Shown here one piece after another: positions 1 through 64,000 of a stretch of 64,000 nucleotides of DNA (position 1 is the first letter of the stretch; every line of letters begins with the position of its first letter). Source of the DNA: Bacteroidetes bacterium GWF2_35_48 (lineage in GTDB: Bacteria > Bacteroidota > Bacteroidia > Bacteroidales > GWF2-35-48); the NCBI GenBank assembly GCA_001769125.1, contig MEOG01000069.1:124001-188000 (forward strand), in the 5' to 3' direction. The notes beneath the pieces are model-generated. The model saw only the letters and a list, made by a program, of their open reading frames with translations. It did not search any database and was not told the DNA's origin. Both the position numbers and the translations under genes were made by a program.

Positions 1-408
1 TCGATGCTTTCATTCAACAGTTGCAACAAAGCAAACACATCAACTTCTGAACCTGTAGCCGGTACTGCAACTATTAAGGGTGTAATTAAAGCAGATATTA
101 ATTTAGATGGCACTGATGAAACTGTTCCTGCTGGAACAAAAGTAATCGCGCAGATTAATGCTGTGGATTTAATTGATAACCCAACTCCAGGTTATAACTA
201 TGGCAAAATTCAGTATGAAACTACAACAAGCAGCATAGGAGAATATTCTATATCTGTTGCTGCAGGAACAAAATCAGTTTCTGTAAATTTGATTTGTGAT
301 GATATAATTGCAGGTTCTGCTGCTTTTCCTAGAATAATTCTTACAGGACCTACAGCTTCTGCTAGTGTTGTTAAAAATAATGTACAGATTATTGATATGA
401 ATTATTAA
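1..408 (+). CDS. C-terminal part of an exported lipoprotein (5' end outside window)
   Basis: The reading frame is open from the first base, so the true start lies upstream. The visible part begins with the end of a signal peptide and a lipobox-like FNSC, where the cysteine would be lipidated. The mature part is short (about 127 residues), rich in Thr, Ser, Ala and Val, with the alternating pattern of a beta-sandwich: repeated VTxxGTK-like turns and a GEYSISV strand. Small beta-sandwich lipoproteins of this kind are common in the Bacteroidota envelope. I do not recognise a named family. tRNA-Pro follows closely on the same strand. Confidence 0.6.
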   Translation, partial: SMLSFNSCNKANTSTSEPVAGTATIKGVIKADINLDGTDETVPAGTKVIAQINAVDLIDNPTPGYNYGKIQYETTTSSIGEYSISVAAGTKSVSVNLICDDIIAGSAAFPRIILTGPTASASVVKNNVQIIDMNY

Positions 409-423
409 TAAAAATTGTTTTGA

Positions 424-497
424 CGGGGTGTGGCGCAGTTGGCTAGCGCACTTGCATGGGGTGCAAGGGGTCGTACGTTCGAGTCGTATCACCCCGA
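424..497 (+). tRNA. tRNA-Pro (anticodon GGG)
   Basis: The cloverleaf folds fully. Acceptor CGGGGTG (424-430) pairs with CACCCCG (490-496). The D stem GCGC/GCGC is at 433-449. The anticodon stem CTTGC/GCAAG encloses ATGGGGT, with anticodon GGG at 458-460. The T stem GTACG/CGTAT carries loop TTCGAGT. The C1-G72 pair and G37 are typical of bacterial proline tRNAs. The 3' CCA is not encoded (A497 is the discriminator base, followed by CAA). Confidence 0.95.
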
Positions 498-510
498 CAA
501 ATTTTTAATG

Positions 511-546
511 AAAAGTTGCTGATAATAAGTCAGCAACTTTTTTTTT
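511..546 (+). terminator. Intrinsic terminator after tRNA-Pro
   Basis: GTTGCTGA (515-522) pairs perfectly with TCAGCAAC (530-537) around a 7-base loop, flanked by AAAA on the left and a run of nine T on the right. It should end the tRNA transcript. Confidence 0.85.
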
Positions 547-682
547 GAACTGCATTTGAAATATAAACTGGGATATAGTGTTTCAACAAGAATGTTCTGA
601 CAGAAAAGAGTCTGTTGCTTAAAAAAAAAAATAAAAAGCAAGGGGCTAAAATATTTTTGCATCGAAGTTTATTAAAAATGCT

Positions 683-690
683 TATATTTG
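683..690 (+). promoter_or_regulatory. Bacteroidota promoter -7 element (TATATTTG)
   Basis: TATATTTG matches the Bacteroidota consensus TAnnTTTG. A TTTG at 656-659 could be the -33 element, but the spacing of 23 is a little long. It would start transcription near 695, into the structured segment and prfC. Confidence 0.55.
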
Positions 691-840
691 CGACCGATTA
701 ATGTCAAGGTATTTTAAACATAGTATTCCTACTCCGCCTTGATGTACTCTTCCTCGCAATCTGCTTAGGCCGCGTACAGTAAATTACTTTATTTTATTAA
801 CCAGGTCGTTCTATTTCAGTGGCTCGACTATATATTTAAT
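691..840 (+). ncRNA. Putative structured leader or small RNA upstream of prfC
   Basis: This stretch is clearly GC-richer than the AT-rich spacers around it and holds no convincing ORF. ATGTCAAGG (701-709) pairs with CCTTGATGT, which begins about 30 bases further on (9 bp, two of them G-U). TGTAC and GTACA flank a second arm. CGACC (691-695) can pair with GGTCG (804-808), while the same GGTCG can instead pair with CGAC (825-828) close to the prfC start. These alternatives suggest either a small RNA or a 5' leader. I found no SRP, RNase P or tmRNA signature. Some Bacteroidota 6S-like RNAs have this size, but I cannot confirm that identity. Confidence 0.4.
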
Positions 841-844
841 AATT

Positions 845-2470
845 TTGAAACAGGACGAAATAAATAAAAGAAGAACATTTGGAATTATCAGCCATCCTGA
901 TGCAGGAAAAACCACACTTACAGAAAAACTGCTATTATTTGGAGGAGCGATACAAACTGCCGGTGCTGTAAAAAGTAATAAAATAAAAAACACAGCAACT
1001 TCCGATTTTATGGAAATTGAAAAGCAGCGTGGAATTTCTGTTGCTACTTCTGTAATGGGGTTTGAATATAATGGCTACAAAATAAATATTCTCGATACAC
1101 CCGGTCACAAAGACTTTGCAGAAGATACTTACCGTACTCTTACTGCTGTTGATAGTGTTATTTTGGTTATAGATTGTGTAAAAGGAGTAGAAGAGCAAAC
1201 CAGAAAATTAATGGAAGTATGTAGAATGAGACATACGCCGGTTATAATTTTTATTAATAAAATGGACAGGGAAGGGCAGGACCCCCTTTCATTACTTGAG
1301 AATGTTGAACAAGAGCTTAACATACATATCCGACCTCTTTCGTGGCCTATTGGAATAGGAAATAAATTTAAGGGTGTTTTTAATTTGTTTGAAAAAAAAT
1401 TACAACTTTTTTCACCGAATGTAACGAAAATAGCTAAAGATGTTTTTGCAATTAATGATATCAATGATATTGAATTTGATCGGCAAGTTGGAGATTCTGT
1501 AGCAAAAAAATTCAGGGAAGAAGTTGAGTTGATTGATGAAATATTTGAGCCTTTTGATTTGGATTTATACACAGAAGGGTATTTAGCTCCTTTATTTTTT
1601 GGAAGCGCTATTAATAATTTCGGTGTAAAAGAATTATTGGACACATTTGTTCGCATTGCTCCTTCGCCACTACCCAGAATAACTAATTTAAGAGAAGTTA
1701 GTCCGCTTGAAAAAGATTTTACCGGATTTATCTTTAAAATTCATGCCAATTTGGACCCGAATCATCGAGACAGAATAGCATTTTGCAGAGTTGTTTCAGG
1801 CAAATTCGAACGCAATAAATTTTATTATCATACGCGATTAAATAAAAAATTGAGGTTTTCTAGTCCTGTTGGTTTTATGGCCAACGAAAAAAGCATTTTG
1901 GAGGAAGCTTTACCCGGTGATGTTGTTGGTTTATACGATACCGGAAATTTTAAAATTGGCGATACGCTTTCAGAAAATGAATCCATTTTTTTTAAAGGAA
2001 TTCCTAGTTTTTCTCCAGAAATTTTTAAAGAATTAGTGAATAAAAACCCTTTAAAAACAAAACAATTGGAGAAAGGAATCCGACAACTTAGCGATGAAGG
2101 GATGGCGCAATTATTTATTCGTGAAATGGGAAATACAAAAATAATCGGAACTGTTGGTGAACTTCAGTTTGAAGTAATACAATTTCGTTTACTTCACGAA
2201 TATGGTGCTTCATGTACGTTTACACCTCTTAATTATACGAAAGCATGCTGGCTGACATCAACAAATAAACAGGTTTTAGAGAAATTCATAACACAAAAAC
2301 CTCAATACATCACATTCGATAAAGATGGGCGACCTGTTTTTATGGCAGAAAGCGATTGGTTTTTAAATACAATCCGCCAAACAGTTCCCGAAATAGAATT
2401 TCATTTTACATCTGAATTTAAAACAGATCAACAACAAATAAATAATATGGAAACATGGGCAAAGAAATAA
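845..2470 (+). CDS. prfC: Peptide chain release factor 3
   Basis: RF-3 is a ribosome-associated GTPase that recycles RF-1 and RF-2 after termination. The G domain shows G1 SHPDAGKTT at residues 16-24, the RGIS switch I motif near 62, G3 DTPGHKDF at 84 and G4 NKMD at 138-141. Domain II and the C-terminal domain follow. At 541 aa it is full length for the family. The chosen start is TTG, because no ATG lies in frame between an upstream stop at 740 and the conserved [15 protein letters not shown] block; homologues begin a few residues before that block. A structured segment with a promoter-like site lies just upstream. Confidence 0.95.
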
Positions 2471-2544
2471 TTTATGACATGGAAGCCATGCTTAAGATGA
2501 AACAGGGCGTAGAAAAAAGGTAAAAGAAGTAAGCGAAAAAAGAA

Positions 2545-3034
2545 CACTCTTATGAAAACAATCGAAAAACAGAAAGGGAATACTTATTTGAACTTTGGAA
2601 AAAAATTGATTTTCTCTTATCTGAAATCAACGAAGCAATACAGCTAAAAAGCGATGAGGTAGCGACAATGAACAAGCATATTCAAGTGCATAAAACTGAT
2701 ATGGATTACCTCGAAAAAAATAATATGCGGAAACCATTATTAATTTTTTGTTACAAGGCGAACATAGTGTTGGAAACAGAAAAAGACTTCACAGACCAAA
2801 AGACACCGCTTATTTTGGAAAAATTGATTTTGTTGTTGAAAATTCAAATGATCTTAAAAACATCTATGTAGGGGTTCATAATTTTTAAGACAACGATTTT
2901 AATGAGGGATTCACTTATCAATACAGTAGAAAATCAAAAATTCACTCTTATTAAAATTGAGAAGATGTAACCCATAATGAAGATGTTTCAGCTTTGTTTT
3001 CTGGTTTTTACTTTGTAAGAGTTTATTGTAAATG
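2545..3034 (+). pseudogene. Decayed remnant of a HelD-like superfamily I helicase N-terminus
   Basis: No intact gene fits here, but pieces in different frames resemble the N-terminal part of HelD/UvrD-like helicases in the right order. First comes YLFELWKKIDFL followed by a coiled stretch and DYLEKNNMRK. Then, after a frame change near 2740, comes LLQGEHSVGNRKR and AYFGKIDFVVE...IYVGVHNF, which recalls the family's PYFGRIDF...YIGxxxF block. Near 2970 comes HNEDVSALFSGFYF, which recalls the DWRAPISSLFY block. Stops and frameshifts separate the pieces, and the whole helicase core with its Walker motifs is missing. I infer a truncated and degrading gene. The family assignment rests on short motifs only. 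Confidence 0.5.
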
Positions 3035-3081
3035 AAAAGATTTATCACGAAAAAATTGTAATACAGCATTAGCAATAAAAC

Positions 3082-3113
3082 ACAAAAGGCAGGTTATACA
3101 ACCTGCCTTTTGT
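3082..3113. terminator. Bidirectional intrinsic terminator downstream of rho
   Basis: ACAAAAGGCAGGT (3082-3094) and ACCTGCCTTTTGT (3101-3113) form a perfect 13-bp stem with a 6-base loop. A- and T-rich flanks lie on both sides, so it can stop transcription from rho on the minus strand and anything arriving from the plus strand. Confidence 0.8.
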
Positions 3114-3136
3114 AAAAATGTTTTTCAAAAACGCTA

Positions 3137-5041
3137 TCAATTATCATTCATTGAAATCAGGAATTCTTCATTCGTGCTTGTTTTAGAAAGGCGGTCGAGC
3201 ATAAAATCCATAGTTTCCTGCGAGTTCATATCTCCGAGATAATTTCTTAAAACCCATATTCTGTTAAGATATTCTTTCTGTAGCAAGAGGTCTTCTCTAC
3301 GTGTACTGGAAGCATTGACATCCACTGCGGGGTAAATACGTTTATTGGAAAGTTTTCTGTCGAGCTGCAATTCCATGTTGCCGGTTCCTTTAAATTCTTC
3401 AAAAATTACTTCGTCCATTTTAGAACCTGTTTCTGTCAGAGCAGTAGCAATGATGGTAAGGGAGCCTCCGTTTTCAATGTTTCTGGCAGAGCCAAAAAAT
3501 CTTTTAGGTTTGTGTAAAGCATTTGCATCCACACCACCGGAAAGAACTTTCCCTGATGCTGGTTGTACTGTGTTATAGGCGCGTGCGAGGCGTGTGATGG
3601 AGTCTAAAAGAATAACCACATCGTGTCCGCTTTCAACAAGGCGTTTTGCTTTTTCAAGAACAATATTCGCAATGCGTACGTGTTTGTCTGCAGGTTCGTC
3701 AAACGTAGAAGCAATGACTTCTCCGGTAACATTTCTTGCCATGTCTGTAACCTCTTCAGGTCGTTCATCAATAAGAAGAATTATAAGATATACTTCAGGA
3801 TGATTTGCTGCAATAGCATTTGCGATTTCTTTCAGAAGTACTGTTTTCCCTGTTTTAGGCTGCGCAACAATCAGACCTCTTTGTCCTTTGCCGAGTGGTG
3901 AAAAAAGATCAATGATTCTTGTAGACAGAGAGCTTTTGCCGTTTCCTGTAATGTTGAATTTTTCATTAGGGAATAAAGGAGTGAGATGTTCAAAAGGGAT
4001 GCGGTCTCTGATCATATCAGGATTCCTTCCATTAATTTGTTCAATTTTAATAAGCGGGAAATATTTTTCCCCATCTTTTGGAGGTCTGATGGTTCCTTCA
4101 ACCGTGTCGCCGGTTTTTAATCCGAATAATTTAATCTGAGATTGGGATACATAAATATCATCGGGAGAATTGAGATAATTATAATCGGCAGATCTTAGAA
4201 AACCATATCCGTCCGGCATAATTTCAAGCACGCCTGAACTGTTGATGATCCCATCGAAATCAAATATTTTATCGGGCTTTGGTTTTTCAATGATTTTTCT
4301 TTGAGGTAATGGAACAGAATCCTGAATGTTTATTTTTTTCAGGTCATCATCAATATCTTTCTGAAGTTCCAGTGTCATGTTATTATCTACAATCAGAGGT
4401 TCTGAAAAATTATTATTAGACTCTTTGCTGAAATCATTTTCTTCTTGCATTTCTTCCTGCGGATAGGAAATTTCTTCCTGAGGATAGATGATGTCTTCTT
4501 TTACCTCAATAATTTCATTATCGGGAATCAAAGAATCATTATTAATTACTTCAACAGGTTTGTCTGTTTTCTGAATTAAAGTTTTTTTCTCAGGCTCTAC
4601 AGCCTTTTTATAAAACAAAGGTAATTCCGGTTCTATTTTTGCTTTTTCAACAATAATATCCTCTTCAGGCGGTATGACATTTTCTTTTTTGAAAAGGTTA
4701 TTTAATTGCTGTTCTTTTTCTTTTTTTATTATGATTGACTCTTCTGCATCTTTTTCAGCAGGTGTTTGATCATAATCTCCTTTAACATCTTCGGAGCTTG
4801 ATTTTTGCTGCCCGTTGTATTTTACTTTTTCAACCTTGCGATGGCGTGGACGTTTTTGCAGCGGGGGTTGATTTTGTTTTTTTAACACATCTTCTTTAGA
4901 GGCTGCAATAGCCTGACTGTCGAGTATTGCGTATATAAGATCTTGCTTTCGTAATGTTTCTGATTTTTTAATGTTGAGCTGTTTTGCAATTTCTTTCAGC
5001 TCTGTAACAACCATGTTGTTCAGTTCTAGGATATCGTACAT
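3137..5041 (-). CDS. rho: Transcription termination factor Rho with long acidic insertion
   Basis: Rho is the hexameric RNA-dependent ATPase that ends transcription of untranslated RNA. Residues 1-45 form the SAP-like Rho_N domain. About 200 residues of low-complexity, Glu/Lys/Pro-rich sequence follow (roughly 50-255), including a near-duplicate [14 protein letters not shown]. The RNA-binding fold begins at the [15 protein letters not shown] motif. The ATPase has Walker A AQPKTGKT near 395, Walker [11 protein letters not shown] near 477 and the [21 protein letters not shown] block. At 634 aa it is about 200 longer than E. coli Rho; such insertions are known in Bacteroidota. It is monocistronic, with a strong hairpin after the stop. 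Confidence 0.96.
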
Positions 5042-5214
5042 GAAAAATATTTATTAGAGAATTTATTTATGAATTGAATAAAACAATAGATGCTGGATTT
5101 TAGAAAAAATGTTTTGGTAAAAATATCTTCAGGATTAAATCTGACCCCTCAAAATCACAGAATTTTTTGCAAGTATACGGATTGCTGTTTTAATTTCCAA
5201 AAAATAATGAAAAA

Positions 5215-5469
5215 TTATTTATGCCTGATTTTTAGAAACAATATAGAAAGAGCTGGTAATAAAGTAATAGAGTTTGCCAGTATTACCGGAATATCTTCTT
5301 TCAAAATTCCATAAAAAACCCAAAGTGAAATTCCTGATATTAGTATTATATACATATATAAAGAGATGCTCTTCGTATTACGTGTTTTAATAATTTTATA
5401 CGCCTGAGGAAAATATGCAATAGTCGTGAATATTCCTGCAAGTATGCCAATCAGGCTGATTTTGTCCAT
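5215..5469 (-). CDS. SemiSWEET-type sugar transporter
   Basis: This 84-residue protein has three hydrophobic helices (about 4-22, 36-55 and 60-80) and the PQ-loop signature TTIAYFPQAYKIIKTRNTKS in the first helix and loop. That is the layout of bacterial SemiSWEETs, half-size transporters that dimerise to move sugars down their gradient across the inner membrane. Length and motif fit well; the substrate cannot be told. It sits between rho and pepP on the same strand, with no sign of shared function. Confidence 0.85.
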   Translation of the reverse strand: MDKISLIGILAGIFTTIAYFPQAYKIIKTRNTKSISLYMYIILISGISLWVFYGILKEDIPVILANSITLLPALSILFLKIRHK

Positions 5470-5507
5470 TTTATATCATGTTTGTTTGTTTTGAAAATGA
5501 ATTCAAA

Positions 5508-6797
5508 TTATTTTTTACGCAGAAGTTTTTCAATTTCATCTGCTTCGATAGGAATATGTTCCATAAGGTCTACCGGATTCTTATCCACCATAATATCATT
5601 TTCAATGCGAATACCAATGTTTTCTTCTGTTATATACAAACCCGGTTCGCAGGTAAGCACCATGCCTTTTTGAAATACTGTTTGTTTTGTGCCAACATCA
5701 TGAACATCCAGACCAAGGAAATGAGAAGTACCATGCATGAAATACTTAAAATACAAAGGTGCTTCTTTTTTTTGTTTTTTTACATCTTCTGCTGAAAATA
5801 GCTTCAGGCGTATCATTTCAGCTTCAAGAAGTTTATTTACTTTTGCATTTACAATATCAATAGTATTTCCCGGAACAAACATTTTTTTTGCTTCTTTAAA
5901 AACTCTTAAAACGGCATTATAGCATTCTTTCTGACGTTTTGTGAATTTTCCGCTAACCGGAATTGTTCTTGAGCAATCTGCTGCATAATTAGCATATTCA
6001 GCACCGAAATCAAGCAGCAGTAAATCGTTATTTTTACATTCCTTATCATTTTCTACATAATGCAAAATGCAGGCATTTCCTCCAGCAGCAACAATAGGAG
6101 CATAGGCATGCCCATTTGCCCCGTTTCTCAGAAACTCATACGTGATTTCTGCTTCGACTTCATATTCTTTCATGCCCGGTCTGATGTTCCCTAACAATTT
6201 GCGGAAAGCTTTTTCTGTAATATCACATGCGTTTTTTATCAGTTTTATTTCCTGATGTTCTTTTATTGTACGGAGTTTTGTTAAAATGGGAGCAAGCCGC
6301 ATATAGTTATGAAGAGGGAAATCGGTTTTTGTTTTTTGAACGAACCTTAATTCCCTGTAGGGCACTTCTGTTGAATAGCGTGGGTTTTCATTGAGTGAAA
6401 AATAAACATTACCTGCAAATAGCATCAATTCTTTAAATACTGTATCAAAATCGTTGAGCCATTTAACTGTTTTAATTCCGGATATTTCTGTAACCTCTGC
6501 ATGGCTGTATTTGTGCCCGTACCAAATAACCATGGTTTCATCGGCCTTTACGGTAAAAACAATTTCGCGCATGTTCTCCATCGGATGATCGGGACAAAGG
6601 CAAAGTATACATTTTTCCTGATCAAGACCTGTAAGATAAAACAAATCTGAACTCTGCCTGAATGGAAAATTCTGATCGCCGTTTCTGGGCATTTCATCAT
6701 TAGAATTGATTACAACCAGCGAATTTGGAGCAATTTCTTTAATCAGTTTTTTTCTGTTTTTCTGGAATAATTGCTTGTCTATTTTTTCGTATTTCAT
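5508..6797 (-). CDS. pepP: Xaa-Pro aminopeptidase (M24B family)
   Basis: This cytosolic dimetal enzyme releases the N-terminal residue from peptides with proline in second position. Residues 1-150 are the AMP_N domain, with the typical SGDQNFPFRQ-like stretch (here NGDQNFPFRQSSDLFYLTG). The pita-bread catalytic domain follows. Metal ligands are visible in order: Asp in LLLLDFGAEYANYAADCSR, His in HGTSHFLGLDVHDVG (near 359), Glu in LTCEPGLYI and Glu in GIRIENDIMV. Length (429 aa) is normal. A minus-strand TATTTTTG lies about 75 bases upstream. Confidence 0.94.
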   Translation of the reverse strand: MKYEKIDKQLFQKNRKKLIKEIAPNSLVVINSNDEMPRNGDQNFPFRQSSDLFYLTGLDQEKCILCLCPDHPMENMREIVFTVKADETMVIWYGHKYSHAEVTEISGIKTVKWLNDFDTVFKELMLFAGNVYFSLNENPRYSTEVPYRELRFVQKTKTDFPLHNYMRLAPILTKLRTIKEHQEIKLIKNACDITEKAFRKLLGNIRPGMKEYEVEAEITYEFLRNGANGHAYAPIVAAGGNACILHYVENDKECKNNDLLLLDFGAEYANYAADCSRTIPVSGKFTKRQKECYNAVLRVFKEAKKMFVPGNTIDIVNAKVNKLLEAEMIRLKLFSAEDVKKQKKEAPLYFKYFMHGTSHFLGLDVHDVGTKQTVFQKGMVLTCEPGLYITEENIGIRIENDIMVDKNPVDLMEHIPIEADEIEKLLRKK

Positions 6798-6870
6798 ATA
6801 ATATTTTTTCTTTTTTTTATTGATGTTTCATAACAAAGCATTAAGGAAATTTGAGTTGGAAGTATTGCGA

Positions 6871-6878
6871 CAAAAATA
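6871..6878 (-). promoter_or_regulatory. Possible promoter -7 element for pepP (TATTTTTG)
   Basis: On the minus strand this reads TATTTTTG, a match to TAnnTTTG. No clear -33 TTTG was found, so support is partial. Confidence 0.35.
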
Positions 6879-6920
6879 AAAAAGTTTATGAAATAAAAAG
6901 CATTTTACTAAACATGATTT

Positions 6921-7035
6921 ATACTATGCCCGGTCATTTTTTACGCTTTGGGAAAACCTTTGAGGTCTTCATTGGATAAGCACGTTGAGACCTCAAGGGT
7001 TTAAGCGATTGAGAAAAAATGACCGATAAGAGTAT
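6921..7035. repeat. Nested palindromic intergenic repeat, copy 1
   Basis: The outer arms run ATACT...CGGTCATTTTTT (6921-6942) and AAAAAATGACCG...AGTAT (7014-7035). The inner arms are AAACCTTTGAGGTCT (6954-6968) and AGACCTCAAGGGTTT (6988-7002), around a 19-base loop containing ATTGGATAAGCAC. A second copy with the same layout and about the same length lies at 49225-49343. It occupies most of the 365-bp gap between the divergent genes pepP and pfkA. No ORF is supported. It is either a short non-autonomous mobile element or a structured RNA or regulatory module. Confidence 0.85.
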
Positions 7036-7162
7036 AATATGAATTTTTTTCATTATTGTCAGATAAAAATTCGTTTTTTGTAGGACATTAATGATTTTTT
7101 TGTATTTTTTCAATCATAAATTTTGTATTACTTTGCAAAAACAAATAATTATTAAAAATTAA

Positions 7163-8203
7163 ATGGGTCATAAAATGCGAATAGGAATTCTTACAGCGGG
7201 AGGCGATTGTCCGGGTTTGAATGCAGCAATAAGAGGAATTGGCAAAACAGCAATATTACAATACGGAATGGAGGTTTACGGAATATCTTCCGGTTTTCTG
7301 GGGTTGATTAACAATGAATACGTGCGCCTGGATGAAGCCACTTTATCGGGAATTCTTACTGTTGGAGGTACAATTTTAGGAACTTCACGAGAGAAGCCTT
7401 TTAACAAAAATGAATTGCCGAATCCAAATGAAGTAAACAAACCCAAGCTGATAAAAAAGCATTACGATGAAATGGGTTTTGATTGTCTTGTATGCGCAGG
7501 AGGAAACGGTACTCAGAAAACAGCTGCATTGCTTTCAGAGTCGGGAATGAATGTCATCGGAATTCCAAAAACGATTGATAATGATGTGTGGGGAACAGAT
7601 ATTACATTCGGCTTTGATTCTGCTGTAAATATTGCAACAGAAGCGATTGACCGACTACATACCACAGCAAATTCTCATAAAAGAATTATGGTAATAGAAG
7701 TAATGGGGCATAATGCAGGATGGATTGCCTTGTATTCCGGCATAGCAGGTGGGGGAGATGTAATTTTAATTCCGGAAATAGAATACGATGAGAAAATTAT
7801 TTGTGATTATCTCGTTCAGAGAGCGTATAAGAAAAAAAATTCGTCTATTGTAGTGATCGCAGAAGGGATCAGGGTAGACAGTAAGAAAAAACGCGCAGGT
7901 ACTTATATTGCGAAAATGATTAATGAAAAAACCGGAATAGAAACGCGTGAAACAATTCTTGGTTATGTTCAACGAGGAGGAAGTCCTTCACCTATGGACA
8001 GGGTGCTTGCAACACAATATGGAGCTTACGCAGCAGAACTTATTGCACAAAAAAAATTCGGTGTGATGGTTGCTATGAAAAATAATAAAATTACCGATGT
8101 CTCATTAAATGATGTAGGTGGAAAAACGAGAACAGTTGATCCCGAGCATTCATTGATACTTCAGGCGCGTAGTATGGAAACTTGTTTTGGTGATGGAAAA
8201 TAG
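7163..8203 (+). CDS. pfkA: 6-phosphofructokinase (group III-like)
   Basis: Phosphofructokinase phosphorylates fructose 6-phosphate to the 1,6-bisphosphate in glycolysis. The N-terminus has MRIGILTAGGDCPGLNAAIR with the nucleotide-binding loop. GGNGTQ (about 112-117) and PKTIDNDVWGT (from 135) are the donor-specificity motifs. Position 104 (E. coli numbering) is Gly, as in ATP-dependent enzymes, but the next motif reads PKTIDND rather than PGTIDND, and that Lys is typical of pyrophosphate-dependent and mixed-type enzymes. At 346 aa it fits group III. Two starts are possible, ATG 7163 or ATG 7175 (MRIGIL), with no clear ribosome-binding site for either. The sequence TTACTTTG about 30 bases upstream resembles the promoter consensus. 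Confidence 0.93.
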   Translation: MGHKMRIGILTAGGDCPGLNAAIRGIGKTAILQYGMEVYGISSGFLGLINNEYVRLDEATLSGILTVGGTILGTSREKPFNKNELPNPNEVNKPKLIKKHYDEMGFDCLVCAGGNGTQKTAALLSESGMNVIGIPKTIDNDVWGTDITFGFDSAVNIATEAIDRLHTTANSHKRIMVIEVMGHNAGWIALYSGIAGGGDVILIPEIEYDEKIICDYLVQRAYKKKNSSIVVIAEGIRVDSKKKRAGTYIAKMINEKTGIETRETILGYVQRGGSPSPMDRVLATQYGAYAAELIAQKKFGVMVAMKNNKITDVSLNDVGGKTRTVDPEHSLILQARSMETCFGDGK

Positions 8204-8218
8204 TGTACAGAAAAACTT

Positions 8219-8248
8219 TGCAACCATGCAACCTGCAACCTGCAACAA
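8219..8248. repeat. GCAACCT-type intergenic repeat, copy A
   Basis: The spacer after pfkA holds GCAACC ATGCAACCT GCAACCT GCAAC, a heptamer-like tandem. Related sequence recurs at 21611-21737, 35393-35545 and 63650-63776, always in gaps between genes. Confidence 0.7.
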
Positions 8249-8284
8249 ACTTAAAATTAATAAATATACTGACTTTAAAAAATA

Positions 8285-8782
8285 ATGAAAATAATAGTAA
8301 TTGTAAGACACGCGAAAGCAATTGAACATGACCCTGAGATTACTGATTACGAACGTTCGCTTAGGATTCGCGGAATCAAAGATGCTCATAAGGTAAGCAA
8401 GCACCTGAAAAAGTCGAAGATAATTCCCCAGTTAATAATTTCCAGTCCTGCTTTCAGAGCTTTTGAAACAGCATCTATTTTTGCATCAGAACTTGATTAT
8501 TCTGTAAAAAAAATTCAGATTGAAGATTTTTTATACGAGGATTACTCCTCACTTGATTTTTTTAATATGATTTATCAGTGCGACCCTTCTGTATCTACAG
8601 TTTTAATAGTTGCTCACGATCCCCATATTTCGAGAATGTCTGCCGTACTTGCAAAGAATTTTAATGTGTTTCTTCCAACAACAGGTACTGCCGTATTAGA
8701 GTTTGAAGCGAAATCATGGAGCGATATAAAAGAAAGTGAAGGAAAGCTTCTAAAATATTGGTTTGCTGAAAAACTTGACTAA
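8285..8782 (+). CDS. SixA-type histidine phosphatase
   Basis: A 165-aa member of the histidine phosphatase superfamily. The catalytic RHA motif is at residues 8-10 (IVRHAKA) and the second catalytic histidine is in VAHDPHISRM near 110. Small proteins of this size resemble SixA, which dephosphorylates phosphohistidine on signalling or phosphotransfer proteins. The substrate here is unknown. It is followed by ppk1 after 33 bases on the same strand, a pairing that suggests a shared transcript and a link to phosphate metabolism. Confidence 0.85.
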   Translation: MKIIVIVRHAKAIEHDPEITDYERSLRIRGIKDAHKVSKHLKKSKIIPQLIISSPAFRAFETASIFASELDYSVKKIQIEDFLYEDYSSLDFFNMIYQCDPSVSTVLIVAHDPHISRMSAVLAKNFNVFLPTTGTAVLEFEAKSWSDIKESEGKLLKYWFAEKLD

Positions 8783-8815
8783 AATAATTAACCCTAATAT
8801 TCTAATAAAAAAAGT

Positions 8816-10864
8816 ATGACTTTCCCATTTATCCCAAAAGAAATTAGCTGGCTTTACTTTAATGCGCGGGTTCTTCAGGAGGCAGAAAATAAAAATGTTC
8901 CAGTTGTAGAAAGAATGAAATATCTGGGAATTTACTCAAATAATCTGGATGAATTTTTTCGTGTACGTGTTGCAACACTCAAGCGTTTGCTCGATATTGG
9001 CAAAAAAGCAGTAGAGATTATTGGATATGAACCTAAGGTTGTGTTAAAGCAGATACATGATATCGTGTTGGAGCAGCGCAGTAAATTTGAATATGTGTAT
9101 ACACTGCTGACGCACGAATTACGCAAGGAGAATATTTTTATCATTAATGAAAAACATTTATCAAAAGATCAGGAAGAATTTGTGTCTGCTTTTTTCAGAA
9201 AAGAAGTACGACCGAAATTAATGCCTGTAATTATTAATCATTCATCAGACATCCCGAACCTGAAAGAGCAAATAATTTATTTTGCAATTTGTTTCGGTTC
9301 GAAACACACGAAAAAAGAGCAATTTGCAATAATGGAAGTGCCGACAAATATTCTGCCGCGTTTCATTGAATTGCCTCGTATAGGTTCAAAGCGCTATATT
9401 ATTATGCTTGATGATATTGTGCGGTGGGGAATGAGAGATACCTTTTCTATTTTTAATTTTGATACAATTGAGGCGTATACAATTAAATTTACAAAGGATG
9501 CTGAAATAGATGTGGTAGATAATGTGTCTGAAAGTTATGTTGAGAATGTTTCACGAAGCCTTAAAAAAAGGAAACAGGCAAGTACTGTAAGCTTTGTTTA
9601 CGACCAGCAGGTTCCGGCTGCTTTTTTAAATCTTATTTTAAAACGTTTTCAATTCAAGCAATCCGACGCAATTATTCCGGGTGGGAGGTATCATAATTTT
9701 AAAGATTTTATAAAGTTTCCGAACATCGGGAAAAAAGAACTGGTTTATGAATCTATACCTGCAACTTCGCATCCTGATCTGAAGAATGAAAGGAGCATTT
9801 TAAATGTGTTAAGAGAAAAAGACATTCTGCTTCATTACCCATATCATTCATTTGATTATTTTATTGATTTGCTGCGTGAGGCATCTATTGATCCTAAAGT
9901 AAAATCAATAGAAATAACTTTGTATCGTCTCGCCAAATCATCAAGCGTTGTAAATGCACTAATCAATGCAGTGAAAAACGGGAAGGAAGTAACTGCTGTT
10001 ATGGAGCTACAGGCAAGGTTTGATGAAGAAGCAAATATTTCCTGGTCGAATACATTGAGAGAAGAAGGTGTGAAAATTATTTATGGGGTACAATCTTTAA
10101 AAGTACACTCCAAGCTCTGTCTTATTTCTTGTAATGATGGAAAGCGTAATGAAAATTTTGCCTGTCTCGGCTCAGGAAATTTTAATGAAGATACAGCGCG
10201 TATTTATACAGATAATCTATTAATGACAAGCGATCCAAAGATTACTAATGAGGTCGAGAAAGTATTTAATTTTTTCAGAAGAAATTATAAACGCGATAAT
10301 TTTCACCATCTTTTGGTTGCTCCTTTTTCTATGCGTAATAAAATAATTTCGCATATTAAAAATGAAATTATAAACGCAAAAAATAAGAAAAAGGCTTATA
10401 TTATCATTAAAATTAATAATGTTGTAGATTTAGAAATTATCGAATTACTTTATCAGGCAAGCAATGCAGGCGTTAAAATCAGACTAATGGTGCGCGGAAT
10501 GTGTTCTTTGGTTCCGGGAGTATCGGGATACAGCGAGAATATTGAAGCAAGGGCAATTATTGATCGTTTTCTGGAACATTCGCGAATAATGATTTTTTGT
10601 AACGACGGTGAAGAAAGATACTACATTACTTCTGCTGATCTCATGGCGCGTAATTTAGACAGAAGAGTTGAGGTTGCATGCCCTGTTTATGATGAGGAAA
10701 TTCAGAAAGAGCTGAAAAATTATCTGGAAATAGTATGGAAAGACGCTGTCAAGGCGCGTGTGATAAATGAAAAAATGAACAATGTTTACTACCAGACTCG
10801 CGCGAAGAAAAAAATAAGGTCGCAATATGAATTTTACACCTATCTTTGCAATCGGAAAAAATAA
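8816..10864 (+). CDS. ppk1: Polyphosphate kinase 1
   Basis: PPK1 reversibly polymerises the gamma phosphate of ATP into polyphosphate. The N-terminal region has the conserved WLYFNARVLQEAEN (usual form SWLxFNxRVLxEA), followed by a head domain and two phospholipase-D-like catalytic domains. The autophosphorylated histidine is in VHSKLCLIS (near 430) and the second catalytic histidine in EHSRIMIF (near 587). GSGNFNEDTARIYTD is the usual block between them. The length, 682 aa, matches the family. It follows the SixA-type gene, probably in one operon. Confidence 0.95.
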   Translation: MTFPFIPKEISWLYFNARVLQEAENKNVPVVERMKYLGIYSNNLDEFFRVRVATLKRLLDIGKKAVEIIGYEPKVVLKQIHDIVLEQRSKFEYVYTLLTHELRKENIFIINEKHLSKDQEEFVSAFFRKEVRPKLMPVIINHSSDIPNLKEQIIYFAICFGSKHTKKEQFAIMEVPTNILPRFIELPRIGSKRYIIMLDDIVRWGMRDTFSIFNFDTIEAYTIKFTKDAEIDVVDNVSESYVENVSRSLKKRKQASTVSFVYDQQVPAAFLNLILKRFQFKQSDAIIPGGRYHNFKDFIKFPNIGKKELVYESIPATSHPDLKNERSILNVLREKDILLHYPYHSFDYFIDLLREASIDPKVKSIEITLYRLAKSSSVVNALINAVKNGKEVTAVMELQARFDEEANISWSNTLREEGVKIIYGVQSLKVHSKLCLISCNDGKRNENFACLGSGNFNEDTARIYTDNLLMTSDPKITNEVEKVFNFFRRNYKRDNFHHLLVAPFSMRNKIISHIKNEIINAKNKKKAYIIIKINNVVDLEIIELLYQASNAGVKIRLMVRGMCSLVPGVSGYSENIEARAIIDRFLEHSRIMIFCNDGEERYYITSADLMARNLDRRVEVACPVYDEEIQKELKNYLEIVWKDAVKARVINEKMNNVYYQTRAKKKIRSQYEFYTYLCNRKK

Positions 10865-10898
10865 TAACAGCATTGTTTTGCAGAATTGAAAGATCGCC

Positions 10899-11765
10899 GT
10901 GAATGCAATTGGGTTTTATAGCTTTTATATTTTGAGTTGGATACTCTTTCTCCTTCCGCTGAGACTTCTTTATGGTGTTGCTTATCTATTATATATCTTT
11001 GCATTTTATATAATAAAATACCGAAAAAAAACGGTACTGCTTAATTTGAAAAATTCTTTTCCTGATAAAACAGAAAAAGAAATAGAAGAGCTTGCACGAA
11101 AATTTTATATCCACTTCTGCGATTCCCTCATTGAAATTATTAAGCTAATACATATCTCTCCAAAAGAGCTTGAAAAGCGCGTTGTGTTTAATAATATAGA
11201 GCTTTTTGACCGATTGTATAAAGAAAATAAAAATGTAATTCTTGTTTCTGGACATTACGGAAACTGGACATGGATGGTGCGATTGCCTCTTTATTTAAAG
11301 CATAAACCCACTGTAATCTACAAGGCGCTTCACAATATACATTTCAATGAGTTTGAAAAGAAAAAAAGAGCCAGATACGGAGCAATTCTAATTCGCGATC
11401 AGGAGGCTTACAAAAAATTACTTGAACTTAACAATAAAAAAGAATTATTTCTTTGCTGGTTTCTTACTGATCAGCGCCCCCCAAAACCGCTACATTTCTG
11501 GACAAATTTCTTAAATCAGGATACTCCCGTTTTTCTTGGTGCTGAAAAAGTTGCCAGAAAAGTTCATGCTGCCGTTGTTTACATGGAAATAAATAAAATT
11601 AAAAGGGGCTATTATTCTGTAGATTTTAAATTGCTCGTTGAAGATGCTTCTAAAACTCTGGAAGGTCAGATTACTGAAATGCACACCCGCGAACTGGAAA
11701 AAACAATTCTCAAAAATCCAGCATATTGGCTCTGGTCTCATAAAAGATGGAAGCATGTGAGGTAA
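10899..11765 (+). CDS. LpxL/HtrB-family lipid acyltransferase with altered active site
   Basis: A 288-aa lysophospholipid or lipid A acyltransferase-like protein. An N-terminal membrane helix (about 5-40) precedes the catalytic domain. The family motif is HX4(D/E), usually HYGNWEW in Bacteroidota. Here it reads GHYGNWTW with His at 119 and Thr (codon ACA) at 124 where the acidic residue is expected. Other family blocks are present (TDQRPP, and a C-terminal YWLWSHKRWK). The start is GTG at 10899, 34 bases after ppk1; no ATG precedes it in frame. It may act in lipid A secondary acylation, but the missing acid makes activity uncertain. Confidence 0.85.
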   Translation: MNAIGFYSFYILSWILFLLPLRLLYGVAYLLYIFAFYIIKYRKKTVLLNLKNSFPDKTEKEIEELARKFYIHFCDSLIEIIKLIHISPKELEKRVVFNNIELFDRLYKENKNVILVSGHYGNWTWMVRLPLYLKHKPTVIYKALHNIHFNEFEKKKRARYGAILIRDQEAYKKLLELNNKKELFLCWFLTDQRPPKPLHFWTNFLNQDTPVFLGAEKVARKVHAAVVYMEINKIKRGYYSVDFKLLVEDASKTLEGQITEMHTRELEKTILKNPAYWLWSHKRWKHVR

Positions 11766-11917
11766 TTTTCAGCCTTTTCATGATTTATTAAACTTTATTA
11801 ACACTCTTCAAATCCTTTTACATTTTCATTAAATTTACAAATCCAAAATTTAAATTTTGTACCCGGCAATTTTTTTTTTGTCAGGTTTATTTATTATACA
11901 GAAAGGGGATTTTATTC

Positions 11918-14900
11918 ATGTCTGGTTTTACGCATCTTCATGTACACTCACAATATTCGATACTCGACGGACAGTCAGGGCTCAAGGCTATGGTTGCCAA
12001 AGCGAAGCAGAACAGAATGCCGGCGTTGGCACTTACGGATCATGGCAGTATGTTTGGAGTAAAAGATTTTTTCAATGAAATACAAAAAATTAATAAATGT
12101 GTATTTGAATCAATAAAAGAAGCAGAGAAAAAAGAAGAGACTACAGATGATTTGAAAGCGCAGTTGTTAAAACCGATTATCGGATGCGAAATGTATGTTG
12201 CTCCCAGCAGCAGGTTTGAAAAGAAAAAAATAGACAACCAGAAGGTATATCACCATCTTATTCTTCTTGCAAAAAATATTACCGGATATCATAATCTGGT
12301 TAAGCTTGTTTCTTTTGGATGGCTCGAAGGTTATTATCACAGACCGAGGATAGACAAAGAATTACTTAAAAAATATAGCGAAGGGATTATTGCTACTTCT
12401 GCCTGTATTGCAGGGGAAATTCCGCTTTACATATTAAAAGGAGAGCCAGAGAAAGCCGAAAAAGCGCTTTTGGAATACAAAGAAATATTCAGGGAAGATT
12501 TTTACATTGAAATTCAGCGCCATCCTACATCAGACCCTTTTGCAGACAGGGAGGTTTATGAAAGACAGAAACAGGCATTTTCCGGATTAAAAGCATTGGC
12601 GGAAAAGCATCATGTAAAAATTGTGGCTTCAAATGATGTTCATTTCGTAAATCAGGAGGATGCTGAAGCGCACGATATATTAATATGTCTTAACACGCAA
12701 TCAGATAAAGATGATCTGAAAAGAATGCGCTATACGAAACAGGAGTGGTTTAAAACTACTGAGGAGATGCAGTCCCTTTTTTCGGACATCCCTGAAGCAT
12801 TATTTAACACACAGGAAGTAGTTGATAAAATTGAATATTTCAATATCAATTCAAAACCTATAATGCCCGATTTTCCTTTGCCCGATGGCTTTTCAGACCC
12901 CGATGATTACTTGGCGCATTTAAGTTATATAGGAGCGCAGGAGCGTTACAGGGAAATGCCACCGGAAACAAAAGACCGCATTGATTTTGAGCTTGCCGTT
13001 ATTAAAAAAATGGGCTTTCCTGGATATTTTCTTATAGTGCAGGATTTTTTACAGGCTGCAAGGAATATGGGCGTTGCTGTAGGTCCGGGCAGAGGATCTG
13101 CCGCCGGCTCAGTAGTTGCTTATTGTTTAAAAATAACAGATATAGACCCTTTGAAATACGATCTACTTTTTGAGCGGTTTTTAAATCCCGATCGTATTTC
13201 TCTCCCCGATATTGATATTGATTTTGACGATGACGGCAGAGACATGGTGCTTAAATGGGTCGCAGAGAAATATGGTAAGGAAAAAGTAGCGCATATCATT
13301 ACTTTCGGAACAATGGCTGCCAAATCTTCTATCCGCGATGTTGCCCGGGTTTTAAAGCTTCCTTTGTCCGAGGCAGACAAGCTTGCTAAATTAGTCCCTG
13401 AAACACCCGGTGTTACGCTCCAGAAAGCATATAAAGAGGTTAAACAACTCGGCGATGCCCGTTTTTCTGAAAATAAACTTATTGCTGAAACATTACGTTA
13501 TGCCGAATCTCTAGAAGGCTCTGTAAGAAGCACCGGTATTCATGCTTGCGGAATAATAATTGGAAAGGACGATCTTATTAATTATATCCCGCTGAAAATT
13601 GAAGATAATATTTTGGTTACGCAGTATGAAGGGCCGCTGGCAGAAGAAGTCGGACTTTTAAAAATGGATTTTCTCGGACTAAAAACGCTTTCCATAATTA
13701 AGGAGGCTATTGTTAATATTAAAAAATCGCATAGTGTAGATATTGACATCAGCAATATTCCTCTTGATGATCAGGAAACGTATGAGTTGTACAGTCGCGG
13801 AGATACGGTGGGTACTTTCCAGTTTGAGTCGGACGGAATGCGTAAATATTTACGCGACCTGAAACCGAATAAGTTTGAAGATTTGATTGCGATGAATGCG
13901 CTGTACAGACCGGGTCCCATGGAGTATATTCCAAGTTTTATCAACCGTAAATTCGGCAGGGAAAAAGTGGAATTTGATTTTCCAATAATGGAGCGCAGGC
14001 TGAAAGATACTTACGGAATTACAGTATATCAGGAACAGGTGATGTTACTTGCGCAGGATATGGCGAATTTCAGCAGGGGCGATTCAGATGTTTTGCGTAA
14101 AGCAATGGGAAAAAAGCAGATAGACATGATGGATAAGATGAAAGCCCTTTTTGTAAATGGTTGCAAGGCGAATGGTTATGAAGAAACAAAAGTTTTGAAA
14201 ATCTGGCACGACTGGGAAAAATTTGCACAGTATGCTTTTAATAAGTCCCATTCTACATGTTATTCGTATGTTGCCTATCAGACAGCATATCTTAAGGCGC
14301 GTTACCCGGCTGAATATATGGCAGCCGTTCTGAGCCGTAATCTTAATAACATAAAGGAAATTACAAAATACATGGACGAATGCCGACGTATGGGCATCCC
14401 TGTTCTCGGTCCTGATATTAATGAAAGTGATTTAAAATTCAGTGTTGTGAATGGAGTCATACGTTTTGGAATGGCTGCTATTAAAGGAGTAGGAGAGGGG
14501 GCTGTTTTAAATATTCTTGATGAAAGAACCAGAAACGGAAAATTTAATTCGGTTTATGATTTTATTGAAAGAATCAATCTGCATTCTGTAAATAAAAAGA
14601 GCCTCGAAGCTCTGGCTCAGGCAGGCGCTTTTGATTGCTTTCAGGATATTAAAAGACATCAGTATTTTTGTCCGGATGATAGCAAGGAACCTTCCTTTGT
14701 TGAGACGCTTATCCGATATGGAAATAAAATAAGTGAAGAGAAAAGCAGTTATCAGCAGTCTCTTTTTGGCGGTTTATCAGGAACTTCAATGACGAAACCT
14801 GTTCCTCTTCCTTGCCCCGAATGGTCTAACATTGAGAAGTTAAATAAAGAAAAAGATCTTATCGGAATATTTTTGTCATCCCATCCGCTTGATGATTACA

Positions 14901-15496
14901 AAATAGAAATAGAGCATTTTACAAATACAACCTGCTCTGAATTGATTGAACTTTTAAAGCAGAAACCCAAAAAGGGAGATAAAGAGCAGGAGTTTGTTTT
15001 TGCCGGTATTGTAACAAGCGTAAAATCTGCAATAAGCAAAACCGGAAATCCCTATGGAAGGGTTGTAATTGAAGATTACAAAGACAGTATAGAGATTTCG
15101 CTGTTCAGTAAAGATTGGGTAAATTTCAGCAAGTTTTTTGTGCCGAATTATCCACTTCTGATTAAAGGAAAGACACAGCTACGCTACAAAAGTGAGGACG
15201 AAATGGAGTTAAAGATAAACTCAATCACGATGCTTTCCGAAGTCAGAGAAGAAATGATAAAAAGTATTTCTATTAAAATACCCATTTATAAATTAACTGA
15301 ATCTGTGATTGAAGAAGTGAATGCAATGGCCGAATCCAATAAAGGAAAAACCAATCTGAAATTTTTAATTTATGAACCGTCAGAGAGAATTTGGGTTGAA
15401 ATGTTTTCGAGATCGCACAGAATAAAGCTGACAAATGAAGTGCTCTCTTTTTTTAAAAATAATACAGAAATTGAAACGTTTAAAATCAATCAATAA
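11918..15496 (+). CDS. dnaE: DNA polymerase III alpha subunit
   Basis: The replicative polymerase. An N-terminal PHP domain begins FTHLHVHSQYSILDG. The polymerase core carries PGRGSAAGS near 389 and PDIDIDFDDDGRD near 429, which holds two of the catalytic aspartates. Next come the fingers, the helix-hairpin-helix region, and a C-terminal OB-fold with the tau-binding tail. At 1192 aa it is a typical DnaE1. The ATG start gives the standard N-terminus. The long gap after the acyltransferase (about 150 bp) contains only A/T-rich sequence. Confidence 0.97.
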   Translation: MSGFTHLHVHSQYSILDGQSGLKAMVAKAKQNRMPALALTDHGSMFGVKDFFNEIQKINKCVFESIKEAEKKEETTDDLKAQLLKPIIGCEMYVAPSSRFEKKKIDNQKVYHHLILLAKNITGYHNLVKLVSFGWLEGYYHRPRIDKELLKKYSEGIIATSACIAGEIPLYILKGEPEKAEKALLEYKEIFREDFYIEIQRHPTSDPFADREVYERQKQAFSGLKALAEKHHVKIVASNDVHFVNQEDAEAHDILICLNTQSDKDDLKRMRYTKQEWFKTTEEMQSLFSDIPEALFNTQEVVDKIEYFNINSKPIMPDFPLPDGFSDPDDYLAHLSYIGAQERYREMPPETKDRIDFELAVIKKMGFPGYFLIVQDFLQAARNMGVAVGPGRGSAAGSVVAYCLKITDIDPLKYDLLFERFLNPDRISLPDIDIDFDDDGRDMVLKWVAEKYGKEKVAHIITFGTMAAKSSIRDVARVLKLPLSEADKLAKLVPETPGVTLQKAYKEVKQLGDARFSENKLIAETLRYAESLEGSVRSTGIHACGIIIGKDDLINYIPLKIEDNILVTQYEGPLAEEVGLLKMDFLGLKTLSIIKEAIVNIKKSHSVDIDISNIPLDDQETYELYSRGDTVGTFQFESDGMRKYLRDLKPNKFEDLIAMNALYRPGPMEYIPSFINRKFGREKVEFDFPIMERRLKDTYGITVYQEQVMLLAQDMANFSRGDSDVLRKAMGKKQIDMMDKMKALFVNGCKANGYEETKVLKIWHDWEKFAQYAFNKSHSTCYSYVAYQTAYLKARYPAEYMAAVLSRNLNNIKEITKYMDECRRMGIPVLGPDINESDLKFSVVNGVIRFGMAAIKGVGEGAVLNILDERTRNGKFNSVYDFIERINLHSVNKKSLEALAQAGAFDCFQDIKRHQYFCPDDSKEPSFVETLIRYGNKISEEKSSYQQSLFGGLSGTSMTKPVPLPCPEWSNIEKLNKEKDLIGIFLSSHPLDDYKIEIEHFTNTTCSELIELLKQKPKKGDKEQEFVFAGIVTSVKSAISKTGNPYGRVVIEDYKDSIEISLFSKDWVNFSKFFVPNYPLLIKGKTQLRYKSEDEMELKINSITMLSEVREEMIKSISIKIPIYKLTESVIEEVNAMAESNKGKTNLKFLIYEPSERIWVEMFSRSHRIKLTNEVLSFFKNNTEIETFKINQ

Positions 15497-15539
15497 TTTT
15501 TGTAAGTTTGTAGAAGTTTAATTTAAAATATTTGATGTT

Positions 15540-15854
15540 ATGTTAGAAGTAAATGATAGTAATTTCGACGAATTAGTAATGAAAACAGATAAACCTGTGA
15601 TGTTGGATTTTTGGGCTGAGTGGTGTGGCCCATGCAGAATTATTGGTCCTTACGTAGAAGAATTGGCGCAGGAGTACGAAGGCAAGGCTGTTATTGGAAA
15701 AGTTAATGTTGATGATTGTCCGGGAATTTCAGGAAAATTCGGCATAAGAAATATTCCTACTGTTTTGTTTATTAAAGATGGAAAAGTTATTGACAAACAG
15801 GTTGGTGCTGCGCAGAAAAACGTGTTCAAAGCCAAGCTGGATGAAATAATGTAA
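15540..15854 (+). CDS. trxA: Thioredoxin
   Basis: A 104-aa thioredoxin with the redox-active WCGPC at 28-32, the buried Asp in MLDFWAEWC, and the cis-proline in RNIPTVLFI. It reduces disulphides in the cytosol, fed by thioredoxin reductase. It starts 43 bases after dnaE on the same strand. The stop is followed at once by the open frame of the DUF58 gene. Confidence 0.96.
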   Translation: MLEVNDSNFDELVMKTDKPVMLDFWAEWCGPCRIIGPYVEELAQEYEGKAVIGKVNVDDCPGISGKFGIRNIPTVLFIKDGKVIDKQVGAAQKNVFKAKLDEIM

Positions 15855-15880
15855 TTTGCAAAATACAGTATATCGAAACA

Positions 15881-16795
15881 ATATTAGACATACAAAAAGT
15901 TCAGGTTCTCGATAATCTTGAGTTTGTTGCAAAGCAAATTGTGGAGGGATTTATCACGGGTCTGCATAAAAGTCCTTTTCATGGCTTCTCTGTTGAGTTT
16001 GCCGAGCATCGTATTTACAATACCGGAGAATCTACCCGGCATATTGATTGGAAATTGTACGCAAGAACAGATAAACTTTTTGTAAAAAAATACGAGGAAG
16101 AAACAAACCTTCGCTGTCAGATTGTAATTGACGCATCTTCTTCTATGCTTTTCCCTTTAAAAGAAAAAGGAGTTTGTAATAAATTACAGTTTTCTGTGTA
16201 TTGCGCTGCCGCATTAATATATCTGTTACGTAGTCAGCGCGACGCCGTTGGTATGTCTTTATTTTCGGATAAAATAGATTTGCATACTGTTTCCCGTTTG
16301 TCTGATGTTCATGCGCGTATGCTTTTTTCACACCTTGAAGATTTAATGGGATGGGATGAAAGTAAATTAAACAGAAAAACAAAAGCTTCTGACATGTTGC
16401 ATCAGATAGCCGACAATGTTCACAAGCGTTCTCTTGTAATTATTTTCAGCGATATGTTTGACAATGAAGAACGCGAAGAATTGTATTCCGCCCTGCAACA
16501 CCTGCGTTACAACAAACATGAGGTTATTATTTTTCATGTAAAGGATGGGAAAAAAGAGCAACAGTTTGACTACAACAGCCGTCCGTATAAATTTATTGAT
16601 ATGGAAACAGGGGACGAGGTAAAACTGAATCCTAACGAGATAAGAGATAATTATATTCGTATAATTAATGATTGGAACAATGAATTAATAATGCGTTGCG
16701 GACAATATGACATTGATCTGGTCGAAGCAGATATTAACGGAAATTTTAAAAATGTTCTGATGCCTTATCTTTTGAAAAGAAGTAAGTTGTTTTGA
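15881..16795 (+). CDS. DUF58 / vWA-like protein with no ATG, GTG or TTG at its family-expected start
   Basis: The family signature is clear: GFITGLHKSPFHGFSVEFAEHR, then RHIDWKLYARTDKLFVKKYEE and the vWA-type IDASSSMLF. DUF58 proteins are cytosolic partners of MoxR-type AAA ATPases, of uncertain role. A conventional start exists only at GTG 15941, but family members carry about 20-25 further residues, and the same frame upstream encodes them (LDIQKVQVLDNLEFVAKQIV), back to a stop at 15842. None of those upstream codons is ATG, GTG or TTG. The best fit to homologues would begin at ATA 15881, a rare start. A sequencing error or true use of GTG 15941 are alternatives. No moxR gene is adjacent. 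Confidence 0.85.
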   Translation: MLDIQKVQVLDNLEFVAKQIVEGFITGLHKSPFHGFSVEFAEHRIYNTGESTRHIDWKLYARTDKLFVKKYEEETNLRCQIVIDASSSMLFPLKEKGVCNKLQFSVYCAAALIYLLRSQRDAVGMSLFSDKIDLHTVSRLSDVHARMLFSHLEDLMGWDESKLNRKTKASDMLHQIADNVHKRSLVIIFSDMFDNEEREELYSALQHLRYNKHEVIIFHVKDGKKEQQFDYNSRPYKFIDMETGDEVKLNPNEIRDNYIRIINDWNNELIMRCGQYDIDLVEADINGNFKNVLMPYLLKRSKLF

Positions 16796-16804
16796 TTTTA
16801 TTAT

Positions 16805-17374
16805 ATGGCCGATACAAATAACTGGATAGAAGAAGCAGAACGCAAACAAAATGCTTTTGCTGATGAACAGGAACATAAGAAAATTATTCAGCAGGTAAAT
16901 ATTGAGGAAAACTTCAAAGTATTTTATATTTTCGTTAAATCCATTTCAAATCTTATCGAACGCGTCAACAATCTTGCATGGGAAGCGAGAAAACCAAGTT
17001 TAGAGCTTGGTATGACTGAAGTTGAAGAGCATAAGTGCTACGAGTTTTATGGCTCTGCGTATATTTATAAAAAAACCTTTTTTTCTTTTTTTACAGGTAC
17101 CCGATCTAAACATTTGTGTTGGAGAAGAATCAGTTTTAAAATATCCGACCACCGGAATATCATAAAAGTTCATATTTCTGAAATGTTTTCGGAAAAAAAT
17201 ATTGGAACTCAAAGTGGCAACAATGAGAGGAAAGAAAAGTACAAACTAAAACTTTCAGGGTTTAACGATAAATTTGAATATAATACGATTAATTGGCTTA
17301 CATTTAATCTTTCAAACCACGATTTTAAAAAGCAGCTTCCTTTTGCCGACCAATCAGATGACCACCTAATGTAA
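16805..17374 (+). CDS. Hypothetical protein after DUF58 gene
   Basis: I do not recognise this 189-aa protein. It has no signal peptide or membrane helix. The N-terminal 50 residues are charged and helical, with a possible coiled coil (IEEAERKQNAFADEQEHKKI). The rest is mixed, with aromatic-rich strands such as FFSFFTG. It starts nine bases after the DUF58 stop, so the two are probably co-transcribed and may act together. Confidence 0.65.
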   Translation: MADTNNWIEEAERKQNAFADEQEHKKIIQQVNIEENFKVFYIFVKSISNLIERVNNLAWEARKPSLELGMTEVEEHKCYEFYGSAYIYKKTFFSFFTGTRSKHLCWRRISFKISDHRNIIKVHISEMFSEKNIGTQSGNNERKEKYKLKLSGFNDKFEYNTINWLTFNLSNHDFKKQLPFADQSDDHLM

Positions 17375-17513
17375 GTTCCTTTAATGTAACCACAAAATTT
17401 TCTCTGGTATAGTTTTTGTTCAAAGAAATTTTCGTTTAAATATTTGTCTATTAATATTTTTGAACTAACCTTACAGATATTCAAATTCTTTTTTGATTTG
17501 TTTTAGAAAGCTG

Positions 17514-17521
17514 TATCTTTG
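17514..17521 (+). promoter_or_regulatory. Bacteroidota promoter for the PKD protein (TATCTTTG)
   Basis: TATCTTTG is a perfect TAnnTTTG. A TTTG at 17492-17495 lies 18 bases upstream and serves as the -33 element. Transcription would start near 17527, about 30 bases before the ATG. Confidence 0.7.
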
Positions 17522-17558
17522 CAGTAGTAATTAATGTTAAACTTTATATTTTAAGCCT

Positions 17559-19274
17559 ATGAAAAAAGTGTACGCCCTTATCGTTTTATTAAGTGTGATT
17601 TTTAGTGTATCGCTTCAAGCGCAAGTTGGGAGCTCATGTGTAACACCGCATGTAATTACCGCTCTGCCATTTGATTCTGTCGGAATGTCCACAGCAAATG
17701 CAGCAGACAATTATGATGCAAGTCCCTGTACAGGCGCAACTGATTTTATGTCAGGCAATGATTATGTTTTTTCTTACACGCCTGCAACAAATGAATTGGT
17801 AAACATTACTATTTCAGGTATCAGCGCATTATCAGGCGCAGGTTTGTTTATTACAGATGCTTGTCCTGACGATGTTTCTGCAACCTGTATTGCTGAAGAA
17901 ACAGGAACTATGGTTGACTTGAATTCGGGTGGAGTAAATTTAGTAGCCGGAACGGAATATTTTATTATCGTGTCGTCTAGATTTTATTTATTCACAGGTC
18001 AGACAACAAGTTTTGATATAATTATGCAATCATGCAGCGGAACTCCTGTTGCAGACTTTACTTATGTTGCAGACAACACAACACTTACGTTCACTAACAC
18101 ATCACAAAATGCTGTTTCATACAGTTGGCTTTTTGGAGACGAAGGCTTTCTTCCAACTCCTGACACAAGCATGAGCCCTGTTCATACGTATGCTGAAACA
18201 GGTCAGTATGTTGTAAGCTTAACCGTAACAAACGATTGTGGAATTACAAGTACAATTACCGATACAATTGATGTTACGTGCAGTGTTTCAACAGCACCTG
18301 ATGCAGGATTTACATACATAATAAATGATACAACTGTTACATTTACCAATGCTTCAACCAATGCTACTTCTTACGAATGGTATTTTGGAGATGAAGCTAT
18401 TGTTTTGTTCCCTTCATCAACAGAAGCAAGTCCTATTCACGCATACAATCAGGGAACTTACACCGTTCAGATGATTGCACTCAATTGCTTTACTTCAGAT
18501 ACATTTACCGTAACGTATACAATTTGTCTCAGCAATCTTCCTGTTGCTGATTTTACTTATGTTGAAAATGGCATGACAGTTGATTTTACCAGCACAGCAA
18601 CAGATGCAACTTCTTACGGTTGGTTTTTTGGGGACGAAGCTTTTCCTTTACAGCCAACTTCTACTGATGCTAATCCTTCTCATACTTATACATCTTATGG
18701 AGACTTTGTTGTAACCTTCACTGCAACAAATGCTTGCGGTTCACATACTATTACCGACACATTACACCTTGTTTGCCCTGGAAGTTTACCATCAGCTGCT
18801 TTTACGTATGTTGCTAATGCAGGCGTAGTTTCTTTCACAAACACATCATCTGATGCTGTTTCTTATCAGTGGTTGTTCGGGGATGAAATTGTTCTCGGAG
18901 TGTGGATGCTCGCGAATATAGAACAAAGCCCTGAACACACGTATACAACAGATGGAACTTATACGGTTTATATGGTTGCAACTAACGAGTGCGGTACAGA
19001 TACGACTTCCCAGATTATTACTATTATTGGAACTGGAATCGAAACTGTAAATATTAATAGTGCGTTGAATTGCTATCCAAATCCGGTTAAAAATGTTTTA
19101 ACAATTGAAACAGAAGGCGCTGCTTTTGTTTGTATTTACAACATTCTCGGACAAGTTGTCTATCAATATGAAATTTCTGGAAACATACGCAAAGACATTA
19201 ATGTTGCAAATTTCGCAAAAGGTGTTTATTATGTGAAACTTGGTTCTATTGTTTCTAAAGTTGTTGTAGAATAA
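17559..19274 (+). CDS. PKD-repeat protein with T9SS C-terminal sorting domain
   Basis: A 571-aa secreted protein. The signal peptide (1-22) ends LQAQ. Next is an N-terminal beta domain of about 150 residues, with GNDYVFSYTP. Four PKD-like repeats follow, each with a core like VSYSWLFGDE and SPVHTYxxxGxYxVxLTVTN. Near 505 begins a Por secretion tail, CYPNPVKNVLTIE...GVYYVKLG. The tail marks it as cargo for the type IX system encoded about 10 kb downstream, which would place it on the cell surface or outside. The repeats suggest an adhesive or structural role. The FGDE at the usual FGDG position is shared by all repeats. Confidence 0.88.
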   Translation: MKKVYALIVLLSVIFSVSLQAQVGSSCVTPHVITALPFDSVGMSTANAADNYDASPCTGATDFMSGNDYVFSYTPATNELVNITISGISALSGAGLFITDACPDDVSATCIAEETGTMVDLNSGGVNLVAGTEYFIIVSSRFYLFTGQTTSFDIIMQSCSGTPVADFTYVADNTTLTFTNTSQNAVSYSWLFGDEGFLPTPDTSMSPVHTYAETGQYVVSLTVTNDCGITSTITDTIDVTCSVSTAPDAGFTYIINDTTVTFTNASTNATSYEWYFGDEAIVLFPSSTEASPIHAYNQGTYTVQMIALNCFTSDTFTVTYTICLSNLPVADFTYVENGMTVDFTSTATDATSYGWFFGDEAFPLQPTSTDANPSHTYTSYGDFVVTFTATNACGSHTITDTLHLVCPGSLPSAAFTYVANAGVVSFTNTSSDAVSYQWLFGDEIVLGVWMLANIEQSPEHTYTTDGTYTVYMVATNECGTDTTSQIITIIGTGIETVNINSALNCYPNPVKNVLTIETEGAAFVCIYNILGQVVYQYEISGNIRKDINVANFAKGVYYVKLGSIVSKVVVE

Positions 19275-19293
19275 TATTTAGCATATTAAAAAT

Positions 19294-19326
19294 AAAAAAG
19301 CCGATTGTTTTTACGTCGGCTTTTTT
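19294..19326. terminator. Bidirectional terminator between PKD gene and aroB
   Basis: AAAAAAGCCGA and TCGGCTTTTTT pair around an 11-base loop between two convergent genes, with T-runs in both directions. Confidence 0.85.
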
Positions 19327-19332
19327 ATTTTA

Positions 19333-20388
19333 TTACAGCAAAATCTCCATTGCCTTTATTATTTCAGTGTCTGCGCAATGGCAGTTTATATGACAAGATC
19401 CAATTTTTTCCAATAAAGAAAAATTAATTATTCCTGCTTCATTTTTTTTATCGTTTTTCATCAGTTGTAGTAATTTTTTCAAATCGTTTTTCAAAACCGG
19501 AGGTTTGCCATAAATAGAAACAATATTTTTTTGTATTGACAGAAATTCTTCTTTTGATAAATTATTTTTAAAAAATGAAAGACGTGCCTCTGCTATCATT
19601 CCCCATGCAACAGCATACCCATGAAGAACGGGTATTTTTTTTCCTATCAGAAAACTTTCTATTGCGTGCCCGATTGTATGACCGAAATTTAAAATTTTAC
19701 GCAGGTTGTTCTCATGCGGATCTTTTTTTACAATCCGGTTTTTTATAATTACGGATTGTTGAATAAGCGCGTTAAAATTATCAATCGAATTTTGTTTTTT
19801 TGGTACATTATTTAAAAGTATGTGCCAGTATTTTTCATCTGTAATCAAGCCATGCTTCAGCATTTCTGCAAATCCCGATTTTATTTGTTTCAGGTCGAGC
19901 GTTTGTAAAAATTCCGGATAAATAATTGTTTCATGAGGTTGGTAAAAAATTCCGATTTCATTTTTTATCTCCATAAAATTAAACCCGGTTTTTCCTCCCG
20001 AAGAGGCATCTACCATTGAAAGCAGGGTTGTAGGAATATTTATGTAATCTATGCCTCTTTTAAAAGTACCTGCAGCAAAACCTCCTAAATCACAGAGCTG
20101 CCCTCCTCCTAGGTTAATCAGCAAGGATTTTCTGTCAGCATTTTGTTTATGAAGGAACTGCCATATCATTTCAATAGTATGGATGTTTTTGTTCTCTTCT
20201 CCGCTTTGAATTATAAGATTGCACTTTAGCAAGGGGTTAAAATATTTTACTAACAAAGGAAGACAATGTTTTGAGGTGTTCTCGTCTGTTAATATAAAAA
20301 AAGAAGAATATTCTTTTTTATTTATACTTTCAACAAGTTTTAAGCCTGGAGTTTCAGTTAATGTTATATGATTTGCTTTTGGATTCAT
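19333..20388 (-). CDS. aroB: 3-dehydroquinate synthase
   Basis: AroB converts DAHP to 3-dehydroquinate, the second step of the shikimate pathway. The NAD-binding GGGQLCDLGGFAAGTFKRG (near 94) and TTLLSMVDASSGGKTG blocks are present. Metal ligands appear in KSGFAEMLKHG (Glu), FGHTIGHAIE (His) and LHGYAVAWGM (His). At 351 aa it is of normal length, though diverged in the N-terminal and C-terminal thirds. The aroQ gene lies 16 kb away rather than next to it. Confidence 0.94.
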   Translation of the reverse strand: MNPKANHITLTETPGLKLVESINKKEYSSFFILTDENTSKHCLPLLVKYFNPLLKCNLIIQSGEENKNIHTIEMIWQFLHKQNADRKSLLINLGGGQLCDLGGFAAGTFKRGIDYINIPTTLLSMVDASSGGKTGFNFMEIKNEIGIFYQPHETIIYPEFLQTLDLKQIKSGFAEMLKHGLITDEKYWHILLNNVPKKQNSIDNFNALIQQSVIIKNRIVKKDPHENNLRKILNFGHTIGHAIESFLIGKKIPVLHGYAVAWGMIAEARLSFFKNNLSKEEFLSIQKNIVSIYGKPPVLKNDLKKLLQLMKNDKKNEAGIINFSLLEKIGSCHINCHCADTEIIKAMEILL

Positions 20389-20407
20389 AAAATTAGAAGT
20401 AAAGATA

Positions 20408-20415
20408 TATATTTG
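20408..20415 (+). promoter_or_regulatory. Promoter -7 element (TATATTTG)
   Basis: A perfect TAnnTTTG match 72 bases before the 20487 gene, in the divergent spacer with aroB. No clear -33 element was seen. Confidence 0.4.
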
Positions 20416-20486
20416 TAAATAAACATGTATCTTATTTGTTATAATAATGGAAAATTTAGTTTATTTGTTACCAAAAAAAATGAATT

Positions 20487-20942
20487 ATGATAATAAATAT
20501 TAAAGACAGGGCTACAACTATTAAATTAGGCTATTCGCTTTTTATTATAATATATTTGGCGCTGTTGGTTTTTTCATTGATTTTCACTTTTCTTCCCAAC
20601 TATTTATTTGAAGCAGTGTTGTCAATAGTTTGTGTCGCTTTATTTATAATATATATGACGATGGGGCATACATATTTATATTATAACGATGAGGCAGATA
20701 AGCTGGTATTCCGGTATCAGATGTTAAATCCATTTATAACAAACAGAAAAGCGATTGAAATTCCTAAAAAACTATTTTTAAAATTTGAAATTAAAAAATC
20801 TTTATTCGGGCTAAAAAAACAAATCGTATTATATCAGAAAACAAAAGATGGCGTTGCAAAATACAGCCCGATTTGCCTGACTTCCCTGAAAAAATCCGAG
20901 ATTAACAATTTAGTAGCTTCGCTTTCTAAGCACATTGCATAA
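20487..20942 (+). CDS. Hypothetical two-helix membrane protein
   Basis: A 151-aa protein of unknown function. Two hydrophobic helices lie at about 14-35 and 40-60. The C-terminal 90 residues look like a small soluble beta domain with basic patches, resembling the PH-like domains that often follow a membrane hairpin (DKLVFRYQMLN...AIEIPKKLFLKF). It stands alone between aroB and an outer-membrane-like protein. Confidence 0.65.
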   Translation: MIINIKDRATTIKLGYSLFIIIYLALLVFSLIFTFLPNYLFEAVLSIVCVALFIIYMTMGHTYLYYNDEADKLVFRYQMLNPFITNRKAIEIPKKLFLKFEIKKSLFGLKKQIVLYQKTKDGVAKYSPICLTSLKKSEINNLVASLSKHIA

Positions 20943-21058
20943 CTTTTTAACAGTCTAATCCCTTATAAACAGGGCGATTTGGAAAATTTGTTATTAAAAT
21001 TTATTAGGTATTATCCAATATTTTCATTTTACTTTGCTGCGTTTAAATGTGTTGATTT

Positions 21059-21550
21059 ATGAAATTGAAAATTATTTTTATTGTATTGTTTTGCTCTGTT
21101 ATTGGCATGGCGCAGGCTCAGGATTATAAAGCAGCTATTGGAGGACGATTTGGTTTTTACAATGGCTTAACATTAAAAGGTTTTGTCAGCAGTAAAGGTG
21201 CGCTTGAAGGCTTGCTTACAACTCGCTGGCATGGTTTTTCTATTACAGGATTGTATGAACATCACATGCCTATTAAAGAAGTTAAAGGTCTCGCCTGGTT
21301 TGTTGGAGGTGGTGCCCATGTAGGATATTTTGATGGTCATTATTACAACGATTATTTTTATCCCGGAAAAGTTGATGATAAAGACTATACAGTGGTAGGA
21401 GCTGATCTTATACTGGGAGCAGAATATAAAATTCCGGAAATACCTCTTAATGTAGGCCTCGACTGGAAACCGGCTTTTAATTTTATAAATGATGACCATT
21501 TCTGGTTTGACGGCATCGCGCTTAGCATAAGATATATTTTTAAAAAATAA
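21059..21550 (+). CDS. Small exported beta-barrel-like protein
   Basis: A 163-aa protein with a signal peptide (1-20, ending GMAQAQ). The mature part has alternating strands rich in Gly and aromatics (GGRFGFYNGLTLKGF, WFVGGGAHVGYFDG, LILGAEYKIPEIPLNVGLDW) and ends with IRYIFKK. A terminal aromatic strand of this kind is typical of outer-membrane barrels. It is probably a small outer-membrane protein of eight or so strands. The family was not recognised. Confidence 0.7.
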   Translation: MKLKIIFIVLFCSVIGMAQAQDYKAAIGGRFGFYNGLTLKGFVSSKGALEGLLTTRWHGFSITGLYEHHMPIKEVKGLAWFVGGGAHVGYFDGHYYNDYFYPGKVDDKDYTVVGADLILGAEYKIPEIPLNVGLDWKPAFNFINDDHFWFDGIALSIRYIFKK

Positions 21551-21566
21551 TTTTTTTTGCTTTCTG

Positions 21567-21601
21567 AAAAGGGCTGTCGTTATAAAATGATGGCCTTTTT
21601 T
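21567..21601 (+). terminator. Probable terminator after the 21059 gene
   Basis: AAAAGG...CCTTTTTT arms enclose an imperfect stem (GCTGTCGTTAT against ATGATGGC), followed by a T-run. Confidence 0.6.
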
Positions 21602-21610
21602 GTTATTATT

Positions 21611-21737
21611 GTATCAACCTGCAACTTGCAACCTGCAACAACTTGTCAACCTTCGTGTTTCTTAGTGCTCTTAGTGTTTTAGTGGTAAATACAACATTCA
21701 ATATTCAACAACCAACAACTTACAACCCGCAACTTTT
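21611..21737. repeat. GCAACCT-type intergenic repeat, copy B
   Basis: CAACCTGCAACTTGCAACCTGCAAC and, about 100 bases on, CAACCAACAACTTACAACCCGCAAC flank a central segment with CTTAGTGCTCTTAGTG. There is no ORF. Much of the 288-bp spacer is this repeat. Confidence 0.65.
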
Positions 21738-21808
21738 TTAAATAATTCGTTCGAACATAAATCATTTTCTATATGTCCCTTTTTATATAATTATTCGGTT
21801 TAAATAAA

Positions 21809-21816
21809 TATTTTTG
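21809..21816 (+). promoter_or_regulatory. Promoter -7 element of the efflux operon (TATTTTTG)
   Basis: A TAnnTTTG match 22 bases upstream of the adaptor ATG. No regulator gene lies next to the operon. Confidence 0.5.
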
Positions 21817-21838
21817 CATCAAAAAATTATAAAGCTTC

Positions 21839-22924
21839 ATGAGAAAATTTATAGGGTTTATTGTTTTTCTTCTGATTATTATAACCGCAATTATTGTTTA
21901 TAATAAAATTATTAAGGCTAAGCCGGGTGCTGAAAATAAGCAGCAAGGAAAGGGTAACGCAATGCGGGCAAATGGCTATGTTGTAACTCCAAAAAAGCTT
22001 CTAAGCCAAATGGAACTGGGAGGAAGTCTTCTTGCTTCGGAAGAGGTAGAGTTGCATCCTGAAATAGCCGGAAGAGTAACATATTTGAACATTAATGAGG
22101 GGCAATTTGTTCAGCAGGGAACACTTATTCTGAAAATTAATGACTCGGATTTACAGGCGCAGCATCAAAAATTACTTGCGCAGAAAAAAATTGCAGAGAA
22201 AAATGAACAGCGCTTAAAGGAGCTGCTTTCTATTAACGGAGTTGGTCAGCAAGAGTATGACGCTGCTGTAATGTTGTTAAATAATGTTAATGCCGATATC
22301 GAAATTATAAAAGTTCAGATTGAAAAAACAGAAATTAAAGCGCCTTTCAGTGGAAAACTTGGACTCCGACAAATCAGCATAGGTGCTTATATTACTTCAT
22401 CGACCCTTATTGCAACATTACAACAAATCAATCCATTAAAACTTGATTTTTTTCTTCCTGAAAAATACAGCCATTTATTGCGGCTGGGCTTAAAAGTGTT
22501 TTTTAAAACAGAATCAGGAGATACGCAATATTCTGCAATTGTTAATGCTATTGAGCCACGCGTTGATAAATCCATACGAAGCATACAGGTCCGGGCGCAT
22601 GTTGATAATTCTAAAGAAACGCTTTTGCCCGGTTCTTTTGTTAAAATTCTTTTCAACGTGGCAGAGCTGGAGAATGCGCTTCTGATACCCAGCGAGTGCA
22701 TTTTGCCTGATGCTGATGGAAAAAAAGTAGTTCTGAGTGAAAACGGAATAGCAAAATTTCAAAAAGTAATAACCGGATTTCGTAGTAATTCTGAAGTCGA
22801 AATTATTGAAGGATTAATAGAAAACGACACGATTGCTACTACCGGATTGCTTTTTATTAAGTCAGGCATGAATTTGAAATTTACCAACTTTAATTCAATG
22901 ACTGAAAAAAAATCGCAGAAATGA
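21839..22924 (+). CDS. RND efflux periplasmic adaptor (membrane fusion protein)
   Basis: A 361-aa HlyD-type adaptor. An N-terminal helix (about 5-23) anchors it in the inner membrane. The lipoyl half GGSLLASEEVELHPEIAGRV lies near 60-80, a coiled-coil hairpin follows, the second lipoyl half is at KAPFSGKLGLRQISIGAYI, and beta-barrel and membrane-proximal domains follow. It links the pump to the TolC channel. The stop overlaps the pump start by four bases (ATGA), so the two are translationally coupled. Confidence 0.92.
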   Translation: MRKFIGFIVFLLIIITAIIVYNKIIKAKPGAENKQQGKGNAMRANGYVVTPKKLLSQMELGGSLLASEEVELHPEIAGRVTYLNINEGQFVQQGTLILKINDSDLQAQHQKLLAQKKIAEKNEQRLKELLSINGVGQQEYDAAVMLLNNVNADIEIIKVQIEKTEIKAPFSGKLGLRQISIGAYITSSTLIATLQQINPLKLDFFLPEKYSHLLRLGLKVFFKTESGDTQYSAIVNAIEPRVDKSIRSIQVRAHVDNSKETLLPGSFVKILFNVAELENALLIPSECILPDADGKKVVLSENGIAKFQKVITGFRSNSEVEIIEGLIENDTIATTGLLFIKSGMNLKFTNFNSMTEKKSQK

Positions 22925-25900
22925 GTTTAGCTTCAGTTAGTTTAAAAAGACCTGTTTTTGCAATAGTTTGCTCCATTACTATTGTCCTTTTTGGTATAAT
23001 TGGTTTTGATTTTCTTGGAGTACGCGAGTTTCCTTCTATAGACCCTCCTGTTATTACGGTAAGGACAAATTATGTTGGCGCAAATCCGGAGATTATAGAA
23101 TCACAGATAACCGAACCTCTGGAAAAGGTTGTAAACGGAATTGCCGGCATACGATCTATCTCTTCTACAAGTTCGCAGGGAATGAGCAATATTACGGTGG
23201 AATTTAATTTGGGCGTTGATCTTGAAGCTGCTGCAAATGATGTGAGAGATAAAGTTTCAATTGCTCAACGTTTATTACCAAAGGATCTTGACGCTCCCCC
23301 TGTTGTATCGAAAGCAGATGCCAATGCAGATGCGATACTAACCCTAATGGTTCAGAGCAACACAAAAACAAATTTGGAGCTTACTGATTATGCTTCCAAC
23401 GTATTGTTAGAACAATTACAGACAATTCCCGGTGTCAGTTCTGTTCAGATATGGGGAGAAAAAAAATATGCAATGCGCATCTGGTTTGATCCGGTAAAAT
23501 TAGTAGCTTATCAGCTTACCCTTAATGATGTTCAGATTGCTATAAGCAAACAAAATATTGAGCTGCCATCGGGAAAAATATATGGTAAAAGCACGGAGCT
23601 TTCTGTAAAAACATCGGGAAAGTTAATATCAGAAAAAGATTTTAATGATTTAATAATTAAGCAGGATAAAAATGGAGTTGTACGTCTGAAAGATATTGGC
23701 GAGGCGGTTCTTGGCGCGGAGAATGAAGAAACGGTAATGAAAGAATCGGGCGTCCCAATGCTGGGATTAGCTCTGGTTCCTTTGCCAGGTACAAATTATG
23801 TGGAAATTGCAGATGAGTTTTACAAGCGCCTTGAAAAAATAAAATTAACAGTTCCTGATGATATTAATCTTAAAATCGCAATGGACAAGACGGTTTTTAT
23901 CCGGCGTTCACTTACAGAAGTGAAGGAAACACTGTTTATTGCTGTTGGACTGGTTGTTCTGATTATTTTTCTGTTCTTCCGCGATTGGCTCATTGCCATC
24001 AGACCTCTGCTTGATATTCCGGTTTCTTTAATCGGCGCTTTTTTTATAATGTACCTTGCAGGTTTTACTATCAATATTCTTACATTGCTTGGAATTGTTC
24101 TGGCAACGGGTCTTGTCGTGGATGATGGAATTGTTGTTACCGAAAATATTTTTAAAAAGATCGAGCAGGGACTTTCCCGGAAAAAAGCAGCGATGGAAGG
24201 CACTCAGGAAATATTTTTTGCAGTAGTTTCTACTTCTTTAACTCTTGCCGTTGTCTTTTTACCAATTATATTTCTTCAGGGTTTTACCGGACGTTTGTTT
24301 CGCGAATTTGCTGTTACAATAGCAGGTGCTGTGCTAATTTCGGCGTTTGTCTCTTTAACATTAACCCCTGTTTTGAATGTTTTTTTAAATCGGAAATCGA
24401 AGAAGAAATCACGTTTTTACACTTTTACGGAACCTTTTTATCAATCTTTGGATACAGGATACCGAGAAATATTACAGGTATTTATGAAGCGCCGTAAATG
24501 GGCTTTCGTAATAATCGCCGTGTGTTTTGCGCTTATTTTTCTTATTGGGAAAAATCTTCAATCAGAGTTAGCTCCTCTTGAAGACAGAAGCTTATTCCGC
24601 GTTAGTGTTACCGGTCCTGAAGGTACCTCATTTGGGTATATGGAACAATATATGGGGAAAATAGCAAAAGCATTGAACGATTCAATACATGAAAAATCGG
24701 TCATTTTTGAAATTGTAGCCCCAGGATTTACCGGCTCAGGAGCTGTAAATTCAGGAATTTTAAGGGTTGGACTGGTTCAGCCAGATGAGCGGAAACGCAG
24801 CCAGCAAGAAATAGCTGATGCAACATTCGGAATGTTGAGGAAATTTAATGCAGTAAGAGCTTTTGCCGCTCAGGAGCCCAGCATTTCTGCCGGTGGTGGA
24901 CCCCGAATGTCCCTTCCTGTTCAATACGTAATTCAAAATAATAATTTTGAAAAATTGAAAGAAAAACTTCCCCTTTTTGCCGATGAAATAAGTAAAAGCG
25001 AAGTATTCAACGCATGGGACGTAAATCTTAAATTCAACAGACCCGAAGCGTTTATTTCTATTGACAGATTGAAAGCCGCCGATCTAGGCGTTTCTGTTCT
25101 TGATATCGCACAAACACTTCAATTAGCTTTGAGTAATTCGCGTATAGATTATTTTATGATGAACGGCAAACAATATCAGGTCATCGGGCAGGTAATTGAA
25201 GAAGATAGGGGGAAGCCGATTGATCTGACAAAATTCTATGTTCGTTCTGTTACCGGGGATCTTGTTCAGCTTGATAATGTAATTTCAATAACGGAACAGA
25301 GTAATCCCCCGCAATTATATCATTATAACAGGTATAAGTCTGCAACTGTTTCTGCCGGTCTTAACCAGGGCAAAACCTTAGGAGATGGGATTAAAGAAAT
25401 GCAGAAAATTTCTAAAAAAGTTCTTGATGATTCTTTTAGCACAGACTTAACAGGTCAGGCACGCGATTTTGCTGAAAGTTCTTCCAGTACTCTTTTTGCT
25501 CTTGTTCTTGCGCTGGTTTTAATTTATCTTATCCTTGCCGTGCAATTTGAAAGTTTTTTAGACCCTTTTATTATAATGGCTACTGTTCCGCTTGCATTTG
25601 CTGGGGCTATTCTGGCTTTGTGGATGTTTAATCAGACACTTAATATTTTTTCTGAAATCGGCATCATTATGTTAATTGGACTTGTTACAAAAAATGGTAT
25701 TCTTATTGTTGAATTTGCTAATAAAAGGAGATTGAAAGGGGAGGAGAAAATCGTTGCCGTGGTTGAAGCTGCGGCCCTGCGCCTCAGACCTATTTTAATG
25801 ACAAGCTTTGCAACCGCACTTGGAGCACTTCCTATAGCATTAGCGCTTGGTGCTGGTGCGCAAAGCAGAGTTTCTTTGGGAATTGTTGTTATTGGAGGTA

Positions 25901-25989
25901 TTTTATTTTCTCTGATATTGACGTTGTTTGTTATCCCCGCTATGTACGTGTTTATATCCAGAAAAAAACAACAGATAGATGAAGAGTAA
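22921..25989 (+). CDS. RND efflux permease (AcrB-like)
   Basis: A 1022-aa inner-membrane proton/drug antiporter with twelve predicted helices and two large periplasmic loops. The hallmark VVDDGIVVTENI lies in the fourth helix region near 400; the two Asp residues are the proton relay. The N-terminal SLASVSLKRPVFAIV and the internal repeat of the fold are typical of the HAE/AcrB class. Substrates cannot be inferred. It overlaps the TolC gene by 11 bases, completing an adaptor-pump-channel operon. Confidence 0.95.
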   Translation: MSLASVSLKRPVFAIVCSITIVLFGIIGFDFLGVREFPSIDPPVITVRTNYVGANPEIIESQITEPLEKVVNGIAGIRSISSTSSQGMSNITVEFNLGVDLEAAANDVRDKVSIAQRLLPKDLDAPPVVSKADANADAILTLMVQSNTKTNLELTDYASNVLLEQLQTIPGVSSVQIWGEKKYAMRIWFDPVKLVAYQLTLNDVQIAISKQNIELPSGKIYGKSTELSVKTSGKLISEKDFNDLIIKQDKNGVVRLKDIGEAVLGAENEETVMKESGVPMLGLALVPLPGTNYVEIADEFYKRLEKIKLTVPDDINLKIAMDKTVFIRRSLTEVKETLFIAVGLVVLIIFLFFRDWLIAIRPLLDIPVSLIGAFFIMYLAGFTINILTLLGIVLATGLVVDDGIVVTENIFKKIEQGLSRKKAAMEGTQEIFFAVVSTSLTLAVVFLPIIFLQGFTGRLFREFAVTIAGAVLISAFVSLTLTPVLNVFLNRKSKKKSRFYTFTEPFYQSLDTGYREILQVFMKRRKWAFVIIAVCFALIFLIGKNLQSELAPLEDRSLFRVSVTGPEGTSFGYMEQYMGKIAKALNDSIHEKSVIFEIVAPGFTGSGAVNSGILRVGLVQPDERKRSQQEIADATFGMLRKFNAVRAFAAQEPSISAGGGPRMSLPVQYVIQNNNFEKLKEKLPLFADEISKSEVFNAWDVNLKFNRPEAFISIDRLKAADLGVSVLDIAQTLQLALSNSRIDYFMMNGKQYQVIGQVIEEDRGKPIDLTKFYVRSVTGDLVQLDNVISITEQSNPPQLYHYNRYKSATVSAGLNQGKTLGDGIKEMQKISKKVLDDSFSTDLTGQARDFAESSSSTLFALVLALVLIYLILAVQFESFLDPFIIMATVPLAFAGAILALWMFNQTLNIFSEIGIIMLIGLVTKNGILIVEFANKRRLKGEEKIVAVVEAAALRLRPILMTSFATALGALPIALALGAGAQSRVSLGIVVIGGILFSLILTLFVIPAMYVFISRKKQQIDEE

Positions 25990-27283
25990 ATTATTGTACA
26001 TATTATTTTTTTTATTTTTTGGAGCTGCTTCATTTTCACAGGAAGTTCTCACTCTTGATCAGGCTGTGGGTTTTGCTTTACAGAAAAATTTTGATATTCT
26101 GATTTCACGGAATGATTCTTTAATTGCATCAATGAACAATAGCACCGGAAATGCGGGTATGCTCCCTAAAGTGAGCCTTAATCTGGGAGATAATTATTCT
26201 CTCAACAATGTTAATCAGGAATTAAATTCGGGCAGTGAAATAAATAAAACGAATGCGGGTTCAAATGCGCTCAATGCGTCTGTTGTTTTAAACTGGACTC
26301 TTTTTGACGGGATGAAGATGTTTGCAAACCGTGAAAAATTGAAATCTTTAGAGGAACAGGGACAGTTAAACCTGAAAAATAAAATTCAGAAAACTATCGG
26401 TGCCGTTATTGTCGCGTATTACAATGTAGTATATCAGAAACAGCAAATTAAAGTTCAGGAGCAAATCAATAAAATTTCTGAAGAAAGGGTTAAGCTGGGT
26501 TCTTTACGTTTTGAAAATGGTTCTTCATCCAAAGCAGAAATGCTTCAGGCAAAGGTAGATCTAAACGCTGGCAAAGCAGCATTGCTGCAATTAAATACGA
26601 TGCTTTTGCAGAAAAAAACAGGAATTAATCAATTAATAGGGCAAAATGCAGAAGCAGATTTTGATGTCTCAGATGAAATTCCTATTAATTTAGGGTTAAA
26701 TCTTAATGATCTTTTATCAAAATCTGCTTCCGGAAATTTTTCAGTTCTTATTTCTGAAAATTATCTAAAGATATCGCAGACAAGCAGGAAAGAAGTAAAT
26801 GCGCAACGTCTTCCAACAGTAAGTTTTTCCGCCGCTTATAATTATCAATATACAAAAAATGATGCCGGGCTTATTTTGTTGAACAATACTCTTGGTCCTT
26901 CTGTAGGAATATCTGTAACAATACCTCTTTTCAATGGTTTCAATGCAACACGTCAGGTTAAAACGGCTACCATTGATATTTTAAGCAGACAAACGGAACT
27001 CGAAAAAATTAAATTGCAAGTCAGCAACGAGGTTTTTAATGCTTTCAAATCTTATTCATTGCATCTCGAAGCACTAAAACTGGAAGAAGAAAACATTACA
27101 CTGGCGCAGGAAAATCTTGACCTCTCTCTTGCCAGAATAAAACTTTCTCAGGCTACTTCTTTGGAAGTAATAACTGCTCAAAATAGTTTGGTTGCTGCCT
27201 ACAACCGTTTATTGGCAGCAAAGTTAAATGCAAAAATTGCTGAAACGGAGCTGTTGATTTTATCGGGAGAACTGATGAAATAG
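25979..27283 (+). CDS. TolC-family outer-membrane efflux channel
   Basis: A 434-aa outer membrane factor. The signal peptide (1-20) ends ASFSQ. The start LTLDQAVGFALQKN is the typical first helix. Two long helical repeats follow (about 40-215 and 235-430), with a SLRFENGSSSKAEMLQAKVDL motif and the LARIKLSQATSLEVITAQNSL block near the end. It forms the trimeric exit duct for the RND pump encoded just upstream. Confidence 0.93.
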   Translation: MKSKLLYILFFLFFGAASFSQEVLTLDQAVGFALQKNFDILISRNDSLIASMNNSTGNAGMLPKVSLNLGDNYSLNNVNQELNSGSEINKTNAGSNALNASVVLNWTLFDGMKMFANREKLKSLEEQGQLNLKNKIQKTIGAVIVAYYNVVYQKQQIKVQEQINKISEERVKLGSLRFENGSSSKAEMLQAKVDLNAGKAALLQLNTMLLQKKTGINQLIGQNAEADFDVSDEIPINLGLNLNDLLSKSASGNFSVLISENYLKISQTSRKEVNAQRLPTVSFSAAYNYQYTKNDAGLILLNNTLGPSVGISVTIPLFNGFNATRQVKTATIDILSRQTELEKIKLQVSNEVFNAFKSYSLHLEALKLEEENITLAQENLDLSLARIKLSQATSLEVITAQNSLVAAYNRLLAAKLNAKIAETELLILSGELMK

Positions 27284-27289
27284 CATAAA

Positions 27290-27318
27290 AAAAACCTCAT
27301 TAAAAGAATGAGGTTTTT
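27290..27318. terminator. Terminator between tolC-like gene and gldJ
   Basis: AAAAACCTCATT (27290-27301) and AATGAGGTTTTT (27307-27318) form a perfect 12-bp stem with a 5-base loop between convergent genes, working in both directions. Confidence 0.85.
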
Positions 27319-27340
27319 CCGTGAAATTTTTTAGCAAATA

Positions 27341-28960
27341 TTATTTTGCATTTCCCATGGGGCTGCCAACGCGTACCATTGCACAACGGAAGCCTAAGTC
27401 AGCTTGTCTTTGTCTTTGGTCAAGAAATCTTCTTGAACCGGGAGTAAGATAATAAATTCTATCTTTCCATGAGCCTCCTTTGTAAACTCTAGAATGGTCG
27501 TTAACCATAGAGGTCATACCACCGCCGCGTTGAGAATATTTCTTTTCTTTTTCGCGTTCCCAATTGCTGTTATCGGGGGAGTAATAGTTTGTCCCATAGA
27601 AATTATTATCCTTATCTTTTTTATAATTATCGCCGTAAAAATACATGTTTGTGGAGCCTTTTTCTTTTTCAGTTGATTCTGCTTTCCATTCAACAGCAGG
27701 CATCCCTTGTCCTACAACTGATGATTCCCAGTCGCCATCAAGGTAATTGATATTGTCTGCAGTATTATAATTTCTGCGATCATAAGATTCGTCTTCTGTC
27801 GCTTTTCTCCATAATATTCTACCAAGGCTGTCTTTTGGCGCAATTTCACCGGTAACAGAGTCGCGTACTTGAGTTACATATACATTTCCTCTGAAAGGTC
27901 TGAATTCATTCTGATCTTCAGAAGTCATAGGACGGAAAACATCCATTACCCATTCATTTACGTTTCCTGCCATGCAATACAATCCGTAATCATTAGGCCA
28001 GTAAGCATCTACCGGAGCTGTAATATCCGCTTTGTCGTTTAATGCGCCGGCAACCCCCATGTTGTCTCCTCTTCCTCGCATTGAGTTTGCCATAAATTGA
28101 CCCTGATAGCTCGATTGATCATTTCTTACATAGTGACCACCCCAGGGATAAAGTCTTCTTTCAAAAATACGTTCCTGAGCTTTCATTTCTCCGATGTAAG
28201 CTAATGCTGCAAATTCCCATTCTGCTTCGGTGGGCAGACGGTAGCGCGGTAAGAAGATTCCATCTTCCATTTTTACTTTACGTCTGTCTTTGTTAGGATC
28301 ATAATCCTCAAGCATCCCTTGATTTTTCTGATTTACCATACCATCATACTGCCCTGAAAGGTATGCGTCTGTGTTAAAATTATCTTCACCGTTCTGATTG
28401 GGATTCCATAATAATAATCCTTGTTTTTCAACTAAAATCCATTCGTTTACGCGATCTGTTCTCCAAGCGCAATAATCGTTGCATTGCAGCCAGTTTACTC
28501 CCACCACGGGGTAATTTGCATAAGAAGGGTGTCTTAAATAAAGCTCAACCATGGGTTCATTATAAGCTAGTTTTTCCCTCCAAACGAGTGTGTCTGGAAG
28601 CGCTTTGTAATAAACTTCCGGGAAGTCAGTGAAAACTCTGGTAAGCCAGTACAGGTACTCGCGGTAGTCAACATTGCGAACTTCTGTCTGATCCATGTAG
28701 AAGGATGAAACAGTAATACGGCGCGGAACATTGTTCCAGTCGTACATTACGTCCTGCTCGTTGCGGCCCATTGAAAAAGAACCGCCTTCAACGAGGACAA
28801 GACCGGGACCTGTTTCTTGTTCAACATAATCAACAACCTCATAACCTCCATTGTCTGAATCGTTATAATTCCATCCTGTAGTCTGTGAGACTTGTTCTTT
28901 GCATGATATTGAAGCTATCAGTATCAATACAAACATGGAAACAATTTTTAACTTGTTCAT
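27341..28960 (-). CDS. gldJ: Gliding motility lipoprotein GldJ
   Basis: A 539-aa lipoprotein of the formylglycine-generating-enzyme (SUMF1) fold. The lipobox SISC puts the lipidated cysteine at residue 20. The SUMF1 core starts at VLVEGGSFSMGRNEQDV. The block YPVVGVNWLQCNDYCAWRTDRVNE and the long insert with ALPDTLVWR match GldJ more closely than GldK, as does the location next to porU and porV (gldJ, porU and porV also cluster in Flavobacterium). GldJ is an envelope lipoprotein needed for gliding and for stability of the T9SS core. The Trp-, Tyr- and Gly-rich C-terminal part ends in the usual RGGSW-like block and LGFRCA. Confidence 0.88.
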   Translation of the reverse strand: MNKLKIVSMFVLILIASISCKEQVSQTTGWNYNDSDNGGYEVVDYVEQETGPGLVLVEGGSFSMGRNEQDVMYDWNNVPRRITVSSFYMDQTEVRNVDYREYLYWLTRVFTDFPEVYYKALPDTLVWREKLAYNEPMVELYLRHPSYANYPVVGVNWLQCNDYCAWRTDRVNEWILVEKQGLLLWNPNQNGEDNFNTDAYLSGQYDGMVNQKNQGMLEDYDPNKDRRKVKMEDGIFLPRYRLPTEAEWEFAALAYIGEMKAQERIFERRLYPWGGHYVRNDQSSYQGQFMANSMRGRGDNMGVAGALNDKADITAPVDAYWPNDYGLYCMAGNVNEWVMDVFRPMTSEDQNEFRPFRGNVYVTQVRDSVTGEIAPKDSLGRILWRKATEDESYDRRNYNTADNINYLDGDWESSVVGQGMPAVEWKAESTEKEKGSTNMYFYGDNYKKDKDNNFYGTNYYSPDNSNWEREKEKKYSQRGGGMTSMVNDHSRVYKGGSWKDRIYYLTPGSRRFLDQRQRQADLGFRCAMVRVGSPMGNAK

Positions 28961-28991
28961 AGAGTTTCTATTTTTGATTATAATTTATTAA

Positions 28992-29978
28992 CTAAAATGA
29001 AGGGCAACTTATTGTTCTGAATTTCTTTTTCTTTGCGCGACAGTTAAAAGTTGCCGATAAAGTAACTTCATGTGCGCCTAATGTTTGATTTTTCAACTTG
29101 GAGATGGTCAAATCATAACAATAAGAAAATTTGAATTTTTCCTGCACAAATCCAAGCAACATAATGAAAGCATCATAATGAAAATTGAAATTCTGACGAA
29201 ACCAAATACCTCCCACGATAGAATTTCTGTTCAGGTAGAAACCATAATTTAATTGTTGAAATTTTTGTTGTTGCTGAAATAGTATCGCTGGAGAAATTGA
29301 TAATTCATTTCTTTTAAAACGCATACTTGAAAGAGGGATGGTTGTTCCGAAATGAACGGTGTATTTTCTTGGAAGAACCGCATCGCTGTTGCCTCTGAAG
29401 GATTCTGAAGGCTCTGTTAAATGGTGTACGGCAATTCCAAAATAAGAAGTTTTATTGTACCCTAAAAGTCCTGCAGAAAAATCAAAAAACCCTTTTGTTG
29501 GATCCGTTTGTACAGATGTTTCTGCTGTTTGATAGATAGGTCCGTAAAGCGGGTGAATCATATCGGGAAACACAAAGTCCATGTTGAGTTTTCTTTGAAT
29601 ATAGGAAGCCTGAAAACCTGCTTTGAGAGAGAAATTTCGTGAAATGGGCGCTGTATAAGCATACATTCCGTTAATGTATAAAGTTTTTATTGCGCCATCT
29701 CCTTGCACGTCCTGCATTAAATGAAGCCCCATTCCGCCTTCCAAAGCGTCAACATGCTGATCGTAGGAAGCACTGTAGGTAACATAGGTTGATCCCAGTG
29801 CCGGCCATTGATTTCTGTAAGCTAAACTTATACGCGGACATTTATCTGAACCGGCAAAGGCAGGATTCAGATATAACAGATTCGCATAAAATTGACTGAA
29901 TTGCGGATCCTGCGCAAAGACAGAGCCCGTTTTGATTATAAATAAAGTAATTATAATTACTACAACACGTTTAATCAT
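28992..29978 (-). CDS. PorP/SprF family T9SS outer-membrane protein
   Basis: A barrel protein of the PorP/SprF family, which anchors T9SS components or adhesins to the outer membrane. The hallmark QDPQFSQFYANLLYLNPAFAGS follows the signal peptide. GGMGLHLMQDVQGDG and YNKTSYFGIAVHHLTEPSESF are further family blocks. I place the start at the second methionine (MIKRVVVIIITLF), which gives a standard signal peptide; an upstream Met at 30008 would add ten residues. It lies 31 bases before gldJ on the same strand, so the two form an operon, divergent from porU. Confidence 0.9.
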   Translation of the reverse strand: MIKRVVVIIITLFIIKTGSVFAQDPQFSQFYANLLYLNPAFAGSDKCPRISLAYRNQWPALGSTYVTYSASYDQHVDALEGGMGLHLMQDVQGDGAIKTLYINGMYAYTAPISRNFSLKAGFQASYIQRKLNMDFVFPDMIHPLYGPIYQTAETSVQTDPTKGFFDFSAGLLGYNKTSYFGIAVHHLTEPSESFRGNSDAVLPRKYTVHFGTTIPLSSMRFKRNELSISPAILFQQQQKFQQLNYGFYLNRNSIVGGIWFRQNFNFHYDAFIMLLGFVQEKFKFSYCYDLTISKLKNQTLGAHEVTLSATFNCRAKKKKFRTISCPSF

Positions 29979-30199
29979 TACTCGAAAGATTGTTAATGAA
30001 TTTTGCAATTATAAATAAATATTTTTGATGAAGCAAATATTTATCATTTCATTTGTGATTTGCATTATCAAAACAAAATAATCAGATAAAAGTTTCGTTA
30101 CTAAATTTGTTGTTTATCAAAAAAATGATTCAAAATTAATCACAATTATAATAAATAAATTTATAAACTGTTAATAAACTGTTGAAAAAATATAATAAA

Positions 30200-33100
30200 A
30201 TGAAATATTTTCTTTTCTCATTATTTTTAATTGCCTGTTTGTCAGTATTTTCTCAAAAAAGTGAGATTTATGAATTAAATTGGCAAAAACCTTTAAAAGA
30301 GATAATCGGATCAGAAACTTTATTGTTTTTGAATTTCTCAGGAGCTTCTTATAATGATAAACTACTTCCGGTTTTTAGTTTCAGAGATGCTATTCCGGTT
30401 GGCATGAAGGTTATCAATGCTCAGATTTTTAATGCTGAATTTATTCCTCTTACTGAAGAGGAGCAGGCTTTTCTAAAGAACCCTGAAGCTATTTCTACAG
30501 AGATAATTTTAAATACAGATTTCCAAATTGAAAGGAAAAAACCTTATACATTATTTTCAGTTGTTCCACTCAAAAGAAATTCCTCGGGTACAATTGAAAA
30601 ATTGTCAAAATTCAGTTTATCCTATTCCCTTGCTTTTACAAAAGAAAATGATATTGCTAAATTCAAAGTATTATCTAATGTATCTGTACTCAATACCGGT
30701 AAATGGGTAAAATTAAAATTAAATGAAAGCGGAATTTACAGAATTAGTTACAGCGAATTAATAAGTATGGGATTTTCTAATCCGGGAAATATTTCGGTTT
30801 TTAGTAACGGAGGAGGCATGCTTCCTTTGCGGAACAGCGATTTCAGACACGATGATCTTGTTCAGAATTCGATATCTTTTGAAGATGTGAATAGCGACGG
30901 GTCTTTTAATTCGAATGATTATATTTTGTTTTACGGGCAATCTTCGCATAATTGGGGCTATGATTCAACCAAAGGTATGTTTATACACACGAAGCATCGT
31001 TATTCTGATTACTCGTATTGTTTTTTAACAGACAGCAAGCCTGTGAAAATTATTAACTCTGTAAATTCATTGCCATCTGGAAATGTGAATGTAAGTACTT
31101 TTGACGATTATAACTTTTATGAACGAGACTCCTTAAATCTTATCAATTCCGGGTCGGTTTGGTATGGTTCCTGCTTTGACATTGTTACAACCTATAATTA
31201 TTATTTTAATTTTCCTGATATATATACTTCATTGCCCTTGAAAGCAAAGATTGCCGTAGCTGCAAGATCTTCTTCAATCAGTAATTATTCGGTATCCATT
31301 AATGGACAAAATCAAATTCCGCTTTCAGTAAGCTCTGTCAATATAAATTCTTACACCAATTCGTATGCTGCTGATGGATTTGGCTATTATTCTGTTTCCC
31401 CTCAATCAAACAATAATACAATAAGGCTATCTTATAATAAACCCAATTCTTCATCAATCGGATGGCTGAATTATATTACGGTGAATGCGAGGCGTTATTT
31501 GAAAATGAGTAGTTCGCAGCTATATTTCAGAGATATTAATTCTGTAGGCGCAGGAAAAATTGCCACGTATACAATAACAAACGCAGGAAGTAATCTTAAA
31601 GTCTGGGATGTTACAAATCCTGTAAATGCATTCAGAATATTACCTGCTTCTTATAGTGACGGTACTTTTGTTTTTCATGCTGCTGCAGATTCTCTTCGCC
31701 AGTTTGTTGCTTTTAATGATGCTTCTTTTCTTTCTCCTGTAAGGGTTGGAGATGTAACCAATCAAAATTTGCATGCGCTTGAAAATGTTGATATGGTAAT
31801 AATATCTCATCCTGACTTTAAATCGTATGCCGATCAGTTAGCAACACACCACAGGGCAAAAGATAATTTTTCGGTTGTTGTTGCTACGCCGGAAGAAGTG
31901 TACAATGAGTTTTCATCGGGTATGCCCGACGTTGCTGCTGTAAGGGATTTCATGCGGATGCTTTATGATAAGGCTGGAACAGATGATGATAAAATGCCCC
32001 GGTATTTATTATTGTATGGAGACGGTTCCTATGACAATTTCAGCAATTCTTCTTCTAATACAAATTATATTCTGACGTATCAATCCGGAAATTCTCTTGA
32101 TCCTACCCAGTCTTACGTTTGTGATGATTTTTATACCTTATTAGATTATAATGAAGGCACTGTGGCGGGTTCTGAAACAATGGATATTGGGGTAGGACGA
32201 CTTCCGGTAAAAACACAGAGCGAAGCGAAACTTGTTCTGGATAAAATTCTGAATTACACCAGTACTGCTACATTTGGCGACTGGAGAAATGTTTTAACTT
32301 TTGTAGGAGATGATGCCGAAGACGTTACAAGTCACCAGACGCAGACAGATTATCTTGCAAATGTTTGCGATACTTTAGTTCCAAATTACAACATTGATAA
32401 AATTTATCTCGATGCTTTTCAGCAGGTATCCACACCGGTTGGAGAAAGATATCCTGACGTTAATATTGCGATATTAAACAGAATCAGAAAAGGTACGCTT
32501 GTTTTTAATTATACTGGGCACGGAAATGAGCTGGGTCTTGCGCACGAACACGTTGTAACAACAAGCGATATCGCCTCATGGGACAATTGGAACAAACTTC
32601 CCGTTTTTATTACTGCTACCTGTGAATTCAGCAGATATGATGATCCTGTCAGAACTTCAGCAGGCGAGCAGGTCTTACTAAGCACGAAAGGTGGCGCAAT
32701 TGCCATGTTTTCAACATCGCGGCTCGTGTATTCTACTCCTAATTTTTATCTGAATCAGAGTTTTTATGATTATATGTTTGCGCAGGATAATAATGGAGAG
32801 ACCTATCGTCTGGGAGATGTTATGCGTCTTGCCAAAAACAGTCCAACTACAACCGCTAGCATCAATAAAAGAAACTTTGTGCTTCTTGGCGATCCCGCCT
32901 TGCAAATAGCGATTCCTTATCATAATGTTGTTACTACACATATTAATGGTGCTACTTTATCTTTAGCAACCGATACTTTTAAAGCACTCAGTAAAATAAC
33001 TGTTTCAGGAAAAATTGTTGACCGCTCGGGTAGTATTGTTTCTGATTTTAACGGAATAATTTATCCTGCTGTTTACGACAAGCCCATGAATACATCAACA

Positions 33101-33997
33101 CATGGAAATGATGGTAATGCGCCACTGAACTATCGAATTCAAAATAAAGTTTTATATAAAGGGAAAGCAACAGTCCGAAATGGCGAGTTTTCGTTTACTT
33201 TTATTGTTCCCAAAGATATTTCTTATACAATTGGAAAAGGAAAAATCAGCTATTATGCAGATAATTCACAGCTTGATGCTGCCGGAAATTACAGAGAGGT
33301 AATGATTGGAGGCTCTTCCAGCAATTTTGTTAATGATTCGATTTCTCCCGAATTAAAATTATTTATGAATGATGAGAATTTTGTTTTTGGAGGAATTACA
33401 GACCCAAATCCGTGCATGATAGCCAATATTATAGATTCAAGCGGTGTTAATACAGTAGGCAATGGAATTGGGCATGATATAACAGCGGTAATAGATGGAA
33501 ATACCAGTAAAGCTTTAAATCTTAATGATTATTACGAGGCTGAATTAGACAGTTATCAAAAAGGAAAAGTCAGCTATGATTTTACGAATCTTAGCGTTGG
33601 AAATCACAACCTCCGCTTAAAAGTTTGGGATGTTAATAATAATTCTGCCGAAGCATACCTTGAATTCATCGTTGCAAGTTCTGCGGAATTGGTACTCGAC
33701 CATATTTTTAATTATCCGAATCCCTTTACCACGCAAACTTCTTTCTATTTTGACCATAACCAGCCTAATTCGGATCTGGAAGTCTTAGTTCAGATATTTA
33801 CGGTAACCGGAAAGCTTGTAAAGACCCTTGATGCAACAATGAATACGGCAGGCTTCAGAAGCACCCCGGTTTTGTGGGATGGATTAGATGATTTCGGAGA
33901 TAAAATCGGTAAGGGAGTTTATATTTACAAACTCAAAGTTAAGCCCGTAAATGGAAAACTTGTTGAAAAATTTGAAAAACTTGTAATTTTAAAATAA
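30200..33997 (+). CDS. porU: T9SS C-terminal signal peptidase PorU
   Basis: PorU is the gingipain-like (C25) surface protease that removes the sorting domain from T9SS cargo and attaches it to lipopolysaccharide. An N-terminal signal peptide, beta domains and the C25 catalytic domain are visible. The catalytic pair is His in NYTGHGNELG (about 774) and Cys in FITATCEFSRY (about 808). A C-terminal tail NYPNPFTTQTSFYF...GKGVYIYKLKV is itself a sorting domain that PorU keeps. Family length is 1100-1300 aa. I chose ATG 30200, which yields a normal signal peptide; an in-frame TTG at 30182 adds six residues. Confidence 0.93.
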   Translation: MKYFLFSLFLIACLSVFSQKSEIYELNWQKPLKEIIGSETLLFLNFSGASYNDKLLPVFSFRDAIPVGMKVINAQIFNAEFIPLTEEEQAFLKNPEAISTEIILNTDFQIERKKPYTLFSVVPLKRNSSGTIEKLSKFSLSYSLAFTKENDIAKFKVLSNVSVLNTGKWVKLKLNESGIYRISYSELISMGFSNPGNISVFSNGGGMLPLRNSDFRHDDLVQNSISFEDVNSDGSFNSNDYILFYGQSSHNWGYDSTKGMFIHTKHRYSDYSYCFLTDSKPVKIINSVNSLPSGNVNVSTFDDYNFYERDSLNLINSGSVWYGSCFDIVTTYNYYFNFPDIYTSLPLKAKIAVAARSSSISNYSVSINGQNQIPLSVSSVNINSYTNSYAADGFGYYSVSPQSNNNTIRLSYNKPNSSSIGWLNYITVNARRYLKMSSSQLYFRDINSVGAGKIATYTITNAGSNLKVWDVTNPVNAFRILPASYSDGTFVFHAAADSLRQFVAFNDASFLSPVRVGDVTNQNLHALENVDMVIISHPDFKSYADQLATHHRAKDNFSVVVATPEEVYNEFSSGMPDVAAVRDFMRMLYDKAGTDDDKMPRYLLLYGDGSYDNFSNSSSNTNYILTYQSGNSLDPTQSYVCDDFYTLLDYNEGTVAGSETMDIGVGRLPVKTQSEAKLVLDKILNYTSTATFGDWRNVLTFVGDDAEDVTSHQTQTDYLANVCDTLVPNYNIDKIYLDAFQQVSTPVGERYPDVNIAILNRIRKGTLVFNYTGHGNELGLAHEHVVTTSDIASWDNWNKLPVFITATCEFSRYDDPVRTSAGEQVLLSTKGGAIAMFSTSRLVYSTPNFYLNQSFYDYMFAQDNNGETYRLGDVMRLAKNSPTTTASINKRNFVLLGDPALQIAIPYHNVVTTHINGATLSLATDTFKALSKITVSGKIVDRSGSIVSDFNGIIYPAVYDKPMNTSTHGNDGNAPLNYRIQNKVLYKGKATVRNGEFSFTFIVPKDISYTIGKGKISYYADNSQLDAAGNYREVMIGGSSSNFVNDSISPELKLFMNDENFVFGGITDPNPCMIANIIDSSGVNTVGNGIGHDITAVIDGNTSKALNLNDYYEAELDSYQKGKVSYDFTNLSVGNHNLRLKVWDVNNNSAEAYLEFIVASSAELVLDHIFNYPNPFTTQTSFYFDHNQPNSDLEVLVQIFTVTGKLVKTLDATMNTAGFRSTPVLWDGLDDFGDKIGKGVYIYKLKVKPVNGKLVEKFEKLVILK

Positions 33998-34026
33998 TAA
34001 ATATTTATTTTTTGAGTTTGTATTTC

Positions 34027-34034
34027 TATATTTG
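34027..34034 (+). promoter_or_regulatory. Possible porV promoter (TATATTTG)
   Basis: A perfect TAnnTTTG, 17 bases upstream of the porV ATG. This would let porV be made at a higher level than porU. The -33 box is not obvious. Confidence 0.4.
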
Positions 34035-34051
34035 CATTTTAACATAAATTT

Positions 34052-35320
34052 ATGCGTAAAATATTTTTATTCTTCCTACTGATTCTGTTTAACGGATTTA
34101 TATTTGCTCAAACGGGTCAGCCTACTCCAAACGAAGATTTAATAGGAAGAGACAATCTGACCTCGAATCCTATTACTACAGCAGTTCCATTTCTTTTGAT
34201 TGCTCCGGAGTCGAGAGGCGGAGGCATGGGCGATGCAGGTGTTGCCACATCTCCAGATGCTAATTCCATGCATTACAATCCTGCAAAATATGCTTTTATT
34301 GATAAAGAGCTTGGAGTTGCTATTTCCTACTCTCCATGGTTAAGGGCACTTGTTCCAGACATTAATTTGGCTTATGTTACGGGCTATAAAAGAATAGATA
34401 AAGCGCAGGTTGTTGCTGGTTCTTTGCGTTATTTCTCTCTTGGAAGCATAACTTTTACAAATGAATATGCGCAAACCATCAAAGATTTTAACCCGAATGA
34501 ATTTGCTATTGACGGAACTTATGCTCGTTTATTTTCACAAAATATTTCCGGTGCTGTTTCATTAAGATATATTTATTCCAATCTAGCCGGAGGCATTACA
34601 GTTGGAGGAGCAGAGTCACATCCCGGTCATTCTATTGCAACAGATGTTTCTTTTTTCTATACAAAGGATATTGAAGTTCAGAAGAAGAAAAGTAAAATAA
34701 GTATCGGGGCAAATGCTTCTAATATCGGTGCTAAAATTTCGTATACAGAAAATGCTGATAAGGATTTTATCCCAATTAACCTAAAGTTAGGGACTGCATT
34801 TTATTCAGAGCTTGATGATTATAATACCATAATGCTTACCCTAGAATGCAACAAGCTTATGGTTCCAACTCCTCCTATTTATGCTGTTGACTCATTAGGA
34901 AAACCAATTTTAGATTCACAAGGTCATCAGGAAATTGCTTTTGGAGGCGATCCGGAAGTTTCTGTTCCTGTTGGTATGTTTCGCTCATTCTGGGATGCTC
35001 CGGGTGTGTATGAAGATGGTAAAAGGAATGTGCTAAAAGAGGAACTCCGGGAATTTACTTTCAGCTATGGTATGGAATACTGGTACTCTAAACAATTTGC
35101 CTTACGTGTCGGGTACTTTCATGAAGATATGACAAAAGGTAATCGTAATTTTTTTACATTTGGACTCGGTCTTCGCTTGAATGTCTTCGGGCTTGACTTC
35201 TCTTATCTTATTCCTGCCCAAATGAGGACTAATCCTTTAGCAAATACCTTGAGATTTACTCTAACTTTTGACTTTGCAGGATTGAAAGAGGAAAATAAAG
35301 CGGCTCCCAGCACAAATTAG
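34052..35320 (+). CDS. porV: T9SS outer-membrane shuttle protein PorV
   Basis: A 422-aa FadL-like barrel (PorV/LptO) that receives cargo from the translocon and carries it to PorU. The signal peptide is 1-20. The diagnostic block FLLIAPESRGGGMGDAGVATSPDANSMHYNPAKYAF lies near 47-82. The remainder alternates in barrel strands and ends with a short Lys- and Ala-rich tail. It directly follows porU with 54 bases between, the usual pairing. Confidence 0.94.
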   Translation: MRKIFLFFLLILFNGFIFAQTGQPTPNEDLIGRDNLTSNPITTAVPFLLIAPESRGGGMGDAGVATSPDANSMHYNPAKYAFIDKELGVAISYSPWLRALVPDINLAYVTGYKRIDKAQVVAGSLRYFSLGSITFTNEYAQTIKDFNPNEFAIDGTYARLFSQNISGAVSLRYIYSNLAGGITVGGAESHPGHSIATDVSFFYTKDIEVQKKKSKISIGANASNIGAKISYTENADKDFIPINLKLGTAFYSELDDYNTIMLTLECNKLMVPTPPIYAVDSLGKPILDSQGHQEIAFGGDPEVSVPVGMFRSFWDAPGVYEDGKRNVLKEELREFTFSYGMEYWYSKQFALRVGYFHEDMTKGNRNFFTFGLGLRLNVFGLDFSYLIPAQMRTNPLANTLRFTLTFDFAGLKEENKAAPSTN

Positions 35321-35392
35321 GCTTTAACTTTCAGATAGCAATTATCTATATTCATTAATTTATACTCAAATTGCTTAAATCCTTTACCTTTA

Positions 35393-35545
35393 AGTTGCAT
35401 GTTACAGGTTGCAGGTTGGACATTGAGCGAAGTGCTGCGATGCACAGCGTTGTGTTGCGATGCGCTGAGCTGGTCGAAGCGAGCTTGCCGAAACAAGTTT
35501 GCCGAAGTGGCGAAATGCAACCTGTAACTTGCAACATGCAACAAA
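35393..35545. repeat. Long imperfect inverted repeat with GAGCTGGTCGAAG core (copy C)
   Basis: The arms TTGCATGTTACAGGTTGC and GCAACCTGTAACTTGCAACATGCAAC are inverted to each other. The centre holds small palindromes (GCTGCGATGCACAGC) and GCTGAGCTGGTCGAAGCGAG, a form of the CTGAGCTTGTCGAAG motif seen between genes in many Bacteroidota. There is no coding potential. It fills most of the 261-bp gap before ispF. Confidence 0.65.
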
Positions 35546-35581
35546 AGTGAAAAAGTTAAAATATCAAACGTTTACAGTATA

Positions 35582-36061
35582 ATGAAATTCCGTGTTGGCT
35601 TTGGTTACGATGTTCACAGGCTCGAAGAAGGGCTTGAATTCTGGTTGGGTGGCATTTTAATTCCCCACACCAAAGGAAATGTTGCGCATTCTGATGGCGA
35701 TTGCCTCATTCATGCCATTTGCGATGCGCTTCTGGGAGCTGCAAATCTAAGGGATATCGGATTTCATTTTCCGGATACTTCCGAAGATTATAATGGAACT
35801 GACAGCAAGGTTTTTCTTGCAAAAACACTTGAGATTATTTTAAAAAAAGGTTATAAGATATCTAATATTGACTCCACAATTTGTCTGCAAAAACCAAAAA
35901 TTAAAGATTTCATTCCTTTAATGATATCAACGCTTGCTAAGGTATTGAATATTCCGGAAGATGATATTTCCATCAAAGCAACTACTACAGAAAAATTAGG
36001 ATTTGTTGGTACTGAAGAAGGTATTGCATGTTACGCGGTAGCTTCGTTATTTAAAGAGTAA
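35582..36061 (+). CDS. ispF: 2-C-methyl-D-erythritol 2,4-cyclodiphosphate synthase
   Basis: IspF closes the cyclic diphosphate in the MEP isoprenoid pathway. Metal ligands are Asp10 and His12 (GYDVHRL) and His44 (DGDCLIHA). The conserved DIGFHFPDT and the C-terminal TTTEKLGFVGTEEGIAC block are present. At 159 aa it is full length. ispG, the next enzyme of the pathway, lies at the right end of the window. Confidence 0.96.
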   Translation: MKFRVGFGYDVHRLEEGLEFWLGGILIPHTKGNVAHSDGDCLIHAICDALLGAANLRDIGFHFPDTSEDYNGTDSKVFLAKTLEIILKKGYKISNIDSTICLQKPKIKDFIPLMISTLAKVLNIPEDDISIKATTTEKLGFVGTEEGIACYAVASLFKE

Positions 36062-36104
36062 TTCTTCTATTACCTTGAGCTTTAGCTCAGGGTAATAGAA
36101 GAAT
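36061..36104. repeat. 20-bp near-perfect palindrome after ispF
   Basis: Arms 36061-36080 (starting ATTCTTCTATTACC) and 36085-36104 (GGTAATAGAAGAAT at its end) match at 19 of 20 positions with a 4-base loop TTTA. The only mismatch would be a G-U pair in RNA. The first arm overlaps the last base of the ispF stop codon. It has no T-run, so it may be an RNA-stabilising hairpin or an insertion site rather than a normal terminator. Confidence 0.7.
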
Positions 36105-36217
36105 ACGTACGAATCAAATTTGGCGAAAAATTTGCTTTTTACGAAACGGATACTTTGAAGTCGAAGCATGCAAATTTTATGACAAAATTTGACAATACTA
36201 AAACCCAAAAAATAAAT

Positions 36218-36637
36218 TTAAACAGTCTCAAAACTTTTTAACGCTAAGAAGTAAGAAGCAAGTCCAAAACCTGCCACACTCCCTTTGCAATTTGGTGCTA
36301 TCAGCGAAATCCGTCTGTATTCTTCCCTCGAAAAAATATTTGAAATATGCACTTCAATTACGGGTGCAGTTATAGCAGCAACAGCATCTGCAATTGCAAC
36401 TGAGGTATGCGTATAGCCTCCCGCATTCAAAATAATTCCATCAAAAGTAAAACCAACTTCTTGAATTTTATTTATAATTTCTCCCTCAATATTGCTTTGA
36501 TAGCAGGATAATTCAAAGTCGGGAAATTTTTTTTGCAGCAGCGTAAAATAATCATCAAAAGAAGTGTTGCCGTAAATTTCTTTTTCTCTTTTTCCGAGAA
36601 GATTCAGGTTGGGACCGTTAATGATTTGAATTTTCAT
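36218..36637 (-). CDS. aroQ: 3-dehydroquinate dehydratase, type II
   Basis: AroQ dehydrates 3-dehydroquinate to 3-dehydroshikimate. NGPNLNLLGKRE starts the protein, with the active-site Tyr in YGNTSFDDYF. NAGGYTHTSVAIADA and EVHISNIFSREEYR provide the catalytic His and substrate-binding residues. At 139 aa it is of normal length. It is the last gene of the surE-lpxB operon and is 11 bases after the SpoIID-like gene. Confidence 0.95.
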   Translation of the reverse strand: MKIQIINGPNLNLLGKREKEIYGNTSFDDYFTLLQKKFPDFELSCYQSNIEGEIINKIQEVGFTFDGIILNAGGYTHTSVAIADAVAAITAPVIEVHISNIFSREEYRRISLIAPNCKGSVAGFGLASYFLALKSFETV

Positions 36638-36648
36638 GATTTGTAATT

Positions 36649-37875
36649 TTATTCTCCGGGTTTTTCACTTGGCGTTACATTAAGACTGTCTTTTGGAACA
36701 GGCATTGAGGTAATAGGTGCGGTAAAAAAATTCAATGCCCGCATGCTGATAATAATTGTATTTTTATAATAGTGCTTGACAATGTCCTCATAGCTGAAAC
36801 CCATTTTTGCCATTTTCATTGCACCCTCCTGACACAATCCAACGCCATGCCCAAATCCTCTGCCTTTTAAAACAAAATCGTTATTGTCTTTTTGCACTGA
36901 AAAAAAGGTTGATCGTAACTTTAAGTCTGCACGTATTTTTTTTAAAGGTATTCCCGGTCCATTAATATTGAAAAAAGCTTTACGATAAGCTTGGGGAAAC
37001 AAAGGCGTATCATTTGGTATGTCTGTATTTGAAAGAACAATGCCATTTTCTTGTAAATAACTTTGAAATGTCGCGACCGGGATTCTTTTTTCCCAGAAAG
37101 AATTTTTTTCATTTCTACAGAAGGTGTCTGATACAGACTGCAGGTATGACCTTGGTCGTCCCCATACATCTTCGCTGTTTGCGGTTTGTCCTCCGCAATT
37201 AGAATGAAATGTAGCTGTAATAAGTGCCATGGTTGTATCTACAATAACGAGTCCTTCTGTAAATTTTGTTGCATTGATAATGGTATGCTCTTTAAGGCAT
37301 TTATTAAAATAAACCTGACAATGTACATCATCACAGAGTTGAAAGCCTTCTGCCAGATGCTTGTCGAAATTGTGCAGCGCCCATGTTCTGCATATCAGTG
37401 ATTGTGTTTTGTAGAATTCAGGATGCGCTTTATACCCAGCTTCGCTCTCTACAACACCTGCTATGTAGCTTTCTAACTCAACCTCATTTACTATAAGAAG
37501 ATGTTTGTCGCGAAGCGTAATCATTAGGTCATCGTCGTAAATTCGAGCTTTCAGATCTGGCTCAGCAGGTTTTATTTTAAACGTACTTTTATCGTTTTTT
37601 GCAACAAGTTTTATTTTATTAAATATTCCATGATATCCGTCAAGACTGCGAATGCTTATTTTATCCAGCTCTGAGGTAACCTGAATAATGTCGTTAATAT
37701 CAAAATGAATAACGGTCGTATCTGCAATAACGTCGTATTCTCCTTCATAGGTTGTAACTACAATGGATTTAATATCTTTTTTTGAAAAAATTCTGACATT
37801 AACAGTTTGAGAAAGCGTTGTGGTAGCGCTTAGAATAAGTAGAAATATAAAATAATATGTTTGTTTACGGTTCAA
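36649..37875 (-). CDS. SpoIID/LytB-domain protein
   Basis: A 408-aa exported protein. The signal peptide is 1-23 (LSATTTLSQ). The N-terminal third is a beta domain. The SpoIID domain follows, with LESYIAGVVESEAGYKAHPEFYKTQSLICRTWAL, the block ATFHSNCGGQTANSEDVWG, and the end motif LKGRGFGHGVGLCQEGAMKMAKMG. SpoIID in Bacillus is a lytic transglycosylase acting on stripped peptidoglycan; in non-sporulating Bacteroidota the role is unknown but probably concerns the cell wall. It starts one base from the lpxB stop. Confidence 0.88.
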   Translation of the reverse strand: MNRKQTYYFIFLLILSATTTLSQTVNVRIFSKKDIKSIVVTTYEGEYDVIADTTVIHFDINDIIQVTSELDKISIRSLDGYHGIFNKIKLVAKNDKSTFKIKPAEPDLKARIYDDDLMITLRDKHLLIVNEVELESYIAGVVESEAGYKAHPEFYKTQSLICRTWALHNFDKHLAEGFQLCDDVHCQVYFNKCLKEHTIINATKFTEGLVIVDTTMALITATFHSNCGGQTANSEDVWGRPRSYLQSVSDTFCRNEKNSFWEKRIPVATFQSYLQENGIVLSNTDIPNDTPLFPQAYRKAFFNINGPGIPLKKIRADLKLRSTFFSVQKDNNDFVLKGRGFGHGVGLCQEGAMKMAKMGFSYEDIVKHYYKNTIIISMRALNFFTAPITSMPVPKDSLNVTPSEKPGE

Positions 37876-37876
37876 A

Positions 37877-38998
37877 TTATCGTAAGTTTTGATAAATTAA
37901 TTTTGCAAGACGTTCTGATGCGCCGGGACCACCAAGCATTGTTCTCATTTCATCATAAGCAGCAAGCATTTTTTTTCTGGAATCATCGTCGTTTGTAATT
38001 TTTTTCAACTCGCCGGAAATGGCTGCATCAGTCATTTCGTTTTGAATGAGTTCTTTTACAATTTCTGCATTCATTACAAGGTTTACAAGAGAAATATATT
38101 TTACTTTTGCAAACCATTTTGCTAGTCTGTAGGTAATAAAACTTGTTTTATAGCAAACTACCTGAGGTACGTTTAACAGAGCAGCTTCCAAGGTAGATGT
38201 TCCTGATTTGACAAGCGCAGAAAAAGAATTTTTGAAAATTTCCTGTGTCTGGTTAAAAATAATTTTTACTTCAGGATATGTATGAAGATACTTCCTGTAA
38301 AGTTCTTCAGGAATAGATGAAATTGCTGCTATGATAAACGTGTAATTTTTAAATTTTTCTGAAACAGAAAGCATGACAGGTAATATTTTTTTTATTTCCT
38401 GTTTTCTGCTGCCGGGAAGCATTGCGATTATGGGTTTATCGTCAAGATTGTATTTTTTCCTGAAATTATTTGTTTGTTCTGAAGTTGTGTTTTCCCGCAG
38501 GGTATCAAGCATGGGATGACCAATAAAATCTGCATCATAGTTGAATTTTTTATAAAAATCTTTTTCAAAAGGCAGAATTACAAACATTCTGTCTACGTAT
38601 TTTTTTACAGTATAAACCCTTGATTCGTGCCATGCCCAGATGGTTGGTGATATATAATAAAAAACTTTAATGTTATTTTTTTTTGCAAATTCTGCAATAC
38701 GTAAATTAAATCCGGGATAGTCAACAAGCAGCAACACATCGGGATTGTAAGCCAAAATATCTTTTTTGCAAAAAGAAATATTTTTCAAAATAGTTTTCAG
38801 ATGCAGGATAACTTCTATGAATCCCATGAAAGCAAGCTCCTTATAATGCTTAACAGGTTTTTCTCCGGTTTGTTTTTCCATCAGATCGCCACCCCAGAAG
38901 CGGAAACAAGCATGGTCATCAAGTTTTTTAATTTCTCTGATGAAATTTGATGCATGCAAATCCCCGGATGCTTCTCCCGATATAATGTAATATTTCAC
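37877..38998 (-). CDS. lpxB: Lipid-A-disaccharide synthase
   Basis: LpxB joins lipid X and UDP-2,3-diacylglucosamine into the lipid A disaccharide on the inner face of the inner membrane. GEASGDLHASN at residues 8-18 is the family start. ADFIGHPMLD, AMLPGSRKQEIKKILPVM and VKSGTSTLEAAL mark the GT19 core. At 373 aa it is typical. It starts immediately after the stop of the small membrane gene. Confidence 0.95.
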   Translation of the reverse strand: MKYYIISGEASGDLHASNFIREIKKLDDHACFRFWGGDLMEKQTGEKPVKHYKELAFMGFIEVILHLKTILKNISFCKKDILAYNPDVLLLVDYPGFNLRIAEFAKKNNIKVFYYISPTIWAWHESRVYTVKKYVDRMFVILPFEKDFYKKFNYDADFIGHPMLDTLRENTTSEQTNNFRKKYNLDDKPIIAMLPGSRKQEIKKILPVMLSVSEKFKNYTFIIAAISSIPEELYRKYLHTYPEVKIIFNQTQEIFKNSFSALVKSGTSTLEAALLNVPQVVCYKTSFITYRLAKWFAKVKYISLVNLVMNAEIVKELIQNEMTDAAISGELKKITNDDDSRKKMLAAYDEMRTMLGGPGASERLAKLIYQNLR

Positions 38999-39346
38999 CT
39001 ATACAATAAATTTAATTACTACTACTGCGAAAGCAAAAATCATTGTTGTGAAAACTACTCCTCTTGCCGAAAATAAACGGTTTGTCCAAAGACAGATGAA
39101 AAAAAGCAGGAGATTCGGAATAACACAAATACTCAATATGGGCGTCGTAAGATTTAAATATCTTGTTTGATTAATAAAGTCAGAAAAAGTAAAATTTTTC
39201 GGTGCTAAAAATAGATAAAAAAGAAAAAAAGCAATCAGTGGTAAAAGAAGTCCTCCTACCGCACCGCTTAAAAAAGAATTGTATTTTTTTTCTTTAATTT
39301 TTTTTGCAGCAATTAATGTTTCTTTTTCAAAATCTATAGATTCCAT
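38999..39346 (-). CDS. Hypothetical three-helix membrane protein
   Basis: A 115-aa protein with three hydrophobic helices (about 26-46, 66-87 and 92-114) and a charged N-terminus. The family was not recognised. It overlaps surE by 13 bases and abuts lpxB, so it is translated as part of the same operon. A role in envelope or lipid A synthesis is only a guess from position. Confidence 0.7.
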   Translation of the reverse strand: MESIDFEKETLIAAKKIKEKKYNSFLSGAVGGLLLPLIAFFLFYLFLAPKNFTFSDFINQTRYLNLTTPILSICVIPNLLLFFICLWTNRLFSARGVVFTTMIFAFAVVVIKFIV

Positions 39347-40101
39347 GATTTAAGAATTTCAATCGCTGGATATGATGTAAAATCAACTTTTACCGGAACA
39401 ACAGAGGCATAATTGTGTGTAAGTGCCCATTCGTCTGTTGTTTCGTTTTCGGGTTCATGATTTTTGAAAAAACCAGTAAGCCAATAGTAATCTTGCTTTG
39501 AAGGATCTTTTCTTTTATCAAATTCTTCTTTCCAGACTCCTGTTGTTTGCATGCAAATTTTAATTCCTTTAAATTCATTTTCCGGAATTACCGGAAAATT
39601 AACATTTAGCCCAACGTTTTCAGGCAAGCCATTTTGAAGCACTTTTTCAATGATTACACGCGCATATTTTTTTGCAAGTGTAAAATCTGCATTACGGGAA
39701 TGATCCAAAACAGAGAATCCTATTGACGGAATGCCGTTTATACATCCTTCAAGGGCGGCTCCCATGGTTCCGGAGTAAATTATGCTTATTGATGCATTCG
39801 AACCGTGATTGATGCCCGAAACTAATAAATCGGGTTTCCTGTCCAACACCTGATCAAGAGCTAATTTTACTGAATCTACCGGTGTGCCGGAGCAACTGTA
39901 CATGCTAACATTTTCTTTTTCCCAAAGTTTATTTAATCGTAAAGGATTTTTAATTGAAATAGCATGAGACATTCCGGAACGGCCTTCAACAGGGGCTACA
40001 GCCACAATGCGGCCAAATTCTTTTGCTACATCAATCAAGGCTTCAATTCCAAGGGCATCATAGCCATCATCGTTGGAAACAAGGATTAGTTTTTCCTGCA
40101 T
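39334..40101 (-). CDS. surE: 5'-nucleotidase SurE
   Basis: SurE is a metal-dependent nucleoside monophosphate phosphatase linked to stationary-phase survival. The metal-binding SNDDGYDALG is at 9-18. Other blocks are VAPVEGRSGMSHAIS, SGTPVDSVKLAL and SGINHGSNASISIIYSGTMGAALEG. At 255 aa it is full length. It heads the surE, lpxB, SpoIID-like, aroQ operon. Confidence 0.94.
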   Translation of the reverse strand: MQEKLILVSNDDGYDALGIEALIDVAKEFGRIVAVAPVEGRSGMSHAISIKNPLRLNKLWEKENVSMYSCSGTPVDSVKLALDQVLDRKPDLLVSGINHGSNASISIIYSGTMGAALEGCINGIPSIGFSVLDHSRNADFTLAKKYARVIIEKVLQNGLPENVGLNVNFPVIPENEFKGIKICMQTTGVWKEEFDKRKDPSKQDYYWLTGFFKNHEPENETTDEWALTHNYASVVPVKVDFTSYPAIEILKSWNL

Positions 40102-40210
40102 AAATTTAATTTGAAATTATTAATATCACAGCAAGCAGAGCTAGTAAAATTACCTGTGAAATTACAATACTTTTATCTTTTATATTTTTTATTATCATAC
40201 TTTTTTTCAA

Positions 40211-40246
40211 TAGATGTTCGGTTGTGCAACGATAGATGTTCGGTTG
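40211..40246. repeat. 14-bp direct repeat upstream of surE
   Basis: TAGATGTTCGGTTG occurs at 40211-40224 and again at 40233-40246, a period of 22 bases (about two helical turns). It lies 110-145 bases upstream of surE in a 300-bp gap with no gene; the rest of the gap is A/T-rich. The phasing would suit a paired protein-binding site. Confidence 0.45.
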
Positions 40247-40420
40247 ATGTACAATTGTATTTCTATCGAATTCCTACTGTATTCCTATTATTATTTCGTA
40301 ATTGAAACAGTACAAACCTACATTAAAAAAAGAATGAAAAAACATTCAATTATGATAAGTTATTAAAAATCAAATGTTCATAAATGGGGTTGAAAATTGG
40401 AATATTTGACAATTTGAAAG

Positions 40421-40534
40421 TTACAACAATAATGGATCAGGGGAATCAACTTCGCCCGAATGTACATGTGCTGCTTCACGACAACCTCCGTCACACTCGT
40501 ATAAGAGGTGGCAGTCGTTACACATTGTTGGTTT
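40421..40534 (-). pseudogene. Out-of-frame C-terminus of the radical SAM gene
   Basis: Right after the end of the 40518-41522 reading frame, the +1 frame encodes a perfect SPASM-type tail, with cysteines in CNDCHLLYECDGGCREAAH and then HVHSGEVDSPDPLLL before a stop at 40421. Removing one A from the AAA run (plus-strand TTT at 40532-40534) joins the two frames as ...ERVQPTMCNDC. I therefore read the gene as frameshifted, unless the base is a sequencing error. Confidence 0.75.
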
Positions 40535-41522
40535 GTACTCTTTCAATTATAAATTTTTTCCAGTAGGGATGGTCTTTTATTTTTTCGATTTCGGTGTAAT
40601 GGTTCATTTCAATCGGAGAATGATTGCATGTGCGTATGTATCCCGACGGACCCACAACAAAAAATTCTATTGCGGCAGAACAACGTGTACCAATGGAAAG
40701 TTGTTTGTAATTTCTGTCTTCAGGTATTATGCATTTCGGTAATTCGGTCCCCACGCTACCCTTTCTATTGGCTGTTTGCAGCACTTCTTCTGCAATATCA
40801 AGCATTTCCACCACATCCTTTTTCTCCAGCATTAATTCTTTGGCATATTTTATTCCGCGACCACCGGGAAGAAAGCGATTCATAAGCAGGGAGTCTGCTC
40901 CAGCCAGCAAAGCCATTGAAATAGTCTCATATAATTCGTGGAGATTTTTGCGTGTTACGGTAACATTGACTGTTGTAGAAAGGCCCGCTTTTTTTGCTTC
41001 GGTAAACCAATGTAAAACCTGTTCCCGGTTTTTCCTAAGGGTGTGTTGCTCAAAGGTATCAAACCCCGGAAGGCTCATGCTTAAATGAATGTCATGCTTT
41101 TTGCACAGGGCAATAATTTCAGCATTCATTAATAATCCGTTTGAGAGCAGAAAAAGTTTTGGGGTTTTAAATTCCGATACAAGTGTGTTGTTTACGGTTT
41201 CAATATGTTCCGATTTGCAGGAGGCAGCGTATTCAATAATTTCAATAATTCCTTCTTTCATCAGAGGTTCGCCGCCGGAAAATGCAAAATTCATAATGCC
41301 CATTTTACATAAAACAGAAATCACATTTTTCCATTCTTCTACAGATAATTCTTTTTGTTTTTTGAAACTGTCGTTTTCGTTTTCCCAGGGGCAGGAGCAA
41401 AACAAGCAACTGTGGTTGCAGCGGTAGGTCATTTCAAAAACTACCGTTGCAGGGAGGAATGAGGGAGCAAGTATGGAAGTTGAATTTTGGGGCATGTATA
41501 GATGGAGTTTGAAGTACTCCAT
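40518..41522 (-). CDS. Radical SAM / SPASM-domain enzyme (C-terminally frameshifted)
   Basis: The radical SAM motif CNHSCLFC is at residues 35-42 (CX3CX2C), which binds the [4Fe-4S] cluster used to split S-adenosylmethionine. FAFSGGEPLMKEG is the SAM-binding GGE motif. A SPASM half-motif TRCSAAIEFFVVGPSGYIRTCNHS lies near 280-300 and would ligate an auxiliary cluster. SPASM enzymes often modify peptides or proteins. The frame ends at 334 aa just before the last cysteine set, which lies out of frame downstream, so as sequenced the auxiliary clusters are incomplete. The start shares one base with the stop of the upstream gene (TAATG), so it is the last gene of a coupled three-gene set. Confidence 0.85.
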   Translation of the reverse strand: MEYFKLHLYMPQNSTSILAPSFLPATVVFEMTYRCNHSCLFCSCPWENENDSFKKQKELSVEEWKNVISVLCKMGIMNFAFSGGEPLMKEGIIEIIEYAASCKSEHIETVNNTLVSEFKTPKLFLLSNGLLMNAEIIALCKKHDIHLSMSLPGFDTFEQHTLRKNREQVLHWFTEAKKAGLSTTVNVTVTRKNLHELYETISMALLAGADSLLMNRFLPGGRGIKYAKELMLEKKDVVEMLDIAEEVLQTANRKGSVGTELPKCIIPEDRNYKQLSIGTRCSAAIEFFVVGPSGYIRTCNHSPIEMNHYTEIEKIKDHPYWKKFIIERVQTNNV

Positions 41523-42133
41523 TATTTTGCAAGTTTAATTTTTAAAATTCGTTCAATGGTGGAAATTTTTTCTTTCAGGGGCGATTCATAGTCATAGTTA
41601 TCTTTGACTTTCAAACTGCCTGATAAAAATTCTGAAAGAACATTCAGATCATCCGAAGAAATTCCACACACATGATCGGGTTTTTCCATATCCGAGGTTC
41701 TTAAATAAATACAAAGTTCAGGCTCTGTAACAGAGGGTGAACATTTCCTGCAATATTCGCTTTCATCCAGTGAAATTTCCATGTCTTTGATTTTGGAAAC
41801 GAGTCCGCGGCAGGCAGGAATTTCTTTTTCAATAAACCGTGTGTTATTGCGGTGATAAATGGTTTTTTCACCGCATTTCGGACACACATATTCTGCTCTT
41901 TCGGGAGGTCCGGCCGTTTTATAACACATGGCTCCCATTTCGAGATTTTTTGGCGCTTCTGTATCTGAAAGTTTCTGAAGCTTGTTTACCAGTTCCTGGC
42001 GCGAAATTATTTTTTTTCCTGAGTCAGGAGGTGCCTGTTCTGAGTACTTTTCTGAAGAATTTCCCTTGGTTCCTGTTGCAAGAAAAAATGCACCTGCAAG
42101 AAAAATAATAATTAAAACAGCGATGTACCACAT
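41522..42133 (-). CDS. Membrane-anchored cysteine-rich protein
   Basis: A 203-aa protein of no family I recognise. Residues 1-20 are a membrane helix (MWYIAVLIIIFLAGAFFLA), with the rest soluble. It has eight cysteines: one at MCYKT, the pair VCPKC, one in PACRG, the pair YCRKC, then LCIYL and HVCGI. The two CXXC pairs look like a zinc ribbon; the others could bind metal or be modified. It is translationally coupled to the SPASM enzyme downstream (TAATG overlap) and abuts the hydrolase gene upstream, so the three products probably act together. It could be a partner or substrate of the radical SAM enzyme. Confidence 0.7.
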   Translation of the reverse strand: MWYIAVLIIIFLAGAFFLATGTKGNSSEKYSEQAPPDSGKKIISRQELVNKLQKLSDTEAPKNLEMGAMCYKTAGPPERAEYVCPKCGEKTIYHRNNTRFIEKEIPACRGLVSKIKDMEISLDESEYCRKCSPSVTEPELCIYLRTSDMEKPDHVCGISSDDLNVLSEFLSGSLKVKDNYDYESPLKEKISTIERILKIKLAK

Positions 42134-42134
42134 A

Positions 42135-43586
42135 TTATTTCGGGTTTTTAATTTTGTTGATTAAACGGAGAAATGTTTTTTCATTTTTGATGTTTTGAAA
42201 TAATGCATCTGAATTTAGTCTTTCTGCGTCAGAAAATCCAAGAGAAACAGATTTTTCGAGGGAAGCGAGCGCCAGATTTTTATTTTCCCCTGCAGCTGCA
42301 ATACCTGCTTCGAAATAAAAAACATCAGGATTTTCAGGATCTACTGCTTTATAAATTTCATTCATCTGTGCTGCTGCTGCGAAGTTATTATCCCTCATTA
42401 AATTGTTGACATAGGAAAACGAAACAAGACTCAGAAAACCAAGTACACGGTCAAACATTGCTTTTTCATACGCAGGCAGATTGCTATTTTGTTTTATTCG
42501 CAAGCGGCTTGCTTCTTCCTGCCACCAGTCGGGTTTCTTTTCCTGAAATGATTTCAGATACGCCTGTTGAAGCGAATTTTCTTTGATTAAAACCGTCTGT
42601 ATATTCTCATTCGTTTTTTTCAGTGCAGGGCTTGCATCCAGTTCGGCAAGTATGCTCAGTTCTTTTTTATTTTCTGAAATTTCACTCAGGAATGCTATTG
42701 TTTTCTTCAGGGAAATCCATTTTGTATAAATGTTTTTTGATTCTAAGTTTTTACTTTCTTTATTTTTGAAATCATTAATAATTTTTTCATCTTTTGGGAT
42801 TATATTGTCTTTCATTGCATTCAGTGTAATCCAACAGAAAGCATCTTCCATGGTTGATTCAGGAGCCCATTCATGTTTGCCTTCAAAGAACAACAGGTAG
42901 TGCCTCATACCGATTTGGGAAAATGAATTTTCTGTTCGGAGCATTTCCAGATAATTCATGTCGTGCGTACCCGCAATTCCAAAAAAATCAAATTTGTTTT
43001 TTATTCTATTTTGTGGTAATCCGGCAGAACAACCAATCACTGCTTTTACACGAGAGTCGGTTTCGGCAAGTGCTATGGCAACACGGGCTCCTCCAGAGAA
43101 TCCTCCTGCATAAATTCTTCGGGAATCTATCGGCAACCGGGTTAGCATATCTTCTATTATTGACCTTCCAATTTTAGTGGTGGATTCTGTTGTCATACCA
43201 TTTTTAGAATTATTACTGCCGGCAATAATAAATCCATATTTGTCTGCAAGATTCCGGTATTTTAAAACAGGCAATGTTCCTTTTGCATGTGAATCAAAAA
43301 ACAAAATAAAAGGAAATTTTTTATTTGTGTTTTGAGTTGCTGGTACATATAGCGCATAAGAAATCTGTGGATCGTTTTTGCACGAAACATTTTTGTTTAA
43401 TTCTCCAATTACAAGGGAAGAGTCTGTGATAAATTTTTCAGTACTGATTTGTTGTTGAGATTGTAGTTCTGACAGAACAATGTTTTTATCAGCATCAACA
43501 GGCGAATCACATGAAAATAATAAAAAAAATAATCCAAACGGAACTAAATTTAGGAATGGACTGAAAGTTCTTTTTATCTTTTCCAT
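42135..43586 (-). CDS. Alpha/beta-hydrolase lipoprotein with C-terminal repeat region
   Basis: A 483-aa predicted lipoprotein. The lipobox FLLFSC places the lipid at Cys26. Residues about 60-270 form an alpha/beta hydrolase of the PHB depolymerase or esterase kind: RRIYAGGFSGGARVAIALAE holds the GXSXG nucleophile, IAGTHDMNY is where the acidic residue is expected, and FFEGKHEWAPES holds the His. The C-terminal 200 residues are helical and TPR-like, ending YFEAGIAAAGENKNLALASLEKSVSLG. It is first in the cassette with the Cys-rich protein and the radical SAM enzyme. The substrate is unknown. Confidence 0.8.
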   Translation of the reverse strand: MEKIKRTFSPFLNLVPFGLFFLLFSCDSPVDADKNIVLSELQSQQQISTEKFITDSSLVIGELNKNVSCKNDPQISYALYVPATQNTNKKFPFILFFDSHAKGTLPVLKYRNLADKYGFIIAGSNNSKNGMTTESTTKIGRSIIEDMLTRLPIDSRRIYAGGFSGGARVAIALAETDSRVKAVIGCSAGLPQNRIKNKFDFFGIAGTHDMNYLEMLRTENSFSQIGMRHYLLFFEGKHEWAPESTMEDAFCWITLNAMKDNIIPKDEKIINDFKNKESKNLESKNIYTKWISLKKTIAFLSEISENKKELSILAELDASPALKKTNENIQTVLIKENSLQQAYLKSFQEKKPDWWQEEASRLRIKQNSNLPAYEKAMFDRVLGFLSLVSFSYVNNLMRDNNFAAAAQMNEIYKAVDPENPDVFYFEAGIAAAGENKNLALASLEKSVSLGFSDAERLNSDALFQNIKNEKTFLRLINKIKNPK

Positions 43587-43612
43587 GGTTTGATAAAAAA
43601 AAAGTTTATAAA

Positions 43613-43640
43613 AAAAGGGTCAGCTTTGCCTGACCCTTTT
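43613..43640. terminator. Terminator between DUF1573 gene and hydrolase gene
   Basis: AAAAGGGTCAG and CTGACCCTTTT form an 11-bp stem with loop CTTTGC. On the minus strand it is followed by a T-rich run. It separates the DUF1573 gene from the radical SAM cassette. Confidence 0.8.
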
Positions 43641-43657
43641 ACGTTTTTTATAATCTA

Positions 43658-44758
43658 TTATTTTTGTTCTGGGGTTACTACATCCCCTTTAATGTTCAAT
43701 AAAATTGAATTATTTTTAGGATCATTTGTAGTAACAGTAATGGTTTTATTTTGTTTACCGCTTTTACCAGCAGAGTTAAATTTCACTTTTATAAAACTTG
43801 ATTCGCCTGGTTTAATTACAGTATTGGGAGGATTAACAGCAGTACAGCCACAACTTGCTTTTGTTTTACGAATAACAAGATCGCCTTTGCCTTCATTTTT
43901 AAATTTATATTCATGATCTACACTTTCGCCCTGTTTAATGGATCCAAAATCAAATGTGGTGTTTTCAAATTTTATGGAAGGAGCTTTGTCTAATTCTTGT
44001 TTTGAAAGCTTCGAGAAATCTTCTTTTATGGTTGCGCTTATCGAAATCGTATAATTTGATTCTGATTTGTCATTCAACAGCATACTTACGCGATCCATAA
44101 CAAAGCCCCAGTCGTTTCTTTTATTGCCATCATACGTTGCAACAATCAAACCTTTTTGTCCGGGTTTGAGTACTTCTGGTAGCGCTTTTACCTGAATATG
44201 CTGAGGTACATTTGTAAAGCCGATTTTTAAATTTCCTTCCCCTACATTAATAACAGTAAGGCTGTCTGTTTTTGTACTTGTATTATAAACTTCAACAAAG
44301 GCAAGATGATTTGTTTTTAAGCGCAAATCTCCTATTTTTTGCGGAAAATTGTCTTCTACAGTTTTAACTTTTGCAGTAACATCCCCAAGTATGTGTAAAA
44401 CTGTTGTAGAGGGTTCGGCATTGCTTGTTACGGTAACTGTTTTATTGAATTTACCGGGTCTGTTTTTGGGATCGTAGGTAGCTTTCACAAATCCCTTTTG
44501 TCCGGGAAGTATGGGAGATTTGGTCCAGTCGTTTGTCGTACAACCGCAAGACGCCTTGCAATTCGTTATTACGAGAGGCTCGCCACCTGTATTGGTAAAT
44601 TCAAAGGAATAAGTAATCGGGCCGCCTTCTTCTTTAATTGTTCCAAAGTCATGGTCTGTAACATCAAAAGAAATGTTTGCCTTTTTTGACTGCGCCGAAA
44701 CGGTGTTTGCAAAAATGAAACAAATAACACTAATAAATAACAACGTTTTCATATTCAA
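43658..44758 (-). CDS. Exported protein with two DUF1573 domains
   Basis: A 366-aa secreted protein. The signal peptide is 1-23 (ANTVSAQ). Two immunoglobulin-like DUF1573 domains lie near 28-125 and 255-360, each with the pattern HDFGTIKEEG...FTNTGGEPLVI...KASCGCT. The linker is a third, degenerate beta domain. DUF1573 proteins are abundant in the Bacteroidota envelope, without an established biochemical role. It has its own terminator. A minus-strand TATATTTG (44847 to 44840) lies about 80 bases upstream and may be its promoter. Confidence 0.88.
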   Translation of the reverse strand: MNMKTLLFISVICFIFANTVSAQSKKANISFDVTDHDFGTIKEEGGPITYSFEFTNTGGEPLVITNCKASCGCTTNDWTKSPILPGQKGFVKATYDPKNRPGKFNKTVTVTSNAEPSTTVLHILGDVTAKVKTVEDNFPQKIGDLRLKTNHLAFVEVYNTSTKTDSLTVINVGEGNLKIGFTNVPQHIQVKALPEVLKPGQKGLIVATYDGNKRNDWGFVMDRVSMLLNDKSESNYTISISATIKEDFSKLSKQELDKAPSIKFENTTFDFGSIKQGESVDHEYKFKNEGKGDLVIRKTKASCGCTAVNPPNTVIKPGESSFIKVKFNSAGKSGKQNKTITVTTNDPKNNSILLNIKGDVVTPEQK

Positions 44759-44839
44759 TCTAATTAAGTTAACATTAAAGAATAAACGAAATTATTATAA
44801 AAATTGTATAATAATAATCGAATGAATAATTTTTTTTTA

Positions 44840-44847
44840 CAAATATA
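44840..44847 (-). promoter_or_regulatory. Possible promoter of the DUF1573 gene (TATATTTG)
   Basis: A perfect TAnnTTTG on the minus strand. The -33 element is weak. Confidence 0.35.
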
Positions 44848-44923
44848 AGTTTGTCCGTACAAGAAGACGAATTTTTTTTGGTAAAAGTTGTCTGATAATG
44901 AAAAATAAAAAATTAATAATTTG

Positions 44924-46111
44924 TCAATCAATATATAAGACAAGCCCTTTCAGATATTCTCCTTCCGGATGAAAAATGGAAACCGGATGATCGGGCGCCT
45001 GCGTCATCTGATGAAGTATTTTAAGAGATCTTCCCGATTCTATTGCTGCGGCTGTTACTGTGTCGGCAAATAGTTTTTTATCTATAACCTGAGAGCAGGA
45101 AAAGGTAAAAAGCAATCCTCCCTTGTTGATTTTTTTCATTGCTTCGGCGTTTAAGCGCTTATATCCCTGCACTGCATTATGTTTTGCGCTGAGGTGTTTG
45201 GCATAAGCCGGAGGATCTAAAATAATAATGTCGTAGCTTGTTTCACACTTTTTCAGAAAGACCAGTGTATCTTCTTCAATGCATTGATTTTTTTCTTGAT
45301 CAAAGTTATTCAGAAGAATATTTTCTTTTGTAATTTCTATGGCTTTTTTTGAACTGTCAACAGAATGAACAAATGCAGCACCGCCTTTTAATGCAGCTAT
45401 TGTAAACCCACCTGTATAGCAGAACGTATTCAGAATTTTTTTTCCATCACTGTATTTGTGAAGCAATGCGCGGTTATCTCTCTGGTCTATAAAAAAGCCA
45501 GTTTTTTGTCCATCCGGAATATTAATTTTAAATAACAACCCGTTTTCAGAAATTTCAGAATCGGTTTCTGTTCCAATCAATGCTTTGTTTATTGCATTCA
45601 GTCCTGAAGATTTTGATAGTGTTTCAGTGCTTTTGTCAAAAACAGTTGTTATCTGGTTTTTCAAAACATTTGTTAATGCAGAAGCGATTTCTTTTCTTGC
45701 AAGAAACATACCTGCTGAGTGCGCCTGAATTACTGCTGTTTTATTGTAAATATCAACAATCAAACCCGGAAGTCCATCTCCCTCTCCATGAATAAGCCTG
45801 TATGAATTTGTTAGCGGGCTATTCGTTAATCCAAGTGCCGTTCTTAATTCAAAGGCTTCTGATATTTTTTTATTCCAAAATTCAGAATCCGGAGAAACAG
45901 GTTCAAATGAAATAATTCGTACCGCAATACTTCCGGGGGAGTAATGTCCTATTGCCAAAAAGTTTCTGCTTTGGCTATAAACAGCAACGACATCTCCGTC
46001 TTTGCATTTATCAGGTAAGATATCTATAGCACCTGAAAAAACCCATGGATGCATTCGCAGCAAGGGCGTTTCTTTGCCTCTTTTTAAGTATATTTTTGGT
46101 ATGTTGTTCAC
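44924..46111 (-). CDS. Class I rRNA methyltransferase (RlmI-like)
   Basis: A 395-aa SAM-dependent RNA cytosine-5 methyltransferase of the RlmI type. The N-terminal PUA domain starts IYLKRGKETPLLRMHPWVFSGAI. The catalytic domain has SAM-binding VLNTFCYTGGFTIAALKGGA (here ILNTFCYTGG), IIILDPPAYAKH and the catalytic Cys region LLFTFSCSQ. RlmI methylates C1962 of 23S rRNA in E. coli. Length agrees. It stands alone on its strand, between the DUF1573 gene and the AAA/nuclease gene. Confidence 0.9.
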   Translation of the reverse strand: MNNIPKIYLKRGKETPLLRMHPWVFSGAIDILPDKCKDGDVVAVYSQSRNFLAIGHYSPGSIAVRIISFEPVSPDSEFWNKKISEAFELRTALGLTNSPLTNSYRLIHGEGDGLPGLIVDIYNKTAVIQAHSAGMFLARKEIASALTNVLKNQITTVFDKSTETLSKSSGLNAINKALIGTETDSEISENGLLFKINIPDGQKTGFFIDQRDNRALLHKYSDGKKILNTFCYTGGFTIAALKGGAAFVHSVDSSKKAIEITKENILLNNFDQEKNQCIEEDTLVFLKKCETSYDIIILDPPAYAKHLSAKHNAVQGYKRLNAEAMKKINKGGLLFTFSCSQVIDKKLFADTVTAAAIESGRSLKILHQMTQAPDHPVSIFHPEGEYLKGLVLYID

Positions 46112-46210
46112 TTTATAATTTTTAAATTTATGATGTTTATTTATGATTATATTTTTGAATAAGTGTTTTTATAGAGTGGTCTTTTTGTTAGAAATCTTAA
46201 CAAAATTATC

Positions 46211-47752
46211 TTACGAATTTAATATCTCAACCTTCCAATCCTCAATATTTCTCTTGTTTTTATTAAAACCAATACCGAGTAATATTATTTGCTTTTTATT
46301 TTCAAGATATTTTTCGTGATACTTTTTATCTTTTATTTGCTGCAATGCTGTTTCTGCATCAGATAATTTAAACTCGATTATGTAAATAGTAGTTTTTGTT
46401 TTAATAACAGCATCAATCCTTCCGATATTTGTTAGTACTTCACATTCGATATTAAATCCAAGCATTTTAATAATTAAAAAGAAAACAGTATGAAAATATG
46501 CCTCATCTGCTCTAACTTGATGGTAAGTGATATTGCTGAAAATAGAAGTCAGGCTTGCAATAAAATCGTTTAAATTATTATTTTCCAAAGAATTTTGCAG
46601 TAAAGAAATTATTGAGAAATTCTCAGTGTAATTCTTTTCAATATAATCAGCAAATAAGTAGTTATAAAATGAATTTTCAACTTCAAAATTTGGAAAGTCA
46701 AGAGTTATATTTTGATTTAAAATGTTCTTATGCTTTATAGTCAGATAGCCTGTTTGAAGCAACAAAACAGTAATGTCAATATTGTTAATTTCGTATCTGT
46801 CAACTAAGTTTTTGTTTATTATGAGTTGCGACAAAGATGAAACAGAATAGCTATTTTTTTTCAACAATTTAATTAAAAATGAAGGTGTACCTGAACGAAA
46901 CCAATAATCGCCGAAATCCCGATTACTTAAAAAATTTAAGACAGAAAACGGATTGTAAACAAAATTTTCACCGTCCCAGCTATAGCCGTTGTACCATTTT
47001 TTAATTTCAGATAATAATTGATTGCGGCTAAATCCTTTTTTTTCTATAAGAGGCAGATAGTCTTTAAAGGAATATTCCATTTCTTCCTGTGTATAACCCA
47101 ACATACAGGCGTAATCAACATGAAAAGTAATATCTAATAAATTATTCAAATCAGAAAAAACCGATACATGACTAAACTTAGAAACGCCTGTTATAAAAAC
47201 AAATTTCAAATAAGCATCCAACGGTTTTATAACAGAATAAAAATTTTTCAAAACCAGCCTGTTTTCTTCGGCTTGTTTTATATCGTCAATATAATCAATT
47301 ATAGGTTTGTCGTATTCATCAATTAAAACAACAACCTGATTTGTTTTAGATAAAGACTGAATTAATTCAACAAATTTGTCTTTTAACGACAGTCCTTTTA
47401 ATTTTACTTTTGAAATTTTATTTTCTTTCGCAATCTTGTCTAAGTAATTATTTAATGCTTCGTAAAGGCTGGCATTCCTGTAATCTAAAATTGAAAAATC
47501 AATATGAATCACCGGATGTTTTTCCCATGTGATTTTATCATAAATATAAAGCCTTTTAAACAATTCTTTATTGCCTGAAAAAATCTCTTTCAGCGTGGAT
47601 ACAAGCAGGGATTTCCCAAACCTGCGCGGGCGAGATAAGAAATAATATTTACCTCTAAAAAGCTTGTGGATATATTCTGTTTTATCAACATAAATATAAC
47701 CGCCATTTATAATTTCCGGTAAAGTTTGAATGCCGACGGGTAGGGATTTCAT
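46211..47752 (-). CDS. AAA-ATPase-like / PD-(D/E)XK nuclease fusion protein
   Basis: A 513-aa member of the AAA-ATPase_like plus DUF1703 family. The start SLPVGIQTLPEIINGGYIYVDKTEYI is diagnostic. Walker A is in RPRRFGKSLLVST and Walker B in VVLIDEYDKPIIDY. The C-terminal nuclease-like domain has NIGRIDAVIKTKTTIYIIEFK, with Asp and the E-X-K pair. The family is widespread and often multicopy in Bacteroidota and Firmicutes. Its role is unknown; defence or mobile-element functions have been suggested. The gene carries no mobile-element ends here. Confidence 0.9.
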   Translation of the reverse strand: MKSLPVGIQTLPEIINGGYIYVDKTEYIHKLFRGKYYFLSRPRRFGKSLLVSTLKEIFSGNKELFKRLYIYDKITWEKHPVIHIDFSILDYRNASLYEALNNYLDKIAKENKISKVKLKGLSLKDKFVELIQSLSKTNQVVVLIDEYDKPIIDYIDDIKQAEENRLVLKNFYSVIKPLDAYLKFVFITGVSKFSHVSVFSDLNNLLDITFHVDYACMLGYTQEEMEYSFKDYLPLIEKKGFSRNQLLSEIKKWYNGYSWDGENFVYNPFSVLNFLSNRDFGDYWFRSGTPSFLIKLLKKNSYSVSSLSQLIINKNLVDRYEINNIDITVLLLQTGYLTIKHKNILNQNITLDFPNFEVENSFYNYLFADYIEKNYTENFSIISLLQNSLENNNLNDFIASLTSIFSNITYHQVRADEAYFHTVFFLIIKMLGFNIECEVLTNIGRIDAVIKTKTTIYIIEFKLSDAETALQQIKDKKYHEKYLENKKQIILLGIGFNKNKRNIEDWKVEILNS

Positions 47753-47778
47753 AGCTTTTTTTATGTTACTAAAATCCT

Positions 47779-48621
47779 TTATTTATATTCAATGATTTCA
47801 ATATCAAAAATTAAATCAGACTTAGGAGGAATCACTTGTCCCATGCCTCTTTCTCCATACGCGAGATTCCAAGGAATAAGAAGCCGTGCTTTTGTTCCGG
47901 TTTTTAATGTCTGACAAGCCTCATCCCAACCTTTTATTACCTGTCCTTTTCCAACAGAAAAAGTAAAGGGATTTCCTCTTTCTACAGATGAGTCAAATAC
48001 ATTTCCATCTTTGAAAAATCCTGTGTAGTGAACCGTAACCTGCGCTCCCTGAAAAGGTACTCTGCCTGTACCTTCCTGTACAATAATATATTTTAATCCC
48101 GATGCTGTAGTTACTGTGTCTTTACCTTTTGTGTCAAATGCGGCAGGTTTAATTTTTGGGGTGATTTTTATTAATTCAACATCAAATACCAAGGTTGAAT
48201 TTGGAGGAATAGAGCCCATCTGTCTTGCGCCATAGCCAATTTCAGGAGGAATAATAAAAGTTGCTTTGTCGCCTTCATTAAGCATCGCGATTCCTTCATC
48301 CCAGCCTTTTATTACCATTCCTTTTCCAATATAGAATGGGAGTGGCTTTCCTCTTTTGTAAGAGCTATCGAAAACAGTATCATTTAAAAATTTTCCCGTG
48401 TAATGAACTTCTACTTTATCGCCTGCATTGGGCTTGATGGTTCCTGTTCCTTTATTTGTGATTTTATACTTTAGACCTGAAGGTGTAGCCGTGAAGCCAT
48501 CCGGAGCGCTAACCTGTGTTTTTTCCTGTTTGCCGTTTTCAGCAGTTTGCGATTTTTTAAAAAGCGAGCAGGACGTAAAAATAATACTACCTGTAGCAAA
48601 TAATAATACAATTTTTTTCAT
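47779..48621 (-). CDS. Lipoprotein with two FKBP-type prolyl isomerase domains
   Basis: A 280-aa lipoprotein (lipobox FTSC, Cys18) with tandem FKBP domains near 45-155 and 165-280. Each shows VEVHYTGKFLNDTVFDSSYKRG or VTVHYTGFFKDGNVFDSSVERG, then GKGxVIKGWDE and a final VFDVELI or IFDIEII strand. They catalyse cis-trans isomerisation of peptidyl-proline bonds, probably helping exported proteins fold at the membrane. Two complete domains in one short protein are less common than a single one. A minus-strand TATCTTTG lies about 27 bases upstream. Confidence 0.92.
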   Translation of the reverse strand: MKKIVLLFATGSIIFTSCSLFKKSQTAENGKQEKTQVSAPDGFTATPSGLKYKITNKGTGTIKPNAGDKVEVHYTGKFLNDTVFDSSYKRGKPLPFYIGKGMVIKGWDEGIAMLNEGDKATFIIPPEIGYGARQMGSIPPNSTLVFDVELIKITPKIKPAAFDTKGKDTVTTASGLKYIIVQEGTGRVPFQGAQVTVHYTGFFKDGNVFDSSVERGNPFTFSVGKGQVIKGWDEACQTLKTGTKARLLIPWNLAYGERGMGQVIPPKSDLIFDIEIIEYK

Positions 48622-48647
48622 TTTGAATAATAATTATAAAATTTAGG

Positions 48648-48655
48648 CAAAGATA
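48648..48655 (-). promoter_or_regulatory. Promoter of the FKBP lipoprotein gene (TATCTTTG)
   Basis: A perfect TAnnTTTG on the minus strand, about 27 bases before the start codon. Confidence 0.55.
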
Positions 48656-48695
48656 TAAATCTTACTATGAATGACAAGTCGAAAATGGATGTAGT

Positions 48696-49187
48696 TTATT
48701 TTCTCTCATACACTAAAAATGTATGAGGATAAGGATTTTTTTCATCAACAATTCCTTCTGTTTTTTCAATAAGTTCCCACTTTGAAAAATCAATTTCAGG
48801 ATAAAATATATCTGCTTCAAAAGGTACATGCACTTTTGTAAGATAAAATTTATCGGCAATAGGCATAAATTGTTTGTAAACAGAGCCTCCCCCAATAATA
48901 AAATTTTCATCTTCAGGTGTGCATTTTGAAACCGCATCTTCTATAGAGTATGCCATTTCGCAACCTTCAATTTTTTCATTCGGATTATCTGTGATTACTA
49001 CATTTCTGCGGTTCGGAAGCGGTCTCACGGGTAATGATTCAAATGTTTTTTTTCCCATGATTACTGTTTTTCCGGTCGTAAGTTTTTTAAAACGTTTCAA
49101 GTCTTCCGACAAATGCCATAAAAGCTGGTTGCCTTTGCCGATTGCATTGTTTTCTGCAATGGCTACAATGATTGAAATGGTTGTCAT
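48696..49187 (-). CDS. folA: Dihydrofolate reductase
   Basis: A 163-aa DHFR that regenerates tetrahydrofolate with NADPH. Typical blocks are VAIAENNAIGKGNQLLWHLSEDLKRFKKLT, TVIMGKKTFESLP and the NADPH-binding FIIGGGSVYKQFM. It lies downstream of thyA, whose reaction makes dihydrofolate, so the two complete one cycle. The 208-bp gap between them holds the second palindromic repeat. Confidence 0.95.
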   Translation of the reverse strand: MTTISIIVAIAENNAIGKGNQLLWHLSEDLKRFKKLTTGKTVIMGKKTFESLPVRPLPNRRNVVITDNPNEKIEGCEMAYSIEDAVSKCTPEDENFIIGGGSVYKQFMPIADKFYLTKVHVPFEADIFYPEIDFSKWELIEKTEGIVDEKNPYPHTFLVYERK

Positions 49188-49224
49188 ATAGTGATTTGTT
49201 GCTAATTTAAAAATAAGAAATTAA

Positions 49225-49343
49225 ACTATACCAAATCCGGTCATTATTTGCTCTTTTGAAAAACCCTTGAGGTCTCCATTGGATAGGCACGCTGAGACCT
49301 CAAGGGTTTCAACGATTGAGAAAATATGACCGGTAAAAGTATA
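49225..49343. repeat. Nested palindromic intergenic repeat, copy 2
   Basis: The outer arms are ACTATACC...CCGGTCAT (49225-49244) and ATGACCGG...AGTAT (49326-49342). The inner arms AAACCCTTGAGGTCT (49261-49275) and AGACCTCAAGGGTTT (49295-49309) are perfectly complementary over 15 bp. The loop has CATTGGATAGGCACGC. Copy 1 (6921-7035) has the same order of elements, with scattered differences, many of them compensated in the stems. It sits just upstream of folA. Confidence 0.85.
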
Positions 49344-49395
49344 AATGATTTTTTGAGTTGTTTTCATAAGCAATAAGTATATTGTTAAACAAAAA

Positions 49396-50190
49396 TCAAA
49401 CAGAAATCTCCCCTTTTATATGCGGATGCGGATCGTATCCCTCCAGCGTAAAGTCTTCATATTTGAAACTGAAAATATCTTTCACTTCCTGATTGAGTTT
49501 CATCACAGGCAATTTTCTTGGTTCGCGTGTCAGTTGTAATTTTACCTGTTCGATATGGTTGAGATAAATATGAGCATCACCCAAGGTGTGAATAAATTCA
49601 CCGGGTTTATATCCTGTAACCTGCGCCATCATTAGCAATAAAATTGCATACGATGCTATATTAAAAGGTACGCCAAGAAAAATATCTGCACTTCTTTGAT
49701 ATAGCTGACAGGATAATTTCCCGTCTGCTACATAAAACTGAAACAGGGCATGGCAGGGGGGAAGTGCCATATTTCCTATATCTGCAACATTCCACGCACT
49801 TACAATGTGTCTGCGTGAATCGGGATTATTTTTTAAAGAGCTTACCAGTTCTGATATCTGGTCAATATGTGTGCCGTCTGGATTTGGCCACGAGCGCCAC
49901 TGGTAGCCGTATATATGTCCGAGATTTCCGTCTTTGTCTGCCCATTCGTTCCAAATAGAAACTTTGTTATCGTTGAGGTATTTTACATTAGTGTCACCGT
50001 TCAGAAACCAAATTAATTCATGAATAATGGAGCGCAAGTGAAGTTTTTTTGTGGTTAAAACAGGAAAGCCCTTTTCAAGGTTGAAACGCATCTGATAGCC
50101 AAAAACACTAATAGTTCCGGTGCCGGTACGGTCTGATTTTTTTGTCCCGTTATTAATTACATGATCTAATAAATCGAGGTATTGACGCAT
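49396..50190 (-). CDS. thyA: Thymidylate synthase
   Basis: ThyA methylates dUMP with methylene-tetrahydrofolate. The catalytic cysteine is in [12 protein letters not shown] (near 146). The substrate-binding [10 protein letters not shown] and [18 protein letters not shown] blocks are present. At 264 aa it equals the E. coli length. It lies upstream of folA and downstream of a NUDIX gene on the same strand. Confidence 0.97.
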
Positions 50191-50262
50191 AATTTTTTTT
50201 TTGTAAAATTATGCGTTTTCTGGGGAAAATAAAATGGAATTAAAAATTGTTTTCAAGATTTT

Positions 50263-50913
50263 TTACACCATCCGTGCTTTTTCTACCACTTCAAGAAATT
50301 CGCTCGTTATCATTGCTGTGGCACCCCATATATAATGACTTTTTGCCATAAAACAGGGAGCTTCTATTTCTATTGAATTTACTTGAAGTTTTTTTATAAA
50401 ACGATTTTGCGGCGATAATAAATACGAAAGCGGGATTTCAATAATGCTTTCAACTTCATTGTCGTCTTTTTTAAAAACGGGTTGAGTTTCTGTCCATCCC
50501 ACAACAGGCAATACTGTTATATTGCTGATTGGAATATAAAGAGAAGTCAATGTTCCCAGAATAATTATGTCATCATGATTTATGCCTATTTCTTCAACAG
50601 ATTCACGAATGGCTGTTTGAATAAGGTTTTTATCTGCGAGTTCGTATTTTCCTCCGGGAAAGCCAACTTGTCCGCTGTGAGGACCACTATACAAGGCTCG
50701 TTGAATAAAAACAGTATAGATTTCTTTTGTCTCAGTATGCGGATATAATAAAATCAATACGCCACTGTTCCGTTTTAAAGGATACTTAACAATTGTATCA
50801 AAGTCAGCATCTCTTACAGAAGACGCCATTCTTTGTTGTACCTCTGCGCCGGGCAACTCTTTTCCAAGCTCAATTCGTAATCTTTCTACTGCCTGTAAAA
50901 AATCCATAGGCAA
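50263..50913 (-). CDS. NUDIX hydrolase, CoA pyrophosphatase-like
   Basis: A 216-aa NUDIX protein. The Nudix box GGKYELADKNLIQTAIRESVEEIG has the REXXEE core and follows SGQVGFPGGK. The length and the LIxLYPH, ALYSGPHSGQVGFPGG pattern resemble the NUDT7/8-type coenzyme A pyrophosphatases (YeaB-like). The UPF0035 signature is partly visible. It starts 12 bases after gatD, probably on the same transcript. Confidence 0.87.
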   Translation of the reverse strand: MPMDFLQAVERLRIELGKELPGAEVQQRMASSVRDADFDTIVKYPLKRNSGVLILLYPHTETKEIYTVFIQRALYSGPHSGQVGFPGGKYELADKNLIQTAIRESVEEIGINHDDIIILGTLTSLYIPISNITVLPVVGWTETQPVFKKDDNEVESIIEIPLSYLLSPQNRFIKKLQVNSIEIEAPCFMAKSHYIWGATAMITSEFLEVVEKARMV

Positions 50914-50924
50914 ATAATACTGGG

Positions 50925-52313
50925 TTATTTATGAAATTTTCTGATAAAATCTTCCACTTCCGGAACACCGCCCTGATATATCAGGTAGCCATTATAAGGC
51001 TCGCGGGTTGTTATTTCATCATTAATGGGCGTAAGCATTAATCTGCGCACTTCTTCGGGATCATTTGTCTGTCCAAGTACCCATCCTAATTTAATGTATG
51101 CAACTTCAGGAAGCATATTCTCAGCTGGAATCACACCTTTTGCCATCAAATCGCGACCTGTATCATAAACAAACATGTGTACATAACCCCATAGTGTTTG
51201 TACGGTCATAAAAATATGTACGCCTTTTTTTACAGCGCGTTCAATTGCTGGATACAAAGGTTTGTTTACATGTCCCAGCCCTGTTCCGATGATTATAATT
51301 CCCTTGTAACCATTATCTACAAGCGAGTCTATCATGTCGGGCTGCATGTTGGTGTAATAGTAAATCATAGCAACTTTTTCTTCAAAGTAAGGCAATATTT
51401 TTACTTTGCGGTCTTTCCTGCGATGGTTGTAATCCTGCTTGATAGGCGTTACTCCGTTTTTACGGCTTACAGTGGCAAGTGGTGTATCGCCAATGGTGCG
51501 GAATGTGGAACGGTAGGAAGAGTGCATTTTGCGTACACGTGTGCCACGGTGTAAGAATCCGTATTCATCAGATGTTGGTCCGAACATACAAACCATTACT
51601 TCTGCAATGTCTGAATATGCTGCTGTATAATTGGCATGTATAAGGTTCAGTGCGGCATCGGAAGAAGGCCGGTCGGAAGAACGCTGTGAGCCTACAAGCA
51701 CAATGGGAACAGGAGAGTCTTGAATCATGAATGTCAATGCGGCGGCTGTATAGTGAAGCGTGTCGGTTCCGTGTCCTATAACAATGCCTTCAATGCCGTT
51801 TTCAATTTCTTTTCCGATAGCAATGGCTAATTTTTTATATTGCTCGGGACCCATATTTTCGCTGAAAACAGCAAATAATTTTTCTGTTGTAAGGTTGCAG
51901 ATATCTGCCAGTTCGGGTACAGCTCCGTATAATTCCCCGGGAGTAAATGCGGGAATTACAGCACCGGTTCTGTAGTCGAGACGCGACGCAATGGTTCCTC
52001 CTGTTCCGATAAGCTTCACTTTTGGTAAGCCCGGAGTGTAGGGAAACTCTTTTTCGGGAATTTTATAATTGGCTTTTTTGTACCCTACTTCTTTCATCGA
52101 AGTAATGGTTTTAATATCCAATCCGACATTATAACCCGTGATGATTTTAATAACAATATGCTGGTCATCGTCGTTTTCGGAGCGTGGCAACACCGTACCT
52201 GCAAATTTGCCACGGCTTGTTTCTATTTCTGCTTGTCCCCAAACTCGTACATTAAATTTCATGAGCATTTTTAAACCTGCTCCTTTGTATCCCTGAAAAA
52301 AATCTTCTGCCAT
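50925..52313 (-). CDS. gatD: Glu-tRNA(Gln) amidotransferase subunit D (archaeal type)
   Basis: GatD is the asparaginase-like glutaminase that supplies ammonia for converting Glu-tRNA(Gln) to Gln-tRNA(Gln). An N-terminal Sm-like domain of about 95 residues (GTVLPRSENDDDQHIVIKI) separates it from plain asparaginases. The catalytic set is visible: Thr in GTGGTIASRLDYRTGAV, Thr-Asp in VIGHGTDTLHYTAAAL, and Lys in RVRKMHSSY. GatDE is described from Archaea; most Bacteroidota use glutaminyl-tRNA synthetase or GatCAB. It lies downstream of gatE in one operon. Confidence 0.93.
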   Translation of the reverse strand: MAEDFFQGYKGAGLKMLMKFNVRVWGQAEIETSRGKFAGTVLPRSENDDDQHIVIKIITGYNVGLDIKTITSMKEVGYKKANYKIPEKEFPYTPGLPKVKLIGTGGTIASRLDYRTGAVIPAFTPGELYGAVPELADICNLTTEKLFAVFSENMGPEQYKKLAIAIGKEIENGIEGIVIGHGTDTLHYTAAALTFMIQDSPVPIVLVGSQRSSDRPSSDAALNLIHANYTAAYSDIAEVMVCMFGPTSDEYGFLHRGTRVRKMHSSYRSTFRTIGDTPLATVSRKNGVTPIKQDYNHRRKDRKVKILPYFEEKVAMIYYYTNMQPDMIDSLVDNGYKGIIIIGTGLGHVNKPLYPAIERAVKKGVHIFMTVQTLWGYVHMFVYDTGRDLMAKGVIPAENMLPEVAYIKLGWVLGQTNDPEEVRRLMLTPINDEITTREPYNGYLIYQGGVPEVEDFIRKFHK

Positions 52314-52364
52314 TTTTATTTTTTTAAGTCGTTTTTTTTTCTATATTTTATTTGAAAATTTAAT

Positions 52365-52485
52365 GATTTGAAAATTTGCTGATTTGCTGATTTGAAAATT
52401 GACTAACTCATTCTCATTATTCCTCAAATAATTTTCAAATTTTCAAATTGCCCCATTTTCAAATTAAGACATCATCAAATTATTT
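52365..52485. repeat. AT-rich inverted repeat between gatE and gatD
   Basis: GATTTGAAAATTTGCTGATTTG and its repeat stand opposite CAAATTTTCAAATTG and CATTTTCAAATTA. The stretch is a low-complexity dyad of TTTGAAAAT units. It fills the 166-bp gap between gatE and gatD, an unusual place for a repeat inside an operon. Confidence 0.55.
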
Positions 52486-54453
52486 ATATTTCACAATTTT
52501 ATCTTTCAACTCATTCAAATTCATATTGCCTACAGCCTGTTTCCGCAATTGCCCCATTACCCAGTCAATTTCTGCTTTCTGTGTTTTATTAATGCCGATT
52601 TCTTTATATTTTTCTTTCAGAAACCCAATAGGCGCAAGCAATTGTTCTTTACTGCGTTTTTTGAATTTCATATTGATCAGCACAGATTCAAAATCCATTT
52701 TTGGGTGTTCGTATAAAACAGGAAGCATTTCTCTTGCAATGTTAATATCAAGATCTTCCTTTTTCAGATATTTGAAAAGGTCATAAATCATGTCGTAATT
52801 GAAGTCAGACGCTTTTGCATAATGTCCTTCTATAAATTTCATCCAGTGGCCGAAGAAAGTACCGGTAAATTTAGAAGCCAGCTTCAGGTCTTTAATAATT
52901 TTTTCAATTTTCGGAACTAAATTTTTCTTTAAAATGTAAGTGTATGTATCTTCCGGGATGCCCCATTTCTTTAATTGTTTGTATCGGTCAACCACATCAA
53001 CAGGAAGATTTTTGCTCAACATATCAATGTATTCCGATTCAAGCGGAATAGGTGCCGAGTCGGTGTCGGGGTACATTCTGTCTGCACCCGGCAGCACTCG
53101 TTCGAAAATAGTAGTACCGTCTTTAAATGATTTTCTGGTTTCATTGGGAATGCCTTCAAAAGCCATTTTACAACGCTCATCAATTGTTTCAAGCGCTGTT
53201 TTCATATCTTCTTCAGGTCCCCAGATGATGATTTGCGAATCATTGTCCCCGATTTTTAATTTCGGAGCAATAATTTTCATGTCTTCGTCAGTAATGATTT
53301 TATCAAACTGCTCTGTATGGAGCATGTTTGGTTTTTCGAGACAGGCAATAACTTTGAGGCGGTCTGCAATTTCGTCTGCAAACATTTTTCCGGGCTGTGT
53401 AAAATGAGAAAGTATTCCTTTAAATTCGGAAAGATTTACAGCAATAAATTTATATTTTTTATCGCGTGCTATTTTTAATGGTTCATAATTAATTTCAAAG
53501 TCTTCGTAATCTAATTCAACGGAACTCATTTTCCATTTTTTTGCATCGCTGATTCTTTTTTTCAGCAAATCGCGAACGTGCAGCAAAGCCCATTGGCGGT
53601 AACATTCATTGTGTGTTAAAAGAGGCATCCAGTTGTTGTGGGAGACTCCTTTGATTTCAACGCGGGTTCCTCCTTTGCAGCTTACATTGACATCAGCGCG
53701 TGTAGAGCCGATGCCGGTTCTTACTTTGCCAGTGCTTCTGTTGAGAAAACGGATATAATCGGCGCCTTCTTTAACTTCATCGGGGTTTGCAAAATCAGGA
53801 TAGGTAACGGTTTCAATGAGGGGCATTCCAAGTCTGTCTGTTTTATAAATACGCACGTGACCGATGTCTGAAATTTCCCTGCAGGAATCTTCTTCAATAC
53901 TTAACTGTATAATTCGTACTTTTTTATTTTTCAGCGGAAGTTCTCCTTCAACGCCAATTATGGCAGTTCTCTGAAATCCTGTAGGAATGCTACCATCAAG
54001 ATATTGTTTGCGGGTTATATGTACTTCTCCGACAATATTAAGTTTTGTAAGTAATGAAATTTCAATTGCAATTCCCAAAGCTTCCCTGTCAATTTTAAAA
54101 GGAGGAGTATCGTCAACTTCGTAAGTACAGGCTGTTTCGTTTTTTATTCTGTACACTATTTCTTTGCGTGTACGAAACTCCATAAGTGCAGTACCATCGT
54201 ATTCGCCAAGCTCGCTGAGTGTGGGTCGCATGTGACGAATAATTTCAGAATCAAAAACATCGCTTTTATTGAATACACCGGCAGGGCAGTGGCAAAATAA
54301 TTTTTCTTTCGTAAGAAGCTGTTGGTGCACTTCAAGTCCCGACATAAAACCTATCTTGTCATAATCTTTCTGCGCTGCATCTTTACGGGCAACATAACCT
54401 ATCGCTTTTTTAGTTTCCTGATAATTCTTTTTAGGATCGAATTTCTTTTTCAT
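52480..54453 (-). CDS. gatE: Glu-tRNA(Gln) amidotransferase subunit E (archaeal type)
   Basis: GatE binds Glu-tRNA(Gln), activates it with ATP and amidates it with ammonia from GatD. The N-terminal cradle begins IGFMSGLEVHQQLLTKEKLFCHC (GatB-like). GSTRADVNVSCKGGTRVEIKG and PLIETVTYPDFANPDEV are core blocks. The GAD (AspRS-like) insertion that marks GatE rather than GatB lies near 300-425 (LSHFTQPGKMFADEIADRL). A helical and YqeY-like tail ends NLNELKDKIVKYK. Length, 657 aa, is that of GatE; GatB is about 480. A strong promoter precedes it. Confidence 0.93.
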   Translation of the reverse strand: MKKKFDPKKNYQETKKAIGYVARKDAAQKDYDKIGFMSGLEVHQQLLTKEKLFCHCPAGVFNKSDVFDSEIIRHMRPTLSELGEYDGTALMEFRTRKEIVYRIKNETACTYEVDDTPPFKIDREALGIAIEISLLTKLNIVGEVHITRKQYLDGSIPTGFQRTAIIGVEGELPLKNKKVRIIQLSIEEDSCREISDIGHVRIYKTDRLGMPLIETVTYPDFANPDEVKEGADYIRFLNRSTGKVRTGIGSTRADVNVSCKGGTRVEIKGVSHNNWMPLLTHNECYRQWALLHVRDLLKKRISDAKKWKMSSVELDYEDFEINYEPLKIARDKKYKFIAVNLSEFKGILSHFTQPGKMFADEIADRLKVIACLEKPNMLHTEQFDKIITDEDMKIIAPKLKIGDNDSQIIIWGPEEDMKTALETIDERCKMAFEGIPNETRKSFKDGTTIFERVLPGADRMYPDTDSAPIPLESEYIDMLSKNLPVDVVDRYKQLKKWGIPEDTYTYILKKNLVPKIEKIIKDLKLASKFTGTFFGHWMKFIEGHYAKASDFNYDMIYDLFKYLKKEDLDINIAREMLPVLYEHPKMDFESVLINMKFKKRSKEQLLAPIGFLKEKYKEIGINKTQKAEIDWVMGQLRKQAVGNMNLNELKDKIVKYK

Positions 54454-54476
54454 CTTTACATGATTATTATTCTTTC

Positions 54477-54507
54477 CAAAAATAATTTTGTTTTAATTCA
54501 AAACAAA
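54477..54507 (-). promoter_or_regulatory. Promoter of the gatE-gatD operon
   Basis: On the minus strand TTTG (54507-54504) and TATTTTTG (54484-54477) are separated by 19 bases, the ideal Bacteroidota -33/-7 arrangement, 24 bases before the gatE start. Confidence 0.7.
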
Positions 54508-54567
54508 ATTATCGGGCAGATTCTTCAACATAAAGTTCTATGAAGCTATATTACAGGAAATAAAGTT

Positions 54568-54615
54568 GGATTAAGGATTAAGGATTAAGGATTGCTACTC
54601 CTACTTCTTAATCCC
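54568..54615. repeat. GGATTAA triple tandem with inverted partner
   Basis: GGATTAAGGATTAAGGATTAAGG is followed a dozen bases later by CTTCTTAATCCCC. It is a short intergenic dyad of a type seen at several other gaps in this window. Confidence 0.6.
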
Positions 54616-54636
54616 CTTTATAATAGCCATCAAAAA

Positions 54637-55887
54637 TCAACCGGGTATCTTCATTTTATATACCTTTTTATATCCGTAGTTAATATGATAAACATTGCTG
54701 ATATCCCTGTACATGAAAAACAAATTGTTATCATAAATACGAATTTTGTCAAGTTGAGTATAACCCGGTATTTTAATGGTCTCTTTTAGTTTTCCTGTTT
54801 TAATGTCAATCCTGTTTATTGTTGAAATACTCTGTTTTATATTCCATAAATAGGCTTTACCTGATGCATCATCCGTTAAAATTGTTTTTTTGCGAATATC
54901 TTTTTTATGAAAATCAATATCAATAAATTTATTTTCTATCGGTCTTCCGTCGCTATCATAGCATTCTATTCTGTGTTCAATAAAGTTGAATAAATAAATG
55001 GAGTCTTTCAATTTTATTAAAGGACAATAAACGGAGTCTTCAAAAAACTGTTTCTGAAAAAAAAGTACCTCATCAATATATTTGCATTTTTCATTCGGAA
55101 TATATTTCAGAGAATTTATTATCGATAGGTTATGAGTGTTTAGAATAGTTCTGAAATTATCAGGTTTATTATACGTCTCATCAAAGTAATAATAATTTAA
55201 CTGCTGCTCATATCTTGAATATTCTTTAAAATACAATTTTCCGTTTAATTCAAATACACAGTTTTTCATGGTTTTAATAAAGGAATATATTTCAGATGCG
55301 TATAATAAGATTATTTGCTTTGAATCGTAGAATATTTGATATGCTGAATCTTTGGTTAACAAATGTACGTTCCCAAGGCAATCTTTGTAAAGCATTTCAG
55401 GTTTGGTTACTTTTACCGAGCAAACGGTATCTCCGTTAAAATCTGAAAGGACAAGCCTTGTTGTTATGTCAAAGCAAAGCAAAAGCAGTTTGTCTTCATA
55501 TATTTCATAATCCCAAACATCGTAGGGTCTTTTTTCCAGAATTTTTTCAACTTTCCCGGCTGTAACATTCACACCAGTAAGTTCTGTAATTTTTGATTTT
55601 AATTTAATATGTACCGGAAATTTTGTTTTTTCAGATATTTTCAAATAAAAATTCTGATAGCCAACGTGAGATACAATAAGAGTAGCGGGCAGTTTTTCAA
55701 TTACCAGATAAAAGTTCCCTTTAACATCAGTTGTCGTACCATGAATCGCTCCTGCTATTTTGATGTTTGCATAAGAAATTTCCGAATTGCCTGTAGAATC
55801 AGAAACAGTTCCAAAAACAGATATTTCATGAAATTGGCTGTAAGCAATAGAGCTAATAAATTGTATTAAAAGAATGATTTTTTTCAT
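54637..55887 (-). CDS. Surface-type protein with carboxypeptidase-regulatory domain (paralogue 2)
   Basis: A 416-aa exported protein with a signal peptide (1-18). Residues about 22-105 form a carboxypeptidase-regulatory-like beta domain: VSDSTGNSEISYANIKIAG, GTTTDVKGNFYL, LIVSHVGYQNFYLKI, the same pattern as the plug-preceding domain of TonB receptors. The remaining 300 residues have repeated short beta strands and may form a propeller (VWDYEIYEDKLLLLCFD and DKIRIYDNNLFFMYRD). It is paralogous to the next gene upstream. The function is unknown. Confidence 0.72.
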   Translation of the reverse strand: MKKIILLIQFISSIAYSQFHEISVFGTVSDSTGNSEISYANIKIAGAIHGTTTDVKGNFYLVIEKLPATLIVSHVGYQNFYLKISEKTKFPVHIKLKSKITELTGVNVTAGKVEKILEKRPYDVWDYEIYEDKLLLLCFDITTRLVLSDFNGDTVCSVKVTKPEMLYKDCLGNVHLLTKDSAYQIFYDSKQIILLYASEIYSFIKTMKNCVFELNGKLYFKEYSRYEQQLNYYYFDETYNKPDNFRTILNTHNLSIINSLKYIPNEKCKYIDEVLFFQKQFFEDSVYCPLIKLKDSIYLFNFIEHRIECYDSDGRPIENKFIDIDFHKKDIRKKTILTDDASGKAYLWNIKQSISTINRIDIKTGKLKETIKIPGYTQLDKIRIYDNNLFFMYRDISNVYHINYGYKKVYKMKIPG

Positions 55888-55890
55888 GCA

Positions 55891-57195
55891 TTATAAAGTC
55901 TGTTTATAGAGGCTTTTTTTATAATTGACAGCATCTGTTTTATACAGAAAATATAAAACTCCGTTAAGAACCTGAATTTTATCAATCCATGGAAACTTAA
56001 TGCTTACAGGCTCTTTTGCATTGCCATATATTAAATCAATTTCAGCCAACATATATTTTTTATTTTTTTGAAAAAGAGTGTAGGCCTTATTGGTAATTTT
56101 ATCAATGATTATTTTTTTTAACCAGCCCTTTTCTTTATGATAACTGATTGCAATTGTTTTTGCAAGAGTACCCCTTTTGTTATAGACTTCAATTACGTTT
56201 TCAATATGATTGAATAAAAAAATACTGTCTGCGAGATAAAACATAGGACAATATAAATAATCATTTTTCAAATCCTCAGTAACCGGGTCAAAATAAATAT
56301 TGTCTTTCCCTGTCCATTCGCTGAGCTTTGTGTCTGCCATTTTAGATCTTTTATTTTTTCCCTGATTTTTTTTATCGGCTTTATTGATTATTGTTTTACT
56401 GTGTAATGTGTCTTCAATATGCCTGAACGTTGAATCTTCTCCGGTTTCAGGAACAAAAAAAGAGTACTCTGCGGTATAGCGCGTAGTTCCGTAAAAATAA
56501 CTGAAAACATAACCATTATTGGTTGTCGCTACACAAGGCATATAAAGCTTATTGGAAATATCCTGTTGGGTAAAAACCATATCAAAACATTTATCTGAAA
56601 ATTTTATTTTATACGGATAAAGAAAAGTTATTAAGTTTACATTGCCGGAGCAGTCTTCAAAAATTCCTACAGGCTTACCTATATCTTTAATACAAATAGG
56701 TTCAAAATTATTGTCAATAATTAAAAGTTTTGATCGCTCAAGTTTCTTCTCATACACAATAAGAAAAATAGTATCATTGCTAATTTCATAATCAAACAAA
56801 TTGAATTCATTGTTGCTGTATATAATCTGTGGAACGCCAAAAATTTTTATTTCGGGCAGCTCAAGAATTTTTTGAGATATAAAAATGTTGGTCTGTTCCT
56901 GTTCTTTAGGGGTTAAAATTAACTCATGGTTATTGTAAGATACATGAGAAACCTGAATATGAATTTTTGAAAGTTTTTTATTACTGCGATATTTCAAATT
57001 GTACAAACCATTTTCGTTTGTAACCGTACCGTATTTTGTCCCTTCAATTATCAAATTAACATTTGGTATCGGCGCAAGAGTTGCAGAGTCGAAAACTTGT
57101 CCATGGATTGTGTAGTCAAAGACCTGTCCGTACAGATTTGATTTGAAAAAGAAAAACAATAGAATTAAAATAATATTTTTTATTATTCTGAGCAT
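55891..57195 (-). CDS. Surface-type protein with carboxypeptidase-regulatory domain (paralogue 1)
   Basis: A 434-aa exported protein (signal peptide 1-23) with the same plan as its neighbour: a regulatory-like beta domain (IHGQVFDSATLAPIPNVNL, GTVTNENGLYNLKY, IQVSHVSYNNHELIL), then a long beta-strand region. Both contain matching phrases in the second part (FDYEISNDTIFLIV against WDYEIYEDKLLLLC, and SIFLFNHIENVIEVY against SIYLFNFIEHRIECY). The two genes are separated by only three bases, a tandem duplication in one operon. I cannot name a function. Confidence 0.72.
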   Translation of the reverse strand: MLRIIKNIILILLFFFFKSNLYGQVFDYTIHGQVFDSATLAPIPNVNLIIEGTKYGTVTNENGLYNLKYRSNKKLSKIHIQVSHVSYNNHELILTPKEQEQTNIFISQKILELPEIKIFGVPQIIYSNNEFNLFDYEISNDTIFLIVYEKKLERSKLLIIDNNFEPICIKDIGKPVGIFEDCSGNVNLITFLYPYKIKFSDKCFDMVFTQQDISNKLYMPCVATTNNGYVFSYFYGTTRYTAEYSFFVPETGEDSTFRHIEDTLHSKTIINKADKKNQGKNKRSKMADTKLSEWTGKDNIYFDPVTEDLKNDYLYCPMFYLADSIFLFNHIENVIEVYNKRGTLAKTIAISYHKEKGWLKKIIIDKITNKAYTLFQKNKKYMLAEIDLIYGNAKEPVSIKFPWIDKIQVLNGVLYFLYKTDAVNYKKSLYKQTL

Positions 57196-57589
57196 TTTTC
57201 AATACTTGAAACATTTTTATAAGTTCTTATTATCTGCTTGCAGGAAAAAGAAATTTCAGTATTGAAATAACAGAAGTGAAGTATCAGTAAGGGAATTTGA
57301 TGAAAATTTAATAATCCTGCAATAAATTTATAACGTTAATTTATTATCACAATACAAATGTACAATTTTGTTTTGATGGTTTAAGGTTCATTTCAGATAA
57401 AATTACAATTCCCTCTATTTTATTTATTCTTGCAATCTAATATTAAATAAGATTTTCAAAATAAATCCTTGTTTCAATAAATATTGAATTCATAAAGAAG
57501 GGTTAACCCTTCAATTACAGAAGTAAATTCATATTCTTTGAGGAATTTATTTTGAAAGAATCACTAAGTTCGTTTATTACAGGGTTATT
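57196..57589. other. Gene-free spacer between surface paralogues and the 57590 gene
   Basis: A 394-bp AT-rich gap. I see a minus-strand TACATTTG at 57362 to 57355, about 160 bases before the 57195 start, that may be a promoter for the paralogue pair. Nothing else can be supported: no tRNA-like fold, no ORF with plausible composition. Confidence 0.3.
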
Positions 57590-57991
57590 TCATTTTACCT
57601 CCATATACGCCTTCTGAATTTTTCTCTGGTTTCTTTCCAAACGTGAACTCGTTTTAAAATATTCATAGATGTAAGATACAGGACTCATTATAGAAGGTTT
57701 TGACGGAACGTTTTTATATCTGAATTCACTTTGTCCTGCAATATGTAGATTTATTTTTTCTGTTTCAGGCTTATCTCCCATGCTTAATATAAGATATTTG
57801 AATTCGTTGTAATTATGAGGAATCGCAGAGGTTCTTGTATTAATGTAATCTGCAAAGTGCGTTTCAAATTTGATTTCCCATGGTAATTTAAAGTTGTGCG
57901 TTCTGTAAGTAGTGATAAGTTTCTTATCGGTTTCTTGAGAAAAACAAAAAAATGATATGAAGAATAACAGCAATAAAATAATGCTTTTCAT
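57590..57991 (-). CDS. Small exported hypothetical protein
   Basis: A 133-aa protein with a signal peptide (MKSIILLLLFFISFFCFSQ). The frame extends 34 codons upstream with a basic, Lys-rich sequence, but I start it at the inner ATG 57991, because the signal peptide begins there and a minus-strand promoter match TACTTTTG lies about 28 bases upstream (58026 to 58019), inside the longer version. The mature part is about 115 residues with no domain I recognise; a Tyr-rich C-terminal helix (YIYEYFKTSSRLERNQRKIQ) stands out. It is divergent from the vWA gene. Confidence 0.65.
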   Translation of the reverse strand: MKSIILLLLFFISFFCFSQETDKKLITTYRTHNFKLPWEIKFETHFADYINTRTSAIPHNYNEFKYLILSMGDKPETEKINLHIAGQSEFRYKNVPSKPSIMSPVSYIYEYFKTSSRLERNQRKIQKAYMEVK

Positions 57992-58018
57992 ATTTTTTTG
58001 AACCAGTTTGATTCTGCA

Positions 58019-58026
58019 AAAGTACT
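58019..58026 (-). promoter_or_regulatory. Promoter -7 element (TACTTTTG)
   Basis: A TAnnTTTG match on the minus strand, about 28 bases upstream of the chosen start of the 57590 gene. Confidence 0.45.
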
Positions 58027-58119
58027 GAAAATGAATGATGAAGTTTTTTTTTATGGATTTTTTTTTTCTCTGCATCTTGTTTTCAGAAATCATAAAATAA
58101 ACCTTTAAATTTTAAAATT

Positions 58120-60015
58120 ATGAAAACCCTGAAAATTTTTATTGTAATGGCGATTGTAGCAATCGGCCTTATTTGTGGCAAATCTGAACCTTCTTTGAAA
58201 GGTGTTGTAAAAGATGCAGTTTCCGGAAATGGAATAAGCAAAGCATCTGTTACTGTTTTACTGGATAAAAAAATTATTGAAAAAGTAAAGACATCTTCAA
58301 ACGGGTACTTTCAGATTCAATCTTTGAGCGATGGTTCTTATTCAATAAAAACAGAATGTTCGGGCTATGCACCTGATGTTAGAAATTTTAGTGTTAAGTT
58401 GGGAAAGGCTTCTTCATTGATAATTTCATTAAGTCCTAATTTAGTTCCTAATTTAACTCAGGAAGTAGCTTGTGAAAAATCGAGAAAAAAATGTGAAGAA
58501 TCGAAAGTTGCTTATGGCAGTGGTAAAGCAATGGGTAGAGCTTGCGATGCTTTATCTAATTATGCAGTTACCGGTGCTGTTTATGATTATGAAGGATACT
58601 CAGAACCCTTTAATACTGAAAGCTACGATAAAATTAATGAGAATACATTTAAAGAAGTTGTTGGAAATCCGCTTTCTACTTTTTCAATTGATGTGGATCG
58701 CGCTTCTTATTCAAATGTCCGCAGGTTTCTTGCTCAAAATCAAAAGCCATATAAAGATGCAGTTCGTATTGAAGAAATGATAAATTATTTTGACTACAAT
58801 TATCCGCAACCCGATAATGGAGATCCTTTTTCTGTAACAATGGAAATGGGAAAATGCCCCTGGAATGAAAAAAATAATTTATTGCTTATCGGGCTTAAAG
58901 GGGAAAATGTTTCTGAAGATAAAATACCGGCTAGTAATCTTGTATTTTTAATTGATGTTTCAGGATCAATGTCTGACCAAAATAAACTCCCTTTGCTAAA
59001 ACAATCTTTCAAATATCTTGTCAATAATTTAAGATCGGTAGACCGGGTGGCAATTGTAGTATATGCCGGAGCTGCAGGTTTAGTATTGGAGTCAACTCCG
59101 GGAACTGAAAAATCAAAAATTATTGCAGCTCTTGATTTGCTTCAGGCTGGTGGCTCAACTGCTGGTGGCGCGGGAATTAAACTTGCGTATAAAGTTGCAA
59201 AGGAAAATTTTATTACCAATGGGAACAACCGTGTGATTCTTGCTACTGATGGCGATTTTAATATTGGTGCAAGCAGCGATGGCGACATGACCCGACTGAT
59301 TGAAGACAAACGAAAAGATGGTGTTTTCATTTCAATTCTTGGGTTTGGAATGGGTAATTACAAAGATTCCAAAATGGAAAAAATTGCAGATGCCGGAAAT
59401 GGAAATTATTTTTATATTGATAATATTTTAGAATCAAAAAAAGTATTCGGAAAAGAGCTGTGGGGAACATTATATACAATTGCTAAAGATGTTAAAATTC
59501 AAGTGGAATTCAATCCTTCAAAAGTAAAAGCATACAGACTTGTTGGCTATGAAAACAGAATTTTAAACAAAGAAGATTTCAACGATGACAAAAAAGATGC
59601 AGGAGATATAGGTTGTGGACATACTGTTACTGCGCTGTATGAAATAGTTCCCACAGGTTCAGAAAGTGTTTTCCCTTCTGTAGATCCTTTAGAATATCAG
59701 AAAAGTTCTATGGTAGACAGTAAAAATATGCTGACATTAAAATTGCGCTACAAAAAACCAAATGAAGATACAAGCAAATTAATCACTCATAAATTAAAAG
59801 ATAGTGAAATTAATAAAAAAGAACTTTCTGAAAATTTAAAATTTGCTTCTTCTGTAGCCATATTCGGAATGTTGTTAAGGGAGTCAGAATTTAAAGGGAT
59901 TGCTACATTCTCACAGGCCGTTGCTCTTGCAAAAGATGCCAAAGGTAAGGATGAATTCGGTTACAGAAATGATTTCATAAAAATGGTTGAAACAGCAGAA
60001 TTGTTAATTAAATAA
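58120..60015 (+). CDS. vWA-domain protein of the YfbK type with N-terminal regulatory-like domain
   Basis: A 631-aa exported protein. After the signal peptide (about 1-22), residues 25-110 are a carboxypeptidase-regulatory-like beta domain (LKGVVKDAVSGNGISKASVTVL). FSIDVDRASYSNVRRFLAQNQKP and IEEMINYFDYNYP are the YfbK-family N-terminal block. The vWA domain has an intact MIDAS, DVSGSMSDQNKL, near 278, and a C-terminal DUF3520-like part. YfbK homologues are envelope proteins thought to bind divalent metals. A role in adhesion or assembly is inferred only. Confidence 0.85.
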   Translation: MKTLKIFIVMAIVAIGLICGKSEPSLKGVVKDAVSGNGISKASVTVLLDKKIIEKVKTSSNGYFQIQSLSDGSYSIKTECSGYAPDVRNFSVKLGKASSLIISLSPNLVPNLTQEVACEKSRKKCEESKVAYGSGKAMGRACDALSNYAVTGAVYDYEGYSEPFNTESYDKINENTFKEVVGNPLSTFSIDVDRASYSNVRRFLAQNQKPYKDAVRIEEMINYFDYNYPQPDNGDPFSVTMEMGKCPWNEKNNLLLIGLKGENVSEDKIPASNLVFLIDVSGSMSDQNKLPLLKQSFKYLVNNLRSVDRVAIVVYAGAAGLVLESTPGTEKSKIIAALDLLQAGGSTAGGAGIKLAYKVAKENFITNGNNRVILATDGDFNIGASSDGDMTRLIEDKRKDGVFISILGFGMGNYKDSKMEKIADAGNGNYFYIDNILESKKVFGKELWGTLYTIAKDVKIQVEFNPSKVKAYRLVGYENRILNKEDFNDDKKDAGDIGCGHTVTALYEIVPTGSESVFPSVDPLEYQKSSMVDSKNMLTLKLRYKKPNEDTSKLITHKLKDSEINKKELSENLKFASSVAIFGMLLRESEFKGIATFSQAVALAKDAKGKDEFGYRNDFIKMVETAELLIK

Positions 60016-60041
60016 ATACTGTTAAAAATATGATGTTTTTT

Positions 60042-60063
60042 TAATTCGTAATTCGTAATTCGC
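60042..60063. repeat. AATTCGT tandem repeat
   Basis: TTAATTCGTAATTCGTAATTCGC, three units of a 7-base motif, in the spacer after the vWA gene. Inverted GCAACTGCC (60081) and GGCAGTTGC (60150) lie further on. Confidence 0.5.
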
Positions 60064-60162
60064 AAGTCAAATATTAACCAGCAACTGCCAGCCGTGGTAG
60101 AAAAATTTTGGTAAAAAAATGTCAAGACAGCCCTCCTGATATTTTAATCGGCAGTTGCAAAG

Positions 60163-60207
60163 CAAAACCCCTACAGACCTAAGGATCCTGACGGGGTTTT
60201 GTTGTTT
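60163..60207. terminator. Terminator between the vWA gene and the WbqC gene
   Basis: CAAAACCCC (60163-60171) and GGGGTTTTG (60193-60201), with an inner CAG/CTG pairing, followed by TTGTTTTT. It separates convergent genes. Confidence 0.8.
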
Positions 60208-60216
60208 TTATATGAA

Positions 60217-60876
60217 TTATTTTGTGCTGTATTGGAAGATTGAACGTTGCAATATTTTTTTTGTGTCGGGCCCCTGGTTGAAAAGCAAATCGAGGATGCT
60301 TAAATTTGGAGTAAAGGGAAATTTATCAGAAAAAACCTGAGCATAAGGATAGGGTGCAAAGAAAATATCTGTATGTGCTTTTTGTAGTTTTGGATGTATC
60401 GCCTCTCTCAGGTCTAAAACATTTTCAGCTACTTCAGCAGTATATTTTTCTGCGAAGGAAAAAGAAAAATTCAGATTACTGATTTTGAAAATTACATTTA
60501 GTATTTCAATATTATAGTCAAAAAGATATGTGTATTTTTTTTGAAAAAATGGAGCAATATCGTCTGCATAAAATTCAAAAAAAGGGGAATTGTTATAAGC
60601 CGAAACTATAGAGCGCCAGTGCAGTTTTTGCCAAGATGTATGATAGGCAATTTTAATATCTCTGACAGGAATTTTTTGAGCGTCTGTTCTTTCAACAGGA
60701 ACGGAAAGAATCATGGAGCCATTAGCAGATAGTATTACACAGCGGTTTCTATAAGATTGTTTCTGATAGTTTTCGAATTGTTCAATCTGAATATTTTGAT
60801 GAAGTAAAAATTTTGTACAATACTGAATTGGTGGAAAAAAAGATACAGACAGGATTGCATTAGTAGAGCCCATCAT
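60217..60876 (-). CDS. WbqC-family protein
   Basis: A 219-aa member of the WbqC-like family, whose members often lie in polysaccharide loci and are of uncertain function. The pattern FFPPIQYCTKFLLHQNIQIEQFENYQKQSYRNRC at the start, then ILSVPVERTD, IAYHTSWQKLHWRSIVSAYNNSPFFEFYAD and a final DLLFNQGP, is diagnostic. No other glycan gene is in the window. Its start codon overlaps the stop of the signal peptidase-like gene by one base, so it is coupled to it. Confidence 0.85.
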   Translation of the reverse strand: MMGSTNAILSVSFFPPIQYCTKFLLHQNIQIEQFENYQKQSYRNRCVILSANGSMILSVPVERTDAQKIPVRDIKIAYHTSWQKLHWRSIVSAYNNSPFFEFYADDIAPFFQKKYTYLFDYNIEILNVIFKISNLNFSFSFAEKYTAEVAENVLDLREAIHPKLQKAHTDIFFAPYPYAQVFSDKFPFTPNLSILDLLFNQGPDTKKILQRSIFQYSTK

Positions 60877-61991
60877 TAATTCAGATTTTTGAAAATTCTC
60901 GACCAGCGAATACTACTTAGTCCGGATTTATTTAAATCAATAGAAAACCATACGAATGAAGCAGAGCCGATAATGTGGTCTTCGGGCAAAAATCCCCAAT
61001 AGCGCGAATCTCGGGCTTCATCTCGATTATCATCAATTACAAAATAATAATTTTGTTTAAATGTATAACGATCTGTTTCTGCATCATTGATAAATATTTT
61101 GTTGTTTTCAATTTCTAATTTATTGTTTTCATAAGTTTCAATAATTTTTCTATAAAGAGGTATGTTTTGCAATGTAATTTTAACAGTAGTTTCTTTTTTA
61201 GGAATAGCAAGAGGTCCGAAATAATCAGCGTTCCAGTTATATTTGTTATTGGAAGGAAAAAATAAATGAGAGAGTATTTCTTTCTCCAGTCGCATAAGCC
61301 TTACATCATGCACAATGTTTGTGTCTTCTAATAGCTTATCAGATTGAGCCGGAGTGATATTTATATCATAAACTCTTTCAGAAATATTGAATGTATTAGA
61401 TATCCCATATTTTTCAAGAAAATTTTTGTCAGGAATTTTTCTATCTTTTGTAACGAATCTGTATCGAAATACAACTGTATTACTATCATCCTGATGTATC
61501 TGATTATTAATAAATATTTTTTTATCAAAAATTTGCAGGGTGTCTCCTGGCAATGCAATACATCGTTTTACAAGAGTGATTTTGCAATCAATGGGTTTAT
61601 CCTGTTCGAAAGGATTATTTACAACCAGAAGATCGTTTCGCCGAATATCGGAAAACCCGGGAAGTCTTAAATAGGGGATTTGTATCCAATCGAGGTAGGA
61701 TGGCGCATGTGTAAAGGGAATGGTAAGATCGGTAAACGGAATAGAAAGCGGAGTGATGGGAATTCTAACTCCATATTTTAATTTGTTTATGTATAAGTAA
61801 TCTCCTGCAAGAACTGTTTTTTCCATTCGGGAATCAGAAACAGTTAGGGCGCGTGTAATGAAAATCCTAACAAAAAGAAGTACTACTAAAGCTATTATTA
61901 TAGCCTTACTCCAGTCTTTAAAACTTCCTTTAAAAAAAGAAATTTTTTTGCTCGATTTTTTTATATTTTTTTTATTCTGGGGTTTTTTCAT
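60876..61991 (-). CDS. Signal peptidase I paralogue, probably inactive
   Basis: A 371-aa SPase I-like protein with one N-terminal helix (about 29-47). Motif B should be S-M with the catalytic Ser just before Met; here it is VSDSRMEKTVLAGDYL with Arg55 (codon CGA) at that position. Motif D, KRCIALPGD with the general-base Lys (near 142), is kept. The C-terminal motif, GDNxxxSxDSRxWG in active enzymes, reads DDNRDEARDSRYWG, so both the Gly and the conserved Ser are lost. The shared ends SSIRWSR show it derives from the intact copy upstream. I infer a pseudoenzyme, perhaps a partner or regulator. It forms an operon with the active copy and with WbqC. Confidence 0.85.
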   Translation of the reverse strand: MKKPQNKKNIKKSSKKISFFKGSFKDWSKAIIIALVVLLFVRIFITRALTVSDSRMEKTVLAGDYLYINKLKYGVRIPITPLSIPFTDLTIPFTHAPSYLDWIQIPYLRLPGFSDIRRNDLLVVNNPFEQDKPIDCKITLVKRCIALPGDTLQIFDKKIFINNQIHQDDSNTVVFRYRFVTKDRKIPDKNFLEKYGISNTFNISERVYDINITPAQSDKLLEDTNIVHDVRLMRLEKEILSHLFFPSNNKYNWNADYFGPLAIPKKETTVKITLQNIPLYRKIIETYENNKLEIENNKIFINDAETDRYTFKQNYYFVIDDNRDEARDSRYWGFLPEDHIIGSASFVWFSIDLNKSGLSSIRWSRIFKNLN

Positions 61992-62023
61992 GAAAAAAAT
62001 TCATTTATTTTCTCTTCATGCAA

Positions 62024-62114
62024 ACCTGTGAGCCTGCCTGACGGCCGTTAGGGATAACTAACCCGCAAACCTGTGAGAAGCCAGCACACCAACTTTCCCA
62101 CGAAACCTCACAGG
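62024..62114. repeat. CTCACAGGTTTGC-type intergenic repeat
   Basis: On the minus strand CTCACAGGTTTGC occurs twice (near 62078 and 62026), and CCTGTGAGG ends the region at 62104-62114. Between them lies GCGGGTTAGTTATCC and CTAACGGCCGTCAGG. The segment is GC-richer than its surroundings and looks like an inserted palindromic element between the two signal peptidase genes. Confidence 0.55.
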
Positions 62115-62133
62115 ATTGCTCTTTTTACAATTA

Positions 62134-63516
62134 TTATCTGTGAATGAATCTGAACATGCGACTCCAGCGAATGCTGCTAAAAAAGCTTTTGTTTTTATCT
62201 AAAGATAACCAGATAAATACTGCTTTTCCTACAATATGATCTTCGGGAACAAAACCCCAAAATCTTGAATCTGCTGACATGTGGCGGTTGTCTCCCATCA
62301 TCCAGTAATAATCAAGTTTAAAAGTATACGAATCAGTTTCTTTTCCATTGATGAATATTTTATTTCCTTCAATTTTCAAGTCATTGCCTTCGTATTGGTC
62401 AATAATTCTTTCATAGATTGGAAGATTTTCAATCGTAAGCTTTGCAGTTGCTCCTTTTTTAGGAATCCAGAGCGGTCCAAAATTATCAACATTCCAATGA
62501 TAAACGGGGCTATGTGGAAAAATATCGTTATCGTAATTTCCGGTAGGATTTTCAGCGCGTGTTATTCGTTTAACATTAGAAAAGCTTTTTATTGTTTTAA
62601 GATTGCTGTAGGTAAGCGGCATGCTGTATTTGTAATTGGAAAAGGACATCACGTCATCACGTGAAATATCAAGCTTTTCAAGCATTTTGGGGTTGATTTG
62701 CGATCCATCCGTTTCTACATAATAATTGAACTGCATTTTATCAAAAATTTCCTGACGTTTTCCGTTGATGTAAACCTGTCCGTGTATTATTTTCAGGCTG
62801 TCTCCGGGTATTGCCACGCATCGTTTTATATAATTTTCTCGTTTATCAACGGGTCGCACAACAATTTCTCCGAAAGGAAGTTCTCCCGTGTAAGGGTTTG
62901 GTGTTGTTACAGCCTGTCTGCCATAGGCTCGTACTAACTGATAATAGCTGACTTCCTGTTTTTTCTGGCAAACGGTATCTCCTTCTGGAAAATTAAACAC
63001 AACAATATCATCGTTTTTTATTTCAGATAAGCCTGCGAGTCTTTTGTACGGCCACTTTATCCATTCTAAATATGATTTTGTACTTTGTGTCAAAGGAAGC
63101 GTATGATGCGCGAAAGGAAAAGACAGCGGTGTGTTTGGAATTTTAGGACCGTAACTTGCTTTGCTCACGAAAAGATAATCGCCAATCAGTAAGGTTTTTT
63201 CCATTGAAGAAGTAGGAATAGTAAATGCCTCAATAAAAAACATTCGGATGAACGTTGCTGCAACAACAGCAAAAATTAATGCATCAATCCACTCAATGAG
63301 TTTGGGTTGTTTTTTTACATTTTTCTTTTTCCAGAAAGCCCAATGTACTTTTTTTGTAATGTGTAAATCAAAAATAATAGGACAACCAAAAAGCAGCCAG
63401 AAGTTTCCTACCCAAATAACCCAAAGAATGTAGACTGCGATTGCTATTCCGAATTTTACATATTTGTTCCTGAGGAACGATAGTTTTTCTTTAATTAGTG
63501 CAAGTATATTTTTCAT
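62134..63516 (-). CDS. lepB: Signal peptidase I
   Basis: The active leader peptidase that removes signal peptides from exported proteins at the inner membrane. Two helices at about 20-50 and a third at 80-98 precede motif B, FTIPTSSMEKTLLIGDYL, with catalytic Ser104. Motif C, GDTVCQKKQEV-like loop, is followed by motif D NYIKRCVAIPGDS with the catalytic Lys (near 230) and motif E MMGDNRHMSADSRFWGFVPEDHIVG. At 460 aa it is longer than in E. coli (324), as usual in Bacteroidota, through an insert of about 100 residues in the periplasmic part. It is the first gene of a set with the degenerate copy and WbqC. Confidence 0.95.
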   Translation of the reverse strand: MKNILALIKEKLSFLRNKYVKFGIAIAVYILWVIWVGNFWLLFGCPIIFDLHITKKVHWAFWKKKNVKKQPKLIEWIDALIFAVVAATFIRMFFIEAFTIPTSSMEKTLLIGDYLFVSKASYGPKIPNTPLSFPFAHHTLPLTQSTKSYLEWIKWPYKRLAGLSEIKNDDIVVFNFPEGDTVCQKKQEVSYYQLVRAYGRQAVTTPNPYTGELPFGEIVVRPVDKRENYIKRCVAIPGDSLKIIHGQVYINGKRQEIFDKMQFNYYVETDGSQINPKMLEKLDISRDDVMSFSNYKYSMPLTYSNLKTIKSFSNVKRITRAENPTGNYDNDIFPHSPVYHWNVDNFGPLWIPKKGATAKLTIENLPIYERIIDQYEGNDLKIEGNKIFINGKETDSYTFKLDYYWMMGDNRHMSADSRFWGFVPEDHIVGKAVFIWLSLDKNKSFFSSIRWSRMFRFIHR

Positions 63517-63649
63517 CTGCTAAAATTTCAAACAAAATTAAAACCAAAAAAAATTAAAAATATTGTTGAGGCGGCGAAGTTAAGGAAAAATATTGAAAAT
63601 GAAAGTCGTTGAAAGATTGGTTGATATTTGTTATGATTCTGCCGAGGAT

Positions 63650-63776
63650 GTTGCAGGTTATGGATGTTGCAAGTTGCAGGTTAATAGTTGTTGCAAGTTG
63701 TTTTTGCTGTAAGTTAATGGGTATTGCAGATTTTATTAATAAGCCACAACCTGCAACCTGCAACCTGCAACCTGAA
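63650..63776. repeat. GCAACCT-type inverted repeat, copy D
   Basis: GATGTTGCAGGTTATGGATGTTGCAAGTTGCAGG on the left mirrors four tandem GCAACCT units at 63750-63774. It is the clearest of the four members, with about 100 bases between arm centres. It lies between ispG and lepB. Confidence 0.75.
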
Positions 63777-63799
63777 GAATGACGAGTTTTGTTTCTGAA

Positions 63800-64000
63800 T
63801 TATGTTTTTTCAACCCAGTCTCCGTATGATTTAATAAGGGATATGAGTTCTTTCAAAGCAGCCTTTTCGGGAATATTTTTTTTAATGATTTGTTTTCCTT
63901 TGTACAAATGAATTTTATTTTCTCCGGCGCCAACATAGCCATAATGAGCATCAGCCATTTCACCGGGACCGTTCACTACACATCCCATTACGGCAATTTT
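63800..64000 (-). CDS. ispG: 4-hydroxy-3-methylbut-2-enyl diphosphate synthase, C-terminal end
   Basis: The visible 66 codons end the gene; the start lies beyond the right edge. [22 protein letters not shown] is the [4Fe-4S]-ligand and substrate block that defines IspG (GcpE). The final residues GDWVEKT precede the stop at 63802-63800. IspG makes HMBPP from the cyclic diphosphate formed by IspF, also in this window. Confidence 0.93.

Follow-up and report, generated by a model that had tools for sequence, protein, structure and literature searches.

Textbooks assign the amidotransferase GatDE to archaea, and a gatE-gatD gene pair in a Bacteroidota genome raises the question of whether it encodes a working enzyme and what that enzyme would do in a bacterium. 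The pair lies in a 64,000-nt stretch of DNA, here called the window (positions 124,001-188,000, forward strand, of contig MEOG01000069.1, assembly GCA_001769125.1), from Bacteroidetes bacterium GWF2_35_48 (Bacteroidota; Bacteroidia; Bacteroidales; GWF2-35-48), whose genome is 98% complete. Based on sequence comparisons, we consider it probable (about 0.6) that the products of gatE and gatD form a working tRNA-dependent amidotransferase of two subunits, long resident in the order and acting beside GlnRS on Glu-tRNA(Gln) as a second or repair route.

Both genes are encoded on the minus strand, gatE first and gatD after a gap of 166 nt; a NUDIX gene, thyA and folA come next. Both open reading frames are intact: gatE (52480-54453) encodes a 657-aa Glu-tRNA(Gln) amidotransferase subunit E (the kinase/transamidase subunit), and gatD (50925-52313) a 462-aa asparaginase-like, ammonia-producing subunit D. 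GatE scored above both cut-offs of the NCBIfam GatE equivalog models (470 bits against 456 and 411 against 319.6), as did GatD with the corresponding GatD models (513 against 310 and 509 against 324). The Pfam GatD_N domain was matched at the N-terminus of GatD, together with both asparaginase domains. Separate Pfam models for the GatE insertion and tail remained below threshold in the window GatE. Its alignment with the solved archaeal GatE structures 1zq1 and 2d6f covers the whole length, including insertion and tail, and a profile of bacterial GatEs aligned with 1zq1 over profile positions 27-657. The AlphaFold model of GatE (pLDDT 83) has its best PDB matches in 1zq1_C and the 2d6f GatE, ahead of every GatB structure, and GatE is thus predicted to fold like its archaeal counterpart. 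These results bear out what an earlier note on this DNA had described: a GatE-length protein with an AspRS-like insertion, a GatD with an N-terminal domain and an intact Thr/Thr-Asp/Lys set and, together, a GatDE pair in a bacterial genome.

The GatD residues Thr107, Thr183, Asp184 and Lys262 are invariant across 35 bacterial GatDs, and His43, Glu187, Glu188 and Glu214 of GatE across 48 bacterial GatEs. We take the catalytic roles of these residues to be those established for archaeal GatDE. Between the window and locus L034, dN is 0.11 for gatE and 0.06 for gatD with silent change saturated, which points to purifying selection on both genes. Identity of GatE to archaeal GatE is about 30%. The poor conservation of the tail among the 48 bacterial GatEs counts against the reading preferred here. 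On balance, the equivalog matches, the whole-length match of GatE, the invariant residues, purifying selection and the joint retention of gatE and gatD argue for a tRNA-dependent amidotransferase, and the pair of this genome is probably active.

A promoter-like site of the Bacteroidota type (TTTG-N19-TATTTTTG, 54477-54507, minus strand) ends 23 nt ahead of the gatE ATG, in agreement with the earlier description of a well-formed promoter; this loose pattern occurs only four times in the 64 kb, both strands counted. A tandem CCTTAAT heptamer is located at 54568-54590, between the upstream gene and this site. The repeat reported in the gatE-gatD gap (52314-52479, minus strand) is also real: it is AT-rich, with ATTTTCAA / ATCAGCAA units that could form a long weak hairpin. 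The gap is filled with the AT-rich words ATTTTCAAAT / ATTTGAAAAT, which are found again near 55637-55646 and 31497-31506. A structured RNA in the gap was considered and rejected, with no Rfam match and a hairpin z-score of only -2.05.

Equivalog models identified full-length GlnRS and AsnRS and a single bacterial GluRS in the window's genome, which also encodes AspRS and LysRS, likewise full length. The search for glnS and gatCAB proposed earlier therefore had a divided outcome, with GlnRS found and no GatB above cut-off in this 98% complete genome. Judged by the GatB model, the pair does not belong to a GatCAB system. GlnRS was present in 63 of 67 GatE-bearing genomes, some of them incomplete metagenome assemblies, and the other four (G314, G287, G251 and G416) have GatB; thus, no checked genome depends on GatDE alone. 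Hence the proposal that GatDE supplies the Gln-tRNA of such cells is not supported. Dependence on GatDE alone for Gln-tRNA, where GlnRS is lacking, characterises the archaeal context and does not define the enzyme itself. The main new fact is that the GatDE pair is accessory in the bacteria covered by these 67 genomes.

The pair is widespread in the order. GatE passed its cut-off in 48 of the order's 119 sampled genomes, nearly all from different families, leaving 71 without such a match; across the phylum, 30 of the 395 sampled genomes had one. Genome contigs were scanned as well, giving 80 loci from Bacteroidota and also from Clostridium, Oceanirhabdus, Calditrichota, Zixibacteria and Cloacimonadota records; cultured Marinifilum, such as M. 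flexuosum DSM 21950, and a complete Oceanirhabdus chromosome carry gatDE. In 100 of 110 loci with a gatE open reading frame, gatD lies 3' of gatE on the same strand (96 as the next frame, four one further), and in several of the remaining loci the contig or locus stops before the gatD position. The gene order, previously thought unusual, is therefore the norm in bacterial loci. Phages, viruses and plasmids gave just distant GatB matches, except for one haloarchaeal plasmid. On this 987-kb plasmid of Natrinema thermotolerans (CP031304), gatE is split across frames and lacks annotation, representing either a broken gene or a sequencing error.

A GatE tree with 48 bacterial proteins sets these apart from its three archaeal members, of which one is a fragment, and contains two deep bacterial groups and a long single branch (L030) of unsure placement. 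Several phyla are represented in the group with the window's GatE. Within it, the Bacteroidota sequences make up a single supported set that also takes in a Chlorobiota-labelled record and a genome from another class. An archaeal origin of bacterial GatE would be compatible with this tree, from which the direction and date of transfer are not derivable because it holds only three archaeal sequences. In the RpoB tree, the sampled genomes of the order split 14 versus 32 with full support, and the GatE tree gives the same main split with one exception (G527); constraining the 11 GatEs of the smaller group together was not rejected (p-AU 0.57). GatE therefore looks long resident in the window's order as far as these trees go. 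The isolated transfer proposed earlier is at odds with this concordance and with the 48 of 119 genomes. Common occurrence with vertical inheritance, the pattern that had been set against a transfer, largely applies to GatE; for GatD, the tree rejects the main RpoB split (p-AU about 0.0005). The two trees conflict within the order even though the genes are adjacent (window 50925-52313; L285-L299, L159-L165), and gatD may have been swapped between relatives.

Archaeal tRNA-Gln has an A1-U72 pair, which is contacted by GatDE (PMC9499178). Both tRNA-Gln genes of the window's genome (anticodons TTG and CTG) have the bacterial U1-A72, with A73 and an 8-nt D-loop, so the expectation of a Gln tRNA fitting archaeal GatE failed; A1-U72 belongs to the archaeal setting rather than to the enzyme. 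The tail domains of GatDE and GatCAB read the smaller D-loop of tRNA-Gln (review, PMC4810234). Among 43 genomes of the order in which tRNA-Gln was found, using search patterns built from the window's tRNA and one relative, an 8-nt D-loop was seen in 17 of the 20 GatE-bearing genomes and in 5 of the 23 without GatE (Fisher p 4.8e-5; the genomes are not independent). Four supported independent pairs on the RpoB tree gave on average 2.5 for and 0.1 against the association. In Pagel's test the nominal p was 0.014, some of the rates having reached their bounds. Simulations that assumed independence, run with a weaker optimiser, attained the observed value in 2 of 32 cases. After phylogenetic control, the association is borderline, a lead rather than a result. 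Along with U1-A72, two features of the 8-nt D-loop count against the preferred reading: it exceeds the 7-nt form in size instead of being smaller, and it equals the D-loop of tRNA-Glu in the window's genome. In many genomes one tRNA-Gln isoacceptor has an 8-nt and the other a 7-nt D-loop, usually CTG 8 and TTG 7 (G434, G436, G451, G455, G479, G516, G524, G527, G530 and others; L168-L226). The tendency of the 8-nt D-loop to go with GatE suggests tRNA-Gln as the target. A tentative, on balance doubtful, extension is that cells of this order have two Gln-tRNA routes, GlnRS and GatDE, with a GatE tail co-evolved with the enlarged 8-nt D-loop of tRNA-Gln, often of one isoacceptor, and GatDE serving or repairing that tRNA-Gln.

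With GlnRS already in the cell, the pair would probably serve either to correct Glu-tRNA(Gln) or as an additional source of Gln-tRNA(Gln). In the most probable reaction, the one already known, GatD would free ammonia from an amide donor, and GatE would phosphorylate the Glu of Glu-tRNA(Gln) and then amidate it to Gln-tRNA(Gln). For repair, the single GluRS would mischarge tRNA-Gln and GatDE would turn the resulting Glu-tRNA(Gln) into Gln-tRNA(Gln); as a backup, under a shortage of free Gln or of GlnRS, the pair would provide extra Gln-tRNA(Gln). From the comparisons above we infer that the enzyme is active, what its substrate is, that GluRS is partly non-discriminating and that the pair acts in repair or as a backup; a non-discriminating GluRS is possible, though not required.

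The main rival reading is that the bacterial enzyme has changed its substrate and acts on another aminoacyl-tRNA (Asp-tRNA(Asn), or a Glu-tRNA outside translation) or on a non-tRNA acid. It draws on the accessory status of GatDE in the 67 genomes, on the low identity to archaeal GatE with its diverged tail, and on a tRNA-Gln without the archaeal first base pair. The catalytic residues and whole-length architecture are nevertheless those of a Glu-AdT, the D-loop tendency indicates tRNA-Gln, and AsnRS covers Asn-tRNA here, and we regard a new substrate as unlikely. The presence of AsnRS also led us to reject GatDE as a stand-in for that synthetase.

A second tRNA-dependent route is also preferred over a scenario developed from the earlier note, in which a single recent transfer from archaea now acts as the main Gln-tRNA supplier together with a non-discriminating GluRS. 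Homology to archaeal GatDE and a genome without GatB speak for that scenario, and we give it very little weight, as it is already contradicted by the full-length GlnRS, by a GatE that is common in the order and concordant with RpoB on the main split, and by the base composition of the genes (GC 0.38 and 0.42, with codon third positions near those of the neighbouring thyA). That the pair is a redundant remnant lacking a selected function seems highly improbable: GlnRS renders GatDE dispensable in principle, and 71 of 119 genomes of the order do without a GatE above cut-off, but the frames are open, the active sites are invariant across phyla and dN is well under dS. Contamination or mis-assembly, which only the archaeal name of the family would favour, is already refuted by the bacterial flanking genes (thyA, folA, NUDIX and TonB-associated domain proteins) and by the same pair in many bacterial records, including those of Marinifilum and Oceanirhabdus.

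Compared with archaeal GatDE (Pyrococcus abyssi 1zq1; Methanothermobacter thermautotrophicus 2d6f), the bacterial pair shares two subunits, domain architecture, catalytic residues and predicted fold. In contrast to the archaeal systems, its host has GlnRS and a tRNA-Gln with U1-A72, the gene order is gatE-gatD, and GatE has a longer N-terminus in addition to its diverged tail and its separate place in the tree. GatE is homologous to GatB of bacterial GatCAB and shares its chemistry, whereas the window GatE reaches 112 bits on the GatB model (cut-off 314.8) and its ammonia-producing partner is the asparaginase-like GatD. Bdellovibrio, Deinococcus and Thermus retain GatCAB in the presence of GlnRS/AsnRS (PMC4206432), and are alike in having a transamidation route beside direct synthetases. 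Their GatCAB can form Asn on tRNA-Asn, whereas archaeal GatDE has been described only for Gln-tRNA(Gln), so the tRNA-Asn explanation is not transferable.

Reviews confine GatDE to archaea (PMC9499178, PMC8007984), a statement contradicted by its wide occurrence in bacteria beside GlnRS or GatCAB. We found no publication on bacterial GatDE in the open-licence literature; a paper outside it could exist. Since NCBI has models that recognise these proteins as GatD and GatE, the genes are probably so annotated in public databases, and interest lies in the prevalence of bacterial GatDE, its coexistence with GlnRS and its function. Such bacteria remove the archaea-derived rule that GatDE replaces a missing GlnRS and allow one to ask why both routes to the same aminoacyl-tRNA are maintained in a single cell, a question that is testable in cultured members (Marinifilum, Clostridium tagluense and Oceanirhabdus).

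Neighbouring genes were also considered as functional partners and rejected. The commonest neighbour, recurring in 42 loci, is the NUDIX gene (a CoA-pyrophosphatase-like hydrolase, 50263-50913, minus strand), which adjoins gatD downstream; the remaining recurrent neighbours look lineage-specific. No tRNA gene adjoins the pair in the 52 GatE loci scanned. Upstream of gatE, two tandem proteins (54637-55887 and 55891-57195) are alike in layout and have CarboxypepD_reg domains as their sole Pfam match.
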